Position numbers and translations under genes: made by a program
Part shown: piece by piece, positions 1-64,000 of the stretch
Position numbering within the stretch: the stretch's first letter is position 1
Layout: every line of letters begins with the position of its first letter
Origin: Parvimonas micra
GTDB lineage: Bacteria; Bacillota; Clostridia; Tissierellales; Peptoniphilaceae
DNA length: 64,000 nucleotides
Direction: 5' to 3'
NCBI RefSeq assembly: GCF_900637905.1
Contig: NZ_LR134472.1
Span: 124,001 to 188,000, forward strand
The notes under the pieces: generated by a model
What the model was told of the DNA's origin: nothing
Seen by the model: only the letters and a program-made list of their open reading frames with translations
The model's database searches: none

Positions 1-16
1 TTGATTTTTTAGCCAT
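1..16 (-). CDS. rpsN: 30S ribosomal protein S14, first codons only (partial)
   Basis: Only the first five codons (Met-Ala-Lys-Lys-Ser) lie in the window; the rest is off the left edge. An AGGAGG ribosome-binding site sits at 24-29. The identity rests on this start and on position: S14 follows L5 in the conserved spc gene order. MAKKS is also how many S14 proteins begin. The rest of the gene cannot be judged here. Confidence 0.7.
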
Positions 17-30
17 TAAATTTCCTCCTA

Positions 31-573
31 CTACTTTTTAAAAGGCATTCCTAATAGCTCTAAAAGTGCTTTTGACTCTTCATCAGTCTTAGCAGTAGTA
101 ACTATTATAATATCCATTCCTCTTATTTGATCAATCATATCATATACGATTTCTGGGAATATTAATTGTTCTTTTATACCTAATGCATAATTTCCTCTAC
201 CATCAAAGCTTGAAGCGCTAACACCTCTAAAGTCTCTTACACGTGGAAGAGCTATATTAACTAATCTATCTAGAAAATCATACATTTTTTCCCCTCTAAG
301 AGTTACTTTAGTACCAATCTTCATACCTTCTCTTAATTTGAAATTAGCAATTGATTTTTTAGCAGTAGTTATTACAGGTTTTTGACCTGAAATAATTTCC
401 AAATCTCTTAAAGCGCTTTCTAAAACTTTTGGATTATCTTTAGCTGAACCTAAACCAATATTGATAACAATCTTATTTAATTTAGGAACCTCCATAATAT
501 TTTTATATTTAAAACGTTCCATTAAAGCAGAAACTATTTCTTCTTTATATTTAACTTGCATTCTGGAAGTCAC
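31..573 (-). CDS. rplE: 50S ribosomal protein L5
   Basis: L5 binds 5S rRNA in the central protuberance of the large subunit and contacts P-site tRNA. The 180-residue product matches the usual length and carries the L5 N-terminal half and the C-terminal half with the DFRGV and YALGIKEQ stretches. The start is a GTG at 571-573, with AAAGGAGG eight bases upstream. The ATG four codons inside is too far from that site, so GTG is preferred. It lies between rplX and rpsN in the S10-spc operon. Confidence 0.97.
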
Positions 574-592
574 TTAAGATTCCTCCTTTCAA

Positions 593-904
593 CTATTTAT
601 CTATTTTTGAACCACTTTTTTTACTGATTCTAACTTTTTTATCTCCTTCAAGAGCATAACCAATTCTAGAAGGTTTATTTACTTTAGTATCAAAATACAT
701 TACATTTGAAACATCAATACTTCCCTCAATTTTGATTAAACCAGCTTCATCCTTAGGACTCTTAGCTTTCTTGTGTTTAGTTTGAATGTTTACTCCTTGA
801 ACTATTACTCTGTTTTCTTTAACTAAAGTTTTAAGTACTTTTCCAGTTTTTCCTTTATCTTTTCCTGCAATTACAATAACAGTATCTCCAGATTTTATTT
901 TCAT
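593..904 (-). CDS. rplX: 50S ribosomal protein L24
   Basis: L24 is an early assembly protein of the 50S subunit that binds the 5' end of 23S rRNA. The 103-residue product has a KOW motif in its first 35 residues (SGDTVIVIAGKDKGKTGKV) and a basic C-terminus. The ATG follows TAGGAGGTG closely. Gene order rplN-rplX-rplE is the standard one. It is co-transcribed with the rest of the ribosomal operon. Confidence 0.97.
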   Translation of the reverse strand: MKIKSGDTVIVIAGKDKGKTGKVLKTLVKENRVIVQGVNIQTKHKKAKSPKDEAGLIKIEGSIDVSNVMYFDTKVNKPSRIGYALEGDKKVRISKKSGSKIDK

Positions 905-918
905 TCTAACACCTCCTA

Positions 919-1287
919 TTATAATACTTCAGGTGCAAGAGATATAATTTTCATAAAGTTACCGGCTCTTAGCTCTCTTGTAACTGAACCAAAAATTCTT
1001 GTACCAACTGGATTTTTATCATCTTTTATAATTACTGCTGCATTATCATCGAATCTAATGTAGCTTCCATCATTTCTTTTTATACTATTTGTTGTTCTAA
1101 CGATTACCGCTTTTACAACGTCACTTTTTTTAACAACTCCACCTGGTGTAGCACTTTTAACAGCACAAACTACTATATCGCCAACTTTTGCATATTTCTT
1201 ATTAGTACCACCCAGTACTCTAATAACAAGAAGTTCTTTAGCGCCAGAGTTGTCAGCAACTTTTAAACGACTTTCTGTTTGAATCAT
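919..1287 (-). CDS. rplN: 50S ribosomal protein L14
   Basis: L14 is a small beta-barrel protein at the subunit interface and forms intersubunit bridge contacts with 16S rRNA. At 122 residues it has exactly the usual family length. Recognisable segments are [18 protein letters not shown] at the N-terminus and [13 protein letters not shown] near the C-terminus. AAAGGAG precedes the ATG. It is the first gene of the classical spc part of the cluster, here continuous with the S10 part. Confidence 0.98.
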
Positions 1288-1311
1288 ACGATACTCCTTT
1301 CCAGATGAAAA

Positions 1312-1566
1312 TTATTTTACTCTTTCAAGTATCTCAACAAGTCTCCATCTCTTCTCTCTAGAAAGAGGTCTTGTTTCCATAATTTTAACTCTATCACCAA
1401 TTAAACATTCATTATTTTCATCATGTGCTTTAAATTTTGTAGTTTTTTTCATTTGTTTTTTATAAAGTGGGTGAGATACAAAAGTTGCAACTTCTACAAC
1501 TATAGTCTTATCCATCTTATTAGAAACTACATTTCCTATTATGACTTTTCTACTATTTCTTTCCAT
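1312..1566 (-). CDS. rpsQ: 30S ribosomal protein S17
   Basis: S17 is a primary 16S rRNA-binding protein needed for early 30S assembly. The 84-residue OB-fold product shows the family pattern [14 protein letters not shown] near the N-terminus and the [12 protein letters not shown] segment near the C-terminus. The ribosome-binding site AAAGGAGG is about 11 bases from the ATG, slightly farther than for its neighbours. It follows rpmC by six bases, in standard order. Confidence 0.97.
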
Positions 1567-1572
1567 ATAGTA

Positions 1573-1779
1573 TTAAGCCTCCTTTCCAGCATTAAGCTCA
1601 CGTTCTCTGATAATAGTCTTAACACGAGCTATATCTTTTTTAATGCCACCAATTCTCATAGGATTCTCTAATTGTCCAGTGGCTAATTGAAAACGTAAAT
1701 TAAATAATTCTACTTTTAAATCCTTTAATTTTGCTTGTAAATCACTATCATTCATTTGGCGAATTTCCTTAATTTTCAT
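1573..1779 (-). CDS. rpmC: 50S ribosomal protein L29
   Basis: L29 is a two-helix protein at the exit-tunnel rim, where nascent-chain factors such as trigger factor dock. The 68-residue product begins MKIKEIRQM and contains the helix pair ending [15 protein letters not shown] three codons upstream is also open. The ATG at 1777-1779 is preferred because AAGGAAGG lies eight bases before it. The gene overlaps the end of rplP by 11 bases, which suggests translational coupling. Confidence 0.95.
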
Positions 1780-2203
1780 TAGCTTCACCTTCCTTCATCT
1801 CACGAGTTATAAATTTAGTCTTTACAGGTAACTTATGAGCAGCAAGTCTCATAGCTTCTCTAGCTACATCAACAGGAACTCCACTCATTTCAAACAATAC
1901 TCTACCTGGTTTAACAACTGCTACCCAGTATTCAGGAGCTCCTTTACCAGAACCCATTCTTACTTCAGCAGGCTTTTTAGTAACAGGCTTATCAGGGAAT
2001 ACTTTAATCCAGATCTTACCGCCTCTTTTTATATATCTTGTCATCGCACGTCTTGCAGATTCAATTTGGTTTGCAGTCATCCAGCAAGGTTCTAACGCTT
2101 GAATTGCATAGTCTCCATAAGAAATTGTATTTCCCCTTAGAGCTTTACCAGTCATTCTGCCTCTATGAACTCTACGATATTTTACTCTCTTAGGCATTAA
2201 CAT
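1769..2203 (-). CDS. rplP: 50S ribosomal protein L16
   Basis: L16 organises the A-site region of the 50S subunit. The 144-residue protein has the family hallmarks [16 protein letters not shown] at the start, [19 protein letters not shown] in the middle and [10 protein letters not shown] before the C-terminal helix. GGAGGAAAGAGTCT leads into the first ATG; a second in-frame ATG two codons later is the more usual L16 start and cannot be excluded. It overlaps rpmC. Confidence 0.97.
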
Positions 2204-2226
2204 AGACTCTTTCCTCCTTCCAGTAA

Positions 2227-2961
2227 CTAAGCTTCTTTCTTAGCACCAGTTTTATTAAATCTTTTCTTATTGTCTTTTTTATTTCTTCTGTCTTTTTTTG
2301 CAGGTCTTTCTTCAATAACTGCGGCTTTCATTCCTGGAAGAACTTCTCCTTTATATAACCAAACTTTTACGCCCAACTTTCCATAAGTAGTATCAGCTTC
2401 AGCAAATCCATATTCAATGTCTGCTCTTAAAGTTTGTAGAGGAATTGTTCCTTCAGAATATCCTTCAGTTCTTGCCATATCAGCTCCGCCAAGTCTACCA
2501 GAAACAGCAGTTTTAATACCCTTTGCTCCTGCTTTTAAAGATCTTTGCATAGCTTGTTTCATAGCACGTCTGAAAGATACACGTCTTTCTAATTGTCCAG
2601 CAATGTTTTCAGCAACTAATTGAGCACTTAAATCAGGTCTCTTAACTTCTTCAACATTAACAATTACTTTTTTACCAGTTAATTTTTCAATCTTAACTCT
2701 TAATTCTTCAACACCAGCACCTGATTTTCCGATTACCATTCCGGGTTTAGCAGTAAAAACTGTAACCTTTACTCTATTTGCTGATCTTTCTATTTCAACT
2801 TTAGGTACTCCTGAAAGAGCAACCTCTTTTTTAACAAGTTTACGAATATTGTGGTCTTCTACTAATAAATTACCAAATTCTTTTTTATCGGCAAACCATC
2901 TTGAGTCCCAATCTTTTATTATTCCAACTCTTAACCCATGAGGATTAACTTTTTGACCCAT
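2227..2961 (-). CDS. rpsC: 30S ribosomal protein S3
   Basis: S3 lies at the mRNA entry channel of the 30S subunit and contributes to helicase activity on mRNA. The 244-residue product begins [13 protein letters not shown]. It has a type-2 KH domain with the [15 protein letters not shown] loop, and a C-terminal S3 domain with [10 protein letters not shown]. The last 25 residues are a very basic Lys/Asn-rich tail, longer than in many relatives. GGAGG precedes the ATG. It lies between rplV and rplP as usual. Confidence 0.98.
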
Positions 2962-2978
2962 TTTTTATCCTCCTTATA

Positions 2979-3311
2979 CTATCTTTCTGCTACCGTTACA
3001 CCAATATGACTTGATCTTTTCAAAATTGGGTAAGCTGAACCTTTAGCTTTTGGTCTCCATCTTTTCATAACTGGAGCATCATTTGCATAAGCTTCTAATA
3101 CATAAAGGTCTTTTCTATCTAAATTATGATTATTTTCTGCATTAGCAACAGCTGATTTTAATACCTTTTCTAATAATCTAGCACCCGCTTTAGGAGTGAA
3201 TCTTAGAATAGATAAAGCTTCATCTACATGCTTTCCTCTTATTTCTCTACAAATAAAGTTTACTTTAAGAGGTGAAATTCTTTGATATTTTGCAATTGCT
3301 TTAGCTTGCAT
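2979..3311 (-). CDS. rplV: 50S ribosomal protein L22
   Basis: L22 lines the peptide exit tunnel with an extended beta-hairpin. The 110-residue product shows the core helices ([16 protein letters not shown]) and the conserved hairpin and tail region ending [21 protein letters not shown]. The C-terminus ITVxV-type strand is present as GVTVAE. The ATG has GGAGG upstream. Alterations in the hairpin are a known macrolide-resistance route in this family; nothing unusual is visible here. Confidence 0.98.
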
Positions 3312-3330
3312 GTTATCTCCTCCTTATCTA

Positions 3331-3615
3331 TTATCTTACTTTACTATTTTTTTCATTTTTTCCGGCATGACCTCTGTAAGTTCTAGTTAGAACGAACTCT
3401 CCAAGTTTATGTCCTACCATATCATCAGTAATATATATTGGTAAGTGCTTTCTTCCGTCATGCACAGCTATAGTATGTCCAACAAATTGTGGAAAAATTG
3501 TACTTCTTCTTGACCAAGTTTTTACAACTTTTTTCTCATCTGCACTATTTAATGCGTCTATTTTCTTTAAAAGATGATCATCACAAAATGGTCCTTTTTT
3601 AAGAGATCTACCCAT
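3331..3615 (-). CDS. rpsS: 30S ribosomal protein S19
   Basis: S19 sits in the head of the 30S subunit with S13 and contacts A- and P-site tRNAs. The 94-residue product begins [18 protein letters not shown] and carries the conserved [18 protein letters not shown] segment near its C-terminus. Length and position between rplB and rplV are standard. The AAGGAGG ribosome-binding site is clear. Confidence 0.98.
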
Positions 3616-3631
3616 TTGTTTTCCTCCTTAA

Positions 3632-4465
3632 TTAGTTTTTAGTTCTTCTTCTTACTATGAACTTATTAGACTTTTTGTTTTTCTTTCTAGTCTTAAGTCC
3701 TAAAGCTGGTTTACCCCAAGGAGTTGAAGGTGCTGGACGTCCAACAGGAGTTCTACCTTCCCCACCACCGTGAGGGTGATCTACCGGGTTCATCGCTGAT
3801 CCTCTAACATGAGGTCTCTTACCCATATGTCTTGATCTTCCGGCTTTCCCTATAGTTATAAGTTCATGACTTAAATTACCAACTTGACCAACTGTAGCTC
3901 TACATTCCAAATGAATCAATCTAAATTCACCTGAAGGTAATCTCAATTGTGCAAATCTTCCTTCTTTACCCATCAATTGAGCCTCAGAACCCGCACTTCT
4001 AACAAGTTGTCCACCTTTTCCGGGTTTTAACTCAATATTATGAACATTTGTACCAACCGGAATATCTTTTAATTTTAATGCATTACCAATTACGATATCA
4101 GCATTTTCGCCTGATTCTATCTTATCTCCAACTTTTAATCCTTCAGGAGCTAAGATATATCTCTTCTCTCCATCTAAATAATGGATTAATGCTATATTAG
4201 CAGTTCTATTTGGATCATATTCGATAGAAGCAACTCTTCCAGGTACTCCATCTTTATTTCTTTTAAAATCTATTATTCTATATTTTCTTTTAGCACCGCC
4301 ACCTCTATGTCTAACGGTAACTCTACCTAATGAATTTCTTCCGCCTGATTTTGATAAAGAAACTAATAAAGACTTTTCAGGTTTTGTCTTAGTTATTTCA
4401 TCAAAAGTTAAAACGCTCATTCCACGCACACCGGCAGAAGTTGGTTTATACTTTCTAATAGCCAT
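3632..4465 (-). CDS. rplB: 50S ribosomal protein L2
   Basis: L2 is a large primary 23S rRNA-binding protein needed for subunit association and near the peptidyl transferase centre. The 277-residue product starts [19 protein letters not shown]. It has the OB-fold and SH3-like middle, and the conserved C-terminal stretch [19 protein letters not shown], which includes the functionally important histidine. The basic tail [17 protein letters not shown] is typical. Length matches the family (about 275). Confidence 0.99.
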
Positions 4466-4482
4466 TAATATTACCTCCTATA

Positions 4483-4770
4483 TTAAATACTTTCAAAAAA
4501 TTCAATTTCTTTAGAATCTTCTGTAAGAGTAACAATGGCTTTTTTCCAATCAGGTCTTTTGCCAACATTAGCTCCCATTCTTTTTTTCTTACCAGTAATA
4601 TTCATTGTATTTACTTGTTTAACTTTTACACCAAAAATTGTTTCCACAGCTTTTTTTATTTCTGATTTATTAGCCCTAGTATCAACTTTGAAAGTGTATC
4701 TTTTTGATTCCATATTTTCCATTGAACGTTCAGTTACAACCGGTTTAATAATAATATCATATGCTGTCAT
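4483..4770 (-). CDS. rplW: 50S ribosomal protein L23
   Basis: L23 lies at the tunnel exit and is the main docking point for trigger factor and SRP. The 95-residue protein has the family opening [14 protein letters not shown] and the ribosome-binding loop [19 protein letters not shown], then the [22 protein letters not shown] strand. It starts immediately at the end of rplD, overlapping by one base, so translation is probably coupled. Confidence 0.98.
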
Positions 4771-5393
4771 TATGCATACACCTCCTCAATTTTTGATAAG
4801 GCATCTTTTACGATTACAAGATTATCAAATCTCATTAAATCATAAACGTTCATATAATCTACAACAACAGTTTCAACTTTAGGAAGGTTAGCGAATGATT
4901 TAACAATCATATCATTTCCTTCCGGTAAAACTATCATAGTCTTTGTTTCTAAACTTAAATTTTTCAAAATTTCTTTTGCTTTCTTTGTGCTGAATGCATC
5001 AATTGTTAAAGCATCTAAAATTCTTAATTCTCCTTCAAGAACCTTTGAAGAAAGAACAGATTTCATAGCAAGTCTTCTTACTTTTTTAGGAACTGAGTAT
5101 CTATAACTTCTAGGTTTTGGTGCGAATACAACTCCGCCACCTTTCCATTGAGGAGCTCTTATACTACCTTGTCTAGCACGACCAGTACCTTTTTGTCTCC
5201 AAGGCTTTCTTCCACCTCCACGCACTTCTGCACGAGTTTTAGCTGATTGAGTGCCTTGTCTTCTGTTAGCTAAATGGTTTTTTACTACTTCATAAACAAC
5301 ATGTTCATTAACTTCAATACCAAAAATAGCTTCGTTTAACTCTATATCACCAACAACTTCTCCAAGTTGGTTATAAACATTAACCTTAGGCAT
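4770..5393 (-). CDS. rplD: 50S ribosomal protein L4
   Basis: L4 helps fold domain I of 23S rRNA and lines the exit tunnel; in gamma-proteobacteria it also represses its own operon. The 207-residue protein contains the conserved extended loop [24 protein letters not shown] around residues 60-80. Start and AGGAGG site are clear. Whether L4 autoregulates here is unknown; the leader upstream of rpsJ would be the place to look. Confidence 0.98.
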
Positions 5394-5410
5394 TATTTAT
5401 CCTCCTTAAA

Positions 5411-6037
5411 CTATCTTTTAACCGCTTCTCTAATTGTTACTAAACCACCTTTAGGTCCCGGAATAGCACCTTTTACAAGAATTAGGTTCTTTTCAACGTC
5501 AACTTTTACAACAACAAGATTTTGAACAGTACTCTTTTTATTTCCTGTTTTTCCACTTGCTTTTCTACCTTTAAGAACTCTACCTGGATAAGTACCTGCA
5601 CTTCTAGCTCCGGCAACTCTATGAGATTTAGAACCATGTCCTTCAGGACCTCTTCCGTAATTCCATCTCTTTATAGCACCTTGAGTACCTTTACCTTTTG
5701 AAGTTCCAATAACATCAACTTTATCTCCTTCGGCAAATAAGTCAACTTTAATTTCTTGACCAGTTTCAAAAGTTTCGCCTTCGTTTAATCTGAATTCTCT
5801 TACAAATCTCTTATATCCAACACTAACTTTATCAAAATGTCCTTTAAGAGGTTTTGTAACCTTCTTTTCTTTTTTGTCTACATATCCACATTGGATTGCA
5901 TTATAACCATCAGTTTCAACAGTTTTAACTTGTGTAACGAACATAGGGCCCGCTTCAACAACTGTTACAGAAACAACTGTTCCATCTTCAGTAAAAATTT
6001 GAGTCATTCCAATTTTTTTACCTAAAATACTCTTCAT
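5411..6037 (-). CDS. rplC: 50S ribosomal protein L3
   Basis: L3 is a primary assembly protein whose extended finger approaches the peptidyl transferase centre. The 208-residue product starts MKSILGKKIGMTQIF and has the W-loop and finger region GPEGHGSKSHRVAGARSAG with the site of Gln methylation near it. A GTG three codons upstream is open, but AGGAGGTGTACTCA positions the ATG at 6035-6037 as the start. Confidence 0.98.
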   Translation of the reverse strand: MKSILGKKIGMTQIFTEDGTVVSVTVVEAGPMFVTQVKTVETDGYNAIQCGYVDKKEKKVTKPLKGHFDKVSVGYKRFVREFRLNEGETFETGQEIKVDLFAEGDKVDVIGTSKGKGTQGAIKRWNYGRGPEGHGSKSHRVAGARSAGTYPGRVLKGRKASGKTGNKKSTVQNLVVVKVDVEKNLILVKGAIPGPKGGLVTIREAVKR

Positions 6038-6089
6038 TGAGTACACCTCCTATTACTTACAGCGGATTGATTTACAATCATTCTAAGAT

Positions 6090-6401
6090 TTATAACTTAA
6101 TTTCGATATCTACACCACTTGGAAGATTTAATTTCTTTAAACTTTCCAAAGTTTTTTGATTCGGATTTAGGATATCAATAAGTCTTTTATGTGTTCTTTG
6201 TTCAAACTGTTCTCTACTATCTTTGTATTTGTGAACAGCTCTTAAGATTGTAATGATTTCCTTTTCTGTTGGTAGTGGAATAGGTCCTGATACTTCTGCA
6301 CCAGTTCTCTTTGCAGATTCCACTATTTGTTGTGCTGAGCTATCAATTAATTCATGATCATAAGCTCTTAATCTAATTCTGATTTTTTGCTTGTTTGCCA
6401 A
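6090..6401 (-). CDS. rpsJ: 30S ribosomal protein S10 (TTG start)
   Basis: S10 is a 30S head protein and also the NusE antitermination factor. The reading frame is open back to an ATG at 6425. The true start is most likely the TTG at 6399-6401: a perfect AAGGAGGT (6409-6416) lies seven bases before it, and the product, beginning with residues like the usual MANQKIRIRLKAYDH, is then 103 residues, the normal length. It is the first gene of the operon. A TTG start on a highly expressed leader gene may be part of dosage control. Confidence 0.97.
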
Positions 6402-6616
6402 TTTTTTTACCTCCTTATTTCGCATGTTTTGGCATCATGCAACTAGGTCTTCCGTATCAACTCATCCGTGTGTTCCATTTTCACTTCCAAAAAATACGGC
6501 GACCCGTCGCCGAAATCTAGTTCGACATACTCAGAAATAATTACCTCAAAAGGCTGGAAAATAGCCATAATTTGAGCAACCTATTTCTTCAACGCCTATT
6601 ATGTGCATATAAGCAC
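6402..6616 (-). promoter_or_regulatory. S10 operon leader RNA with attenuator-like hairpin
   Basis: About 215 bases separate the predicted transcription start from the rpsJ start, far longer than needed for translation. On the transcribed strand the leader contains a six-base-pair GC-rich hairpin (CGGCGA-CGGG-TCGCCG, 6497-6512) directly followed by a U-run (6489-6496), the form of an intrinsic terminator. An upstream AACTAG (6517-6522) can pair with CTAGTT (6441-6446) and enclose this hairpin. Structure is seen in the sequence; a regulatory role is inference. Confidence 0.6.
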
Positions 6617-6622
6617 CCATAT

Positions 6623-6651
6623 ATTATACTATATCATCTCGATTATTGCAA
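6623..6651 (-). promoter_or_regulatory. Sigma-A promoter of the S10 operon
   Basis: On the minus strand TTGCAA (6646-6651) and TATAAT (6623-6628) are separated by exactly 17 bases. This is a near-consensus housekeeping promoter at the expected distance from a ribosomal leader. Confidence 0.85.
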
Positions 6652-6762
6652 TACTTTTTTCAAATTTTTTTCATTTTTTGCCTTTTAGTTTATACTTTGT
6701 TATAAAAATTCGCATTTTTAATTTTTTATATATTTTTTATATATTATCATAAAGTTAAGAGC

Positions 6763-6807
6763 AAAAAAATGGTAGCATACCAAATTTCAAAATTTTGATA
6801 TACTACC
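6763..6807 (-). terminator. Intrinsic terminator of the surface-protein gene
   Basis: The minus strand forms a 14-base-pair stem (GGTAGTATATCAAA with TTTGGTATGCTACC, two G-U pairs) followed by a run of seven U. It lies 45 bases after the stop of the surface-protein gene and before the S10 promoter. Confidence 0.85.
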
Positions 6808-6852
6808 TAATTATTTTTAATACATATCGTATCTAATATATTATTAACTCTA

Positions 6853-9102
6853 TTAATCTTCTTTTCTCTTTTTGCCAATAGCGAAAGCGCCTAATACACT
6901 TGCTAAGACTGAAACCCCATAACCAACAATTCCACTTGCATAAGAAGTTTTCGGTAAATTACCTTTAGAATTTTTTTGTCCATTAGGATTTTTTGAATTT
7001 TTTGACTTATTAGATTCATTGGTTCTGTTTGACTCTTTAACTTTTTCTTTCATTTTACCATTCTCTTTAGCTTTGTCTTTAGCCTTGTTATGTCCCATTT
7101 GCTTGATACCATCTAAAGATTTCTTTGCAAGTTCAATGGCTTTATTAGCATCTTCAACGTCCTTTTTAGTCGCTTTAGGATTGTTAAGAACTCTTTGTCC
7201 TTCCTCTATTGCTTTTAGATAAGCATCTTGTTTTTCTTTTTTAGCTTTTTTAAAAGTTTTTGTTTTTATTGTTTCACTTTTATTTTCAACAGCTTTTTTA
7301 AGAGGAGTTTTTATGTTTGTATCAGCAACTATATGCATAATTTGTTTAACTCCATTATCTTTTGCATTCTCAATATCTTTGCTCGTTTTTGCATTATCAA
7401 TAGCTGTCTTTGCCTTCATAACTTCATTGTTTATTTTATTTATAGCTTCGTCTTTTTCTTCTTTAGTCGAATTTTTGTCGGTATTAATTTTTTTGATTTG
7501 TTCTTTTGCTGTTTCTTCAACAACTTTTTTAGCATCTGTTTTCGCTTTTGATTCAGGCTTTATGTCCTTAATTTTTGTTAAAGCATCATTTTTAGCATTT
7601 TCAACATCTTTGTTTGTTTTAGCTTGAACAATACCAAATATACCTTTTTTAGTTTCTTCATTAACTCTATCTATAGCAGTTTGCTTTTCAGATTCAGTTG
7701 TACTCTTATTGTCATTGATTGATTTGATTTGATTCTTTTTAGCTTCATCAAGAGCCTTTTTTACTTCAAGTTTTATTTTAATTTCAGGATTTACTTTATG
7801 AATTGCAGCAACTCCGTCATTTTTTGCCTTTTGAACATCATTATTTGTTTTTGCATTGTCAATATTTGCCTTAGCTTTTTTTGCTACATCTTTAGCTTTT
7901 TCAACTGCTGTGTTTTTTTCTTCAGTTGTTGAATCGTTGGCTTCATTTATAATTTGACTTTGCTTTGCCAACTCCTCATCAATACTTTTTTTTGCAATAT
8001 CTTTAGCTTTGTTTTCGGGATTAACAGCTTTGTCAATTTCTCCTTTTACTTTTTGCTTTATCGTATCAATAAAATCGTCAATTGTTGAAGAATCAATTTG
8101 GCTCAAACCACTATTCAACGCTGTATCTACTTTTTCAACTGCAGTTTTCTTTTCTTCGTCTGTAAGAGTTGAATCTGAATTAATTTTAGTTTTGGCTTTT
8201 TCGGCATAATCCGTTAATTCTTTTTTAGCATCTTCTTTTGCAGATTTTTGCTTAATGCTTATATTCTTAATTTTTGCTATAACTTTATTTTTTATGTCTT
8301 CAACTTCTTTGTTTGTCTTAGCATTATCAATATCAGCTTTAGCTTTTCTAACTTCTTCATCGACTTTTTTTATAGTCATTTGTCTTTCTTCTTCTTTTAC
8401 TTTTTTATCAGCAACAATCTTATCAAGTTGTTCTTTTGCAACAGAGTCGATAGCTTTTTTAGCTGTTTCTTTTACTTTTGACTCAGGATTTGATTTATGA
8501 ATTTCAGCAACTCCATCATTCTTTGCCTTTTGAACTTCAGTATTTGTTTTCGCATTATCAATATTTTTCTTTGCTTTTTCAGCTTCTTTTTTAGCACTTT
8601 CAATCGCTTTATTTTTTTCTTCCATTGTTGAGTCGTCAGCTTCATTTATAATTTTAAATTGCTTCTTTAACTCCTCATCAATAACTTTTTTAGATATATC
8701 CTTAATTTTATTTTTAACAACTGAAGCCTCACCAATCTTTTGTTTCATCTCTCTTTTTATTAAATCAACATACTTATGAGTATGTAAGATATTAACTTGG
8801 TTTATAGCTCTTGCTAAAGCTTTGTCTATCTTATCAACAGCTGATTTCTTTTCTTCAGTTGTAAGAGTGTTGTCTGAATTAACTTTATCCTTAATACTAT
8901 TTGCATAAGCAGTTAATTCTTTTTTTGCAGCTTCTTTTGCTTTTAAAGCTTTTTGATCATCATTATCTGATGCTTTTAATACATTTGTTGCACGAGAACT
9001 CGTCTGAGTTACCGGTTTTTCTGCAGCAGCAATTGAATATACGCTTGTTGTGGAAAGCATAGTTGCTAAACACATTGCTGAAACAATTTTTTTCTTCTCC
9101 AT
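6853..9102 (-). CDS. Sortase-anchored surface protein with DUF1542-type helical repeats
   Basis: A 749-residue secreted protein. Residues 1-27 are a signal peptide (basic start, hydrophobic core, AAA end). Residues 57-592 hold about seven lysine-rich helical repeats of roughly 75 residues, most with the DUF1542-like core IDNAKTNKEVENAKNDGV. Residues 600-667 look like a FIVAR-type helical module. A basic Lys/Asn-rich spacer (668-714) leads to the sorting signal LPKTS at 716-720, a hydrophobic segment and a KKRKED tail. The canonical LPXTG glycine is serine here. A GTG four codons upstream is open, but GGAGG at 9108-9112 fixes the ATG at 9102. Similar proteins in staphylococci are matrix- or cell-binding; the ligand here is unknown. 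Confidence 0.85.
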   Translation of the reverse strand: MEKKKIVSAMCLATMLSTTSVYSIAAAEKPVTQTSSRATNVLKASDNDDQKALKAKEAAKKELTAYANSIKDKVNSDNTLTTEEKKSAVDKIDKALARAINQVNILHTHKYVDLIKREMKQKIGEASVVKNKIKDISKKVIDEELKKQFKIINEADDSTMEEKNKAIESAKKEAEKAKKNIDNAKTNTEVQKAKNDGVAEIHKSNPESKVKETAKKAIDSVAKEQLDKIVADKKVKEEERQMTIKKVDEEVRKAKADIDNAKTNKEVEDIKNKVIAKIKNISIKQKSAKEDAKKELTDYAEKAKTKINSDSTLTDEEKKTAVEKVDTALNSGLSQIDSSTIDDFIDTIKQKVKGEIDKAVNPENKAKDIAKKSIDEELAKQSQIINEANDSTTEEKNTAVEKAKDVAKKAKANIDNAKTNNDVQKAKNDGVAAIHKVNPEIKIKLEVKKALDEAKKNQIKSINDNKSTTESEKQTAIDRVNEETKKGIFGIVQAKTNKDVENAKNDALTKIKDIKPESKAKTDAKKVVEETAKEQIKKINTDKNSTKEEKDEAINKINNEVMKAKTAIDNAKTSKDIENAKDNGVKQIMHIVADTNIKTPLKKAVENKSETIKTKTFKKAKKEKQDAYLKAIEEGQRVLNNPKATKKDVEDANKAIELAKKSLDGIKQMGHNKAKDKAKENGKMKEKVKESNRTNESNKSKNSKNPNGQKNSKGNLPKTSYASGIVGYGVSVLASVLGAFAIGKKRKED

Positions 9103-9282
9103 TTTAACCTCCACATGATATTAAATAATTTCAATTTATAAAATTATTTATAAAATTATAGAGTTATTTTCATTTAGATAAGTTTAATTAAAAGATAAAT
9201 TATCTCATTTATAAGTTATTAGAATAAAATTTATCATATTAATTAAATTGAAAAATCATCTAAAAAATTTTAACTCCGCTAT

Positions 9283-9312
9283 ATTTTACCCTCTTAAAAG
9301 TTATATAAACAA
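9283..9312 (-). promoter_or_regulatory. Possible promoter of the surface-protein gene
   Basis: TTGTTT (9307-9312) and TAAAAT (9283-9288) lie 18 bases apart on the minus strand, about 180 bases before the start codon. The match is moderate in very AT-rich DNA. The rest of the 9103-9418 gap shows no gene; its other feature is the terminator at 9365-9413. Confidence 0.35.
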
Positions 9313-9364
9313 AAAACATAGTATGTTTTTATTACAATCTGAAATTATATGCCTAAAAATTTAC

Positions 9365-9413
9365 AAAAAAAGTAGTGTTCAGAAAAATTTTTATACTGAT
9401 ACACTACTTTTTT
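9365..9413 (-). terminator. Terminator after rmuC
   Basis: AGTAGTGT(A)TCAG pairs with CTGA ACACTACT and is flanked by A- and T-runs on both sides, so it could work in both directions. It lies six bases past the rmuC stop codon. Confidence 0.85.
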
Positions 9414-9418
9414 AAAAT

Positions 9419-10630
9419 TTATTCTTTAATTTTTAAAACTTCCTCAGCTTCTTCTTTCTCAAAGACATCAACATTTTTTATATTATCAAATCGTCTCGTA
9501 ATCTTTGTAGAAGTTGTAAAAATATCTTTTACATCTTTGCTTACCTTGTTTATATCTTTCTCCAGTGTTTCCCATCTTTTTGCATATCTTTCAAACTCAT
9601 CAGAAAGGGAATTTAACTCTTTCTGAATTTCAAGCGCATATTGAGATTGCTTTAAGTTTTGAGAAACGGCTTGTATTGTTGTAAGTATCGCCATCATTGT
9701 CGTTGGAGATGTAATCCAAACTCTTCTTGAATAAGCATACTCAACAGTTTTAGGCATATATGCATTAAGATATGCAAATATGGCTTCTGCAGGTAAAAAC
9801 AAAATAGCTTGATCTGTAGTCTCATTTTTTATTATATACTTGGAAGAAATATCGTCAATATGTTTTTTCAAGTTTTGTTCAAAATTCTTTTCGTTTTCCA
9901 ACTTATTTTCAGATATATCTTCAAAAATTCTTCTATAATTTTCCAATGGAAACTTACTATCAATGCAAATAGTTCCTACAGGTTCCGGTGCAAATATAAC
10001 TGCATCTGCCATCGTTCCATTAGAAAGTTTATATTGTTTTTGATAAATTTCACTGTTATTCCCAAAAGCGGAAGACAAAACCTGATACAGTTGTACTTCT
10101 CCAAAAATCCCACGAGTTTTTTTGTCAGTCAAAACATTATTTAGATTTTGAACATTATTTGATAAAAACTCCATCTTTTTTTGAGCTTCATCAAGTCTTC
10201 CTAAACTTTGCATAACATTACTAAATGTCTTTTTAGTGTCTTCAAAACTCTTTTCCAGTTTTACTTCAACGCTTTCATTTATTTTATCGAGTCTTCCCTC
10301 AACAACAACCGTAAGATTTAAAAAGTCTTTTTTTAACTCTGATTTTAACTTATCATTAAAATTAAAAATAGAATCAATATTTTCTTTTCCCGCTTTTAAA
10401 ATATTATCATTAGTAGAATTTTTAAACTCAAGCAACTGATTAGAAATTTTTTCGTTATTCCCATTTAATTTCTCATTTAATTTGTTAAATTCATCTGAAA
10501 AACCGAGTTTTAATTTCAAGATATCTTCGTCTTTTATAATTTCATCATTTGATTTTTTCAAAAGTTTTAAAATCAGAACAATCGCAAAAATAACTAATAA
10601 AATTAAAACTCCAGTTAATAAATAATTCAT
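9419..10630 (-). CDS. rmuC: DNA recombination protein RmuC family
   Basis: RmuC proteins limit inversions at short repeats and carry a nuclease-like fold; the exact reaction is not settled. The 403-residue product has an N-terminal membrane anchor (residues about 4-24), a long coiled coil (about 30-150) and the RmuC core with GIFGEVQLYQVL, VCIDSKFPLENY-like (CIDSKFPLENY), ILFLPAEAIFAYL and SRRVWITSPTTMMAIL. It follows the deacetylase gene by seven bases and is probably co-transcribed with it. Confidence 0.93.
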   Translation of the reverse strand: MNYLLTGVLILLVIFAIVLILKLLKKSNDEIIKDEDILKLKLGFSDEFNKLNEKLNGNNEKISNQLLEFKNSTNDNILKAGKENIDSIFNFNDKLKSELKKDFLNLTVVVEGRLDKINESVEVKLEKSFEDTKKTFSNVMQSLGRLDEAQKKMEFLSNNVQNLNNVLTDKKTRGIFGEVQLYQVLSSAFGNNSEIYQKQYKLSNGTMADAVIFAPEPVGTICIDSKFPLENYRRIFEDISENKLENEKNFEQNLKKHIDDISSKYIIKNETTDQAILFLPAEAIFAYLNAYMPKTVEYAYSRRVWITSPTTMMAILTTIQAVSQNLKQSQYALEIQKELNSLSDEFERYAKRWETLEKDINKVSKDVKDIFTTSTKITRRFDNIKNVDVFEKEEAEEVLKIKE

Positions 10631-10637
10631 AACTCAC

Positions 10638-11702
10638 CTATTTTAAAATACCAAATTCATATCCATTAGATTTAAAATAATCAATTATACTAGGCAAAGT
10701 TTCTAATGTCAAATTTTTCCCTTGAGAATCATGCATCAAAACGACTGCCACATTTTGTTGTTTCCAATAACTTAAAGATGTCTTAACATATTTTAGCATT
10801 TCTTCTTTATTTGTAGGTCTTACCTTAAGAGGTTCTGCATCTCCTGATAAGCTGTTCCAATCAATCCATTCAAGTCCTAAACTTTTTAGAGTTTCATCTC
10901 CGTTACCCGCATTTTCAAGTCCTTTCCAAGACATATGTCCACCAGGATATCTCCAAACTCTTGTATTAAATTTATCTCCTAAAAGTTCTTTTAATCTTAA
11001 CATAGTTTTTTCTGCTTCTTCTTTTATAGTAGCAGGATTTGGAACCCTCTTCGGATACAATTTATTATAATCATGAGAAAAACTATGGATAGCAATTCCA
11101 TGTCCTTCTTTTAATTGTCTTTCCAAATATGGTTTAGCTTGATCATTTAGAGTTTTACCAACAACGAAAAAAGTAGCAGGAACTTGTTTTTCCTTAAGTA
11201 TATCTAAAGCCTTGTCTGTAACTCCCGGAGTAACTCCATCATCAAAAGTTAAGAATACCATTTTCTTTCCTGTATATTCTTTTTTACTCATAATATAATC
11301 TCTAATCTCTGCAGTATCATAAGCGTATGAATCTGCAGACTTTATATGATTGCCAGATTCTGCAAAGTCTATACCGTTCGAATCTTTTTGCTCAGTTTCT
11401 TTTTCAGATTCACTTTGCTTTTCTTTTGAGTTATTATCTGAAGTTTCTTTTTGCTCGTTTTGATTATTTTTATTTTGTACTTGACTCTTATTTTGATAAA
11501 TAACATCTAATGCATACTTACCACCTAAAAAAATAAAAAGTGCCAAAAAAACTGCAGTTATTATAATAAAATTTTCTTTTCTTCTGTTTTTCTTTCTCTT
11601 CTTTCTCATTATTTTTATTTTTTCTTCATTATCTACCATTTTTTCTCTATTATCTAGATTTTTTTCTTTATCATCTAAATTTTTTTCTTCATTATTTATC
11701 AT
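10638..11702 (-). CDS. Membrane-anchored polysaccharide deacetylase (NodB/PgdA-like)
   Basis: Carbohydrate esterase family 4 enzymes remove acetyl groups from peptidoglycan or other N-acetylglucosamine polymers. Of the 354 residues, 1-44 are a charged cytoplasmic tail with three heptads of the type NLDNREK, 45-67 a membrane segment, and 70-130 a polar stalk. The NodB domain follows with LTFDDG (metal Asp154/Asp155), HSFSH (His206, His210) and RYPGGHMSW. All metal ligands are present, so it is likely active outside the cell, perhaps giving lysozyme resistance. The substrate is inferred from the family only. Confidence 0.92.
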   Translation of the reverse strand: MINNEEKNLDDKEKNLDNREKMVDNEEKIKIMRKKRKKNRRKENFIIITAVFLALFIFLGGKYALDVIYQNKSQVQNKNNQNEQKETSDNNSKEKQSESEKETEQKDSNGIDFAESGNHIKSADSYAYDTAEIRDYIMSKKEYTGKKMVFLTFDDGVTPGVTDKALDILKEKQVPATFFVVGKTLNDQAKPYLERQLKEGHGIAIHSFSHDYNKLYPKRVPNPATIKEEAEKTMLRLKELLGDKFNTRVWRYPGGHMSWKGLENAGNGDETLKSLGLEWIDWNSLSGDAEPLKVRPTNKEEMLKYVKTSLSYWKQQNVAVVLMHDSQGKNLTLETLPSIIDYFKSNGYEFGILK

Positions 11703-11813
11703 TAAAATTACCTCCTAATTTAAAATCAATGTTAATCTGCAAATTTATTTGATAAAATAATAATTTACCAAATAACAAGACTCCCTTATATAGTTAAAAT
11801 ATAAGCTCCGTTT

Positions 11814-11843
11814 ATTATAACATATTTATAAATATATTGTAAA
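11814..11843 (-). promoter_or_regulatory. Promoter of the deacetylase-rmuC operon
   Basis: TTTACA (11838-11843) and TATAAT (11814-11819) are 18 bases apart on the minus strand, about 110 bases before the deacetylase start. Confidence 0.7.
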
Positions 11844-11893
11844 CTCAATTATTGCTTATTTCAAGTATTTTTAAAATTTGTGTTCTCTTTGTA

Positions 11894-11923
11894 ATAACAA
11901 TATAAATAGATTTATGATATAAT
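11894..11923 (+). promoter_or_regulatory. Probable promoter of purB
   Basis: TATAAT at 11918-11923 is preceded by TG one base away (extended -10 element), with a weak ATAACA at 11894-11899, 18 bases upstream. Together with the divergent promoter on the other strand this accounts for the 11703-12018 gap. No purine riboswitch is visible in the roughly 90-base leader. Confidence 0.5.
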
Positions 11924-12018
11924 ATAGTTATACTTATACCTATCATTTTTTAATTTAAAAAGTCATTTATGTATAAATTATATTATGATAGTAAAAAATA
12001 TATTATCAAGGAGTTTTT

Positions 12019-13449
12019 ATGAAAGATATTTATTCAAATCCACTTACAAGTAGATATTCAAGTAAAGAGATGAGTTACATTTTTTCCGATGAATTTAAAT
12101 TTAAAACTTGGAGAAAATTATGGATAACTCTTGCAAAAGGAGAAAAAAGTTTAGGACTAAATATAACAGATGAGCAAATTAAAGAACTTGAAGCCTTTAA
12201 AGATGATATTAACTTTGATGTTGCATTAGAAAGAGAAAAAGTTGTAAAACATGATGTGATGAGTCATGTTTATGCTTATGGAGTTCAATGTCCTAATGCA
12301 AAGGGAATTATACATTTAGGTGCTACAAGTTGCTTTGTTGGAGATAATACTGAACTTATTGTTATGAAAGAGGCACTCTTAATTGTAAAGAAAAAAATTA
12401 TAAATGTTTTAAATTTATTAAAGAAAAATGCTCTAAAATATAAAAATCTTCCAACTTTAGCATATACACATTTTCAAGCTGCACAACCTACAACAGTTGG
12501 AAAAAGATTAACGCTCTATATGCAAGATTTAATTATAGATCTTGAAGAATTAAATTTCATATTGGAAAACTTAAAACTTCGTGGCGCAAAAGGAACAACC
12601 GGAAGTCAAGCATCATTTATGGAATTATTTAATAATGATGAAGAAAAAGTTAAAAAACTTGATAATTATATAGCTAAAGAGATGAACTTCAAAGGAGTTT
12701 ATGCAGTCACTGGACAAACTTATACAAGAAAAATTGACAGTAAGATTTTATTTTTACTATCAAATATAGCACAATCTGCACATAAATTTTCAAATGATTT
12801 AAGACTTTTACAACACCTTAAAGAAATTGAAGAACCTTTCGGAAAAAGTCAAATAGGTTCCTCTGCCATGCCTTATAAGAGAAATCCTATGAAATCAGAA
12901 AGAATTGGAGCCTTATCAAATTTTGTAATTTCAAATGTTATAAATCCTTCAATAACTTTTGCTACTCAATGGTTCGAGAGAACTTTAGATGACAGTGCAA
13001 ACAAAAGACTTTCAATATCTCAAGGATTTTTAGCAGTAGATGGAATATTAGAGCTATATGCAAATGTCGTTGATGGAATGGTAGTTTATGAAAAAGTAAT
13101 TGAAAAACATCTAATGGCTGAATTACCTTTTATGGCTAGCGAAAACATAATGATGAATCAAGTAAAAAAAGGCGGAGATAGACAGGAACTTCACGAAAGA
13201 ATTAGGGAACTTTCACAAATTGCAGGAAAAAATGTAAAAGAAAAAGGTCTAGAAAATAATCTATTGGAATTAATTGAAAAAGATGATTTCTTTGATATAA
13301 GCAAAGATGAACTAAATGAAGTTCTTAATCCAATGAAATATATAGGAAGATGTCCTTCTCAAGTTGATGAATTTATAGAAAATGAAGTTAATCCTATTTT
13401 AGAAGAAAATATAAATATGATTGAAAATATAAAAGAAGTAGAAGTTTAA
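12019..13449 (+). CDS. purB: Adenylosuccinate lyase
   Basis: PurB cleaves adenylosuccinate to AMP and fumarate, and SAICAR to AICAR, in purine synthesis. The 476-residue protein belongs to the fumarase/aspartase superfamily. Visible landmarks are HDVMSHVYAY (78-87), the THFQAAQPTT catalytic segment with His151, and the superfamily signature SSAMPYKRNP at 281-290, whose serine is the catalytic base. It is a single-gene plus-strand unit with AAGGAG before the ATG and a terminator right after the stop. Its pathway partner purA lies at 48779-50062. Confidence 0.97.
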   Translation: MKDIYSNPLTSRYSSKEMSYIFSDEFKFKTWRKLWITLAKGEKSLGLNITDEQIKELEAFKDDINFDVALEREKVVKHDVMSHVYAYGVQCPNAKGIIHLGATSCFVGDNTELIVMKEALLIVKKKIINVLNLLKKNALKYKNLPTLAYTHFQAAQPTTVGKRLTLYMQDLIIDLEELNFILENLKLRGAKGTTGSQASFMELFNNDEEKVKKLDNYIAKEMNFKGVYAVTGQTYTRKIDSKILFLLSNIAQSAHKFSNDLRLLQHLKEIEEPFGKSQIGSSAMPYKRNPMKSERIGALSNFVISNVINPSITFATQWFERTLDDSANKRLSISQGFLAVDGILELYANVVDGMVVYEKVIEKHLMAELPFMASENIMMNQVKKGGDRQELHERIRELSQIAGKNVKEKGLENNLLELIEKDDFFDISKDELNEVLNPMKYIGRCPSQVDEFIENEVNPILEENINMIENIKEVEV

Positions 13450-13475
13450 AAAACGCTCCAGACGGAGCGTTTTTT
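13449..13475. terminator. Bidirectional terminator between purB and the M3 peptidase gene
   Basis: ACGCTCC (13453-13459) and GGAGCGT (13464-13470) form a stem with a four-base loop, flanked by A- and T-runs, between two convergent genes. Confidence 0.92.
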
Positions 13476-13489
13476 AGTTAACATTTTTC

Positions 13490-15202
13490 TTAAAATTTAC
13501 TTGCATCAACAGAATTTAGATATTCTTCTATTGGTTCAACTGCTTTTTTTATAGTTCCATATATAAATGGATTTTCTAATTTTGCAACTTCAAGAAGTTG
13601 TAAGAAAGGTTTTGTTCCCCCTGTTTTACATAATCTTAAATAATCTGCAAAAGCAGTTTTATGATCTTTTCTATCTTTATTCCAGAATTGGAAAGCACAT
13701 ACTTGAGCCAAAGTATAATCTATATAATAGAAAGGCATTTGATAAATATGTCTTTGTCTAAACCAAAATCCACCCTCTTCAAGAACCTTTATTCCGTCAT
13801 AATCTCTATGTGGCAAGTATTTCTTTTCCAATTCTCTATATTTTTCACGCCTTTCTTTTGGAGAAAGTTCCGGATTTTCATATACAACATGTTGAAATTC
13901 ATCAACTAATGCTCCATAAGGTAAAAACATCAAACAATGAGTTATATGTTTATATCTAAATTTATCAGCTTCTTCTTCAAAGAATAAATCCATCCAAGGC
14001 CAAGTGAAAAATTCCATACTCATTGAATGAATTTCTGCTGATTCCATTCCTGGCCAAGTATATTCAGGAATATAATCTCTTGATGAGAAAACTTGAAAAG
14101 CATGACCCGCTTCATGAGTTAAAACCTCAACATCATGAGTTGTTCCATTAAAATTGGCAAATATAAAAGGGCTTCTCCAATTTCTTAAGTAGGTACAGTA
14201 TCCACCTGCAGCTTTTGTACTCTTAGCATCCAAGTCAAATAAATCTTTTGTTTTCATAAAGTTAAAAAATTCTTTTGTTTCAGGAGATAACTCACTATAC
14301 ATCTTTTCAGCTCTTTCAAGCATCCAGTCTTTTTCTCCATGAGGTGCAGGGTTCCCTGATTTAAAGAAAATAGGTTCATCATAGAAAGTAAGTTTATCTA
14401 AACCAATCCTCTTTCTTTGCTCTTCTCTTAACTTATTACAAATAGGAACGATAGTTTCTACAATTTGTTTTCTATAAGATTCAACATCTTTTGCATTGTA
14501 GTCAACTCTCCCCATTTTTTTATAACCAAGCTCAATAAAGTTTTCATAACCTAACTTTTTAGCCATTCTATCTCTTATCTTAACAACCTTATCATAAATT
14601 TCATCTAATTTTTCAGTTTGTTCTTCATAAACTTCTGAAATAAGATTTGTAGCTTTTCTTCTGATATCTGCATCTGAATCTTGAGAGTATTTAGCAAGCT
14701 GAGTAAGATTTAATTGTTCCCCATTCCATTCTTTTGAACAAGAAGATAAAAGTTTTTGATATTCCATAACAACCTTTGCTTCTTCAACTAAATCATCCAT
14801 AATTGAAGGATTAAAAGTCAATAAATAATTTTCATATTTTTGGAATAAATAAACTCCAAACTTTTCTTCAAGCTCTTTTCTAAATTTACTGTTTACAAAT
14901 TCTCTAATATATTCAACTAAAACTTCTTCAATTTTCGGAGAATTTTCTTGAATAAATTGCATTTCTTTATCATAAAATTCATCTTTAGTATCTATTGAAT
15001 TTTTTACATGAGCCAAAGCAACCATACTGTCAGCATTTGAATTTAATTCATCAAGTTCATTGTAAGTTTCAATAGCTTCTTCAACCGTTTTAGCATTTAC
15101 AAGTCTTTGAGTCAAAGCTCTAATATCAGTTCTAAGTTTTTCAAAATCTGGACGAATATATTTATAGTCTCCAAACTTTAAATCTAAATTTTCTTTAGTC
15201 AT
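13490..15202 (-). CDS. M3-family oligoendopeptidase (PepF-like)
   Basis: Metalloendopeptidases of family M3 degrade short peptides in the cytoplasm. The 570-residue protein has the zinc site HEAGHAF near residue 362, followed by the downstream glutamate region ESAEIHSMSMEFFTWPWM. No signal peptide is visible. The length and the WPWMDLFF pattern fit the shorter M3 oligoendopeptidase branch rather than classical 600-residue PepF. AGGAGGT precedes the ATG. It ends against purB at a shared terminator. Together with PepC next door it suggests peptide-based nutrition. Confidence 0.93.
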   Translation of the reverse strand: MTKENLDLKFGDYKYIRPDFEKLRTDIRALTQRLVNAKTVEEAIETYNELDELNSNADSMVALAHVKNSIDTKDEFYDKEMQFIQENSPKIEEVLVEYIREFVNSKFRKELEEKFGVYLFQKYENYLLTFNPSIMDDLVEEAKVVMEYQKLLSSCSKEWNGEQLNLTQLAKYSQDSDADIRRKATNLISEVYEEQTEKLDEIYDKVVKIRDRMAKKLGYENFIELGYKKMGRVDYNAKDVESYRKQIVETIVPICNKLREEQRKRIGLDKLTFYDEPIFFKSGNPAPHGEKDWMLERAEKMYSELSPETKEFFNFMKTKDLFDLDAKSTKAAGGYCTYLRNWRSPFIFANFNGTTHDVEVLTHEAGHAFQVFSSRDYIPEYTWPGMESAEIHSMSMEFFTWPWMDLFFEEEADKFRYKHITHCLMFLPYGALVDEFQHVVYENPELSPKERREKYRELEKKYLPHRDYDGIKVLEEGGFWFRQRHIYQMPFYYIDYTLAQVCAFQFWNKDRKDHKTAFADYLRLCKTGGTKPFLQLLEVAKLENPFIYGTIKKAVEPIEEYLNSVDASKF

Positions 15203-15285
15203 AACTACCTCCTATTTAATTAAAATACAAGACTATTTTAACATAATTTAATGATAAAAAATAGCCTTATAAAGATTTAAAAATT

Positions 15286-15319
15286 CAAAAAAGGAATTAC
15301 CGCAGTAATCCCTTTTAAA
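15286..15319 (-). terminator. Terminator after pepC
   Basis: On the minus strand AAAAGGGATTAC and GTAATTCCTTTTTT form a stem with a TGCG loop just after the pepC stop. The A/T flanks make it usable in both directions. Confidence 0.88.
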
Positions 15320-15321
15320 AT

Positions 15322-16653
15322 TTATCTTTTTAGCATCATTGCATATGGTTCCCAAGGTTCAATCTTTATAGATTCTTCTTCTAAACCTTTTAACCATTTT
15401 TCATCAACGAATTTTTTATCTACTATTGCTGAAATGTTTTCATTTGTAAACCAAGAGTCGCTCATTGAGAATATTCCCTTTTCTCCAACTTCATCTCCCC
15501 AAGAATTTTCAACTTGCCACTTAATTGGATTTCCATTTTCATCCAAATCAACTCCTACAAATGTCATAGCATGAGTTAAATCTGTATATCTATAGTCAAT
15601 TCTGTCGGCTTTAGAAAATTCTCCAAGTTCTGTTAAAGTTTCATCATAATTAAATAAATCTTTATCCATTATACCTAATTTTCTATCACAATTCTTCATA
15701 ACATCACAAGCAAACCACACAGCTTCTCCAGCTTTTATAGATGCGATTATAGCTTTTTTAATGTCTTCTTGAGGAACATTTAAAGAAGCAACAGGATTTC
15801 CTTCTCTAACAGATTTAAAATATTTTAATTCTATTCTTTTACCAAATGGATACTTGCCCCTTGGATCTTCAATTAAATCAACTTTATTTTCAAAATAATT
15901 TCCAACATATTCTTCATAGAATTTTTTTGGAGTTAAATTTGTAATCTTTTGGAATTTATCGTCTTTATCTGTATATTCAAAATCAAAAGTTTCTGGTAAT
16001 TTTCCTAAAACTTTTGTACAAATATTATAAACTTCATAAAGAGTTTCTTCTTTTAATTTCTTTAATTCTTGAACTGAAGCTCCATTTGAATGTGCTTTTC
16101 TCATATTCATTGCAGTTCTCTTTAGTCTTACATTGATTTGTTCAACAAAAGCACCAGAATCAGATGAACTGAAAGTTTCCGGCATAACTGATTTAGGAAC
16201 AATACCATGTTTTGAAATTAAATCATCAAAACATTCAAAAAAGTTCCCATCATCAGCTCCTAAATCTAACAAACTATCCATAAGCCTTGATCCTAATGGC
16301 TCATCTATATGTTCAATCATAAGTTCTAAGAAATTATTTGATTTTTCCATTTTATCCATAAAGAAAAGATAAACTTGTGAAAATTCAAAAGTTTTTAAAT
16401 TAAGTCTTTCCATAACTTTTAATCTCAAAACATTAAGCCCTGAAAACATCCAACAACGTCCTGATTTCTTTTGATTTGTAATTTCAGCTTTCTTTACGCT
16501 GTCTGAAAACTTAAAATTATGAAATCTTAAAGCATCATTATTAATTGAACTATCTTGAATACCATTTTTTGCAATTGCATTTGAAATTACTTTGCTTGAT
16601 AAATCGCTTTCAAAACGTTCTTTAAAATTTTTCATCATTTCATTTGTTACCAT
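15322..16653 (-). CDS. pepC: Aminopeptidase C (bleomycin hydrolase family, C1B)
   Basis: PepC is a cytoplasmic papain-fold aminopeptidase, usually a hexamer. The 443-residue product shows the full catalytic set: Cys67 in KSGRCWMFSG, the His in LTHAMTFVGV near residue 363 and the Asn in WQVENSWGDE near residue 383. The length matches the family (about 440-450). GGAGGG lies before the ATG. The gene stands alone between two gaps; the 16654-16880 gap shows nothing beyond AT-rich DNA. Confidence 0.96.
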   Translation of the reverse strand: MVTNEMMKNFKERFESDLSSKVISNAIAKNGIQDSSINNDALRFHNFKFSDSVKKAEITNQKKSGRCWMFSGLNVLRLKVMERLNLKTFEFSQVYLFFMDKMEKSNNFLELMIEHIDEPLGSRLMDSLLDLGADDGNFFECFDDLISKHGIVPKSVMPETFSSSDSGAFVEQINVRLKRTAMNMRKAHSNGASVQELKKLKEETLYEVYNICTKVLGKLPETFDFEYTDKDDKFQKITNLTPKKFYEEYVGNYFENKVDLIEDPRGKYPFGKRIELKYFKSVREGNPVASLNVPQEDIKKAIIASIKAGEAVWFACDVMKNCDRKLGIMDKDLFNYDETLTELGEFSKADRIDYRYTDLTHAMTFVGVDLDENGNPIKWQVENSWGDEVGEKGIFSMSDSWFTNENISAIVDKKFVDEKWLKGLEEESIKIEPWEPYAMMLKR

Positions 16654-16880
16654 AATTTATTCCCTCCATTTTTTTATTTTCAACATACTCATAATAGCAC
16701 AACAAAAAAAATATTTCAATAGATTTTTAGATATAATTGATATTTTTTATCAATTTTATTTTTAAAAATTATTTTTTCACCATATAATTCTATCCAACAT
16801 AATAGATAAACCCTAATGAAATAAAATATACTTTATTAATTAAGATTTAGTTAATTTCAATATTTATTTTTTAATAGCAA

Positions 16881-17654
16881 CTAATTAGCTGATACATATT
16901 TCTTCAAGCCTTTTTTCCAAAGAAATATCGCAAAAATAGTTCCCAATAAATCGAATAAGAATATATATAATATACTTAAAACAGAAGCTTCCCCTTTAAC
17001 TATAAGTACAGGTAGATTAATTGACAGCAAAATAGGAACTATATAAATTAATGCAAACTGTATTGATTTTGGATAAATAGACTTAGGTCTGCTTGAAAAA
17101 TCAATTAGGTATTCCGGTATTCCCATTATGGCACTTGAATGTTCTTTCCAAAATGAAATAGTTATTACAATCTGATTTAACAAAAATACTAAGTATATTG
17201 ATAAAAAAATAGAAATAATAAATTCAATTATTAAAACTAAGTTTAAACTATATTTTGTCAACATAAAGATTTGAAAACACAAAGCTATAAATAGATTAAT
17301 CAAACTCGGAAAATCCACCCTGTAAAATGAGTAAAACAAAAAAGAATTTACAGGTCTAATCAAAATATAATCCAACTCTCCACCTAAAATAAATTCATAT
17401 AAATTTTCATGAGCAACGGTGAATAAAAACTGATAACCATAACTTATTACAGAAGCTACTGATATCAAAAGTAAATAGTCATTTTTTGCCCAACCATATA
17501 TCGTTTCAGTATAATCAAAATAAATTACCCCTGCAATAAACTCAGCTAGAAAAAATATCAAACCGAAAACTATTGTTACAATTGCAGTAGTTCTGTAAAT
17601 TAAAAACTCTTGAAAACTATGTGATAAAAATTTTTTATACAATCTAAAATTCAT
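16881..17654 (-). CDS. ABC-2 type transporter permease (second permease of exporter 1)
   Basis: A 257-residue integral membrane protein with about six hydrophobic segments and no soluble domain. It resembles the ABC-2 permeases of the uncharacterised COG3694/COG4587 type. It lies two bases after the first permease and pairs with the ATPase at 18438-19397. The substrate cannot be told from sequence. It is clearly similar to the protein at 62351-63127: both carry FWxExxSxxxxxxP-like cores and end IFLWKKGLKKY or KFIWKKGIKKY. Confidence 0.85.
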   Translation of the reverse strand: MNFRLYKKFLSHSFQEFLIYRTTAIVTIVFGLIFFLAEFIAGVIYFDYTETIYGWAKNDYLLLISVASVISYGYQFLFTVAHENLYEFILGGELDYILIRPVNSFLFYSFYRVDFPSLINLFIALCFQIFMLTKYSLNLVLIIEFIISIFLSIYLVFLLNQIVITISFWKEHSSAIMGIPEYLIDFSSRPKSIYPKSIQFALIYIVPILLSINLPVLIVKGEASVLSILYIFLFDLLGTIFAIFLWKKGLKKYVSAN

Positions 17655-17656
17655 AT

Positions 17657-18436
17657 TTACGCTCCCATTCCCTCATATCTCTTCAGTCCAAAATAATAAG
17701 TAATTTTATAAAGAACAAAAAACAGAATAAGCCAAGAAAAAGAAAGAATTATATAAAAAATTAATTCTTCAATTGTTAATTTTCCTTGCATAGCTCTTGT
17801 AAAATTAAATCCTACTATTGCAAATGGATTTTTATCAACTATTTTGTAAATTTTATTTCCAAACAAGTTCAAAGGAAAAAGCAGTCCTCCAAGCAGTAAG
17901 TAAATCGAATTTATTAAAGGTCTTAATGTCCACATATTTATCAAATAAAATCCAAGATTTCCTACAAGAGAAACTAGCATAAAAAACATACAAAAATTTA
18001 TTATAAACAACAAAAATACTAGAAAAAAATATCCTATATTTGCATTAACGAAAAAAGCTAAAATGAACATAAATACATAACCAATAATAAATATAAACTT
18101 TTTTCCTAAAAATCCAAAAAAAGAATTCACTAATATAGAATATGGTCTAACCAACATAGAAGTAAGTTTTCCGGTCCTAACAAGATGACCCATATTAACT
18201 ACACTTTCACTTGAAAATAAAATCATCCCAATATTTGAAATAATTATATAATAAATCATTTGAGTTTTAGTAAAACCCCCAATGGTTTCAACTGAAGTGC
18301 TTTCAAAAATACCATTCCAAGTAAATATAGAAATTACAATACCTAGTAAATTAACAAATATATTGGAAATAAAGTTAAACTTATAGCTTAATTGTATATT
18401 CAGCTGATTAAAAAAAGTTGGTAAATATTTACTCAT
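17657..18436 (-). CDS. ABC-2 type transporter permease (first permease of exporter 1)
   Basis: A 259-residue membrane protein with about six membrane segments. The frame is open 12 codons further upstream, but AAAGGAGGATTAAA places the start at the ATG 18434-18436. The LVRTGKLTSMLVRPYSIL segment between the early membrane helices is a recurrent feature of this permease family. It starts right at the end of the ATPase gene and precedes the second permease, so the three genes form one operon. Confidence 0.85.
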   Translation of the reverse strand: MSKYLPTFFNQLNIQLSYKFNFISNIFVNLLGIVISIFTWNGIFESTSVETIGGFTKTQMIYYIIISNIGMILFSSESVVNMGHLVRTGKLTSMLVRPYSILVNSFFGFLGKKFIFIIGYVFMFILAFFVNANIGYFFLVFLLFIINFCMFFMLVSLVGNLGFYLINMWTLRPLINSIYLLLGGLLFPLNLFGNKIYKIVDKNPFAIVGFNFTRAMQGKLTIEELIFYIILSFSWLILFFVLYKITYYFGLKRYEGMGA

Positions 18437-18437
18437 T

Positions 18438-19397
18438 TTAATCCTCCTTTTTGCCTTCGCTGAATATATCAAAAACTACATCTTCAAAACTCTTATTTTC
18501 ACAGGATATATTTTTTATAAGTAAAAAGTCTACATTTTTTAATATAAAATTTGCTTCATCAAAATTTACCTGTAATTTTTTCTTATCTAAAAGTTTAAAA
18601 CAATTAAATTCATCAGGTATAAAATCTTTAAATTCTATTATGTATTCATCTTTAGCAGAGAATTTATTTATAATTTCATTTATATTTGAATCTTCCACCT
18701 TTTTCCCATTTAACAAAATTATAACCCTATCACATAATGTCTCAATGTCTTTCATATAGTGAGAAGTTAAAAATATAGTAACATTATCTTTTTTATTTAT
18801 ATCAAGTAAAAACTCATGTATCGACCTTTGACTTGTTATATCCAATCCTATCGTAGGTTCATCTAAAAATAAAATTTTAGGACTATGAATTAAAGCACAG
18901 ATTATCTCAAACTTAATTCTCTCTCCAAGCGATAATTTTCTAACCGGAACCCTTAGCTTATCTTCTAAATTTAATAATTCTACCATATTATTCAATTTAT
19001 TTCTATAACTTACTTTATCTATCTTGTAAATACATCTTAACATCTCAAGAGTTTCTACAGCAGGTAAATCCCAAATTAATTGACTCTTTTGTCCTATAAC
19101 CACACCTATTGATTTAAGATAAGCTCTTTCCTTCTTAAAAGGAATATATCCTTCACACTCAATATTTCCACTTTCCGGATTTAATATTCCAGTAAGCAAT
19201 TTTATCAATGTAGTTTTTCCTGAACCATTAGGACCTAAAATTCCTACTATTTCTCCTGTTTCGATTTCTAAATTAAAATCTTCAATAGCAGATTTTTTTA
19301 TTTCTCTTCTTTTGAAAAAATCCTTTAAAGAGCCTAAAAACCCACTATCTTTTTCAAAAGAATTATAAGTAAAATATAAATTTTCAATTTTTATCAT
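18438..19397 (-). CDS. ABC transporter ATP-binding protein (exporter 1)
   Basis: This ATPase would power the two permeases downstream. The 319-residue protein has Walker A GPNGSGKT (55-62), the signature KLSLGERIKFE, Walker B ILFLDEPTIGLD and the switch-region TSHYMKDIE. It has an N-terminal insertion (FLGSLKDFFKRREIKKSAIED) and a C-terminal domain of about 90 residues, both typical of the COG4586 type. An upstream TTG is open; the ATG at 19395-19397 gives the normal IENLYFTY start. Similar exporters in some bacteria carry antibiotics or lipids, but nothing here fixes the cargo. Confidence 0.9.
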   Translation of the reverse strand: MIKIENLYFTYNSFEKDSGFLGSLKDFFKRREIKKSAIEDFNLEIETGEIVGILGPNGSGKTTLIKLLTGILNPESGNIECEGYIPFKKERAYLKSIGVVIGQKSQLIWDLPAVETLEMLRCIYKIDKVSYRNKLNNMVELLNLEDKLRVPVRKLSLGERIKFEIICALIHSPKILFLDEPTIGLDITSQRSIHEFLLDINKKDNVTIFLTSHYMKDIETLCDRVIILLNGKKVEDSNINEIINKFSAKDEYIIEFKDFIPDEFNCFKLLDKKKLQVNFDEANFILKNVDFLLIKNISCENKSFEDVVFDIFSEGKKED

Positions 19398-19451
19398 GAA
19401 TAAATTAATTCCTTTCAAATTAAATAATTAATTATTCTCAACTTCAGAAAT

Positions 19452-19480
19452 TGTATATAACTTCTTAAAGTATGAATCAA
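19452..19480 (-). promoter_or_regulatory. Promoter of exporter 1 operon
   Basis: TTGATT (19475-19480) and TATACA (19452-19457) are spaced by 17 bases on the minus strand. Confidence 0.6.
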
Positions 19481-19603
19481 AACTCATTAGTTCTTCAATA
19501 TAAAAAGTTCCTTTTAAAAAATATTGTTCTAATACCATTTTTATTTTATGAAAAATATATAAAAAAGTCAACATTATTTAATTTAATTTATTAACAGAAA
19601 TTA

Positions 19604-19632
19604 TTGAATTAATAAAACTGCAATGTTATAAT
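19604..19632 (+). promoter_or_regulatory. Promoter of the small membrane protein gene at 19669
   Basis: TTGAAT (19604-19609) and TATAAT (19627-19632) are 17 bases apart on the plus strand, 37 bases before the start codon. Confidence 0.75.
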
Positions 19633-19668
19633 TTAACTAAATAAATTTGTTATATAAGGAGGGATGAA

Positions 19669-20106
19669 ATGAAAAAATCAAAAAACTTACAAATATATAT
19701 AATTATTCTATCATTAGCAGGGATTTTGTCATCAATATTATTACCATGGTCAAGATTGTATATGGGTAGTATTCCACCAGGAAATATTCCTGATAAAATA
19801 TACTATGGATATGAAAAAATTGGATTATATAGTTTAATTCCTCTTGTAATTCTTTTTTGTTTAACTGTATTTTCACTTATCAAAAAAAGCTCATGTAAAT
19901 ATTTTAAATATTTAAGCATTTTATTAAATCTTATTACTTTAGGAATTTGTCTATTTGATATTATTCGAATTAAGGTTAAATATAAAGGAATGGTAGGAAC
20001 AATACCGATAATAGAAAAAGGACCTTTTGTTATAGCTTTAATTTCGGTTTTAATTCTTATCATATTATTATGTATTCCTATTGAAAAATCAAATAATACC
20101 AAATAA
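19669..20106 (+). CDS. Small four-helix membrane protein, function unknown
   Basis: I do not recognise this family. The 145-residue product has four hydrophobic segments (about 8-27, 52-70, 81-99 and 118-137) and an extracytoplasmic loop containing GSIPPGNIPDKIYYGYEKIG. It has its own near-consensus promoter and a strong AAGGAGG site, so it is very likely expressed. It is one of few plus-strand genes in the window and is followed by the GC-rich palindrome cluster at 20107-20155. Nothing links it to the neighbouring exporter or engB. Confidence 0.75.
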   Translation: MKKSKNLQIYIIILSLAGILSSILLPWSRLYMGSIPPGNIPDKIYYGYEKIGLYSLIPLVILFCLTVFSLIKKSSCKYFKYLSILLNLITLGICLFDIIRIKVKYKGMVGTIPIIEKGPFVIALISVLILIILLCIPIEKSNNTK

Positions 20107-20155
20107 GAACCCCACCCTTCCACGATGCTTCGCATCAGGTGGGTTCCCGGGAACC
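20107..20155 (+). repeat. GC-rich nested palindrome cluster
   Basis: Three inverted repeats are packed into 49 bases. The outer stem pairs GAACCCCACC (20107-20116, one bulged C) with GGTGGGTTC (20138-20146). The inner stem pairs GATGC (20124-20128) with GCATC (20132-20136) around TTC. The perfect palindrome GGTTCCCGGGAACC (20142-20155) shares its left arm with the outer stem, so the two cannot form together. The block starts directly after the membrane-protein stop. It may be a terminator or a small dispersed repeat. Confidence 0.7.
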
Positions 20156-20170
20156 TTGTTGTTTCACAAT

Positions 20171-20195
20171 AAAAAGCTGTGATTACTCACAGCTT
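20171..20195 (-). terminator. Terminator of the tig-clpP-clpX-lon-engB gene set
   Basis: On the minus strand AAGCTGTGA and TCACAGCTT form a stem with a four-base loop followed by a U-run. The engB stop codon lies in the loop, so the last codons of the gene form the left arm. Confidence 0.85.
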
Positions 20196-20773
20196 AATAT
20201 TTCTTCTATTTTATTATGGACTGCCTCTAAATTTGCTTTAGAATCCGAACTGAATGGAATAACTAAATTCATATCATTTATTCCTAAAGTTTCTCTAACA
20301 ACTTTTAAATGTTTATTCCATTGTCCTTTAGAAATTTTATCAGCTTTAGTTGCTATAACATAACCACTAAATCCATATTCTAAAAGCCAGTTATACATCA
20401 TAACATCTTCCTTACTAGGAGCATGTCTAATATCTACGATAAGAATAACTTCACACAAATTTTCTCTGTTTGAAAGATAGGTTTCAATAATTACTCCCCA
20501 TTTTTCTTTTTCACTTTTAGAAACTTGTGCATATCCATATCCCGGCAAATCCACTAATCTAAATGAATTATTTATTTTATAAAAATTTACTGTTCTTGTT
20601 TTTCCAGGTTTGGAACTAGTTCTCGCTAAATTTTTCCTATTTATGAAAGCATTTATAAAACTTGATTTCCCAACATTACTCCTACCAGCAAATGCAACTT
20701 CTTTTAAATCAGAATCAGGATACTGTGAAATAATCGCAGCAATTTGTTCTAATTCACTTGAAATTATTTTCAA
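20183..20773 (-). CDS. engB: Ribosome biogenesis GTP-binding protein EngB/YsxC
   Basis: EngB is an essential GTPase in late 50S assembly. The 196-residue protein shows G1 GRSNVGKS (30-37), G3 DLPGYG (75-80) and G4 TKADK near 142, in the normal family length. The start is a TTG at 20771-20773; the ribosome-binding site AGAGGTG overlaps the lon stop codon, so its translation is likely coupled to lon. The tail of the gene folds into its own terminator. The lon-engB arrangement is common in Firmicutes. Confidence 0.96.
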   Translation of the reverse strand: MKIISSELEQIAAIISQYPDSDLKEVAFAGRSNVGKSSFINAFINRKNLARTSSKPGKTRTVNFYKINNSFRLVDLPGYGYAQVSKSEKEKWGVIIETYLSNRENLCEVILIVDIRHAPSKEDVMMYNWLLEYGFSGYVIATKADKISKGQWNKHLKVVRETLGINDMNLVIPFSSDSKANLEAVHNKIEEILSCE

Positions 20774-20774
20774 T

Positions 20775-23123
20775 TTACACCTCTTTTTCTAAAACTAAAT
20801 CTAATACTTCACAAACATCAGAAACTGTATAAATTTTTAAAGTTTCTCTAATTTCTTGAGGAATTTCATCGATATCAACTTCGTTTTCTTTTGGAATAAT
20901 TATATTTTTTATTCCATATCTATTTGCTGCAAGGATTTTTTCTTTAAGCCCTCCTATTGCTAAAACTCTTCCTCTTAAAGTTACTTCCCCTGTCATTGCA
21001 AATTGTCTATTGACTTTCCTATTTGTAAGAGCACTGACAATTGCTGTTGTCATTGTTATACCAGCAGATGGACCATCTTTTGGTACTGCTCCTTCAGGAA
21101 CGTGAATGTGTATATCTTTTTCTTTATAAAAATCTTCTTTAATATTAAATTTATCAGCTTTACTTCTAACAAATGAAATTGCAGTCATTGCAGATTCCTT
21201 CATAACATCACCAAGTTGTCCAGTAAGTTGAATTTTTCCTGTTCCATTTACAATATCAGTTTCTATTGTTAAAAGTTCTCCTCCTACTTCTGTCCAAGCC
21301 AATCCGTTTACAAGTCCAACCTTATCTTCTTTTTCCAAAATATCATCTTGGAATTTTTTCTTTCCTAAGAAATCAACGAGATTTTTTGAATTAACTGTAA
21401 CTTTTTTTCTTTCTTTTGAAACTAAAATTACAGCAGCTTTTCTAATTATTTTTTCTATCATTCTTTCTAAATTTCTTACACCAGACTCTCTTGTGTAATA
21501 ACGAATGATATCTCTTACTGCTTCAGCTTTTATATCCAGCATTTTCTTAGTCATTGAAAAGTTTTTAAATGCCTTTGGAATCAAATGATTAATAGCAATT
21601 TTTTCTTTTTCGTCATAAGTATAGCTAGAAACCGGGATAATTTCCATTCTATCAAGTAGTGGGGATGGAATTGTAGAAGTTGTATTCGCAGTAGTTATAA
21701 ACATAACTTTTGAAAGGTCAAAAGGAATATTTATATAATTATCTGTAAACTTATTATTTTGTTCCGGATCTAAAACTTCAAGCAATGCACTAGAAGGATC
21801 TCCTCTAAAGTCATTTGAAACCTTATCAATCTCATCAAGTAACATAACAGGATTATTAACTTTACATTGTTCTAATAGTGTTAAAATTTTGCCAGGCATT
21901 GCACCAACATAAGTTCTTCTATGTCCTCTTATTTCACTTTCATCATGAAGACCACCCAAACGCATTGAAACAAATTCTCTATTCAAAGATTTTGCGATAG
22001 ATTTTGCAATAGAAGTTTTACCAACTCCCGGAGGACCGACCAAACAGATTATTGAACCCTTTTGATTATTTGATATTTTTCTTAAAGCTATTGATTCAAT
22101 AATTCTATCTTTAACGTCCTTAAGTCCGAAATGATCTTTATCCAAAATTTTTCTGGTATAAGATACATCTAATTTTTCTTTTTTAGATTTTTTCCAAGGT
22201 AATGCAACTATTTTATCAAGATAACTTCTAATTACGTTTCCTTCCGGAGAGCCAGAAGGTATTTCTGAAAGTTTTCTAATTTCCTTAAATAACATTTCTT
22301 CAATATTTTCTTCAAATCCAAAACTCATTATTGCATTGGCATACTCGTCCAATTCTGAACTTAAATCCTCTCCATCTCCAAGTTCCTCTTTTATTACATT
22401 AAGTTGTTCTCTTAAGTAATATTCTCTTTGATTTTTATTTAGTCTTGATGAAACTTTTCTGGAAATACTTTCTTCTAAAAATGATAACTCTATAGAATTT
22501 TTTAAAATTTCATAAAGCTTTTCAAGTCTTTCTTTCATATCAAAAATTTTAAAGTTTTCATAATGTTCATCATCAGATAATCGCATTATATAACTTGCTA
22601 CATTATTTGTAAATTTATCCATATTAGAAGAGATTTGAACACTTATTTCAGTATCAACATCTAAATGTCTTTTCTTTGCAGTATATTCTTCAAATGCAAC
22701 TTCAACCATATTTCTTAGAGTTGCCAATTCAGAATCTACTTCTTCTCCGACCTCATCATAATAAAATTCTTCAACATCTGCCGTTAAAAATTTTCCATCA
22801 TCATAAATCTTCTTTGCTCTACATCTACAAATCCCTTCAGCTAAAACTCTTGTAATTCCATTATTCATCTTTAAAATTTGTTTAACGATAACGACAGTTC
22901 CCATTTCATACAAATCTTCAGATTTGGGATCTTCTGTCCTAATATCTTTTTGAGTAAAAGCAACTAAAATTGAATCCTTTTTTAATGCAGACTCTATTGC
23001 ATCTATTGACTTTTTTCTTCCTGCATCAAAATGAACAACAGAATAAGGATAAATCCAAAGTCCTCTAAGTGCGATTACAGGTCTATTTAATTTTTCTTCA
23101 ACATTAAAATTTATATTGCTCAT
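20775..23123 (-). CDS. lon: ATP-dependent protease La
   Basis: Lon degrades misfolded and selected regulatory proteins in the cytosol. The 782-residue product has the Lon N-terminal domain (about 10-205), an AAA+ module with Walker A GPPGVGKT near 361-368 and Walker B VMLLDEIDKV, and the proteolytic domain with the catalytic Ser in GPSAGITM near 686 and the Lys in GGLKEK 43 residues later. It lies between clpX and engB. No CIRCE or CtsR-like site is visible directly upstream. Confidence 0.97.
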   Translation of the reverse strand: MSNINFNVEEKLNRPVIALRGLWIYPYSVVHFDAGRKKSIDAIESALKKDSILVAFTQKDIRTEDPKSEDLYEMGTVVIVKQILKMNNGITRVLAEGICRCRAKKIYDDGKFLTADVEEFYYDEVGEEVDSELATLRNMVEVAFEEYTAKKRHLDVDTEISVQISSNMDKFTNNVASYIMRLSDDEHYENFKIFDMKERLEKLYEILKNSIELSFLEESISRKVSSRLNKNQREYYLREQLNVIKEELGDGEDLSSELDEYANAIMSFGFEENIEEMLFKEIRKLSEIPSGSPEGNVIRSYLDKIVALPWKKSKKEKLDVSYTRKILDKDHFGLKDVKDRIIESIALRKISNNQKGSIICLVGPPGVGKTSIAKSIAKSLNREFVSMRLGGLHDESEIRGHRRTYVGAMPGKILTLLEQCKVNNPVMLLDEIDKVSNDFRGDPSSALLEVLDPEQNNKFTDNYINIPFDLSKVMFITTANTTSTIPSPLLDRMEIIPVSSYTYDEKEKIAINHLIPKAFKNFSMTKKMLDIKAEAVRDIIRYYTRESGVRNLERMIEKIIRKAAVILVSKERKKVTVNSKNLVDFLGKKKFQDDILEKEDKVGLVNGLAWTEVGGELLTIETDIVNGTGKIQLTGQLGDVMKESAMTAISFVRSKADKFNIKEDFYKEKDIHIHVPEGAVPKDGPSAGITMTTAIVSALTNRKVNRQFAMTGEVTLRGRVLAIGGLKEKILAANRYGIKNIIIPKENEVDIDEIPQEIRETLKIYTVSDVCEVLDLVLEKEV

Positions 23124-23135
23124 AAATATTTTCCT

Positions 23136-24359
23136 CTATTTTTTAATTTCTCTATAAACTAAAACGGGATTTGCCTTTCCTAAAACAACATCTTTTGTAA
23201 CAATACATTTTTCAACATTTTTTTCAGAAGGTAATGTAAACATAGTATCTAAAAGAGCGCTTTCTATAACAGCACGTAAACCTCTTGCTCCTGTTTTTCT
23301 TTCAAGAGCTATCTTTGCTATTTCTTTAATTGCATCTTTTTCAAACTCAAGTTCAATATTATCCATAGATAAAAGTTCTTTATATTGTTTAATTAAAGCA
23401 TTTTTTGGTTCTTCTAAAATTCTAATTAGAGAATTTTCATTTAAACTTTCTAAAGTTACAATCATAGGTATTCTACCAACAAATTCAGGTATCAAACCAT
23501 ACTTAAGTAAATCTTCAGGTCTTAAATTCTTAATAATTTCAGAAAAATCATCAAGTTTATCCGTTTTAACATCTGCGCCAAACCCCATTGATTTCTTTTC
23601 GAGTCTGGCTTTTAAAATTGATTCTATACCTTGAAAAGCTCCCCCTACAATAAATAAAATATTTGTAGTATCAACTTGTATATATTGTTGATCAGGATGT
23701 TTTCTTCCACCTTTAGGAGGAACATTTGAAACAGTTCCTTCTATAATTTTTAAAAGTGATTGTTGAACACCTTCTCCACTAACATCTCTAGTTATTGATG
23801 GATTTTCACTTTTTCTGGTAATTTTATCAATTTCATCTATATATATAATTCCTTTTTCAGCTCTTTCTATATCATAGTCTGCTGCTTGAACTAATTTCAA
23901 AATTATATTCTCAACATCTTCTCCAACATATCCCGCTTCAGTTAAAGTTGTTGCATCAGCTATTGCAAATGGAACATCTAAAACTTTTGCAAGAGTTTGA
24001 GCTAAAAGAGTTTTACCGCTTCCTGTAGGTCCAACAAGCAAAATATTAGACTTTTGAATTTCTACTTCACTCTCAACATCTCTGTTAATTCTCTTATAGT
24101 GATTATATACTGCAACACTCAATGCCTTTTTTGCATTGTCCTGTTGAATAATATATTCATCTAAAATTTTCTTGATTTCTACCGGAGTTGGTAATTTTTC
24201 TAAACTTTCTTTTTTCTTAGTTCTTTCTTGGTATTCAAGCATGGAATGACAAATCTCAATACATTCATTGCAGATATTTGCATTAATTCCACTTACTATT
24301 TGATCTACTTCTTCTACTTCTTTACCACAAAAAGAACATCTAGTTACCTTTTTTTCCAA
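23136..24359 (-). CDS. clpX: ATP-dependent Clp protease ATP-binding subunit ClpX (TTG start)
   Basis: ClpX unfolds substrates and feeds them to ClpP. The 407-residue product has the N-terminal zinc finger with Cys8, Cys11, Cys30 and Cys33, Walker A GPTGSGKT near 105, and the IGF-equivalent loop region. The frame is open seven codons further upstream into clpP, but AAGGAG (24366-24371) lies six bases before the TTG at 24357-24359, making that the best start. The ribosome-binding site covers the clpP stop, so the two genes are probably coupled. Confidence 0.96.
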
Positions 24360-24369
24360 AATTAACTCC

Positions 24370-24948
24370 TTAATTTTCAATTACTTCATCAATTATTCCA
24401 TATTCTTTTGCTTCATAAGCACTCATATAGAAATCTCTGTCCGTGTCTTTTTCAATTTTTTTAAGTGATTGCCCTGTTCTCTTTGCTAAAATTTCATTAA
24501 GAGTTGCTCTAACTTGTAAAATCTTTTGAGCTTGAATTTTAATATCTTCAGCTTGACCTTGAGCTCCTCCTAAAGGTTGGTGAATCATAATGTCCGCATT
24601 AGGCAAAGCAAACCTCTTCCCCTTTGCTCCTGATGTCAATAAAAATGCTCCCATACTTGCAGCACGTCCAATACAAATAGTACTTACATCAGGTTTAATA
24701 TATTGCATAGTATCATAAATTGCAAGTCCTGCACTAACTGATCCCCCTGGACTATTTATATAAATTTGAATATCTTTTTTAGGATCTTCTGATTCTAAAA
24801 ATAAAAGTTGTGCAACAATCAAATCAGCCATTTGATCGTTTACTTCTCCACTTAAAAATATAATTCTTTCCTTTAAAAGTCTTGAATAAATATCATAAGA
24901 CCTTTCTCCTCTATTGGTTTGTTCAACTACCATAGGTATAAGCGCCAT
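24370..24948 (-). CDS. clpP: ATP-dependent Clp protease proteolytic subunit
   Basis: ClpP forms the tetradecameric proteolytic chamber used by ClpX and ClpC. The 192-residue product has the serine-protease triad residues Ser98 (GRAASMGAF), His123 (MIHQPLGG) and an Asp near 172 ([11 protein letters not shown]). Length and processed N-terminus [25 protein letters not shown] are standard. It is preceded by a terminator-like hairpin after tig, so it may have partly independent expression. Confidence 0.98.
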
Positions 24949-24962
24949 AATTACCTCCTAAT

Positions 24963-24998
24963 AAAAAATATAGCTTAACAAAATGCAAGCTATATTTT
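24963..24998 (-). terminator. Hairpin terminator between tig and clpP
   Basis: AAAATATAGCTT and AAGCTATATTTT form a stem followed by a U-run on the minus strand, nine bases past the tig stop. If it is leaky it would set the tig to clpP ratio; no separate clpP promoter is evident. Confidence 0.7.
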
Positions 24999-25004
24999 AA
25001 CTAA

Positions 25005-26330
25005 TTATTCTTCAACAGTTTCTTTTTTAGGTTCTTGGAATTTAACAAGACTTACCAAATGATCAACCGCTTTTCTTCTAATTAAACTTGCAGTAATACC
25101 TTCCAGACCTTCTCCTGATTTTAATTCCTTCTTAAATTCTTCAAAATCTTTAACTTTCATATTCTTTCCGAATTCATCAATTTCTTTATCGATCTCTTCT
25201 TCAGATACTTCAATATTTTCCAATTTTGCAAAAGCGTCGATAACAAGTTCAGCATTAGCTCTCTTAGTAGCTTCTGGTCTTAATTGTTCTCTAACCGCTT
25301 CTTCAGTAGTATTTAACATTTTGAAATAGTTATCTAAATCCATATTGTATTGTCTAATTCTACCTGCAAAATCTCTAAAAGCCTTATCAACTTCTTCATT
25401 TATCATTGATTCTGGAGCTTCTACATTTGAACTTTCAATAAGTGCATCAATTGCATTATTTTGTTTTTGAACCAAAGCATTTTTTTCTGCTGATTCAACA
25501 AGATTCTTTTTAATGTCTGCTCTATACTCTTCCAATGTATCAAACTCTGAAACATCTTGAGCAAATTCATCATCCAATTCAGGAAGTTGCTTTTCTTTAA
25601 TTGAATTTATTTTTACTTTGAAAAGAGCTTCTTTTCCTTTTAATTCTTCTGAATGATATTCTTCAGGGAAAATAACATTGACATCAACATTATCTCCTAT
25701 ATTCTTTCCAATTAATTGTTCTTCAAAACCCGGAATAAAGGTATGTGAACCTACAACTAAATCATAATTTTCAGATTTACCTCCGTCAAATGGAACTCCT
25801 TCAACACTTCCTTCAAAATCAATATTAACAGTGTCCATATCTTTTATAGGTCTATCTTCAATTGAAACTATTCTTGCATTATTTTCACGTTCTTTATTTA
25901 CTCTTTCGTCAACCATTTCATCAGTTACTTCAAATTTAACATCATCAGCAACTAAATTTTTATAATCTCCAAGTTCAGGAACAGGTTTTAATTCTTGATC
26001 AAACTTAATAACTATAGCTTTATTTTTATCAAATTCTTCAATATCTATTTTTGGCATTCCACAAATGTCTTTACCTATTTTCAACTCTTTAACAGCTTCT
26101 TCAAATAATTCAGGCAATAATTCATTCACGGCATCTTCAAAGAAAATACCTTCTCCATAATTTAATTCAATGATTTTTCTTGGAGCTTTTCCCTTTCTGA
26201 AACCTGGAATGTTAAATCTTGATTTCATTTTGTTATAAACTCTATTAACTGAAGCTTCAAAAGCTTCTGAACTAATTTCTGATGTAAAAACTATTTTCTT
26301 TTCATCTCTTGATACTAATTTAGTATTCAT
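25005..26330 (-). CDS. tig: Trigger factor
   Basis: Trigger factor is the ribosome-bound chaperone that docks on L23 and has prolyl isomerase activity. The 441-residue product has the ribosome-binding domain with FNIPGFRKGKAPRKIIE (about 37-53), an FKBP-type domain (about 155-245) and the C-terminal helical arms (about 260-430). An AGGAGG site precedes the ATG. The tig-clpP-clpX-lon-engB order is widespread in Firmicutes. Confidence 0.97.
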   Translation of the reverse strand: MNTKLVSRDEKKIVFTSEISSEAFEASVNRVYNKMKSRFNIPGFRKGKAPRKIIELNYGEGIFFEDAVNELLPELFEEAVKELKIGKDICGMPKIDIEEFDKNKAIVIKFDQELKPVPELGDYKNLVADDVKFEVTDEMVDERVNKERENNARIVSIEDRPIKDMDTVNIDFEGSVEGVPFDGGKSENYDLVVGSHTFIPGFEEQLIGKNIGDNVDVNVIFPEEYHSEELKGKEALFKVKINSIKEKQLPELDDEFAQDVSEFDTLEEYRADIKKNLVESAEKNALVQKQNNAIDALIESSNVEAPESMINEEVDKAFRDFAGRIRQYNMDLDNYFKMLNTTEEAVREQLRPEATKRANAELVIDAFAKLENIEVSEEEIDKEIDEFGKNMKVKDFEEFKKELKSGEGLEGITASLIRRKAVDHLVSLVKFQEPKKETVEE

Positions 26331-26388
26331 TTATATTCCTCCTAGTTACTATATAAAAATTATATATTTTCTATTTACATACCCAAAA

Positions 26389-26417
26389 ATTATAACATAA
26401 AATAACATATATTTCAA
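26389..26417 (-). promoter_or_regulatory. Promoter of the tig operon
   Basis: TTGAAA (26412-26417) and TATAAT (26389-26394) are 17 bases apart on the minus strand, about 60 bases before tig. Confidence 0.78.
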
Positions 26418-26475
26418 TACATTTAATATATAATCAAACAATTTATACCCACAAAATATTATACATTTCAATAGA

Positions 26476-26504
26476 GAAAAAATGCTACTCAAAAGAGCAA
26501 CATT
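26476..26504 (-). terminator. Terminator of the lipoprotein gene
   Basis: AATGTTGCTC and GAGTAGCATT pair (with G-U pairs) around a TTTT loop and are followed by a U-run on the minus strand, just past the lipoprotein stop. Confidence 0.8.
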
Positions 26505-26519
26505 CTTTAACTGTTTAAT

Positions 26520-27248
26520 CTATCTATTTTCATCTAAATTTACATTATTCCAGTCAGAATACGTTGTAGTATTTTTCAATTTAAAAGCACCTTTATTCCC
26601 ACTATATTCCACAGTCCAAACTATACTTTTTAAATAAAATGTCTTCTTGTCAAATATAGTTTCAAATATTATATCAACTTCCCCTTCAGTAACATTGTTC
26701 AAAGAAAATCTATATTCTGATTTTAATAAATCAAAAACTTTTGAATTTTTATTCCCATTTTTTAATTTCAGATGATATTCAGAATCTGTTTCTTCAAATG
26801 TCAAGTCTTCTTTGTCAAAAGAATAAATATTATCCAACAATTTAAAATAATCCGGATTTATATTATAATCAGCATTATTTTTTTGAGTTTTACTCTCTTT
26901 CCCATCAACTTTTTTTGTCATAACCAACGACTTATTTTCATCTCCAACAAATATAACATCATAATTGTTTTGCTCATAATTTGCAGTCCCGCTGTATCTA
27001 ACAGATACTCTTCCTTTAATAATTTTTTTCGTATCCTTGTCATTTATCAGTTTAGCCTTCATCATTTGATTTTTTACATTTCCTTTATTTTCATAGTCAA
27101 TTTCATTAACCAAGACATAGGACTGAATATTATTTACCTTTTTTGATTTTTTAAATAATTCACTAATTTCCTTATTACTTGAACAAGCTGTAAAAATAAA
27201 TATTACAAATATTAATCCTAATAGAGAAAATTTCTTATTTTTAAACAT
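26520..27248 (-). CDS. Predicted lipoprotein, function unknown
   Basis: The 242-residue product has a lipoprotein signal peptide: basic N-terminus, hydrophobic core and lipobox FTAC with Cys at about residue 22. LspA at 45125-45577 would process it. The mature part is polar, rich in Lys, Asn and Asp, and looks like one beta-rich domain. The layout is like the DUF6612-type lipoproteins of Firmicutes, but I cannot confirm membership. It has its own terminator and no operon partner. Confidence 0.82.
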   Translation of the reverse strand: MFKNKKFSLLGLIFVIFIFTACSSNKEISELFKKSKKVNNIQSYVLVNEIDYENKGNVKNQMMKAKLINDKDTKKIIKGRVSVRYSGTANYEQNNYDVIFVGDENKSLVMTKKVDGKESKTQKNNADYNINPDYFKLLDNIYSFDKEDLTFEETDSEYHLKLKNGNKNSKVFDLLKSEYRFSLNNVTEGEVDIIFETIFDKKTFYLKSIVWTVEYSGNKGAFKLKNTTTYSDWNNVNLDENR

Positions 27249-27355
27249 TTCCTACCCCCTCAAAAGTACATACACATCGATATTATATCATATTTGTTAA
27301 AATTTAAAAATGATACTTAAGAAAGAATAAAAACTTACATCGTATTCTGATATAC

Positions 27356-27393
27356 AAAAAAACCCCAAAATCCTTTATATGAACTTAGGGGTT
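27356..27393 (-). terminator. Terminator of the hrcA-grpE-dnaK operon
   Basis: AACCCC and GGGGTT close a hairpin on the minus strand, followed by a run of U, about 37 bases past the dnaK stop. It shows that dnaJ is not co-transcribed. Confidence 0.85.
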
Positions 27394-27429
27394 CGCATTG
27401 TAAAATATTAATTTTTAGTATTTTTAGTT

Positions 27430-29250
27430 CTATTTATTTTCATCTTCGTCAACTACTTCATAGTCGGCATCAACTACATCATCTTTCTTTTGTTCTGCTC
27501 CTTGTCCTTGTGGGTTAGCATTTTGATATAATTTTTCTGAAATTTTATAGAACTCTTGAGTTAAGGCATCATTCTTTGCCTTGATATCTTCTACATTATC
27601 AGTTGTTAAAGCAGATTTTAAATCTTCTATTTTTGTATTAATGCTTGATTTTTCTTCTTCAGAAATTTTTCCTTCCAAATCTTTCAAAGTTTTTTCAGTT
27701 TGATAGATTAAAGATTCAGCATTATTTTTAGTTTCTACAATTTCTTTTTTCTTTTTATCTTCTTGAGCAAATTGTTCTGCTTCTCTTACTTTCTTATTAA
27801 TTTCATCTTCAGATAATTTTGTTGATGCGGTAATTGTAATCTTTTGTTCATTTCCTGAACCTAAATCTTTAGCACTAACATTTACAATTCCATTAGCATC
27901 TATATCAAAAGTAACTTCAATTTGTGGAACTCCTCTTGGAGCAGCAGGAATACCTGTTAATTGGAATCTTCCAAGTGTTGTATTATCATGAGCAAATTCT
28001 CTTTCACCTTGTAAAACATGAATGTCTACTGCTGTTTGTCCATCTGCAGCTGTTGAGAAAATTTGACTTTTTTTAGCAGGGATTGTTGTATTTCTTTCTA
28101 TCAATCTTGTCATTACCCCACCCATTGTTTCGATACCTAATGATAATGGAGTTACATCTAGTAATAATAAATCTTTAACTTCTCCTGTTAAAACACCACC
28201 TTGAATAGCAGCTCCAATAGCAACACATTCATCAGGATTAATATCCTTTTGTGGTTCTTTTCCAATTAATTTTTTAACAGCTTCTTGTACTGCTGGAATT
28301 CTTGTTGAGCCACCAACTAAAAGAACTTTATCAATTTTAGATGCAGTAAGCCCTGCGTCATTTAAAGCTTCTCTAACCGGAGTTAATGTTTTGTCAACTA
28401 AATCTGAAGTTAATTCTTCAAATTTTGCTCTCTTAATATCCATATTTAAATGAACCGGCGCCCCGTCAACAGCAGTAATAAATGGTAAATTTACATTTGT
28501 TGTCATTGTTGTTGAAAGTTCTTTTTTAGCTTTTTCGGCGGCATCTTTTAATCTTTGCATTGCTGTTACATCTTTACTTAAGTCAATACCATTTTCTTTT
28601 TTGAATTCTGAAATCATATATTTCATTAAAACTTCGTCGAAATCATCTCCACCAAGTCTATTGTTACCTCTTGTAGCTAAAACTTCAAAAACTCCATCTC
28701 CGATTTCCAAAATAGAAACATCAAATGTACCACCACCAAGGTCAAATACCATTATCTTATGTTGTTCAGTATCTTTGTCCATTCCATAAGCAAGGGCCGC
28801 AGCAGTAGGTTCATTAATAATTCTCTTAACATCTAAACCTGCAATCTTTCCGGCATCTTTTGTAGCTTGTCTTTGGCTATCTGTAAAATATGCAGGAACT
28901 GTAATTACAGCTTCGGAAACAGTTTCTCCTAAATAACTTTCAACATCTGATTTAATTTTTTGTAAAATCATTGCTGAAATTTCTTCCGGTGTATATTCTT
29001 TATCATCAATCTTTACTTTGTAATCTGTTCCCATTTCTCTCTTAATTGAAGTTATTGTTCTTGCTGCATTTGTAATTGCTTGTCTTTTAGCAGTTTCACC
29101 TACTAATCTTTCTCCATTTTTTGTAAAAGCAACAACTGAAGGAGTTGTTCTATTTCCTTCTACATTCGGAATAATTGTTGGTTCTCCACCTTCCATAACA
29201 GCAACTGCTGAGTTTGTTGTACCTAAATCAATACCTATAATTTTTGACAT
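27430..29250 (-). CDS. dnaK: Chaperone protein DnaK (Hsp70)
   Basis: DnaK is the ATP-driven folding chaperone that works with DnaJ and GrpE. The 606-residue protein begins [18 protein letters not shown]; the ATPase signatures [17 protein letters not shown] and [13 protein letters not shown] follow, then the substrate domain and a helical lid, ending in an acidic [13 protein letters not shown]-like tail. The frame extends eight codons upstream, but AAGGAGG fixes the ATG at 29250. It lies in the CIRCE-controlled operon with hrcA and grpE; the usual dnaJ neighbour is absent here. Confidence 0.98.
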
Positions 29251-29266
29251 AATCTTTTCCTCCTTA

Positions 29267-29797
29267 TTATTCACTAACTTTAACCATACTTGGTCTAATT
29301 ACTTTATCTTTAATTTTATATCCTTTTTCAAAAGTTTCTAATACTATACCACTTTTTACTCCTTCTTTGCTTTCAGTCATAACTGCATTATGCAAATTCG
29401 GATCAAAAACGGCTCCATCACTTTCTATTTCTTCAACCATTTCAGACTTTAAAACTGATTCAAATTGTTCTTTAATCATAACAAAACCTTTAATAATCTT
29501 ATCATTTAAATCGGCGTGAGCAAAAGCTCTGTTAAAATTATCCAAAATAGGTAACAATTTTAAAATTAAGTCTTCATTAGCAAGAATAATAGAATTCGAT
29601 TTTTCTCTTTCTGTTCTGTTCTTGTAATTTACAAAATCAGCTTGAAGTCTTAAAAGTTGATTTTTTAATTCTTCAATTTCTGAATTTAATTTCTTTTCAA
29701 CCTCGTCAGAAGAATTTTGTTCTAAATCTTTTTCCTCTACTTCTTCAATAGCATCCTCTTTAATTTCATCTTTTACTTCTTTTTTATTTTTTCTCAA
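29267..29797 (-). CDS. grpE: GrpE nucleotide-exchange factor
   Basis: GrpE releases ADP from DnaK. The 176-residue protein has an acidic, lysine-rich N-terminus, a long dimerisation helix (about 33-85, with [17 protein letters not shown]) and the C-terminal beta domain with [10 protein letters not shown] and [17 protein letters not shown]. It lies between hrcA and dnaK with short gaps and shares their promoter. Confidence 0.97.
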
Positions 29798-29812
29798 CTA
29801 TTCCGCCTCCCG

Positions 29813-30826
29813 TCATTTTAAAATATCTCTAATTCTATCATCTAAACTTAACATAGTTGACAATATCTTTTCATAATCCATCCTGGTTGGTCCGATAACT
29901 GCTATTTTACCTTTGCTACCGTCTCCAAAATCATAGGATGTCGCAACAATAGTATTTTCATTTAAAAAATCTTTATTATTTTCACTTCCTATACTTACAT
30001 ATATTTTATCTCCACTATAACTTAAAAATAAATCTTCAAGTTCATTTTTATCTTCTAAGAAATGAATAAGTTCTTTAGCTTTTTTCAAATCTTGATACTC
30101 AGGAAAATTAAATATATTAGAAATTCCTTCAAGTTCAATACTGGATTTTTCAGTCTTTGAAATTTCTTTACCTATTAAATCGGAAATCTCCGTTATAAAA
30201 GGAATTTTCGAAACAAAAGTAAGTTTCAAATACTCTAATCTTTCATTCAAATCAGATACTTTAACATTTATCAAATATTTTTTTAAATAGAATAGCAATT
30301 CTTGTAAAACTTCAGTACTAAACTTCGTTTTTGAATCGAATACGGTATTAATTACTTTTCCAGTATCAAAAACTAATACCAAAACATAAGAATTTCCACT
30401 TATATTGATAACATCGATACTTTTAACAGAACAATCCATATAATCCGTAATCATTGTTGCTGTTATACACTCTGTCACATCCGAAATTATTTTTGCAGAC
30501 TCTTTAAATATCTTGTTTTTTTCATTGATATGTTTTGATAAAATGTCAATTCCATATATATTTTTAGAAATCTCATCAAAATGCGAAGACAATAGATAAT
30601 TAACATAATGTCTATAGGCCTTATCTGATGGAATCCTACCGGAAGAAGAATAAGCCTTATTTAAAAATCCAAGTTCTTCTAAGTCACTCATCTCATTCCT
30701 AACCGTTGCCGAACTGACTCCCATATCATATTGTTTTGAAATTGTTCGAGAACCTATAGGCTCAGACGTACTGATATAACTATCTATTATGGCATATAAA
30801 ATCTTCAATTTTCTATCATCAAGCAT
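29813..30826 (-). CDS. hrcA: Heat-inducible transcription repressor HrcA
   Basis: HrcA binds the CIRCE operator and represses class I heat-shock operons, with activity tuned by GroEL in known systems. The 337-residue product has an N-terminal winged helix with SRTISKQYDMGVSSATVRNEM and the HrcA C-terminal core with GPTRMDYEKI near the end. A GTG seven codons upstream overlaps CIRCE; the ATG at 30824-30826, preceded by AGAGGTG, is preferred. First gene of the operon, so it is autoregulated. Confidence 0.97.
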   Translation of the reverse strand: MLDDRKLKILYAIIDSYISTSEPIGSRTISKQYDMGVSSATVRNEMSDLEELGFLNKAYSSSGRIPSDKAYRHYVNYLLSSHFDEISKNIYGIDILSKHINEKNKIFKESAKIISDVTECITATMITDYMDCSVKSIDVINISGNSYVLVLVFDTGKVINTVFDSKTKFSTEVLQELLFYLKKYLINVKVSDLNERLEYLKLTFVSKIPFITEISDLIGKEISKTEKSSIELEGISNIFNFPEYQDLKKAKELIHFLEDKNELEDLFLSYSGDKIYVSIGSENNKDFLNENTIVATSYDFGDGSKGKIAVIGPTRMDYEKILSTMLSLDDRIRDILK

Positions 30827-30840
30827 TTTATCACCTCTTT

Positions 30841-30867
30841 TTAGCACTCAATCTATTAGACTGCTAA
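30841..30867. promoter_or_regulatory. CIRCE operator (HrcA-binding site)
   Basis: TTAGCACTC (30841-30849), nine bases, then GACTGCTAA (30859-30867). This is the CIRCE inverted repeat with the canonical nine-base spacer and one mismatch (GAC for GAG) in the promoter-proximal arm. It lies directly downstream of the -10 box, over the expected transcription start. Confidence 0.95.
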
Positions 30868-30871
30868 CAAC

Positions 30872-30900
30872 ATTATATTACTATTATTCCCTAATGTCAA
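30872..30900 (-). promoter_or_regulatory. Consensus sigma-A promoter of hrcA-grpE-dnaK
   Basis: TTGACA (30895-30900) and TATAAT (30872-30877) are both perfect, separated by 17 bases on the minus strand and followed at once by CIRCE. The remainder of the 30868-31185 gap holds the flavodoxin promoter and its leader. Confidence 0.93.
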
Positions 30901-31031
30901 GATTTAAAACAATTTTATTAAAAATTTTTTAAAATAATTTTTTATATATTTTCTTCTGTTATTTTTATTAAATTTTAGCATAAACTACTCTATTTGCCAT
31001 ATAAAATATAGTGTAAAAATTTTACAAATGG

Positions 31032-31060
31032 TTGACAAATTTTTAGATTATTGTTATTAT
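31032..31060 (+). promoter_or_regulatory. Promoter of the flavodoxin gene
   Basis: TTGACA (31032-31037) and TATTAT (31055-31060) with a 17-base spacer on the plus strand. The implied 5' leader is about 120 bases and AT-rich, with no clear structure visible by eye. Confidence 0.8.
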
Positions 31061-31185
31061 TATCTTGTAGAAATTGTTATTAAGTTTAAAATATCTATTT
31101 TAAATTTAATTATAATTCGTGTTGTATTATTTACAGATACAATAAATTTTTACTTTGTTATTCAAAATTTAAGGAGGACTTTTAA

Positions 31186-31614
31186 ATGAAAGTAGCAGTT
31201 GTATATTGGTCAGGTACAGGTAATACTGAAAAAATGGCTGATTGTATCGCCGAAGGAATTGAAAATGCAGGTTCTGAAGTTGAAGTAATCTTCTGTGACG
31301 ATTTTGGAGCAGATATGTTGAACGATTACGACTTAGTTGCATTCGGTTGTCCGGCAATGGGAGATGAAGTTCTTGAAGAATCAAGCTTTGAACCAATGTT
31401 TGAAGAAGTTGAAGAAGAATTAAATGGTAGAAAAATTGCTTTATTCGGATCTTATGAATGGAATGAAGGACAAAAATGGATGAAAGACTGGAAAGTTAGA
31501 TGTGAAGGAGTTGGAGCTAAAATCGTTGCTGAACCGCTTTGCGTATATGATTGTCCAACACCAGAAGACGAAGATGATTGTGTAGCGTTTGGAGAAAAGA
31601 TAGCCAAAGCATAA
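31186..31614 (+). CDS. Flavodoxin
   Basis: A short-chain flavodoxin that carries FMN and shuttles low-potential electrons in the cytoplasm. The 142-residue acidic protein has the phosphate-binding loop SGTGNTEKMA (about 9-18), the core motif AFGCPAMGDEVLEE and the FGSYEWNEGQKW loop near the flavin. It has a strong promoter, AAGGAGG site and own terminator, so it is likely abundant. The redox partner is not encoded nearby. The small acidic type is common in anaerobic Firmicutes. Confidence 0.95.
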   Translation: MKVAVVYWSGTGNTEKMADCIAEGIENAGSEVEVIFCDDFGADMLNDYDLVAFGCPAMGDEVLEESSFEPMFEEVEEELNGRKIALFGSYEWNEGQKWMKDWKVRCEGVGAKIVAEPLCVYDCPTPEDEDDCVAFGEKIAKA

Positions 31615-31627
31615 TTTTATAAAAAAC

Positions 31628-31655
31628 AAAAAGTAGCCGATGAGCTACTTTTTTT
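31628..31655. terminator. Bidirectional terminator between flavodoxin and HAD genes
   Basis: AAGTAGC (31631-31637) pairs with GCTACTT (31644-31650), flanked by A- and T-runs, between two convergent genes. Confidence 0.88.
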
Positions 31656-31681
31656 ATGTTCTTAATATCAAAAATTTTAAA

Positions 31682-32407
31682 TTATAAAGTTGTTACATCA
31701 GCTTTTAACTTATAAATAACGTCTTTTCTCTCAACTATTACATTTACTTTTTTTGAAAGTTCTTCATCCTTTTTTATTCTTTCTAACAATTTTTTTGACG
31801 GATTAATTGTATAAGCATTACCAAATCTTCTAAGCATTGATAAGTCTCCGGTTGTATCTCCATAGGCATAAGATTTTTCAGTGTCTATATCATATTTTTC
31901 AATAATTTCATTACAGACCTTGTCTTTTCCCTCGCTATGCCACATCGGTACAATTTCTCCGGTAAATTTTCCGTATTCATCATATAAATATTTTGTTGCT
32001 CTAAATTCTGTAACATTATATTTTTCAGCCATTTCCTTAACCAAAAAATCAGGACTGCCTGAAATAAAAAAGATTAGATGTCCATTAGATCTATGAAATT
32101 CCAATTGATTTCTTGAGAACACATAAACTCTTTCAAATACTTTTCTAATGGATTGTTCTGCAATAAATTTATTATATCTTACATCAAATCCTTTTAAGTC
32201 GCTTCTATACTTTTCAGAAAGTGCTTCAATATAAGCATCATAAGCTCCATATCTATTAACATACTCCATATATAATTGTTTTACATTATCAACCCAAATA
32301 CTTTCATCTAAAATCTCATATTTTATAAGTCTTTTAAAGTGTTCAATCATAAGTGATTCTCTTGCGATAGTTCCGTCAATATCAAAAAATGCGGCTACAT
32401 TACCCAT
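31682..32407 (-). CDS. HAD-family (subfamily IB) phosphatase
   Basis: The 241-residue product belongs to the phosphoserine-phosphatase-like HAD-IB group. It shows motif I FFDIDGTIA (Asp9, Asp11), motif II FISGSPDFL and motif III YGDTTGDLSML, all intact, so it is probably an active phosphatase. The substrate is unknown; family members act on phosphoserine, phospholipid-linked or nucleotide phosphates. It is the last gene of the five-gene operon that starts with the patatin gene, eight bases after the small membrane protein. Confidence 0.9.
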   Translation of the reverse strand: MGNVAAFFDIDGTIARESLMIEHFKRLIKYEILDESIWVDNVKQLYMEYVNRYGAYDAYIEALSEKYRSDLKGFDVRYNKFIAEQSIRKVFERVYVFSRNQLEFHRSNGHLIFFISGSPDFLVKEMAEKYNVTEFRATKYLYDEYGKFTGEIVPMWHSEGKDKVCNEIIEKYDIDTEKSYAYGDTTGDLSMLRRFGNAYTINPSKKLLERIKKDEELSKKVNVIVERKDVIYKLKADVTTL

Positions 32408-32415
32408 ACATACAC

Positions 32416-32712
32416 CTACTTTCTCTTAAAATTCATAAGTATTAAAGCGAAAAATAGCGAAACAACTCCACTTGTACCAATAATCATTGCATAGTATAGT
32501 GAATTTATCCCTCTTGCAGTCAAAATATTTGTCCATCCATCTGCTAAAAATACAGTTCCTACAATAATTAAAATAAATGCTGGAATAAATTTAATAAATC
32601 TGTTTTTTAATCTACTTAACAAATATGTTACAACCATTGCTACAAATATTGCAAGTAATACAATAAGGACAGATGTTCTCTTTTTCACTAAAATTTCAAA
32701 CAATTCCTTCAT
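32416..32712 (-). CDS. Small three-helix membrane protein, unknown
   Basis: I do not recognise this 98-residue protein. It has three hydrophobic segments (about 14-33, 39-58 and 71-93) joined by short charged loops, and a KRK end. It starts three bases before the CYTH stop in a tightly packed operon, which implies it works with, or is at least co-expressed with, the phosphatase and lipase genes beside it. No catalytic residues stand out. Confidence 0.75.
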   Translation of the reverse strand: MKELFEILVKKRTSVLIVLLAIFVAMVVTYLLSRLKNRFIKFIPAFILIIVGTVFLADGWTNILTARGINSLYYAMIIGTSGVVSLFFALILMNFKRK

Positions 32713-32713
32713 A

Positions 32714-33259
32714 CTAACTCCTATTTTTTAATTCTTCTTTAAGTTCAGGTAAAGATTTAAGACAAATTTCTCCTTCGCTTATTCCCAACAAATTCAAAAC
32801 TTCACACAAATCATCATAATTGGAAACTTCAATTTCCATATATGGATACGGATAAACTTCTTTATCCCATATATCAATGTCAATATAAGCATTTCTTAAT
32901 TTATATGATGTTCTGAATTTTTTCTCTATATCAAGTTTATCATAACCCAAAAAATTTAAAATTCTTAACATCTCTTCACTATTTTTCAAAGAAACATTAT
33001 ATTCATTAAATTCCTTTAAAAATTTATTTTCTTTATGTTCTTTATATGTTAACTCTGAATTAATTTCTTTTCCATTTTTATCTAAAAATTTTCTAATTCT
33101 CAAAAAACTTCCTTTTGGAATATAATCAAATTTTGAAGATGTAAGCCTTATATTTTCTTGATTTTCACTTTTCAAAAATCTTGCCCCTAAATTTTCCAAT
33201 TTGGCTTTAACTTCTTCAACATCTATATTTAAAATTTTAACTTCTAACTCTTTCTCCAT
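32714..33259 (-). CDS. CYTH-domain protein
   Basis: The CYTH fold (triphosphate tunnel) includes class IV adenylyl cyclases, thiamine triphosphatases and tripolyphosphatases. The 181-residue product begins with the EKELEVKIL stretch, which has the ExExK metal-binding signature, and continues with the alternating basic and acidic strands (FLRIRKF, ELTYKEHK, YPYMEIEV) of the tunnel. Which triphosphate it acts on cannot be told. It lies one base from the metallophosphoesterase gene. Confidence 0.88.
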   Translation of the reverse strand: MEKELEVKILNIDVEEVKAKLENLGARFLKSENQENIRLTSSKFDYIPKGSFLRIRKFLDKNGKEINSELTYKEHKENKFLKEFNEYNVSLKNSEEMLRILNFLGYDKLDIEKKFRTSYKLRNAYIDIDIWDKEVYPYPYMEIEVSNYDDLCEVLNLLGISEGEICLKSLPELKEELKNRS

Positions 33260-33260
33260 T

Positions 33261-33950
33261 TTATCTCCTAATAAGTCTTGGGATAAATTTTAAGTAATCT
33301 GCGGAAATACAATGGAATTCTATTCCGTCAACTACTTCATCCACAACATTATTCAAAGAATATGCATGTAGATGTCCATATAAAACAATTTTTATATTAT
33401 GCTCTTTAACGAATAATCCAAAGTCATTTAAAGTCCTATTTTTTTCTACCGGTGGATAATGAAAAAGACAAATTATTTCCTTTTCTTTATTTTTAACAGA
33501 ATCATAACTTAGTTTTAATCGCATAAGCTCTCTATTATATATTTTTCTATCTGTATCTTCGGAAAATTCAGAAGATTTTGGAGAAACCCATCCTCTCGTT
33601 CCAATAAATACATATTTTTCCGTTTCAAAACTATTATTTTGTAAAAAGAACATATTTTTTAAATTTAATTCTTTTATTTTATTAAGACTACTCCACCATA
33701 AATCATGATTACCCTTTAAAAAAATTTTCTTTCCCGGAAGGCTTTCAATTCTTTTTAAATCATTGTAGGCCTCATCAATTTTTAATGCCCAAGAGATATC
33801 TCCGGGTACAACGACATAATCATCATCTTTTACAATTTCTTTCCAAGACTTAAACATTCGTTCTTCATAGTTTTCCCAAGCGGAGCCAAAAACCTCCATT
33901 GACTTATCTCCAGTATAATCTAAATGCAAATCAGATAAACCGTATATCAT
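33261..33950 (-). CDS. Calcineurin-like metallophosphoesterase (COG1768 type)
   Basis: The 229-residue protein has all metal motifs of the family: GLSDLHLD (Asp7, His9), VPGDISWA, KGNHDLWWSS, LFHYPPVE and YGHLHAYS. No signal peptide, so cytoplasmic. The WENYEERMFKSWKEIVKDDD insert before the second motif is typical of the COG1768 branch, whose substrate is unknown. It sits eight bases after the patatin gene and one base before the CYTH gene. Confidence 0.9.
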   Translation of the reverse strand: MIYGLSDLHLDYTGDKSMEVFGSAWENYEERMFKSWKEIVKDDDYVVVPGDISWALKIDEAYNDLKRIESLPGKKIFLKGNHDLWWSSLNKIKELNLKNMFFLQNNSFETEKYVFIGTRGWVSPKSSEFSEDTDRKIYNRELMRLKLSYDSVKNKEKEIICLFHYPPVEKNRTLNDFGLFVKEHNIKIVLYGHLHAYSLNNVVDEVVDGIEFHCISADYLKFIPRLIRR

Positions 33951-33958
33951 TCTAACTC

Positions 33959-34783
33959 CTAAACAAATTTTTTAACCTTTTCAATATTTTGACTTGCAAC
34001 CATATATCCTTCCTTATATAAATCTACAACATCTTGCATATTAGTTGTAAATGATTTAAATTTTAAAGGATTAACCGGTGCAAAAACTAATGCTTTATCT
34101 TCTGCTTCTAGTTTATCTACTAAATCCATAGTTTCGTTATATTTATATTTTTCATTTTTCATTGATTCAATAAATTTAGGATAATCTTTATAAGCATACT
34201 TTACTCTATCACTAACATCAGAATCCTCTCTTCTATAACCTCTATTTCTAGTTAGTAAAATTACGTACTTTTCATAACCTTTTTCAATTGCTCTTTCAAG
34301 TGGATTGCTATTATACATTCCTCCATCAAAATAAGGAATTCCATCAATCACTACAAATTTTGCCATATCTGGAAGAGAAGATGAAGCTATTATCTTATCA
34401 ACCATATCTGAAGTGTTTTTTGCATCTTTTGCTGAAAAGAATTTATAACTGCCATCAATTAAAGAAGTTACCCCTGCTTCAAAATCTCCATCTAAACTTT
34501 TATCAAATTCAGGAAAATTAAAAATACTATTAACTGTTGATTTCAAATCAATAGGCTCAGAAGAATTCTTTAATAATTCCATATTTTTCAAAAACTCTTG
34601 AAACAATTTATTAACATCAAACTCTATTCCACTAAAAAATTCAAAGCCTGTAATAGCTCCTGCAGATACTCCTACAATATATGGAAATTTAATTTCATTT
34701 TCTTTAAAGCAATCTAAAACTCCTTTTAAAAAAGCTCCTCTCATTGCTCCGCCTTCAATAACCAATGCAACTTTATTATTCAT
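33959..34783 (-). CDS. Patatin-like phospholipase
   Basis: The 274-residue protein has the oxyanion loop GGAMRGAF (11-18), nucleophile elbow GVSAGA with Ser40, and the catalytic Asp in YFDGGMYNSNP near 160: a complete Ser-Asp dyad for acyl-ester hydrolysis. No signal peptide. It resembles the cytoplasmic patatin family widespread in Firmicutes. A GTG four codons upstream is open, but GAGGTG places the start at the ATG 34781-34783. First gene of the operon with metallophosphoesterase, CYTH, membrane protein and HAD phosphatase. Confidence 0.9.
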   Translation of the reverse strand: MNNKVALVIEGGAMRGAFLKGVLDCFKENEIKFPYIVGVSAGAITGFEFFSGIEFDVNKLFQEFLKNMELLKNSSEPIDLKSTVNSIFNFPEFDKSLDGDFEAGVTSLIDGSYKFFSAKDAKNTSDMVDKIIASSSLPDMAKFVVIDGIPYFDGGMYNSNPLERAIEKGYEKYVILLTRNRGYRREDSDVSDRVKYAYKDYPKFIESMKNEKYKYNETMDLVDKLEAEDKALVFAPVNPLKFKSFTTNMQDVVDLYKEGYMVASQNIEKVKKFV

Positions 34784-34816
34784 AAAACACCTCACATCTT
34801 ATTAATTATATTTACT

Positions 34817-34845
34817 ATTTTACCATATTTTTAGTAATTTCTCAA
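34817..34845 (-). promoter_or_regulatory. Promoter of the five-gene patatin operon
   Basis: TTGAGA (34840-34845) and TAAAAT (34817-34822) lie 17 bases apart on the minus strand, 34 bases before the patatin start. Confidence 0.7.
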
Positions 34846-34985
34846 ACAAACAAAATATCAAATTTATAATATTTTCTTAGTTCAAATTATTTTTAAAATA
34901 TTTAATTTATCTAAACAATTAATTCATTTATAATTTTATTTATAATCCAATCTTTATAAGTAAATTTAATTTTTTTAATAATTAT

Positions 34986-35014
34986 TTGATTAGAATAATT
35001 TTATATGATATAAT
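34986..35014 (+). promoter_or_regulatory. Promoter of the gene at 35140
   Basis: TTGATT (34986-34991) and TATAAT (35009-35014) with a 17-base spacer. A second TATAAT at 35024-35029 may be an alternative. The rest of the 34784-35139 gap is AT-rich with no gene seen. Confidence 0.7.
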
Positions 35015-35139
35015 TTTACTACAGTATAATCAATTGGCATAAATAAAGTGCTTATCCATTTGTACAATATAGAAATCTCAAAAATTATAAGAAAATTTGT
35101 CTTTTATATATTATTTTTATAGATAATTAGGAGGAAAAA

Positions 35140-35574
35140 ATGAAGATTGGAGTAAGAACACCAAGTGTTAAAAAGATGACTAGCTCAAGAACAACTGGAA
35201 TGATTAATAGAAAAGCAAAATCTTCTTTTAATCCACTGTATGGAAAATCAGGAATGGGTATAGTAAATAATCCTAAAAAAGCTATTTATAATAAAGTATA
35301 TAATAAAACTACTGTATCTATTAAAGATATAAATATTGATATTGATATGGATAATAGTGAAGAAGATGAATACGAATCTTATAGTAAATCAAAATATAAT
35401 ATATTATACTTATTATCAGGATTTTTGAATATATTTTGTGGAGTATTATTATGTTCATCAAGTATATTACTTAGTGGAATTGGCTCATTTAGTATTGTAT
35501 TAGGGATATTAAGTATTATCAAATATATAATAATCATAATATCCACAAAAAAGCCCCCACAAGATAGAAACTAA
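35140..35574 (+). CDS. Small membrane protein with a basic glycine/asparagine N-terminal module, unknown
   Basis: The 144-residue product starts with a basic segment of about 58 residues containing KIGVRTPSVKK, RTTGMINRKAKSS, NPLYGKSGMG, NNPKKAIYNKVYNKTT. I recall similar N-terminal segments on diverse small proteins of streptococci and other Firmicutes, often phage- or host-encoded, but cannot verify this here. An acidic linker (DIDMDNSEEDEYES) and two membrane segments (about 88-107 and 113-133) follow. It has its own promoter, strong AGGAGGA site and terminator. The function is unknown. Confidence 0.8.
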   Translation: MKIGVRTPSVKKMTSSRTTGMINRKAKSSFNPLYGKSGMGIVNNPKKAIYNKVYNKTTVSIKDINIDIDMDNSEEDEYESYSKSKYNILYLLSGFLNIFCGVLLCSSSILLSGIGSFSIVLGILSIIKYIIIIISTKKPPQDRN

Positions 35575-35656
35575 TCTGTAATGATGTGATAAACACATTA
35601 ATCTTGCAAATTAATTATATCACAATTGAACTGCTATGCTTAAATAACACATAATT

Positions 35657-35696
35657 AATACAACGTTGAGAATTAAAGAATTTTCAACATTGTATT
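35657..35696 (+). terminator. Inverted repeat after the gene at 35140
   Basis: AATACAA-C-GTTGA pairs with TCAAC-A-TTGTATT around an AT-rich loop. The T-run after it is short, so termination is only possible. Confidence 0.45.
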
Positions 35697-35728
35697 GTTT
35701 ATATTACCATAAAATCAAAAAATATACG

Positions 35729-35759
35729 AAAAAAGTAAGCCTATTAAACTTACTTTTTT
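35729..35759. terminator. Bidirectional terminator after leuS
   Basis: AAAAAAGTAAG (35729-35739) and CTTACTTTTTT (35749-35759) are perfect inverted repeats between the convergent leuS and the gene at 35140. Confidence 0.85.
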
Positions 35760-35822
35760 GTAGTTTGAAAACAAATTTATTAATTAATATAAATTAAAAT
35801 CATATCCATTATTTATAAATTT

Positions 35823-38234
35823 TTATTTAACAACTATATTACAAATTTTTCCCGGAACAAAAATTTCTTTTACAACAGTTTTTCCTTCTATAAATTTTTT
35901 AACATTTTCGTTATCATAAAGTGATTCTTTAAAATCTTCAAATTTTGCATCTTTTGGAATCATTAATGTTGTTCTTACTTTTCCATTTATTTGAATAGGC
36001 ATTTCAACTTCAGAATCAATTGTTTTAACTTCATCATATTTTGGCCAAGTTTGTTCAAAGATATATCCACCAAAATTCATTTCTTCCCATATTTCTTCAG
36101 TAATATGTGGAGAAACTGGATTTAATAAAATCAAGAATATTCTTAAATCTTCTCTTGAAATTTCTTTTACTGAATAAAATTCATTAATTAAAGTCATAAG
36201 AGCTGCTATTGCAGTATTAAATTTAAGACTTTCAAAATCTTCTGATACTTTTTTAATTGTCTTATGGATTGATTTTTCCAAAGATTTTGTCATTTCTTCG
36301 GATGAATTTGTAATTTCTTGTAATTTCCAAACTCTATCTAAGAATTTTCTACAACCGTTAATTCCACCGTCAGACCAAGACGCACTTCTTTCAAAATCTC
36401 CTAAGAACATTTCGTAACATCTCAATGCGTCTGCCCCATATTTGTCAATCATTTCATCTGGATTTACAACATTTCCTCTTGACTTAGACATTTTTTCTCC
36501 ATTTTCTCCAAGAATCATTCCATGTGATGTTCTTTTTAAATAAGGTTCTTTTGTATTTACTACACCTATATCATAAAGAAATTTATGCCAAAATCTTGAA
36601 TACAACAAGTGCAATGTAGTATGTTCCATACCACCATTATACCAGTCAACTTGATTGAAATATTTTAAAGCATCTTTTCCGACAAGATTTTCTTTATTAT
36701 TAGGATCCATATATCTTAAATAATACCATGAAGATCCCGCCCATTGTGGCATTGTATCAGTTTCTCTCTTTGCTTTTCCTCCACATTTAGGACAAGTACA
36801 ATTTACGAACTCATCAATTTTTGAAAGTGGAGATTCTCCTGTTTCTGTAGGTTCAAATGATTCAAGTTCAGGAAGTTTTAAAGGTAGTTCTTCTTCCGGA
36901 ATTGCAACCCAACCACATTTTTCACAATATACCAAAGGAATCGGTTCTCCCCAATATCTTTGTCTTGAAAATACCCAGTCACGAAGTTTAAAGTTTGTCT
37001 TCTTATTTCCAATACCAAGTTTTGATAAATATTCAAAAATCTTTTCTTTGGCTTCTTTAACTGAAAGTCCATTTAGAAAATCTGAATTAACCATAATTCC
37101 ATTATTAGTATCCGTATATGCTTTTTCTTGAACATTTTCTCCACCACTAACAACTTCAACTATTTCTAATCCAAATTTCTTAGCAAAATCAAAATCTCTA
37201 GTATCATGTGCAGGAACTGCCATAATTGCTCCACTACCATAAGTCATTAGAACATAATCAGAAATAAACACAGGAATTTCTTTTTTAGTACAAGGATTAA
37301 TTGCTGTTATTCCATCAATTTTAACCCCGGTTTTATCTTTATTCATTTCAGTTCTTTCAAATTCAGATTTCTTTTGAACTTCTAAAATATATTTTTCTAT
37401 TTCTTCTTTATTCTTTATTCTGTCTTCGTATTTTTTAAGTAATGGATGCTCACAGGATATAACCATATAAGTTGCACCAAAAATTGTATCAGGTCTTGTA
37501 GTATATACCAAAATAGTATCATCAATATCTTTGATTTGGAATTTAACTTCCATTCCATAACTTCTACCAATCCAATTAATTTGTTGGGTTTTAACTCTGT
37601 CAATAAAGTCAACTTCATCAAGGTCATCAATAAGTCTATCTGCATATTCTGTTATCTTTAACATCCATTGATTTTTAACTTTATGAATAACTTCACTACC
37701 ACATCTTTCACAACAACCGCCAACTACTTCTTCATTTGATAAACCTACTTTACAAGAAGTACAGAAGTTTATTGGCATTTCCATTTTATAAGCAAGCCCT
37801 TTTTCGAACATCTTCATAAAAATCCATTGAGTCCATTTATAGTACTCAGGATCTGTTGTATTTATTTCTCTATCCCAATCAAAAGAAAATCCGATACGCT
37901 TTAATTGTTTTTTAAAGTTTGCAATATTATTTTTTGTTACAATTTCCGGATGAATTTTGTTTTTCATCGCATAGTTTTCAGTTGGTAAACCAAAAGCATC
38001 CCAACCCATTGTAAACAATACATTTTGCCCTTCAAGTCTTCTTTTTCTACTTACAACATCCATTGCAGTATATGGTCTTGGATGTCCTACATGAAGTCCT
38101 TGACCAGAAGGATATGGAAATTCTATTAAAGGATAGAATTTTTCTTTATCATTAATTTCACATTTAAAAGGCTTCTTTTCATCCCAAATATCTTGCCATT
38201 TTTTTTCGATATTTTTCGGATCATAATTTTTCAT
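35823..38234 (-). CDS. leuS: Leucyl-tRNA synthetase
   Basis: LeuRS charges tRNA-Leu. The 803-residue class I synthetase has the HIGH-type motif [12 protein letters not shown], an editing (CP1) domain with [14 protein letters not shown], and the KMSKS loop [17 protein letters not shown], followed by the anticodon-binding domain. Length is normal for bacteria. The frame runs six codons upstream, but TGGAGGAA sets the ATG at 38232-38234. A T-box leader controls it. Confidence 0.98.
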
Positions 38235-38252
38235 AACATTCCTCCATTCCAT

Positions 38253-38466
38253 AAAAAAACTTCCGCCTCATAAAGAGACGAAAGTATAAATTCCGTGGTA
38301 CCACTCTAATTAGTATTAAACTCACTCTAAGATTATAACGTAATCAACGGCATTTGCATTTTATGAACAAGTTCAATACTTCAAAATATTATTTTTCACC
38401 AAACAATAACTCTCTAAAAATTTGAATATATTTACTGCTTTCAATCTAAAATTTTCTAAATATAAC
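38253..38466 (-). promoter_or_regulatory. T-box riboswitch of leuS
   Basis: The leader, read on the minus strand, contains a GGTGAAAA segment of stem I, the T-box sequence AGAGTGGTACCACGG (38293-38307) and a ten-base-pair terminator hairpin (38260-38284) with a seven-U run (38253-38259). Uncharged tRNA-Leu would pair with the T-box and block the terminator. The specifier is probably CTT at 38369-38371 (Leu), within GAACTTG; its place in the specifier loop was not modelled. Confidence 0.95.
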
Positions 38467-38472
38467 AAAAAT

Positions 38473-38501
38473 ATGATAACACATTTTTTATTTTTTTTCA
38501 A
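38473..38501 (-). promoter_or_regulatory. Promoter of the leuS T-box transcript
   Basis: TTGAAA (38496-38501) and TATCAT (38473-38478) with a 17-base spacer, just past the end of the MATE gene. Confidence 0.75.
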
Positions 38502-38505
38502 TATA

Positions 38506-39858
38506 TTATAACTTAAAATCAAAATTTTCTCTAATAAATTTCTTAAAGAAAATATAATTTAGTATTCCTTTTAAAAAAGTACAAAAAGAAATTACAGCCC
38601 AAATATAAGCTATATCCAATTTTAGATAAAAAACCAAGTAAGCTAAAGGAATTCTTAGAGCATTTGAAAAAGTGCTTATCACCGTTGGAGTTTTTGTGTT
38701 TTTAAGCCCGTTAAACATCCCTGAAATTCCAATTTCAAGTGCTAAAAATATCTCCGAAAAGGCTAAAACTTTTAAATAACTAACACCCATTCTAATTGTA
38801 TTTAAATCATCTCTTATAAATAATTTGATTATATAATCTGATGAAAAAAACAGAAAGAATGAACAGAAAACTCCAATTCCTAAAATTATCCTAAGTCCTT
38901 TTTTATAACCGGAAGCTATATTTTCATAATTTTTTGCTCCATAATTTTGTGCTATCAAAGCACAAAGTGCAATGGAAAAGCCTTCAACAGTCATCCAGTT
39001 TATAGCTTCAATTTGTACTGCAACATTCTCAGCAGCAACTGCATTTTCACCCCAATTAGCTATTATTCTAAGTAAAATAGTTGAGATAAAAGCAAATATA
39101 CAGGATTTAAAAGCTGTTGGAACACCTAGTCTTAAAACTTCCTTAAAGGTTGGATTGTTAAAATTTTTAACTAAATTTATTCCTTTAAGGATTCTTCCGT
39201 CTAAAATTGAAAATATCATAAAAATACTTGTAACAATAATTTGAGATAGAGTAGTAGCAATTGCAGCTCCACTAACCCCAAACTCAGGTAATCCAAAGAA
39301 TCCATAAATCAAAATCGGATCTAGAATTATATTTACAATAAGACCGATTGAATTTGCTATAAAAGGAACTTTACTATTTCCTGAACCATTAAAAACTCCT
39401 GAAAATAGCGGATTTAAAAAAGTAAAAGGCAGTCCTAATAGAACAATCTTTAAATAGCTATTTGCAAGTGAAATTACTACTTCGCTTTTTATATTGAAAA
39501 ATTTAATTATATCAAGTCTAAAAATATATAATAATATTCCAAATGTTATAGACATAAATAAATTTATGGCAACCGAAGTGTCGATATATTTTCTAAATTG
39601 TTTATCATCCCTAGAACCTACACTATACGCAACCCCTATTTCTATTCCTGTCTTTGAAACTAAAACCAAAGAATTTGCAAACCACATAATAAATGCTACT
39701 ATTCCTACTCCGGCAATTGCTTCGGTTCCAAGTTTTCCAACCCAAAATGTATCCATTAAAGTGTAAGACATCTGGATAAATGAAGTTGTCATTATTGGAA
39801 TAGACATCATTACTAAATTTCTATAGATTTTATTATCTAATAAATTTATTTTTTTCAT
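38506..39858 (-). CDS. MATE family efflux transporter
   Basis: A cation-coupled multidrug/toxin exporter by family. The 450-residue protein has about 12 membrane segments in two similar halves; landmarks are QMSYTLMDTFWVGKLGTEAIAGVG near the start and the NGSGNSKVPFIANSIGLIVNIILDP segment in the middle (quoted in parts). It follows hslO by nine bases, so the two are probably one transcript. The substrate cannot be predicted. Confidence 0.93.
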   Translation of the reverse strand: MKKINLLDNKIYRNLVMMSIPIMTTSFIQMSYTLMDTFWVGKLGTEAIAGVGIVAFIMWFANSLVLVSKTGIEIGVAYSVGSRDDKQFRKYIDTSVAINLFMSITFGILLYIFRLDIIKFFNIKSEVVISLANSYLKIVLLGLPFTFLNPLFSGVFNGSGNSKVPFIANSIGLIVNIILDPILIYGFFGLPEFGVSGAAIATTLSQIIVTSIFMIFSILDGRILKGINLVKNFNNPTFKEVLRLGVPTAFKSCIFAFISTILLRIIANWGENAVAAENVAVQIEAINWMTVEGFSIALCALIAQNYGAKNYENIASGYKKGLRIILGIGVFCSFFLFFSSDYIIKLFIRDDLNTIRMGVSYLKVLAFSEIFLALEIGISGMFNGLKNTKTPTVISTFSNALRIPLAYLVFYLKLDIAYIWAVISFCTFLKGILNYIFFKKFIRENFDFKL

Positions 39859-39867
39859 AAATAATTC

Positions 39868-40752
39868 CTAAAGTTTATTTAATAAATTTTTTATATGTTC
39901 AATACTTTTTTTGTACTTCTTACCGCAGAAATTACAAGAAATTTCTATGTCTTTCCCGTCTTCAATTATATCATTAAGCTCTTTTTTCCCTAGTCCCAAC
40001 AACATATTATCTATTTTTTCTTCACTACAATTACATCTGTAATGAATAATTTTTTCTTCAATAATTCTAATATTAAAAATTTTCAAAATAGAAACAATAT
40101 AGTCATAAAAACTTATATCATCAGTTTTTGAAGCTAAATAATTATCTAATTCAGTTTTAAACATATCTGAATAGATAGTAAATTGTGATAAATCTTTTTC
40201 AGTATAATTCGGCAAAAGTTCCATCATAAATCCAAAAGAAATATAATCATCTTCAACTTTTTTTACTTGCAAATCAATAGAAGTAACAGTTTGATTGGAT
40301 GCGCTGAAATAATTGGTAAAATTTTCACTAATATTTGGAGAAATTATACTTGTTTGTCCAACATATGGAGCTTTAAGACCTAAATCCTTTATCAAAACAA
40401 GTATTCCCTTATCGCCTATAAAATCTTTTGAAGATTTTCCTTTTTCATATATTTTATCATATTTACTTAAGTTTTTATTTTCCAAATATCCTGTTATAAA
40501 TGAATTATTGTATAATTTTGAAATTATAAGACCACATTCACCATTAGTCTTTAACTTTAAATCAATTGAGTCAGTATCATTTTTAAAATCGGAATAAAGT
40601 AACGCATTCATCGTTAAAACTTTTCCCATTTCAATATTTGCACTGATAGAGCTCTTTTGTAATTTTTCAAAATCTTTTACTATATCATCTGTAAAAGCAA
40701 AGAAAAATCTCATAGAATTATGTTCATCAATACATCTTAATATTTTTGCCAT
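39868..40752 (-). CDS. hslO: 33 kDa redox-regulated chaperone Hsp33
   Basis: Hsp33 is a holdase activated by oxidation, which releases zinc from four cysteines. The 294-residue product has the N-terminal core and the C-terminal switch with CNC (HYRCNCSEE) and CNFC (ISCNFCGKKYKK), all four cysteines intact. The length is normal. First gene of a unit with the MATE pump, read from the promoter at 40783-40811. Confidence 0.95.
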   Translation of the reverse strand: MAKILRCIDEHNSMRFFFAFTDDIVKDFEKLQKSSISANIEMGKVLTMNALLYSDFKNDTDSIDLKLKTNGECGLIISKLYNNSFITGYLENKNLSKYDKIYEKGKSSKDFIGDKGILVLIKDLGLKAPYVGQTSIISPNISENFTNYFSASNQTVTSIDLQVKKVEDDYISFGFMMELLPNYTEKDLSQFTIYSDMFKTELDNYLASKTDDISFYDYIVSILKIFNIRIIEEKIIHYRCNCSEEKIDNMLLGLGKKELNDIIEDGKDIEISCNFCGKKYKKSIEHIKNLLNKL

Positions 40753-40782
40753 AGAAACTCCTTAATATTAATCTCATGTAAA

Positions 40783-40811
40783 ATTATATACTAAAAATTT
40801 AAAGAAATCAA
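40783..40811 (-). promoter_or_regulatory. Promoter of hslO-MATE
   Basis: TTGATT (40806-40811) and TATAAT (40783-40788) with a 17-base spacer on the minus strand. Confidence 0.8.
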
Positions 40812-40819
40812 TTGATAAA

Positions 40820-41386
40820 TTAATATCTTTTTCCATATTTTTTCTTTGCAATCTCAGTATATTTTTTAATAAATTCTCCTTTTGATTCTGTATAAGCATC
40901 TCGATTATGTTCAAATTTTTTCCACAGAGATAATTTTAGTCTTTCATACTCTTTTGCAATTTTAGAATTTTCAAATAAATAATCTCTAAAATACAATTCA
41001 TCATTATCTCCTGCTAATCTTATATGCAAATGAAATACTTTTTTAGCAAATCCTTTTTCAGTATAGCCTTTATTCATAGAAATTCTCTTTTCATCTTCAC
41101 TCATACAAAGCCAATTATTTTTTAATAATATCTCTTTTACAAACTTTAAATCTTCATTATTCTTAATCTCTAAAAGAATATCTACAATGTTTTTTGCCCA
41201 TATTGTAGGAATATATGTACTTCCTATATGTGAAATTCTGTAAATTTTTTCGCTTGGAATTAAAGATAAAATATTTAGTTTTTCATCTTCATACCAAGTT
41301 TTCCATTCATCATTATGTTCAACTAGAAATATTGGAAAAATTTCCCATAATTCCTCTAAACTCATTTCATTTAATTTTTTACTCAT
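40820..41386 (-). CDS. GrpB/UPF0157-like nucleotidyltransferase-fold protein
   Basis: GrpB-domain proteins have a minimal nucleotidyltransferase fold and unknown substrates. The 188-residue product shows the family pattern RISHIGSTYIPTIWAKNIVDILLEI (read in parts: HIGST, then AKNIVDILLEI), with the acidic residue pair that would hold metal reduced to one clear Asp. It also contains FHLHIRLAGDNDELYFRDYL, typical of the family. Single gene after a terminator at 41408-41434. No link to neighbours is evident. Confidence 0.85.
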   Translation of the reverse strand: MSKKLNEMSLEELWEIFPIFLVEHNDEWKTWYEDEKLNILSLIPSEKIYRISHIGSTYIPTIWAKNIVDILLEIKNNEDLKFVKEILLKNNWLCMSEDEKRISMNKGYTEKGFAKKVFHLHIRLAGDNDELYFRDYLFENSKIAKEYERLKLSLWKKFEHNRDAYTESKGEFIKKYTEIAKKKYGKRY

Positions 41387-41407
41387 AAAATTTCCCTTTG
41401 ATTAAAT

Positions 41408-41434
41408 TTAAAAAATCTCCTAAATAGGAGATTT
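41408..41434 (-). terminator. Terminator downstream of the cold-shock gene
   Basis: AAATCTCC and GGAGATTT form a stem around TATTTA followed by U-residues on the minus strand. A second weaker hairpin (AACATACT/AGTATGTT, near 41463-41480) precedes it. Confidence 0.8.
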
Positions 41435-41510
41435 TACTTCTTGATTAATATTAATATCATAACATACTGAAGTATGTTTAAATTGAATTTTCATTTTAGA
41501 AAAAACAATC

Positions 41511-41711
41511 TTATAACTTAACAACACCAGAAGCTTGAGGACCTTTAGCGCCTTCAACTATTTCGAATTCAACAGCTTGTCCTTCATCTAAAGTTCTAAA
41601 TTCACCAGTTTCTTCTAATGCTGAATAATGTACAAATACATCTTCTCCATCTTCAGTAGAAATAAATCCAAATCCTTTAGCTGCATTGAACCACTTTACA
41701 GTTCCTTTCAT
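41511..41711 (-). CDS. Cold-shock protein (CspA family)
   Basis: A 66-residue nucleic-acid chaperone with the cold-shock OB-fold. RNP1 KGFGFIS (residues about 13-19) and RNP2 VFVHYSA (about 26-32) are intact, and the length is exactly that of the family. It has its own promoter, a structured AT-rich leader of about 55 bases and a terminator. Copy number in the genome is unknown, so no letter is assigned. Confidence 0.96.
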
Positions 41712-41768
41712 ATCCTTTTAATCCTCCAATACTATAGGAAATATGTAGTAAATTATTACTACCTTCAT

Positions 41769-41797
41769 ACTATAACATATCTAAAAGAATAAAGCAA
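41769..41797 (-). promoter_or_regulatory. Promoter of the cold-shock gene
   Basis: TTGCTT (41792-41797) and TATAGT (41769-41774) with a 17-base spacer; the -35 box lies between the tdk stop and the csp leader. Confidence 0.7.
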
Positions 41798-41804
41798 GTA
41801 TAAT

Positions 41805-42416
41805 TTACTCATCTTCTAACATACTTAATTGATTTTCCATTTGCTTTCTGATTTTTTCTTTTTCATAGTAACATTTTCTACAAAGTGGTTCATAGCTTTC
41901 TGCAGCTCCAAGTTTTATTCTTTCATCATCATGTGTTTTTCTATAACTAACCCAAGCATCAACACCACAATTTGCACAAACTGCATGGTGTTTATATAGA
42001 TAATCAGCTCGTGGCATCAACTCTTTTACTAACTCAAAAGGTTCAGCTTTAAAGTCCATATCAAGACCAGCTAATACGACTGTAAATTCATTTTCTAAAA
42101 ATAAATTTAAAGTTTCAACAATCTTATTAATATCTCCCTTGATGAATTGTACTTCATCAATTCCTATAATACTTGCAGTACTCGTCTTCATATATTCTAT
42201 AATTTCATCAATATTTTCAACCGGAATAGCTCTCATTTTATTATTATCATGAGTAACTATTTCTTTATCTGCATATCTATTATCAAATTTTGGCTTAAAG
42301 ACTACAGTTTCATATTTTGCAATTTCAAATCTATTTAAGTCCTTCCATAAACTTGAAGTCTTCCCCGAGAACATACTACCTGTATGTAAAATTAATTTAC
42401 CTTTATATTGATGCAT
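41805..42416 (-). CDS. tdk: Thymidine kinase (type II)
   Basis: Tdk phosphorylates thymidine to dTMP in the salvage pathway. The 203-residue product has the P-loop GSMFSGKT (13-20), the Walker B-like FIGIDEVQF segment (IIGIDEVQFI), the lasso-domain zinc ligands CANC and CRKC, and the conserved YEPLCRKCY. It lies three bases after the GNAT-cyclophilin gene and probably shares its transcript. Confidence 0.96.
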   Translation of the reverse strand: MHQYKGKLILHTGSMFSGKTSSLWKDLNRFEIAKYETVVFKPKFDNRYADKEIVTHDNNKMRAIPVENIDEIIEYMKTSTASIIGIDEVQFIKGDINKIVETLNLFLENEFTVVLAGLDMDFKAEPFELVKELMPRADYLYKHHAVCANCGVDAWVSYRKTHDDERIKLGAAESYEPLCRKCYYEKEKIRKQMENQLSMLEDE

Positions 42417-42418
42417 AA

Positions 42419-43015
42419 TTAACCCTCAAAAACTTTTTCTTCAATTGATAAAATTACAATATCTTCTACCGGCTTATCATTTGAACAGTAAGTATTTGCT
42501 ATCTCATCAACTACTTCCATTCCTTTAAAAACTTGTCCAAAAACAGTATGCTTAAAATCTAACCAAAAAGCTCCACCATTTTTTTCATAAGTTTCAACAA
42601 CTTCATCAGGATAAACTTTTTTATCTGAATTTTTTAAATAATTTACATAATCATCAGAAATTTTACTATTTTGAACTATAAAAAATTGACTTCCATTTGT
42701 ATTTGGTCCAGCATTTGCCATTGACAAGGCCCCTCTATAATTTCTAAAATTAGCATCAAACTCATCTTCAAAGGATTCTCCCCAAATACTTTCTCCACCC
42801 ATTCCAGTACCTGTTGGATCTCCACCTTGAATCATAAAATCTCTAATAACCCTATGGAAAATAACTCCGTTATAATATCCTCTTTTAGCCAATGTAATAA
42901 AATTTTCACAAGCCTTAGGAGCAACTTCATTAAATAATCTTAGAGAAATTTCTCCCACATTTGTTTTCATTATATAAACTTTTTCACCATTTTTAGGCAT
43001 TTCTAATTGTTTCAT
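42419..43015 (-). CDS. Cyclophilin-type PPIase as an internal, independently started product
   Basis: Starting at the internal ATG (43013-43015) the product would be 198 residues, begin MKQLEMPKNGEKVYIMKTN and match a free-standing bacterial cyclophilin. The AAAGGAG site eight bases upstream is as strong as for any gene in this window, so independent translation is likely. The active-site residues FHR, QGGDP and the SQFFI strand are intact. This entry is an alternative reading of the C-terminal half of the fusion. Confidence 0.7.
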   Translation of the reverse strand: MKQLEMPKNGEKVYIMKTNVGEISLRLFNEVAPKACENFITLAKRGYYNGVIFHRVIRDFMIQGGDPTGTGMGGESIWGESFEDEFDANFRNYRGALSMANAGPNTNGSQFFIVQNSKISDDYVNYLKNSDKKVYPDEVVETYEKNGGAFWLDFKHTVFGQVFKGMEVVDEIANTYCSNDKPVEDIVILSIEEKVFEG

Positions 43016-43537
43016 TCTCTTTTCTCCTTTTAAATAATTTTTTCTTAAAATTGCTCTATGTATTAAGGTTATATATCTTCCTTTTAAAAATTCCTCATCT
43101 TCAAATTCACCTTCGACTTTAAGTCCACATTTTTCCATAACTTTTCCTGAAGCAATATTTTCTTTAATATGAACGCCATAAACTCTATTAACTTTTAAGG
43201 TATTAAAAGCATAGTCAAGCATAAAATTCAAAGTCTCAGTCATATAACCTTTGTTCCAAAAAGTTTTATTTAAAACATATCCTAAAGATAAGGAATTATT
43301 TTTTATATCCGCTTTAAATTCAAAAGAACCGATACATTTATTGGAAATTTTTTCAACGATTGCAAAACAATAATTATTTTTCATAAAATAATCTGTAATT
43401 ACTTTTTCAGATTCTAGAATATTTTTATGCTTATCCCAAGTAACAAATTTACAAGTTTCATCATCATTTCCAAACTCAAAAACATCGTCTTTGTCATCTA
43501 AATTGAATTTTCTAAAAATTAATCTTTCGCTTTGCAT
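42419..43537 (-). CDS. GNAT acetyltransferase fused in frame to a cyclophilin-type peptidyl-prolyl isomerase
   Basis: One open frame of 372 residues has two domains. Residues 1-170 are a RimJ/RimL-type N-acetyltransferase, with LIFRKFNLDDKDDVFEF, a SLGYVLNKTFWNKGYMTE core and the KENIASGKVMEKCGL acetyl-CoA segment. Residues 175-372 are a cyclophilin with FHRVIRDFMIQGGDP, ALSMANAGPNTNGSQFFI and FKHTVFGQVFKGM. At the junction there is a full ribosome-binding site (AAAGGAG, eight bases before the ATG at 43013-43015). The isomerase may therefore be made alone as well as in fusion. It overlaps rluD by 19 bases. Confidence 0.88.
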   Translation of the reverse strand: MQSERLIFRKFNLDDKDDVFEFGNDDETCKFVTWDKHKNILESEKVITDYFMKNNYCFAIVEKISNKCIGSFEFKADIKNNSLSLGYVLNKTFWNKGYMTETLNFMLDYAFNTLKVNRVYGVHIKENIASGKVMEKCGLKVEGEFEDEEFLKGRYITLIHRAILRKNYLKGEKRMKQLEMPKNGEKVYIMKTNVGEISLRLFNEVAPKACENFITLAKRGYYNGVIFHRVIRDFMIQGGDPTGTGMGGESIWGESFEDEFDANFRNYRGALSMANAGPNTNGSQFFIVQNSKISDDYVNYLKNSDKKVYPDEVVETYEKNGGAFWLDFKHTVFGQVFKGMEVVDEIANTYCSNDKPVEDIVILSIEEKVFEG

Positions 43538-44451
43538 AATAACTCCTCATTAAATTTCAACCCTGTTTTATTTAAAATACTAAAAAAATATTCATCAGGT
43601 AAAACTGTAAAACTTAAATTTTCATCTGTAATTGGGTGTGAAAACTCAAGATAATAAGAATGTAACATCTGTCCATTCGCCTTTATCTTTTCATTTTTTT
43701 TTCCATAAGTTTCATCTCCTATGATAGGATGATTAAGGCTACTAAAATGAACTCTTATCTGATGAGTTCTACCAGTATGTAGAGTTACATCAACTAATGA
43801 ATATTTTAAATTTGAAATTAAAACATTGTATTCTGTAATAGCTGCTTTTCCTGATTTGCTTTTTACACTCATCTTTTTTCTATCTTTTTCATCTCTACCA
43901 ATAGGCTTATCTATAAGTCCATTTTCTTTTGAAAAACTTCCATTACAAATTGCCAAATATTTTTTATTAATTTCTCTATTAGCAAACATTTCAACCAATT
44001 TTAAATGTGTTTCATCGTCCTTTGCACAGATTATAAGACCTGTTGTATCCTTATCAAGTCTGTGAACAATTCCAGGTCTTTCGGAATTAATCATTGATAA
44101 TTTACAATGATTTAAAAGAGCATTAACCAAAGTATGCTTCTCATTTCCCACAGCCGGATGAACAACCATATTTCTCGGTTTATTTATAATTATAATATAA
44201 TCATCTTCATATACAATATCTAAGTCTATATCTTCCGCGACCAATGTAATTTCTTTTTTATCGGGAATAGAAACTGTAATTTCATCTCCTATTTCTAAAA
44301 TTACATTAGGCTTTATATTTTTTCCATTAACAAAAACTAATTTTCCCTTTATCAATTTTTGAATTGAAGTCCTTGATAAATTAGAAATTTTTTCAGATAA
44401 AAAAACATCACATCTAATTTTTTTATCACTAATATATTTTAATTCTGCCAA
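43519..44451 (-). CDS. Pseudouridine synthase RluD/RluA family
   Basis: These enzymes convert uridine to pseudouridine in 23S rRNA. The 310-residue product has an N-terminal S4 RNA-binding domain (about 14-75) and the catalytic domain with HRLDKDTTGLIICAK, whose Asp is catalytic, plus TGRTHQIRVHF. It follows ung by three bases and lspA upstream, the usual lspA-rluD neighbourhood. By context it corresponds to RluD/YlyB, but the target site is not shown. Confidence 0.95.
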   Translation of the reverse strand: MAELKYISDKKIRCDVFLSEKISNLSRTSIQKLIKGKLVFVNGKNIKPNVILEIGDEITVSIPDKKEITLVAEDIDLDIVYEDDYIIIINKPRNMVVHPAVGNEKHTLVNALLNHCKLSMINSERPGIVHRLDKDTTGLIICAKDDETHLKLVEMFANREINKKYLAICNGSFSKENGLIDKPIGRDEKDRKKMSVKSKSGKAAITEYNVLISNLKYSLVDVTLHTGRTHQIRVHFSSLNHPIIGDETYGKKNEKIKANGQMLHSYYLEFSHPITDENLSFTVLPDEYFFSILNKTGLKFNEELLCKAKD

Positions 44452-44454
44452 AAA

Positions 44455-45123
44455 TTACACTCTCCAATCTATCGGTTTAACTCCCTTGCTAACCAAAAAT
44501 TCATTAGCCTTAGAAAATGGCTTGCTCCCAAAGAATCCTCTATGAGCTGAAAAAGGAGAAGGATGTGTACTTGTAATTATAAAGTTATTTTCATCTCTTT
44601 TTATTAAATTGCTCTTTGAAATAGCAAAACTTCCCCAAAGAATAAAAACTTTAGGATAATCAAAATTTGAAATTATTTCAATAACTCTATCTGTAAAAAT
44701 TTGCCAACCTATATCTTTATGTGAATTTGGCTTTGACTTTTCAACAGTAAGTGTAGCATTTAATAAAAAAACACCTTGTTCAACCCAAGCAGTTAAATCT
44801 CCATGATTTGGAGGAATTATCCCTAAATCAGAATATAATTCAAGATATATATTTCTAAGTGAAGGCGGTATTTTTTCTCCTCTATTTACTGAAAAACTCA
44901 TTCCATTTGCTTGATTTACCCCATGATATGGATCCTGTCCTAAGATAATTACCTTAATGTCTTTTGGTGATATTTTATCAAAAATAGTAAAAACACATTC
45001 ATTAGGAGGAAATATTGTTTTATTTTTATATTCCTCATTTAAAAAATTTTTCATCTTAACAAAATAGTCTTTTTTAAATTCATCTTTTAAATATTCATTC
45101 CAAGCTCCATAATTAGACATCAT
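44455..45123 (-). CDS. ung: Uracil-DNA glycosylase
   Basis: Ung removes uracil from DNA as the first step of base excision repair. The 222-residue protein has the water-activating motif ILGQDPYHG, the FLLNATLTVE strand and the C-terminal THPSPFSAHRGFFG loop. The frame is open ten codons upstream into lspA; AAGGAG aligns with the ATG at 45121-45123 (a second ATG follows directly). It starts one base after the lspA stop. Confidence 0.97.
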   Translation of the reverse strand: MMSNYGAWNEYLKDEFKKDYFVKMKNFLNEEYKNKTIFPPNECVFTIFDKISPKDIKVIILGQDPYHGVNQANGMSFSVNRGEKIPPSLRNIYLELYSDLGIIPPNHGDLTAWVEQGVFLLNATLTVEKSKPNSHKDIGWQIFTDRVIEIISNFDYPKVFILWGSFAISKSNLIKRDENNFIITSTHPSPFSAHRGFFGSKPFSKANEFLVSKGVKPIDWRV

Positions 45124-45124
45124 C

Positions 45125-45577
45125 TTAATTCTCCTTTTTAGTAAACGAAACAACTATAAGTAAAAAGCAAGCTACACAAATATAAATATCCGCAAAATTA
45201 AAAACCGGAAAATCGTATAATCCACCAAATCTTGTGTGTATAAAATCTACAACAAAAGAAAATCTAATTCTATCAATACAATTTCCTAATGCTCCACAAG
45301 CAATTAAAGCAAATAATATTTGTTCAATTTTAGACATTTTATCTTTATTTTTATATATATAAAATAAAATTCCAAAAAATGCAACCAAAGAAATAAAAAT
45401 AAAGAAATATTTATATCCTCTAAAACTGCCAAAAGCTACCCCTGTATTTTCTACATAGGTAAATTCTAGCCAATTTTTAATTAAAACTACTGAATCAGCA
45501 CCTTTTAAATTGGCTACTGTAATATATTTTGTAAGTTGGTCTAATGCTAATCCAACAATTATAATTGCATATATCAT
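45125..45577 (-). CDS. lspA: Lipoprotein signal peptidase (signal peptidase II)
   Basis: LspA cleaves prolipoproteins after lipid attachment. The 150-residue membrane protein has four hydrophobic segments and the two catalytic Asp regions: GALGNCIDRI and FPVFNFADIYI. It overlaps ylmH by four bases (ATGA) and is followed by ung. Its known client in this window would be the lipoprotein at 26520-27248. Confidence 0.96.
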   Translation of the reverse strand: MIYAIIIVGLALDQLTKYITVANLKGADSVVLIKNWLEFTYVENTGVAFGSFRGYKYFFIFISLVAFFGILFYIYKNKDKMSKIEQILFALIACGALGNCIDRIRFSFVVDFIHTRFGGLYDFPVFNFADIYICVACFLLIVVSFTKKEN

Positions 45578-46353
45578 ATAGAATACCTCTTAATATTGAC
45601 AACAAATTTGTTCTTTTTTGTTAACCCATCAAAACTGTCAACCTTAAATTTTCCTTCTTTTCTTATTGAAATTATATCATTTTCATTTATCTTTTTATCA
45701 AAATCTTTACATTCCTCATAGTTCAAATTTACATTTCCACTTTTAATGAATTTTTGAGCAATCTCTCTTGAAGTCCTTGCAAGTTCTTTTACAAAACAGT
45801 CCAATCTAAAACTGGAGACTATTATTTTTTCATCTTCGTATTTTCTGAAATTAGTAGGTATAAAATTATCATTCAGAATTTCCAATTTTAAATCTTGTCC
45901 TGAAAATTTTAAACAATTGGAAAATAAAAATGTTCCTATAGGTTTTAAGCAATAAACATACCAATATCCATCAACTTTTAATATTTCTCCAACTTTTTCA
46001 CGGTTTATTCCTAAATGTAGAATACTTCCCAAGATATTTCTATGTTCTATTCCTGAAATGTCTTTAAATCTTAAAGTTTCTAAATAATCATCTAGTACAT
46101 ATCTATCTCTATAAAAAATCAAAATTTTTCTTTCATAATCTTCTTCAACAAAGATAATATCATAATTCAAATCTAAATTTTTTAAAATTCTCTTTACATA
46201 TTTAAACTCCAGTGGAGTAAAAAAATTAGAAACAAACACTTCTTTGTAATTTTTTTCCATAGAAACAAGACCATCTAAAAATTTATTGATGGTCTTTTTA
46301 ATTTCTATATTATTAATATTATCTAAAATCTTAATCTTATCAAATGATTTCAT
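45574..46353 (-). CDS. ylmH: YlmH-type S4-domain RNA-binding protein
   Basis: YlmH is encoded beside sepF in the division-linked ylm cluster of Firmicutes; recent work on the family connects it with ribosome rescue. The 259-residue product has an N-terminal alpha/beta domain (FFTPLEFKYVKRIL) and a C-terminal S4 domain with RLDCFVKELARTSREIAQKFI. Position after sepF supports the call. It is four bases before the sepF stop and overlaps lspA. Confidence 0.88.
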   Translation of the reverse strand: MKSFDKIKILDNINNIEIKKTINKFLDGLVSMEKNYKEVFVSNFFTPLEFKYVKRILKNLDLNYDIIFVEEDYERKILIFYRDRYVLDDYLETLRFKDISGIEHRNILGSILHLGINREKVGEILKVDGYWYVYCLKPIGTFLFSNCLKFSGQDLKLEILNDNFIPTNFRKYEDEKIIVSSFRLDCFVKELARTSREIAQKFIKSGNVNLNYEECKDFDKKINENDIISIRKEGKFKVDSFDGLTKKNKFVVNIKRYSI

Positions 46354-46357
46354 TTAA

Positions 46358-46828
46358 TTATATTTGATAAAATCCGTTATTTTCAATTTGATCTTTAACT
46401 TTTCCATCGATATCAATTCCCTTAGGAGCTAAGATAAAAATATCTTTTGTAACTTTTTGGATTTTTCCTGATAGAGAATAAATACCGCCACTTACAAAAT
46501 CAAAAATTTGCCTTTTCTTATCAACTTCTAACATTTCCAAATTCAAAACAACAACTTTTCCCTTTAAAACATCATCTAAAACTTGAGTACCATCATCAAA
46601 AGTTATTGGCTCTCTGATAGAAATCAAAAATCTACTAATATTTGGCATTGTAACGACATTAGATTTTTCTTTTTCAAAAGCTAATTTATTTCCTGCATTT
46701 CTAGCATAGCTCTCTCCTACTGATTTAGGTTGCTTTTCAACAACTGCCTCTTCTTCATAATCATCATATTCATCTTCCAAGTCATCACTTCCAACAAATT
46801 TCTTTATTTTGTCCATAAAGCCTGCCAT
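46358..46828 (-). CDS. sepF: Cell division protein SepF
   Basis: SepF tethers FtsZ filaments to the membrane and shapes the division septum. The 156-residue product begins with the amphipathic membrane-binding helix MAGFMDKIKKFVG, has an acidic linker and then the SepF fold with FDDGTQVLDDVLKGKVVVLNLE and VFDFVSGGIYSLSG-like core (IFDFVSGGIYSLSG). The upstream ATG is rejected because AGGAGGAATATT points to 46826-46828. Context yggS-sepF-ylmH is the classical ylm order. Confidence 0.95.
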   Translation of the reverse strand: MAGFMDKIKKFVGSDDLEDEYDDYEEEAVVEKQPKSVGESYARNAGNKLAFEKEKSNVVTMPNISRFLISIREPITFDDGTQVLDDVLKGKVVVLNLEMLEVDKKRQIFDFVSGGIYSLSGKIQKVTKDIFILAPKGIDIDGKVKDQIENNGFYQI

Positions 46829-46914
46829 AATATTCCTCCTCATATTTTAATATATTTTATAACAAACGAAAATTTAAAATTTTCTAATTATAATCAATCT
46901 ACCTAACACTTTCA

Positions 46915-47613
46915 TTAATTTGAAAGTACTCCATAATTTCTTGCACCAAATATTGATGTTCCAATCCTTATAAGGTTTGAGCCTTCCTCTATGGCAACCA
47001 TAAAATCATTACTCATTCCCATAGATAAAATCTTCATATCAACATTTTTTAATTTAAGTTTTGAAATTTCATCAAACAAAGATTTCATCTTTTTGAAATA
47101 AATTCTAGTATCTTCAGCATCCTCACAATAAGGAGCAACTGTCATAAGTCCATTTACTAAAACATTATCTCTTTTTGAAACTTCTCTTATAAAATCTAGA
47201 ACATCTTCTTCAAAAATTCCTGATTTACTATCCTCTTTACCAATATTTACTTCAACTAAACAATTTACAGTAATTCCTTTATTTTTAGCTTCCAATTCCA
47301 ACTTATCTAAAAGTGAAATTCTATCTAAAGAGTGAATCAATTCAACTTTATCAATAATGGATTTAACCTTATTTGTTTGGAGATGTCCAATCATATGAAA
47401 TTTAACTTTTCCATCAAAGTATTCATACTTTTTTAGTATTTCTTGAACCTTATTTTCTCCAAAAGTATCAAATCCTAAATCGATAGCTTCTTGAATTTTA
47501 TCCACATCAACTGTCTTTGAAACTGGTAACAAAAATATTTCTTTTTTATCTCTATTTGAATTTTTACAAGCTAGAGAAATTTTTTCAAGTATATTATTTA
47601 TATTTTCTTTCAT
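46915..47613 (-). CDS. yggS: YggS/YlmE-type PLP-binding protein
   Basis: This family binds pyridoxal phosphate and maintains B6 vitamer balance. The 232-residue alanine-racemase-like barrel has the PLP lysine in LLPVSKTVD near residue 33, VKFHMIGHLQTNK, and the phosphate-binding LSMGMSNDFMVAIEEGSNLIRIG at the C-terminus (quoted in parts: SMGMSNDF, GSNLIRIG). It starts on the last base of the HlyD-like gene's stop codon, so translation is coupled. Confidence 0.95.
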   Translation of the reverse strand: MKENINNILEKISLACKNSNRDKKEIFLLPVSKTVDVDKIQEAIDLGFDTFGENKVQEILKKYEYFDGKVKFHMIGHLQTNKVKSIIDKVELIHSLDRISLLDKLELEAKNKGITVNCLVEVNIGKEDSKSGIFEEDVLDFIREVSKRDNVLVNGLMTVAPYCEDAEDTRIYFKKMKSLFDEISKLKLKNVDMKILSMGMSNDFMVAIEEGSNLIRIGTSIFGARNYGVLSN

Positions 47614-48749
47614 TACTTTAAAATTGCACCTTCTTTAACTTTACTGGCATCTTTTAAGATATTAGAAAAAATTCCAACTGAACTGTTTTTTGAATCAATA
47701 TAAACTTTTGAATTTATCTTATCAATAAATTTAACATTGACCTTTGCTCTCTTTATATTACCAAAAGAATCAACCACCAAAACATAATCTTCACCATCTT
47801 TAGAAGTAAGAGCAGTTAATGGAAGTTCAAAAGAACTAGAAACTGTCTTTATTACATTTAAGTCGATAAATCTCTTATCTGCAATTTCATTAAAAGCAGA
47901 CGAAAACTGAGCAACAATTAAATCATATTCAGAACCTTTTTTTACCCTTTTGATTATTCCAGTAGCAACCGAATTTCCAACATTCACCTTTATACTTTTA
48001 TCTACATCTATGTCTTCTAAAGTTTCAGCCTTAACTCTGATACAAAGATAATACTTCAAATTATCTACTATTTTTATTCCGTCAATATTTGAAATATTAT
48101 TTGCGTTATCAAAATTAAAGTCTTTTTCATCTATAGAATCAATAACAGAAAAATCATATACATTCTCTAGGCCGTCAATTTTGTTTAATACAACTCCGGA
48201 ATTTTTTGAAACAATTTTTCCGGAATTAATTGTATCATTTAATAATGAATATCTAAATAATTTATCAGAACTATATTTTTTACCAAAAGCAGTTTTGTTT
48301 TGATCACTTGAAAGTATATCAAAAGTTTTTGAAAAATCTTTATCTCGAATATGTTTCAAAACATCCTCCAAATCAATATTTTTAACTTTTGAATCCTTGT
48401 TATCCTCCTGCTCTTGCAATGCTTGAACTTTTTCAGCTAAATAATCTTTAAAGTTTTGGTCAACTTTTGAAACATCAACTTCACCTATTTCTTTGTCAAC
48501 GCCAACTTTTGAATTATCTACTTCAATATTATTCTTTCCAATATAATATAAGTATTCATCTTTTATAACTAACGCTTTAGATGAAAGGTTTAAATCATAA
48601 GTTTTTGGATTTTCCAAAACCATTATATCATTATTTAAATTTTTATTAAAAAACACATTTTTTATTAAAAACAAACTAACAAATACAATCAAAATGACTA
48701 AACCCAAATGTTCTTTAGCATTAGGTAAAATTCCATTACGTTTTCTCAT
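47613..48749 (-). CDS. HlyD-like membrane-anchored protein of the ylm cluster
   Basis: The 378-residue product has one N-terminal membrane segment (about 15-34) and a large extracytoplasmic part with beta-strand pattern. It resembles the HlyD-domain proteins found next to yggS-sepF in Clostridia and Tissierellia, with the barrel-sandwich halves near SGKIVSKNSGVVLNKIDG and GNSVATGIIKRV. It lacks a long coiled-coil hairpin and there is no transporter beside it. It is therefore unlikely to be a type I secretion adaptor; a role in envelope or division is inferred from the neighbourhood only. Confidence 0.72.
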   Translation of the reverse strand: MRKRNGILPNAKEHLGLVILIVFVSLFLIKNVFFNKNLNNDIMVLENPKTYDLNLSSKALVIKDEYLYYIGKNNIEVDNSKVGVDKEIGEVDVSKVDQNFKDYLAEKVQALQEQEDNKDSKVKNIDLEDVLKHIRDKDFSKTFDILSSDQNKTAFGKKYSSDKLFRYSLLNDTINSGKIVSKNSGVVLNKIDGLENVYDFSVIDSIDEKDFNFDNANNISNIDGIKIVDNLKYYLCIRVKAETLEDIDVDKSIKVNVGNSVATGIIKRVKKGSEYDLIVAQFSSAFNEIADKRFIDLNVIKTVSSSFELPLTALTSKDGEDYVLVVDSFGNIKRAKVNVKFIDKINSKVYIDSKNSSVGIFSNILKDASKVKEGAILK

Positions 48750-48778
48750 ATAATACCCATTAGTACTAATTTATAAAA

Positions 48779-50062
48779 TTAAATATTACTATTTTTATAA
48801 ATTATATCTTCTCTCTTTGGACCATTAGAAATCATCTTAACAGGAACTTCCAATTCATTTTCAATAAATTCGATGTATTCTCTACATTCAATTGGTAATT
48901 CTTCATAATTTTTAATTCCTCTTATATCTCTATTCCATCCTTTTAAAACCTTCCAAACCGGCTTTGCCTTTTCAAGCTTATCAGTTGTTGGAAAATCTCT
49001 GGTAATCTCGCCATCAATTTCATATCCTATACAGATTGGAATTTCTTCTAAATATCCCAAAGCGTCAATAACTGTTAATACAGCTTCTGTACTACCTTGA
49101 ACTCTACAACCATATCTTGAAGCAACTGCATCAAAATATCCAACACGTCTAGGCCTTCCGGTCGTAGCACCATATTCTCCCTTATCTCCGCCACGTCTTC
49201 TCAGCTCTTCAGCTTCTTCGCCGAAAATTTCACTTACAAATGCTCCGGCACCAACTGCACTGGAATATGCTTTAACAACGGTAATAATATCTGTAATAGC
49301 ATAAGGTGGAATCCCTGCTCCAATTGCTCCATATCCTGCTAAAGTTGATGAAGAAGTTACCATAGGATAAATGCCATGATCTGTATCTTTTAAAGAACCA
49401 AGTTGTCCTTCAAGTAAAATTTTCTTTCCTAATTTTATAGCATCATTCAAGAATTTTGATACATCACAAACATAAGGTTTGATTGCATCTCTCCAAACGA
49501 GCATAAGTTCATATAACTCTTTAGCATCAATTTTTTCTTTATGATATAAATTTTCTAGAATTACATTTTTATATTCAACAACTCTCTTAACTTTTTCAAA
49601 TAAATTTTCATCAAATAATTCACTTACTTGAAAACCGATTTTTGCATATTTATCCGAATAGCAAGGTGCAATCCCGGATTTTGTAGAACCGAATGAATTT
49701 TTTCCAAGTCTTTCTTCTTCATACGCATCAAAATCAATATGATAAGGCATAACAAGTTGTGCTCTATCTGAAACCAAAATATTAATATCAGGAACATTCT
49801 TTTCTTTTAAGTACTCAATTTCTTTAAGTAAATAAGGGATATTAAGTGCCACACCATTACCTATTACAGATGTTGTATGCTTATAAAAAACACCTGAAGG
49901 TAGTAAATGCAATGCGAATCTTCCATACTCATTTATGATAGTATGTCCGGCATTGGAACCACCTTGAAATCTAACAATTATGTCAGCATTTTCAGCTAAC
50001 ATATCTGTTATTTTTCCTTTTCCTTCATCTCCCCAATTTGCTCCTACTACTGCTTTAACCAT
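48779..50062 (-). CDS. purA: Adenylosuccinate synthetase
   Basis: PurA joins IMP and aspartate, using GTP, to make adenylosuccinate, the substrate of PurB (12019-13449). The 427-residue product has GANWGDEGKGKITD at the start, the NAGHTI loop, and TTGRPRRVGYFDA near residue 300. The start is the ATG at 50060-50062 after AGGAGGAACT; the longer frame overlaps the PAP2 gene. No riboswitch is visible in front of it. Confidence 0.97.
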   Translation of the reverse strand: MVKAVVGANWGDEGKGKITDMLAENADIIVRFQGGSNAGHTIINEYGRFALHLLPSGVFYKHTTSVIGNGVALNIPYLLKEIEYLKEKNVPDINILVSDRAQLVMPYHIDFDAYEEERLGKNSFGSTKSGIAPCYSDKYAKIGFQVSELFDENLFEKVKRVVEYKNVILENLYHKEKIDAKELYELMLVWRDAIKPYVCDVSKFLNDAIKLGKKILLEGQLGSLKDTDHGIYPMVTSSSTLAGYGAIGAGIPPYAITDIITVVKAYSSAVGAGAFVSEIFGEEAEELRRRGGDKGEYGATTGRPRRVGYFDAVASRYGCRVQGSTEAVLTVIDALGYLEEIPICIGYEIDGEITRDFPTTDKLEKAKPVWKVLKGWNRDIRGIKNYEELPIECREYIEFIENELEVPVKMISNGPKREDIIYKNSNI

Positions 50063-50076
50063 AGTTCCTCCTAATA

Positions 50077-50688
50077 TCAAAATAAAAATTTATAATAAAA
50101 TCCAATATTATACAAATATATCGTCCAACTAAAAAATACGACTCCTACCAAAGATCCGAAGACAACATCTGAAAACCAATGTACTCCAACAACAATTCTA
50201 CTTATTGCAATACTAAGTCCAAATAAAACACCTACAAACATCCAAAAAGGAAATGAGCTATATCCATTAAACAAAACGTACATAACGGTAGGATAAAAAC
50301 TCAAACCTATGCAAGAATGTCCACTTGGAAAGCTATATCCCCAGTATTTTATATCAGAATGTGAAACAGGACGTTCTCTTCTAAATAAAAACTTAAAAGA
50401 ATTTAAAAATATCATATTAAACAACGATGAATTTAAAATTGCACTTGCCAATACATAGTTTTTCTCTGAAACAGAATAAAAAAAGATAGGAAATATAATA
50501 ATAAGTGATGTTACAACATCCCCCATTGAAGTTATATGTTTCATCGAAGATTTTAAAAATCTTAAATTATTATTTTGAAAAAAATTCTTTAACTTTAAGT
50601 CTATCAAAAAATTTTGTTTTTTCAATTTATTTCCAACTATCGAAGTAAAAATAAGTACGACAACAGTAAAGATAATCAGATATACCAT
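50077..50688 (-). CDS. PAP2-family phosphatase (second of a tandem pair)
   Basis: A 203-residue membrane protein with about five or six hydrophobic segments and the phosphatidic-acid-phosphatase signature: RRERPVSH, SFPSGHSCIG and SRIVVGVHWFSDV. Such enzymes dephosphorylate lipid phosphates such as undecaprenyl pyrophosphate or phosphatidylglycerophosphate. The start shares a base with the stop of the upstream PAP2 gene (TAATG), with GGAGG inside that gene's last codons. It is probably a diverged duplicate of its neighbour. Confidence 0.9.
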   Translation of the reverse strand: MVYLIIFTVVVLIFTSIVGNKLKKQNFLIDLKLKNFFQNNNLRFLKSSMKHITSMGDVVTSLIIIFPIFFYSVSEKNYVLASAILNSSLFNMIFLNSFKFLFRRERPVSHSDIKYWGYSFPSGHSCIGLSFYPTVMYVLFNGYSSFPFWMFVGVLFGLSIAISRIVVGVHWFSDVVFGSLVGVVFFSWTIYLYNIGFYYKFLF

Positions 50689-51317
50689 TAATCCCTCCAA
50701 AAATTAAGATATAATGCTTTAGCTAAACCATAACAAAAATAACCTAATATAAATCCTACAATAACATCAGTTGGCCAATGAACTCCCAAAATCACTCTAC
50801 TTATAGCAATTAAAAAAATCATAATATAGATAACCATATTCATAAACCTGCTCTTGAATCTTTCAGATAATAAAAATCTAAAAGTTAAATAAAAAGCTGA
50901 AAAATTCATAGAATGTCCACTTGGATAACTAAAACCACTCATATTTATTACAAAAAATTCAACAGGCCTTTTTCTTAATACAATATGTTTAATTAACTCA
51001 TTTAACATATATGTTAATAGTAATGTAGCAATTAAAAATAAAAACTCTTTTTTCAAATTGTTATAATAAAAACATACTCCAAGCGGAATAAATAAGATAA
51101 AATAAGTTAATCCATTTCCTAAAGATGTTACAAATTTAATAAAATTCAGGAGAACAGTATTTTTTGTAAAAATGTTATTATTTTGAATTAAAGTCATAAT
51201 TTTATAGTCAATACTATTAGTCAGCCTAATACTTTTTAGATAGAAACCGAAAATAATGCTACAAAATAAAACTATAAAAAATAAAACAATAAATTGTCTT
51301 AATTTTAATTTTTCCAT
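50688..51317 (-). CDS. PAP2-family phosphatase (first of a tandem pair)
   Basis: A 209-residue membrane protein with about six hydrophobic segments and an intact PAP2 signature: LRKRPVEF, SYPSGHSMNF and SRVILGVHWPTDV. Its products are likely lipid phosphates in the envelope. It heads the operon and is followed with a one-base overlap by the second PAP2 gene and then purA. The spacing of the three motifs is nearly the same in both copies, which supports duplication. Confidence 0.9.
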   Translation of the reverse strand: MEKLKLRQFIVLFFIVLFCSIIFGFYLKSIRLTNSIDYKIMTLIQNNNIFTKNTVLLNFIKFVTSLGNGLTYFILFIPLGVCFYYNNLKKEFLFLIATLLLTYMLNELIKHIVLRKRPVEFFVINMSGFSYPSGHSMNFSAFYLTFRFLLSERFKSRFMNMVIYIMIFLIAISRVILGVHWPTDVIVGFILGYFCYGLAKALYLNFWRD

Positions 51318-51338
51318 TTTTCCTCCTAAATCAAAATA

Positions 51339-51367
51339 ATTATATCATAAATTGATTTATTAATCAA
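51339..51367 (-). promoter_or_regulatory. Promoter of the PAP2-purA-ylm operon
   Basis: TTGATT (51362-51367) and TATAAT (51339-51344) with a 17-base spacer, 22 bases before the first PAP2 gene. Confidence 0.8.
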
Positions 51368-51387
51368 AAAAATACATATTTTTTATC

Positions 51388-51428
51388 AAAAAAACTACTA
51401 TTAAATTACAAAAATTTAACAGTAGTTT
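51388..51428 (-). terminator. Terminator of the anchored OB-fold gene
   Basis: AACTACTGTTAAATT pairs with AATTTAATAGTAGTT (one G-U or mismatch) and is followed by a run of seven U on the minus strand. Confidence 0.85.
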
Positions 51429-51449
51429 GTTAAAAATATTTTTATTCTG

Positions 51450-52301
51450 TTATTTGATTTCTATTGAATGTGCAGTTATTCCTGGAATAGAAATTTTTCC
51501 ACCCATTGTAGATTTATAACTAATTTCTCCAACAGAAACCCCTCTAACAACAACTTTATCATTTTCTAAAATTTTATTCTCTCCACTTTTAGGAATATAA
51601 GAAACAAAGATTATCTTTTTATAGTCATTATTGACTCTAACTCTAAATTGATCTTCTCCATCTCCTCTAATAACTTGTATAACAGTTCCTGTAAAAGTTA
51701 CCTTCTTTCCTTTGTTTTTATCAGGATTTCTAGCTAATTCATCATATGTTATACCCGTATCGTACCCTTTAGCTTCTTCTTCTTTTTTTGCTTTTTCTTC
51801 AGCTTCTTTTCTTGCCTTTTCCTCTGCTTCCTTTTTCTCTCTTTCAGCTTTTAATTCCGCTTCTTTCTTTTCTTTTTCTGCTAACTGCATATTTTCATAT
51901 GGTTGCATTTTAGATTTGTATTCTGCATATTCAGCTTCTATCTTTTTAGCATTTTCGTTAGCTGTTTCAATTTGATTTTTGTATTTTATAGCTGTTTCAT
52001 TTATCTTCTTTTCCATAGAATTATTTCTGACACTATTAAAAATAAATAAAGCTAAAATACATCCAACCACAACTCCACCACAAACCTTCTTTAAAAAAGA
52101 GTTTTTGTTTTGTAATTCTTCAATATTTTTTTCTTTTTCATCTAAAACATTTTCTTTGCAATCGGAATTGTTTTCTTTTCCTAAACTAATTTCTTTAGTA
52201 TTGCTATTTTCATTCTTAGCAACTTCAGTTTCATTTCCAGAATCATTTATAATTTCCTCTGATTCTTCATTTTTACAATTTTCTAAATTTTTATTTTCCA
52301 T
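51450..52301 (-). CDS. Membrane-anchored coiled-coil protein with C-terminal OB-like domain, unknown
   Basis: The 283-residue product has an acidic, low-complexity cytoplasmic region (1-68), one membrane segment (about 73-90), a charged coiled coil of KKEAEEKARKEAEEK type (about 95-178) and a C-terminal domain (184-283) with TFTGTVIQVIRGDGEDQFRV, which looks like an OB-type or tRNA_anti-like fold. The orientation would place the OB domain outside. I know similar domain layouts in Firmicutes lipoproteins but no function. It is a single gene with its own terminator. Confidence 0.75.
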   Translation of the reverse strand: MENKNLENCKNEESEEIINDSGNETEVAKNENSNTKEISLGKENNSDCKENVLDEKEKNIEELQNKNSFLKKVCGGVVVGCILALFIFNSVRNNSMEKKINETAIKYKNQIETANENAKKIEAEYAEYKSKMQPYENMQLAEKEKKEAELKAEREKKEAEEKARKEAEEKAKKEEEAKGYDTGITYDELARNPDKNKGKKVTFTGTVIQVIRGDGEDQFRVRVNNDYKKIIFVSYIPKSGENKILENDKVVVRGVSVGEISYKSTMGGKISIPGITAHSIEIK

Positions 52302-52435
52302 AAAGCCCTCCTAAAATAAATATGTATGACAACATTATATATATATATATTAAGTCAAGACCTAAATAAAAGTTTAGAATAATTTATTTACTTTAAGTAA
52401 ATAATTACTTAAATAAAAAGCTTAAAAATATGCAC

Positions 52436-52468
52436 AAAAAAAGATTCAGCGATTTTACTGAACCTCTT
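52436..52468 (-). terminator. Terminator of the glutaredoxin gene
   Basis: GAGGTTCAG and CTGAATCTT pair around TAAAATCG, followed by a U-run on the minus strand, 19 bases past the stop. Confidence 0.82.
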
Positions 52469-52486
52469 AAATTCATTACTTTAATA

Positions 52487-52717
52487 TTATAATCCTAATG
52501 CTTTTGATAATTCAGCTTTGTTAAAGCCAACCATTTCTACATCATCAACACAGATTACAGGAACACCCATATGTCCTTTTGCCATTAATTCTTTTCTAGC
52601 TTCTAAATCTGTTGAAACATTTTTTTCAACATATTCAATATTATTTGCCTTTAAGAATTCCTTTGCTTGTTTACAATAAGTACAAGAATCACTTGAATAT
52701 ACTACTACTTTTGCCAT
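52487..52717 (-). CDS. Glutaredoxin-like (NrdH/Grx) protein
   Basis: A 76-residue thioredoxin-fold protein with the active site CTYC (Cys12, Cys15), the cis-proline VPVICVDD segment and GFNKAELSKALGL end. The length fits NrdH and short clostridial glutaredoxins. No ribonucleotide reductase gene is near, so the partner is unknown. The ATG follows GGGGGAAAATGAA. Confidence 0.9.
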   Translation of the reverse strand: MAKVVVYSSDSCTYCKQAKEFLKANNIEYVEKNVSTDLEARKELMAKGHMGVPVICVDDVEMVGFNKAELSKALGL

Positions 52718-52842
52718 TTCATTTTCCCCCTAAAAAATTTTTTAATAGTTTGAATACTTTCAATATTTGTTCAGTAAGTTTATACCCCCTGTATTTTTGT
52801 TTAAACAAAGGATATTTTATTTTTTCTTAGTTTCTCAACAAT

Positions 52843-53685
52843 TTATAAATTTTCATATTCTCTCGCAATATTTTTAAAATCTTTGAGTGATAATTTTTCT
52901 GCCCTAATTCTAGTATCTATATCTAGTTTTTCTAAAATCTTAATAATTTTTTCTTTCTCGATACCGGACTTACAAAATGAATTTAAAATTGTTTTTCTTC
53001 TATTTTCAAAGCCATTTTTTATAAGTTTAAACATCGTTTTTTCATACTCAAATTTTTCTTTTTTAAGTTTCATATTTACAACAGAACTATCTACATTTGG
53101 TGCAGGAACGAATACATTTCTAGATACACTAAAAGCTATATTTGCATCTGCATAATACTTTACGAATAAACTTATGCTTGAATTGTCTTTACTATTTTCA
53201 TCTGCAACAAGTCTTTGAGCAACTTCTTTTTGAACCATTATAGTTATGGATTCTAAATCTAAATCACTCTCTAAAAGTTTTGTTATTATTGGCGTTGTTA
53301 CATAATATGGTAAGTTCGCAACCACGACAATTTTCTTTTGAGTAAATTTTTCTTCAATAAGTTTTTTCAAATCAATTTTTAGAGCATCGGATTGAACAAA
53401 TTCAAAATTATCATATTCACTAAGTGTATAATCTAAAACTTCTTTCAATCTTGTGTCAATCTCTATTGAAACAACTTTTCCAGCTTTTTCAAGTAAAAAT
53501 TTTGTAAGAACTCCAAAACCCGGTCCTATTTCGATTACTCCATAGTCTTTGCCAACAGCTGAAACTTCAACTATCTTTTCTAAGATATTTCTATCTGTTA
53601 AAAAATTTTGTCCAAAATTTTTAGAAAATGAAAATCCGAATTTATCACAAATTTCTTTTATTACCGACAATTTATACAAATCCAT
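52843..53685 (-). CDS. rsmA: 16S rRNA dimethyladenosine transferase
   Basis: RsmA (KsgA) dimethylates two adjacent adenines near the 3' end of 16S rRNA. The 280-residue product begins with the NFGQNFLTDRNILEKIV segment and has the SAM site EIGPGFGVLTKFL and the catalytic VANLPYYVTTPI. It follows rnmV by one base, the usual tatD-rnmV-rsmA order. Last gene of the eight-gene run that begins at dnaJ. Confidence 0.96.
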   Translation of the reverse strand: MDLYKLSVIKEICDKFGFSFSKNFGQNFLTDRNILEKIVEVSAVGKDYGVIEIGPGFGVLTKFLLEKAGKVVSIEIDTRLKEVLDYTLSEYDNFEFVQSDALKIDLKKLIEEKFTQKKIVVVANLPYYVTTPIITKLLESDLDLESITIMVQKEVAQRLVADENSKDNSSISLFVKYYADANIAFSVSRNVFVPAPNVDSSVVNMKLKKEKFEYEKTMFKLIKNGFENRRKTILNSFCKSGIEKEKIIKILEKLDIDTRIRAEKLSLKDFKNIAREYENL

Positions 53686-53686
53686 T

Positions 53687-54238
53687 TTAAACTTCCTCTC
53701 CTAAAATTTTTTCAACAGCTAAAACTAATTCGCTTTCAGTTATTCCAAAACTATTTAATCTATTTATAAATTGCTTTGAATTACAATATCCAATTTTAAA
53801 ATAATCACAAAGTTTTTCTCTAAGCTCTTTACTATTTCCCATTCCACTAATTCCTAAAGAAGCTAGAAGGCTTAAATTAATTTCATCTTTTCTTTCTAAA
53901 ACTGTTACTTTTGCATTTTCAATAGCTTCAATAATATCTTCGACTTTTGCATTTTCAACCCCGACATTATCCCCTTTAAGAGCAAGGCTTCTACTTAAAA
54001 AAGCATTTTTACAGTTTGGTACAACTCTGTTTATATTTTTTCTAATCTTTTCTCCTGCGTAGTCGGGATCTGTAAAAACTATTATTCCACATTTTTCATT
54101 TGCCTCTTTTAATTTTTTAAGCAAATTTTTAGAAAAATGTGTTCCATTTGTTGCAATAACATCACAATCAAAGGCGGACTTCACTTTTGAAATATCGTCT
54201 TTTCCCTCAACTACTATTATTTCTTTGATTTTTTTCAT
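53687..54238 (-). CDS. rnmV: Ribonuclease M5
   Basis: RNase M5 matures 5S rRNA in low-GC Gram-positives. The 183-residue product has the TOPRIM domain with VVEGKDDISKV and FTDPDYAGEKIR, its metal-binding Glu and Asp residues intact, and the DUF4093-type C-terminus. It sits between tatD and rsmA as in most Firmicutes, with a one-base gap on each side. Confidence 0.95.
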   Translation of the reverse strand: MKKIKEIIVVEGKDDISKVKSAFDCDVIATNGTHFSKNLLKKLKEANEKCGIIVFTDPDYAGEKIRKNINRVVPNCKNAFLSRSLALKGDNVGVENAKVEDIIEAIENAKVTVLERKDEINLSLLASLGISGMGNSKELREKLCDYFKIGYCNSKQFINRLNSFGITESELVLAVEKILGEEV

Positions 54239-54239
54239 A

Positions 54240-55010
54240 TTAATCCTCTATTGAAAAAAGATTCCTGACATTACTATTCGTATTATAGATTAAATCATTC
54301 AATTCCATTTCTTTAAGTTCAGCAACTTTTTCAGCTGTAAATCTTACATATTTAGGTTCGTTTCGCTTTCCACGATTTGGCTCTGGGGTTAAATATGGAC
54401 TATCCGTTTCCACAAGCAAATTATCTAGTGGAATAGTCTTTACCATTTCTCTAACATTAACTGCATTTTTAAAAGTTACCGTTCCTGAAATAGAAATATA
54501 GTAACCAAGCTTCATAAATCTTTTTGCCATTTCGCTTGAACCTGTGTAACAATGCATTACACCTTTTACTTTACCTTTAAATTCGGATAGAATATCATAA
54601 GTATCTCCCATTGCATCTCTTGTATGAATTATAACTGGTAGATTTCTTTTCTCAGCGATTTCAAGTTGTTTTCTAAAGATTTCTTTTTGTTTTTCTCTTG
54701 GAGAATTATCATAGTAATAATCAAGTCCAATTTCTCCAATAGCAACTATTTTTTCACTAAAAGACATTTCATAAACTTTTTTTAAATCTTCATCAGTTAC
54801 ATCTTCAATTTCATGTGGATGAATTCCTACTGCTCCATATACTCTATCATATTTTTTTACAATTTCAATTATTTTTTCACTTGATGATATATCAGAAGCT
54901 GGATCAACAATAAAATCTATTCCATCATCTTCAAAATTAGAAATGACCTTTTCTCTATCTTGATCAAATTTCTCATCATCAATATGACAATGACTATCTA
55001 CTATTTTCAT
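54240..55010 (-). CDS. tatD: TatD-family DNase / metal-dependent hydrolase
   Basis: The 256-residue amidohydrolase-fold protein has SHCHIDD at the start, GIHPHE, GEIGLDYYY and HTRDA metal motifs and ETDSPYLTPEPNRGKRNEP near the end. Family members act as 3'-5' DNA exonucleases. It overlaps metG by one base and is followed by rnmV. The metG-tatD-rnmV-rsmA order is the normal Firmicute arrangement. Confidence 0.95.
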   Translation of the reverse strand: MKIVDSHCHIDDEKFDQDREKVISNFEDDGIDFIVDPASDISSSEKIIEIVKKYDRVYGAVGIHPHEIEDVTDEDLKKVYEMSFSEKIVAIGEIGLDYYYDNSPREKQKEIFRKQLEIAEKRNLPVIIHTRDAMGDTYDILSEFKGKVKGVMHCYTGSSEMAKRFMKLGYYISISGTVTFKNAVNVREMVKTIPLDNLLVETDSPYLTPEPNRGKRNEPKYVRFTAEKVAELKEMELNDLIYNTNSNVRNLFSIED

Positions 55011-56959
55011 TATGATACCTCTGAGCCTTCTTTAACATCATTTAAAACAGTTAATACACTTAAATTTTCATCATCAGATGCAGCAAGTATCATACCATTA
55101 CTTTCAACACCTCTTAAATTAACAGGTTTTAAATTTGTAACAACAATAACTTTTTTCCCTATAAGATCTGTTTCAGAATAGTATTTTCTTATTCCTGAAA
55201 CTATAGTTCTAACTTCATCTCCTATATCAATTTTAAAAACTAAAAGTCTGTCTGCCTTTGGATGAGGTTGACATTCTAAGATTTTTCCAACCTTAAGTTC
55301 AACTTTTGCAAAGTCATCAATTGTTATAAGTTCATTTTCTTCAACAGTTTCTTTCACTTCATCAGCTCCTGAATTTTTCTTTTTTCTCAATTCAATTAAT
55401 TCTGAATTCTTTTGAATTATGATTTCTAATTCTTTATCAACATCAAGTCTGTCAAATAAATTTTTACCTTTACAAACTTTCGTTCCAACTTTAAGTAGTC
55501 CAAATTTAGTTAAATCTTCATAAGAATAATCAGAATAACCTATTTGTTCATTTATTCTTAATGAAGTTTCTTTCATAAAAGGCTTAATTAATCCTGAAAT
55601 AATTCTTATACTTTCAAGTAAATTATAAATTACAGTTTTAAGTCTTTCTTCTTTTTGTTCTTTAATCAAAGTCCAAGGAGTTGTTTCATCAATATATTTA
55701 TTTGTTCTTCTTACTAATTTCCATATTTCTTCAAGAGCCATTGAAAAATTAAGTTTATCCATCAACTCTGCAACTCTATCTCTAGTAGTAGTGGCAATTT
55801 CGATTAGATCATTATCAAGTTCAGTTAATTCTGTTTGAGAAGGAACAAAACCATCAAAATACTTTTCACACATTGCTACAGATCTTGAGACTAAGTTCCC
55901 TAAGTCATTTACAAGGTCTGAATTAATTCTGTTTAACATTTTAGTATAAGTGAAATTACCATCTTGTCCAAAAGTAAATTCTCTTAGCATAAAATATCTT
56001 AATGCATCCATTCCATATCTTTCTATAATCGGTTCAGCATAAACTATATTTCCCTTGCTTTTACTCATCTTATCATCATCAAATAAAATCCATCCATGTC
56101 CAAAAATTTTCTTTGGCAATGGTAAATCTAAAGCCATTAAAATTGCAGGCCAAATAATTGCATGGAAACGCATGATTTCCTTGCCAATTAAATGAACATC
56201 ACAAGGCCAAAACTTATTGAATTTTTCTTCATCTGTTCCATAACCAATACCTGTTAAATAACAACTTAAGGCATCTATCCAAACGTAAACAACATGCTTT
56301 TCATCAAAGGGAACTCTAACACCCCAATCAAAACTTGAACGTGTAACGGATAAATCAGTTAAACCTTCATTAATGAAACTTATCATCTCGTTTTTTCTTG
56401 ATTCTGGTTGAATGAAATCAGGATTTTCTTCATATAATTTTAAAAGTCTATCTTGATATTTAGAAAGTCTAAAGAAGTATGTTTCTTCTTCACTAGGAGA
56501 AACTTCTCTACCACAGTCAGGACATTTATTTCCTTCAACTAGTTGGCTTTCAGTCCAAAAGGCTTCACAAGGAACACAATACATTCCTTTATAACTCCCT
56601 TTATAAATTTCTCCCTTTTCATAAAGTTTTGTAAAAATTTCACTTACATTTTTTTCGTGAATTTTATCTGTACTTCTAACAAAAGCATCAAAATCTATAT
56701 CTAAAGTTCTCCAAAGTTCTTTTGCACTTTCAACAATGGGATCAATATATTCCAATGGAGCTTTACCAGCTTTTATAGCGGATTCTTGTAATTTTTGACC
56801 ATGTTCATCAGTTCCAGTTGTAAAAAATACATCAAAACCTTGAGCTTGTTTATATTTCTTTAACACATCTGCAACAATTGTTGTATAAGTATGACCTAAA
56901 TGTAAATTACTATTTGGATAATAAATAGGTGTTGTCAAATAAAAGTTTTTCTTTTCCAA
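55010..56959 (-). CDS. metG: Methionyl-tRNA synthetase
   Basis: MetRS charges both initiator and elongator tRNA-Met. The 649-residue class I enzyme has the HIGH-type motif NLHLGHTYT, zinc-knuckle cysteines in CVPCEAFWTES and CPDCGREV, the KMSKS loop DKMSKSKGN, an anticodon domain and a C-terminal tRNA-binding OB domain (about 548-649) with VELKVGKILECQPHPKADRL. It leads the metG-tatD-rnmV-rsmA block. Confidence 0.97.
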   Translation of the reverse strand: MEKKNFYLTTPIYYPNSNLHLGHTYTTIVADVLKKYKQAQGFDVFFTTGTDEHGQKLQESAIKAGKAPLEYIDPIVESAKELWRTLDIDFDAFVRSTDKIHEKNVSEIFTKLYEKGEIYKGSYKGMYCVPCEAFWTESQLVEGNKCPDCGREVSPSEEETYFFRLSKYQDRLLKLYEENPDFIQPESRKNEMISFINEGLTDLSVTRSSFDWGVRVPFDEKHVVYVWIDALSCYLTGIGYGTDEEKFNKFWPCDVHLIGKEIMRFHAIIWPAILMALDLPLPKKIFGHGWILFDDDKMSKSKGNIVYAEPIIERYGMDALRYFMLREFTFGQDGNFTYTKMLNRINSDLVNDLGNLVSRSVAMCEKYFDGFVPSQTELTELDNDLIEIATTTRDRVAELMDKLNFSMALEEIWKLVRRTNKYIDETTPWTLIKEQKEERLKTVIYNLLESIRIISGLIKPFMKETSLRINEQIGYSDYSYEDLTKFGLLKVGTKVCKGKNLFDRLDVDKELEIIIQKNSELIELRKKKNSGADEVKETVEENELITIDDFAKVELKVGKILECQPHPKADRLLVFKIDIGDEVRTIVSGIRKYYSETDLIGKKVIVVTNLKPVNLRGVESNGMILAASDDENLSVLTVLNDVKEGSEVS

Positions 56960-56976
56960 AATAAGCCTCCTAATTT

Positions 56977-58287
56977 TTAAATCTTTATTTTACTTGCTAA
57001 TCCAAATATTTCTTCTCCTTCAACCGAAATACCATTGCAATAAACAACTTTGTTTTTCATATCTTCATTATAAGGAGCAGAAAATCTTATATAATTTCTT
57101 GTATAACCTACAAGTCTATTTCCATTAATATTTTCTTCAAATAAAACTTCATGTTTTTCTGAAAGTTCTTTTTTCAAAAATTCTGTCGTCATATCCTTTG
57201 CTAATAGGATTAATTCATTACTTCTAAATTTCTTTACGTTTCCATCAACCTGTTCCTTAAAATCAAAAGCAGGAGTTCCCTTTCTCTTTGAATATTTAAA
57301 AACATGAATTTTAGAAAATCCTATTTCTTTTACAAAATTTAATGTCTCTTGAAAATCCTCGTCATTTTCTCCTGGAAATCCAACAATAATATCAGTTGTA
57401 AGAGCAACATTTGGAAAAATTTCTTTTATCATTCTAACTTTTTTTCTATACATATCAGCTGTATATCTTCTATTCATAAGTTTTAAAATTTTATCGCAAC
57501 CGCTTTGTAAAGACAAATGAAAATGCTCACAAACTTTTTTACAATTTTTTAATCTAATTAAGAAATCTTCAGAAATAATTCCCGCTTCTATGGAGCTAAG
57601 TCTTATTCTGTCAAGATTTTCGATAGTAGATAATTTTTCTATAACATCAATAAGTCTAGTATCATTTCCTAAATCAAGTCCATAAGAACCAACATGAATC
57701 CCTGTTATTATGACTTCCTTATATCCATTATTCGCAAGTTTTACAGCTTCTTCATATATATCATCAATTGGTCTTGACTTGATAGGTCCCCTTGCATAAG
57801 GAATTATGCAGTATGTACAAAACATATTACAACCCTCTTGAATTTTTATATATGCTCTTGTTTTACTTTCTTGATTTTCTATTGACAAAACGTCAAAACC
57901 ACAATCCTTTGTAAGTTCTGAAACGATATTAAACTTTAAATTCGACTTCTTTGATTCTTCACATAATTCAACTATTCTAGCTCTATTTTTAGTTCCAATA
58001 ATTACATCTACATCCTCAATTGCAGAAATTTCATCAGGTGCAACCTGAGAGTAACAACCTACTACAGCTAAAATAGCATCCTTATTCAATTTTTTCGCTC
58101 TGGAAATAAATTGTCTTGATTTCCTATCGCTCAAATTTGTAACTGTACAAGTATTTATAACATATACATCACATATATCATTTTCATTACAAATCTCATA
58201 CCCTCGTTTCTTAAATAACTCCTGCATAGCTTCAGTTTCATACTGATTAACTTTGCAACCCAGAGTTAAAAAACTAACTTTATTCAT
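56977..58287 (-). CDS. mtaB: tRNA threonylcarbamoyladenosine methylthiotransferase MtaB-type
   Basis: MtaB adds a methylthio group to t6A37 in tRNA. The 436-residue protein has the MiaB-type N-terminal domain with LGCKVNQYETEAM and CDVYVINTCTVT, the radical SAM core with the CNMFCTYC cluster motif and a C-terminal TRAM-like end. The frame is longer upstream, but AGGAGGTTT fixes the ATG at 58285-58287. It follows rsmE by seven bases. Confidence 0.93.
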   Translation of the reverse strand: MNKVSFLTLGCKVNQYETEAMQELFKKRGYEICNENDICDVYVINTCTVTNLSDRKSRQFISRAKKLNKDAILAVVGCYSQVAPDEISAIEDVDVIIGTKNRARIVELCEESKKSNLKFNIVSELTKDCGFDVLSIENQESKTRAYIKIQEGCNMFCTYCIIPYARGPIKSRPIDDIYEEAVKLANNGYKEVIITGIHVGSYGLDLGNDTRLIDVIEKLSTIENLDRIRLSSIEAGIISEDFLIRLKNCKKVCEHFHLSLQSGCDKILKLMNRRYTADMYRKKVRMIKEIFPNVALTTDIIVGFPGENDEDFQETLNFVKEIGFSKIHVFKYSKRKGTPAFDFKEQVDGNVKKFRSNELILLAKDMTTEFLKKELSEKHEVLFEENINGNRLVGYTRNYIRFSAPYNEDMKNKVVYCNGISVEGEEIFGLASKIKI

Positions 58288-58294
58288 AAACCTC

Positions 58295-59023
58295 CTACAT
58301 AAATTCATATTGCAAAATTGAAAGTAAATTTATGCCTGCAGTCTCCGTTCTCAAAATTCTAGCTCCAAGGCCAATGCTGAAAGCTCCATTATTTGTTAAA
58401 AACTCAACTTCTTCTCTTTCAAAACCACCCTCTGAACCTATTAAAATATAAATATCTTTGCAGGAATTTTCCTCTTTTATTCTTGTAATTACATCTCTTA
58501 AAGAGATATTTTTATCCTCTTCATAAGCTACAAGTAAGTAATTATCTCCTACAAAATTTATAATATCCTTAAATTGTATCAATTCATTTATTTTCGGAAC
58601 AATTAATCTCTTTGATTGCTTTGATGCCTCATAAGAAATTTTTTGCAATCTTTCAATTTTTTTATTCTCTTTTTTTTCGTCAAATTTTACGATACATCTT
58701 TTTGAATTAACCAAAGTAATATCGTATACTCCTAGTTCAACAGCTTTTTGAACTATTAAATCCATTTTTTCACCCTTTGCCAAACATTGCAATAGATGAA
58801 TTTTAATTTTTGATTCAGTATTTTCTGAAATTTTTTCCAAATTATAAACAGAAATATATTTATCACAAATCTCTATATTCCCAATATAAAGCTCTCCTAA
58901 AACTACTACCTCAATTTTTTCATCTTCTGTAATTCTAAGAACTTTTTTTATATGATTATAGTCATCTCCGTATATTTTAACTTTTCCATCTAAGATAGAC
59001 TCGTCAGTAAAAAATCTATGCAT
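58295..59023 (-). CDS. rsmE: 16S rRNA m3U1498 methyltransferase
   Basis: RsmE methylates U1498 in the 30S decoding region. The 242-residue SPOUT-class protein starts MHRFFTDESI and has IGSEGGFEREEVEFL and the LGARILRTETAGI knot segment near the C-terminus. AAGGAG before the ATG at 59021-59023 sets the start inside prmA's end (8-base overlap). Order prmA-rsmE-mtaB is conserved in Firmicutes. Confidence 0.95.
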   Translation of the reverse strand: MHRFFTDESILDGKVKIYGDDYNHIKKVLRITEDEKIEVVVLGELYIGNIEICDKYISVYNLEKISENTESKIKIHLLQCLAKGEKMDLIVQKAVELGVYDITLVNSKRCIVKFDEKKENKKIERLQKISYEASKQSKRLIVPKINELIQFKDIINFVGDNYLLVAYEEDKNISLRDVITRIKEENSCKDIYILIGSEGGFEREEVEFLTNNGAFSIGLGARILRTETAGINLLSILQYEFM

Positions 59024-59954
59024 TCTTTCTCCTTGCAATTACACAAACCCAATCTTTGTTTTTGTTTAATTCCAAAATTTCAAAATTATTTTTTATCAAG
59101 GCGTTTTCAACATCGGAATATTTTTCTTCTATTATTCCAGAACCAATAAAAATTCCTTCATCTTCTATAAATTTACTTATATCATCTAATAATTTTACTA
59201 AAATATGTGCAAGAATATTGGCAACAATTACATCCGCTTTTGAATTTAATTTTTCACACAAATCTCCATGATGAACTACAATTCTATCCTCAACTTTATT
59301 TAGTTTAGCATTTTCTAAAGTTGCCTCAACACCTAAAATGTCAATGTCAACGGCTTCTACTTTTTTTGCTCCTAGTTTCAAAGCTCCAACAGATAAAATT
59401 CCACTTCCTGAACCTATATCAAAAACAGTTTTATCTTTTAAATCTATCTTTTCGATAGCTTCTAAACATAAAGATGTAGTTTCATGAGTTCCCGTACCAA
59501 AAGCCATACCTGGATCTAATTCGATCATAATTTCATTTTCAGCTAAATTATAATCTTCCCAAGTAGGTTTTATAATGAAATTTTTACCAACTTTTGTAGG
59601 TTTATAATATTTTTTCCACTCATTTGCCCAATCTTCGGTCTTTATTTTAGAATCTATTTTTAAAATGACTTTTTCGTTGTATTCTCTTTCAAATTCTGAA
59701 ATTCTCTCTTGTAAAATTTGCAAATTTTCTTCAATTTCATCGTCATTTTTTAAATAAGTCTTAACAGTAATAAAATCACTTTTTTCAAAATCTTCCTCAT
59801 CTAAAACTACCCAATAAGGCTTTTCCTTTGCAAATTCTTCATAATCTCTTGAATCTTTTATATTTATTCCATCAATATCAAATAAATAAAGAATTCCAAC
59901 TATATTATCTTCAAATTGATTTTTTACTACAACTTCAATTTCAGTCCAGTCCAT
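59016..59954 (-). CDS. prmA: Ribosomal protein L11 methyltransferase
   Basis: PrmA methylates lysines and the N-terminus of L11. The 312-residue product has an N-terminal substrate domain (about 1-125) and the SAM domain with DPGMAFGTGTHETTSLCLE, DIGSGSGILSVGALKLGA and VANILAHIL. It starts on the last base of the dnaJ stop (TAATG). The dnaJ-prmA link is conserved, though here it is separated from dnaK. Confidence 0.96.
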   Translation of the reverse strand: MDWTEIEVVVKNQFEDNIVGILYLFDIDGINIKDSRDYEEFAKEKPYWVVLDEEDFEKSDFITVKTYLKNDDEIEENLQILQERISEFEREYNEKVILKIDSKIKTEDWANEWKKYYKPTKVGKNFIIKPTWEDYNLAENEIMIELDPGMAFGTGTHETTSLCLEAIEKIDLKDKTVFDIGSGSGILSVGALKLGAKKVEAVDIDILGVEATLENAKLNKVEDRIVVHHGDLCEKLNSKADVIVANILAHILVKLLDDISKFIEDEGIFIGSGIIEEKYSDVENALIKNNFEILELNKNKDWVCVIARRKNA

Positions 59955-61093
59955 TAGTCAAATAGCTCCTTCACTTTTTCAAAAAAGTTCTTTTTATGTT
60001 CCGTCAAATGTTCTTCTCTTTCATTAGAAAATTCTCTTAAAATTTCTTTTTGTCTATCCGTTAAATTACGTGGAGTAATTATTTTAACTCTAAAAGTTAA
60101 ATTACCTTTTCCATAGCCGTTTACATCAGAAATTCCCCTATCTTTAAGGGTAAATTCAGTTCCAGTCTCTGTTTCTTCAGGAATTGTATATTTTTCTTTT
60201 CCCTCTAAAGTTGGGATTTCTACTTCTGACCCTAAAGTTGCTTCTGTAAAAGAAATCGGCAATTCGTAGAAAACATCATTACCATTTCTTACAAATAATT
60301 CATGAGATTTTACTTTGAAAATAACATAGACATCTCCATTAGGTCCACCATTTTCTCCACAATTTCCTTGTTCTTTTAAAGTCATAATATTATTTGTATT
60401 CACACCTTTTGGAGCTTTAATAGTAAACTTCTTTCTTACAAGAACAAATTTTTTGCCTTTACATTTTTCACATTTTTCTTCTACAATTTCACCAGTACCA
60501 TTACATTCATTACATAATTCTTCAGAAACAACTGTTCCAAAAAAACTTTGTCTTTGAACTCTAATACTTCCACGTCCATTACATTTTTTACAAGTAACTT
60601 TTTTAGTTCCAGGTTTAGCTCCACTACCTGAACATACATTACAAACAGTTTTTACATTTACAAAAATTTCTTTTTCTACACCATTTACTGCTTCAAAGAA
60701 ATCTAAATCCAAATAAAATTCAATATCTTCTCCTTTTCTTGGTCGATTTGAATTTCTTGCAGAAGATCCGAATCCTCCAAATCCACCGAAGCCTCCAAAA
60801 TTCCCAAAAATACTTTCAAAAATATCTTCCATATCAGAGAAGCCTCCAAAGCCTCCACCTCCTGCTGCATTTGCATTAAAGCTTGCTTCGCCATAAGTAT
60901 CATATTTTTGTCTTCTATTATCATCACTTAAAATTTCATAAGCGAAATTTACTTCTTTAAAATTTTCTTCTGCTTCTTTATTATCAGGATTAACATCTGG
61001 ATGATATTTTTTTGCAAGTTTTCTATATGCAGATTTTAACTCTGCTTTACTACAATTTTTTTCAACCCCTAAAATTTCATATAAATCTCTCAT
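59954..61093 (-). CDS. dnaJ: Chaperone protein DnaJ (Hsp40)
   Basis: DnaJ delivers substrates to DnaK and stimulates its ATPase. The 379-residue product has the J domain with YHPDVNPDN (HPD motif), a Gly/Phe region (FGGFGGFGG), four CxxCxGxG-type zinc repeats (CNVCSGSG, CKKCNGRG, CNECNGTG, CEKCKGK) and the C-terminal substrate domain. The frame extends 12 codons upstream; AGGAGAGAGT fixes the ATG at 61091-61093. It is not beside dnaK and no CIRCE is seen in the 120 bases up to the insertion sequence. Confidence 0.97.
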   Translation of the reverse strand: MRDLYEILGVEKNCSKAELKSAYRKLAKKYHPDVNPDNKEAEENFKEVNFAYEILSDDNRRQKYDTYGEASFNANAAGGGGFGGFSDMEDIFESIFGNFGGFGGFGGFGSSARNSNRPRKGEDIEFYLDLDFFEAVNGVEKEIFVNVKTVCNVCSGSGAKPGTKKVTCKKCNGRGSIRVQRQSFFGTVVSEELCNECNGTGEIVEEKCEKCKGKKFVLVRKKFTIKAPKGVNTNNIMTLKEQGNCGENGGPNGDVYVIFKVKSHELFVRNGNDVFYELPISFTEATLGSEVEIPTLEGKEKYTIPEETETGTEFTLKDRGISDVNGYGKGNLTFRVKIITPRNLTDRQKEILREFSNEREEHLTEHKKNFFEKVKELFD

Positions 61094-61214
61094 ACTCTCT
61101 CCTAAAATAATTAATTTATAATTACTCAATATATAATTCTACCATAAAATGAACTTTCTTTCCACTATTTTTATCTATTTTATGGCTTGTGTTATTAAAA
61201 ATAATAACTCGTAT

Positions 61215-61235
61215 ATTGTAAAATTAAGTTAGCCA
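61215..61235 (+). repeat. Left terminal inverted repeat of the IS30-type element
   Basis: The 21-base left end ATTGTAAAATTA plus AGTTAGCCA matches the inverted right end at about 18 of 21 positions. The inner nine bases are identical. Confidence 0.85.
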
Positions 61236-61249
61236 CATATAGAAAAAAA

Positions 61250-61311
61250 CATCTCAAAGAGGTAAAATAATAGTTAAACCAAAAACTAAAGAAAGGAACC
61301 TCAATGAGATG
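61250..61311 (+). promoter_or_regulatory. Leader hairpin that pairs with the transposase start
   Basis: CATCTCAAAGAGGT (61250-61263) can pair with ACCTCAATGAGATG (61298-61311): 12 of 14 positions, as seven plus five base pairs. The right arm includes the ATG (61309-61311) and touches the AAAGGA ribosome-binding site at 61293-61298. In long read-through RNA this would hide the start. Confidence 0.7.
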
Positions 61312-62265
61312 CATAATAATTGTAACACAAAACACAAACATTTAACAATAGATTTAAGAAAATTAATAGAAAAATGGAAAAAGGAAAGAAAAAGTAATAG
61401 AGAAATAGCAAGATTACTAGATAAAAATCATCAAACAATAAATAATGAAATAAAAAGAGGATTAGTAATTCAAAGAACACCTTATGGAAAATTTAAAAAA
61501 GTGTATAAAGCAGAATTTGCTCAAGTAATTTATAAGAAGAACAAAAGAAATTGTGGAAGAAAATTAAAAGTTGATTATGTAATCAGAGATAAAGTAATAT
61601 ACTATTTAAAATATAAACACAGCCCTGAAATGATTTCAAAAACAAAGTTATACGGGAAAATATCAACATCAACAATATATTATTGGATAAACAAGGGATT
61701 TTTTGGATTAAAACGAAATGTTTTAAATTATGCAAGGAAAAGAAAAAAGAAAGATAAAGTAGAAGAAAAAAGAGTAAGAGTATTAGGAAGATCAATAGAA
61801 GAAAGACCAAAAGAAATAAATAATAGAGAAGAAATAGGACATTTTGAAATAGATACAGTAATTTTAAGAAAGGAAAAAGGACAATGCCTATTAACATTAA
61901 CAGATAGGAAAAGCAGATATGAAATAATAAGGTTAATTGAAGATAAAACAGTTAAATCAGTAAATAAGGCATTAAAAGAAGTATTAAAAGAGTATAAAAT
62001 AAAAAGTATAACAGCAGATAATGGTTTAGAGTTTGCAAGACTGTATGAAGTATTTGACTATGAAAAAATATATTATGCACATCCATATAGTAGTTATGAA
62101 AGAGGAAGTAATGAAAACCACAATAGACTAATAAGAAGATTTTTACCAAAAGGAACAAAAAATACTACTCAGGAAAGAGTAGCATTTATTGAAAATTGGA
62201 TAAATAATTATCCTAAAAAACTATTTAACTATAAAACACCTTTTGAAGTTTTTTCAATTGGCTAA
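61309..62265 (+). CDS. IS30-family transposase
   Basis: The 318-residue protein has an N-terminal helix-turn-helix (KSNREIARLLDKNHQTINNEIKRG) and a DDE catalytic core with GHFEIDTV (first Asp), TADNGLEFA (second Asp) and ERGSNENHNRLIRRFLPKGT (Glu). All three acidic residues are present and the frame is intact, so it may be active. It is lysine- and arginine-rich and AT-rich like its host. The start is the ATG at 61309. Confidence 0.95.
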   Translation: MHNNCNTKHKHLTIDLRKLIEKWKKERKSNREIARLLDKNHQTINNEIKRGLVIQRTPYGKFKKVYKAEFAQVIYKKNKRNCGRKLKVDYVIRDKVIYYLKYKHSPEMISKTKLYGKISTSTIYYWINKGFFGLKRNVLNYARKRKKKDKVEEKRVRVLGRSIEERPKEINNREEIGHFEIDTVILRKEKGQCLLTLTDRKSRYEIIRLIEDKTVKSVNKALKEVLKEYKIKSITADNGLEFARLYEVFDYEKIYYAHPYSSYERGSNENHNRLIRRFLPKGTKNTTQERVAFIENWINNYPKKLFNYKTPFEVFSIG

Positions 62266-62279
62266 CTTATTCTTGCAAT
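62259..62279 (+). repeat. Right terminal inverted repeat of the IS30-type element
   Basis: TGGCTAACT followed by TATTCTTGCAAT. It is the inverted partner of 61215-61235 and includes the transposase stop codon at 62263-62265. Confidence 0.85.
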
Positions 62280-62350
62280 TTATACTAATAATTTATTTTT
62301 TATATATTCCTGAAAATCATTTAAAATTTCTATATACTTTAACAAATCCA

Positions 62351-63127
62351 CTAACTGTTCACCCCACTGTATTTTTTTATTCCTTTTTTCCAAATAAACT
62401 TAGTAAACAATACTAAAAATAGACAAACTAGCACCTCAATACAAATATAATATAATTGTTCTTTCCCATATAAAATAGCAACAGGATAATATCCCATAAA
62501 TCCAAAAGGAATAATAAAAGTAAAAATAATTTTTATAAATTTATTAAAAATATTTAATGGATATTTTGAATATATTGTCAATGATTGGATTATTCTAATT
62601 AATGAATTAGATATATTTTCAAACCAAAATGAAAGACTTGCTACTATTGTAAATAAACACACAAATATTAATATATTCATAAATGTCATTGGAATTATAA
62701 TCAATAGAAGTCTTATTATACTTATTTGAGAAATATTTATGAATCTTATAATAATAACTAACCCTATAAAAACTCCTCCTACATCACCTATTCCTTTGCC
62801 ATATAATTGTAGTAGTTCATTTATCGGCTTAACTAAAATACCATCTAAATTCCCAGATACCAAAATATATGAGAAGTCATAAAGTGGCCAAAATAAAAAT
62901 CCAAATAATCCGTAAGAAAATTGATATAAACCAAAAATTAATAGTATTTGTTCGTAACTCCACCCATTTAAATTAGGTATATTTTCAAATAAAGTATGTA
63001 TAAATATAAAAGTAAGTAGTTGTGTAAAAAAATCTGATAAAATAAATATAAAAAAATCAAATTTATTACTTAATCTTAATTTAAGTTCTAATTTTCTAAT
63101 TGAAATAAATAATTTAAAAGTTTTCAT
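62351..63127 (-). CDS. ABC-2 type transporter permease (second permease of exporter 2)
   Basis: A 258-residue integral membrane protein with about six hydrophobic segments, of the same family as the protein at 16881-17654. It shares the ILVSGNLDGILVKPINELL segment position with the corresponding LGGELDYILIRPVNSFL in the paralogue, the FWFENISNSL segment and a WKKGIKKYSG tail. It ends 72 bases from the right end of the insertion sequence and is the last gene of its operon. Confidence 0.85.
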   Translation of the reverse strand: MKTFKLFISIRKLELKLRLSNKFDFFIFILSDFFTQLLTFIFIHTLFENIPNLNGWSYEQILLIFGLYQFSYGLFGFLFWPLYDFSYILVSGNLDGILVKPINELLQLYGKGIGDVGGVFIGLVIIIRFINISQISIIRLLLIIIPMTFMNILIFVCLFTIVASLSFWFENISNSLIRIIQSLTIYSKYPLNIFNKFIKIIFTFIIPFGFMGYYPVAILYGKEQLYYICIEVLVCLFLVLFTKFIWKKGIKKYSGVNS

Positions 63128-63129
63128 AA

Positions 63130-63918
63130 CTACCCCTCAAAGATACTTAATTTTTCTAAAGCTCTATTTTGAAATTTAAATAGTATATAGGAAAGCACCA
63201 AACACCAAATAATTCCATAAAGTATACTATAAAAATTCTCAATTGAATTTACTTTTAATGAATTTATAGGCATATAAATAATATATTTGAAAGGAAGAAA
63301 CTCAATTATATTCCTGTACTTATCTTCAAAGAACTCTAAAGGAATAAGTAATCCAGAACAAATAGAAAATAAAAAGTCTTTAAAATGTGTAACTCCTTCA
63401 ACACTAATTATCCAACACGAAAAAAGTCCAACTATATAATTTATAACAAAATTCAAATATATAGATATAAAAATTAATATCACAAAAAAAACCAAATGTT
63501 CAACTTTTTTCACACTAACATCAAAATATATAAAAATTGTTAAAATGAATAAAATTATTTGAGTTAAAAAAACCCACACAACCTCTCCAATTCTAATGAA
63601 CCAGAACTTAAAAAATAAATTTACTGGTGTTGTTAATGAATTCAATATACTTCCATCTTGTATTTGTTTAGAAATAACTCTATCTATTCTATTAGTAGTC
63701 AATGCATATATAATTTGAGACAATAATGTATATTTTAAAATATCATTAAAATCATATCCATTTATTGTCCCTCCACTTACATACACACTTTTCCAAAATG
63801 ATATCAAGAAAATTATCAAAATTACAGAGCTTAAAAAATTCCATATAATTTCATACTTGTATTTAGATAGCCTAATAAAAATTAGTTTTACAAAAGCTAA
63901 GTATTTTCTTAAATTCAT
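63130..63918 (-). CDS. ABC-2 type transporter permease (first permease of exporter 2)
   Basis: A 262-residue membrane protein with about six membrane segments, related to the permease at 17657-18436 but clearly diverged. The QIQDGSILNSLTTPVNLFFKFW segment fills the place of the paralogue's LVRTGKLTSMLVRP loop. It begins inside the stop codon of the ATPase gene (ATGA) and precedes the second permease by two bases. Cargo unknown. Confidence 0.85.
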   Translation of the reverse strand: MNLRKYLAFVKLIFIRLSKYKYEIIWNFLSSVILIIFLISFWKSVYVSGGTINGYDFNDILKYTLLSQIIYALTTNRIDRVISKQIQDGSILNSLTTPVNLFFKFWFIRIGEVVWVFLTQIILFILTIFIYFDVSVKKVEHLVFFVILIFISIYLNFVINYIVGLFSCWIISVEGVTHFKDFLFSICSGLLIPLEFFEDKYRNIIEFLPFKYIIYMPINSLKVNSIENFYSILYGIIWCLVLSYILFKFQNRALEKLSIFEG

Positions 63919-64000
63919 TCTGATTTCTCCTTACCAGTGAAAATTTTATAAATAGAGTCTTCAAAACTACATTCTCTAAAATTAATCTCTATATTTGTGT
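63915..64000 (-). CDS. ABC transporter ATP-binding protein of exporter 2, C-terminal end only
   Basis: The last 27 codons end in the TGA at 63915-63917, overlapping the next ATG by four bases. The reading CSFEDSIYKIFTGKEKSE matches in position the end of the first exporter's ATPase (KSFEDVVFDIFSEGKKED). The catalytic part lies beyond the right edge. Confidence 0.8.
   Translation of the reverse strand, partial: TNIEINFRECSFEDSIYKIFTGKEKSE

Follow-up and report, generated by a model that had tools for sequence, protein, structure and literature searches.

The window gene and its insertion site

A 144-residue open reading frame with an ATG start lies on the forward strand at 35140–35574 of the window, the whole 64,000-nucleotide stretch of DNA that was analysed. 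The gene is located in a short insertion between two chromosomal genes, which we take from their sequences to encode a patatin-like phospholipase and a leucyl-tRNA synthetase. The features of the locus are:

33959–34795, reverse strand: patatin-like phospholipase gene, presumed from its sequence; chromosomal flank, not part of the feature
34820–34827 and 35704–35711: direct repeats TTACCATA bounding the insert; such a repeat is expected 0.06 times in 1200 bases
34828–35711, no strand: inserted segment of about 0.88 kb with the gene, absent from relatives
35129–35134, forward strand: Shine-Dalgarno-like AGGAGG upstream of the gene, seen in the sequence and backing the start at 35140
35140–35313, forward strand: portable polybasic N-terminal head, residues 1–58, common to 156 intact proteins
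35323–35394, forward strand: acidic linker, probably unstructured, about residues 62–85 (sequence; pLDDT below 50 at residues 63–73 and 77–80)
35401–35457, forward strand: predicted transmembrane helix 1, residues 88–106 (hydropathy; AlphaFold2 helix 76–110)
35485–35541, forward strand: predicted transmembrane helix 2, residues 116–134 (hydropathy; AlphaFold2 helix 116–136)
35823–38252, reverse strand: leucyl-tRNA synthetase gene (leuS), presumed from its sequence; chromosomal flank, not part of the feature

The first-pass annotation described the protein as a self-contained, basic, Gly/Asn-rich segment of 58 residues joined to an unrelated acidic linker and two membrane helices. Sequence, hydropathy and the predicted structure agree with this architecture. 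The linker is acidic and contains DINIDIDMDNSEEDEYES, and the two hydrophobic helices follow it. The full-length protein was found only within its own genus (loci L003 and L070) and has no match in Pfam or NCBIfam up to an E-value of 10. Neither the full protein nor its body (residues 62–144) matches TM2 (PF05154), although the body is a transmembrane hairpin, and the body has no Pfam match to any tested Sie protein. A promoter scan gave 14 sites against 13.9 expected, and 0 terminators.

The gene is missing from the matching site in four of the six genomes of the genus. The inserted segment has a G+C content of 21% (computed on 34828–35688) versus 28% for the window, and a megablast search of the insert against E. 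coli genomes returned no match. No recognizable integrase or repressor is present among the open reading frames from 26 to 45 kb around the gene. The window copy is located outside any prophage and not in the integrase–repressor slot described below. In the other carrier, genome G003, the 1200-base region at 34701–35900 is 99% identical to that of the window's own genome (G000), beside a patatin-like protein (33959–34795) that is only about 85–90% identical between the two genomes and is split into two frames in G003. This juxtaposition points to a recent transfer of the insert region between species. The 1200-base block shared by G000 and G003 is likely a recent recombination block. Genome G002 carries a different insertion of roughly 650 bases (L204) in the same intergenic region between the patatin-like gene and leuS, which may therefore be a recurrent insertion site.

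The N-terminal head and the bodies it is joined to

The head has the consensus KxGxRxP..ARTT..KR..PxYGKKGMG...NPKKAxYNKVYNKTT over residues 1–58. In an alignment of 48 rows, the mean column identity is 72% and ten columns are invariant; the invariant residues include G4, R6, G38, P45, Y50, N51, K52, Y54, K56, and T58. Among the 110 cluster representatives, the net charge averages +16.6 (range 12–22), a head contains on average 0.65 acidic residues in its 58 positions, and none contains a hydrophobic segment (0/110). The head is under selection as a protein, with a median pS of 0.77, which is saturated, versus a pN of 0.20 (93 modules, 4278 pairs). A nucleotide-level leader element is ruled out by the saturation of the synonymous sites.

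The AlphaFold2 model of the window protein, for which 55 of 96 module rows were used in the alignment, is of modest confidence as a whole (pTM 0.31). Its head is formed by helices at residues 10–30, 39–43, and 45–54, with pLDDT of about 87–94 for residues 11–50. A 70-residue stand-alone form of the head is also predicted to be mainly helical, with modest confidence (pTM 0.41). The stand-alone model, the only one searched with Foldseek, had 0 matches in the PDB and one weak match in BFVD (E 2.0, in Paenibacillus phage Hayley). Compared with shuffled sequences, the long helix of the head shows no excess amphipathicity (mean z 0.01, 110 heads), and an amphipathic helix by which the head would insert into the membrane is therefore not supported, although the tails that follow stand-alone heads do show such an excess (mean z 1.37, 31 tails). 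Since the long helix is basic and not amphipathic, we prefer a head that would bind polyanions or dock to a protein over one that inserts into the membrane.

PHROG families 10934, 3374, 29766, 4721, and 17596 match residues 1–60 with E-values from 1e-25 to 6e-6, so the head is not a chance resemblance. The five families have profile lengths of 103 to 304 and are without known function, and all contain the head at profile positions 1–60 or 1–27. PHROGs thus splits the head carriers into separate families, presumably because their bodies differ, and gives the head no entry of its own. The open-licence PMC titles and abstracts that were searched contain nothing on the head, and its core motif was not found there. 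In a gene of a known kind, residues 1–58 make up a new domain: a mobile N-terminal head that has not been described so far.

Among 50,697 phage records searched with residues 1–61, 88 carry the head (44 from Streptococcus, 19 from Paenibacillus, six from Enterococcus, five from Lactococcus, and others), as do 16 of 72,556 plasmid records and 67 loci of GTDB species genomes, mostly from Firmicutes and also from Bacteroidetes. With the alignment as the query, the head turned up at no fewer than 286 IMG/VR loci (80 retained) and, within the window's class, in 24 of 291 genomes. The intact set, restricted to proteins of at least 60 residues, comprises 156 head proteins with lengths of 65–519 residues, which form 110 clusters at 85% identity. 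Eight of the 164 tblastn places were left out of it (two cut by locus ends, five under 60 residues, and L002), and L074, on the minus strand, was left out of protein extraction.

The head begins at residue 1 in all 156 intact proteins. The upstream open frame is at most 30 codons long in 148 of them, and a Shine-Dalgarno-like motif precedes residue 1 in 82 of the 110 clusters, compared with 156 of 2200 random positions; together these two features place the head at the very N-terminus. The boundary between head and body is real, as the head is conserved, whereas the window body, compared with the module bodies at E<0.9, matches only itself. The first-pass annotation had placed the module on varied small proteins in Firmicutes, and the collected proteins bear this out: they come mainly from Firmicutes and their phages, and the head is a portable module on otherwise unrelated bodies.

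Pfam searches with 77 bodies identified TM2 in ten, HIRAN in six, TPR in four, and the metal-binding domain of Ada (Ada-type zinc) in three; DUF4428 (two), SNase, TerB_N, and SHOCT (one each) are rarer. The 110 clusters comprise 32 that consist of the head and a short tail, 70 with a hydrophobic helix after residue 55, and eight with neither. The predicted helix is thus present in 70 of the 78 proteins longer than 72 residues, the window protein included, and the head proteins are predicted to be mostly membrane-anchored. In a tree of 110 heads, the body classes are scattered (HIRAN needs five changes for five members, CTD1 seven for seven, AdaZn four for four, TM2 seven for ten), counts that are only indicative as the short heads leave the tree weakly resolved. 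Body classes were assigned by regular expressions, and L134 entered the tree as "other".

The best PADLOC matches of the 77 bodies are C3a212 (3.1e-22), to the SNase body of L144, and SngA (1.5e-11), to the TerB_N body of L028. The remaining bodies match more weakly, and the window body has no match. IMG/VR searches with single bodies returned only the query's own contig in one case and nothing in another. The protein at L144:6001–7239 combines the module, a transmembrane segment, a staphylococcal-nuclease domain, and an Ada-type zinc tail. At L201, separate adjoining genes encode a nuclease-zinc protein and one with CTD1, as if by fusion and fission of one set. CTD1 is an undescribed C-terminal domain of about 140 residues with the motif LKTE.GK.N; it occurs with the module head, DUF4236, an MGLFDIFK-like start, or a transmembrane hairpin (L199, L200, L201, L202, L220, L226, and many module proteins).

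Genomic niche of the head genes and the second head, DUF4236

In annotated phages, the head gene is usually positioned between the repressor and ImmA genes on one side and the integrase gene on the other, as in SM1, phiEf11, TPW22, Javan52, Javan264, phiARI0995b, TPELB_ph1, and 98202. Of the 90 clusters with enough flanking sequence, 21 have an integrase gene on the same strand that begins no more than 400 bp downstream, compared with 38 of 1379 control anchors from the same loci, and 40 have an integrase within 3 kb downstream. Within 3 kb upstream, cI was found in 52 of 103 clusters and ImmA in 24 of 103 (local HMM). All three lysogeny markers are missing from the 3-kb flanks in 54 of the 110 clusters, some of whose loci are short or chromosomal. 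Neighbours were defined from a mechanical ORF caller as the first downstream frame of at least 100 residues and the nearest upstream frame of at least 55 residues, and those of the window gene itself (the L001 rows) were left out of the sets. Pfam identified 26 integrases and five resolvases among 105 downstream neighbours and 20 M78 peptidases among 108 upstream ones. Exceptions to the usual position are a copy in the early region of phage Pika, one in the satellite phage Javan390, and one in phage phiFN37 that adjoins a type III toxin–antitoxin gene and regulators.

The first-pass annotation had proposed looking for a phage or secretion-system context. The phage context is evident from the recurring integrase, repressor, and ImmA neighbours. 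No secretion-system family is found among the 25 commonest of 77 and the 25 commonest of 75 neighbour families, apart from two matches to the Bacteroidetes-type Por sorting tail, a domain of secreted proteins. Shared by many of the head genes, this niche is the lysogeny module of temperate phages, arranged as repressor, ImmA-type peptidase, head gene, and integrase, which we take to be the home of the class.

The Pfam domain DUF4236 (PF14020) resembles the head in being N-terminal, basic, Gly-rich, and about 55 residues long, with a mean net charge of +10.5 over 57 residues. Its motif, RFRKS...GTGLS, differs from that of the head. An hhalign comparison of the two gave a probability of 0.4 over one aligned column, and the window protein has no PF14020 match up to an E-value of 10; homology is ruled out by the lack of profile similarity in hhalign. 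The bodies are nevertheless shared. The DUF4236 protein L166 and the module protein L134 align over 255 body residues with 28% identity (E 4e-27). With the BLAST low-complexity filter on and a threshold of E≤1e-3, a module body is matched by 14 of the 54 DUF4236 bodies in the non-redundant set, compared with one of 320 other open reading frames from the same loci. Bodies found on both heads are TM2, CTD1 (phage AR1075-1), Ada-type zinc tails, and the two-helix membrane body of L134 and L166. SHOCT also occurs on both according to Pfam, in the module protein L049 and in the DUF4236 protein L247, where the match (E 0.00023) is under the curated cut-off.

Of 34 DUF4236 loci in IMG/VR, 22 have cI or ImmA upstream of the gene and 15 an integrase downstream, counts that leave out L248, a 25-residue frame. 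DUF4236 occupies the lysogeny slot in Roseburia phage Shimadzu and phage RG-TP1, whereas in C. difficile phages its genes adjoin structural (tail) genes instead. The window's own genome encodes, outside the window, a DUF4236–TM2 protein (L165; G000:C1:900281–900445), flanked by genes whose own sequences lead us to take them for an ImmA-type M78 peptidase and a tyrosine integrase. The L165 locus is the lysogeny module of a prophage or integrative element with the alternative head. A second copy of the head itself in this genome is ruled out, as the place found at E 0.229 has an internal stop. In the open-licence PMC literature searched, DUF4236 appears in one paper, listed as a Salmonella genomics study.

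Proposed role in prophage immunity

The slot between repressor and integrase is known from tested superinfection-exclusion genes. In phage TP-J34, orfs 1–4 encode the integrase, Ltp, a metallo-proteinase, and the CI repressor, and ltp blocks DNA injection (PMC3952083). The Ltp lipoproteins (PF07553) share this arrangement and the membrane tether with the head proteins; unlike them, Ltp works outside the membrane via a lipid anchor and is without a basic head. No fusion of the module with Ltp is present among the 110 clusters. At four loci (L055, L073, L076, and L085), the module gene is preceded by an ltp-like gene, and in the same slot of Javan383, TM2 is fused to two Ltp repeats, its TM2 part matching the TM2 module proteins over a partial domain only.

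In phage TP901-1, Orf2 (bPH_3 and SHOCT domains) and Orf3 (an ImmA-like peptidase) are encoded between integrase and cI. This lactococcal system, SieF7/2AB, resembles the head loci in pairing a membrane-associated protein with an ImmA-like peptidase between repressor and integrase; Orf2 differs in having a bPH_3 domain and no basic head. Its SHOCT domain is 59% identical to that of module protein L049 over 32 residues, a partial domain only. TM2 is the body of 10 of the 77 module proteins, among which the window body, without a TM2 match, does not belong. According to PMC7693887, Orf2 and Orf3 protect against several phages when cloned, and the resistance to P087 and WRP3 is complete. The same study describes three genes from this slot of phage Dub35A that conferred none when cloned, which counts against an exclusion function. 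PdpSau, a prophage membrane-anchored abortive-infection protein, was set aside as a comparison because its gene is in the lysis module (PMC10127798).

As Ltp and TP901-1 Orf2/Orf3 occupy the same slot, exclusion is the function that we favour: by analogy, we hypothesize with about equal confidence for and against that the head proteins are superinfection-exclusion factors of prophages. The head genes would be expressed along with the repressor in the lysogen, and at the cytoplasmic membrane their products would serve superinfection exclusion or immunity. Following the positive-inside rule, the head would remain cytosolic and would dock the protein to a common polyanionic partner, be it nucleic acid or the head groups of anionic lipids; interference with the incoming phage would fall to the variable body. 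A body acting alone as the effector is disfavoured, given that 8 of the 78 long bodies lack a clear transmembrane helix and 32 of the 110 clusters are stand-alone heads. The head is probably a reusable handle for prophage membrane proteins. The window gene would be a stray copy that was inserted by itself, as a single cassette, between its chromosomal neighbours.

The first-pass annotation had suggested a common targeting or delivery role for the head. Delivery fits poorly with a head devoid of hydrophobic segments, with proteins that look like resident membrane proteins, and with integrase, repressor, and ImmA neighbours. Targeting, understood as a shared docking or topology role, is the best reading, and we infer that the role of the head proteins is most likely prophage-encoded membrane immunity rather than delivery.

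The chemistry of the head also suits a nucleic-acid binder that would hold DNA or RNA at the membrane, whether from an incoming phage, from the prophage, or in ribosomes, with exclusion being incidental. Its high positive charge with few acidic residues, the basic, non-amphipathic helix, the HIRAN or SNase domains of some bodies, and a sequence conserved across phyla, as expected for a universal ligand, are consistent with such binding. The charge would suit anionic lipids too, however, the Foldseek searches gave no fold match, and the proposal overlaps with the favoured explanation; we regard it as unlikely. The M78/ImmA genes upstream, on the same strand and compactly spaced in SM1, phiEf11, and phiARI0995b, would agree with membrane sensors of the lysogeny switch that, together with the neighbouring ImmA-type peptidase, control how the repressor is cleaved and the prophage induced, with ImmA, the repressor, or DNA as the contact of the head. 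We find this quite unlikely, as ImmA is missing from the 3 kb upstream in 79 of the 103 clusters, so diverse a set of bodies does not fit a single signalling partner, and heads such as the window copy occur away from any lysogeny gene.

Such stray chromosomal copies, and bodies as varied as TM2, TPR, and Ada-type zinc following Thr-rich stalks, could instead belong to generic lysogenic-conversion cargo, host-benefiting proteins of the envelope or of stress responses that are unrelated to phage exclusion. This reading is more doubtful still, since tested exclusion genes use the slot, and Ltp- and Sie-type proteins found there have TM2 and SHOCT domains in common with the module bodies. The restriction of the full-length window protein to its own genus is what a single ordinary orthologous membrane protein with a conserved N-terminus would display. 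That explanation has almost no standing: one head on unrelated bodies in 110 clusters already contradicts it, and with it the confinement of the head to one orthologous family that the first-pass annotation had named as its own refutation.

Returning to exclusion as the favoured function, we tentatively propose, at somewhat less than even confidence, that the head and DUF4236 are interchangeable cationic adaptors for one modular class of prophage membrane immunity proteins. Both would engage the same universally conserved partner in bacteria, on the cytoplasmic side of the membrane, and the freely exchanged body would supply the anti-phage or host-sensing activity. The system would be common to temperate phages of several phyla, with stray copies turning chromosomal, as that of the window did.

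The head provides a domain that can be named in hundreds of prophage "hypothetical proteins". A search for either head between repressor and integrase would yield many candidate superinfection-exclusion genes, including candidates that body-by-body homology misses. Because the head and DUF4236 are exchanged for one another, a shared function of the two can be tested directly.
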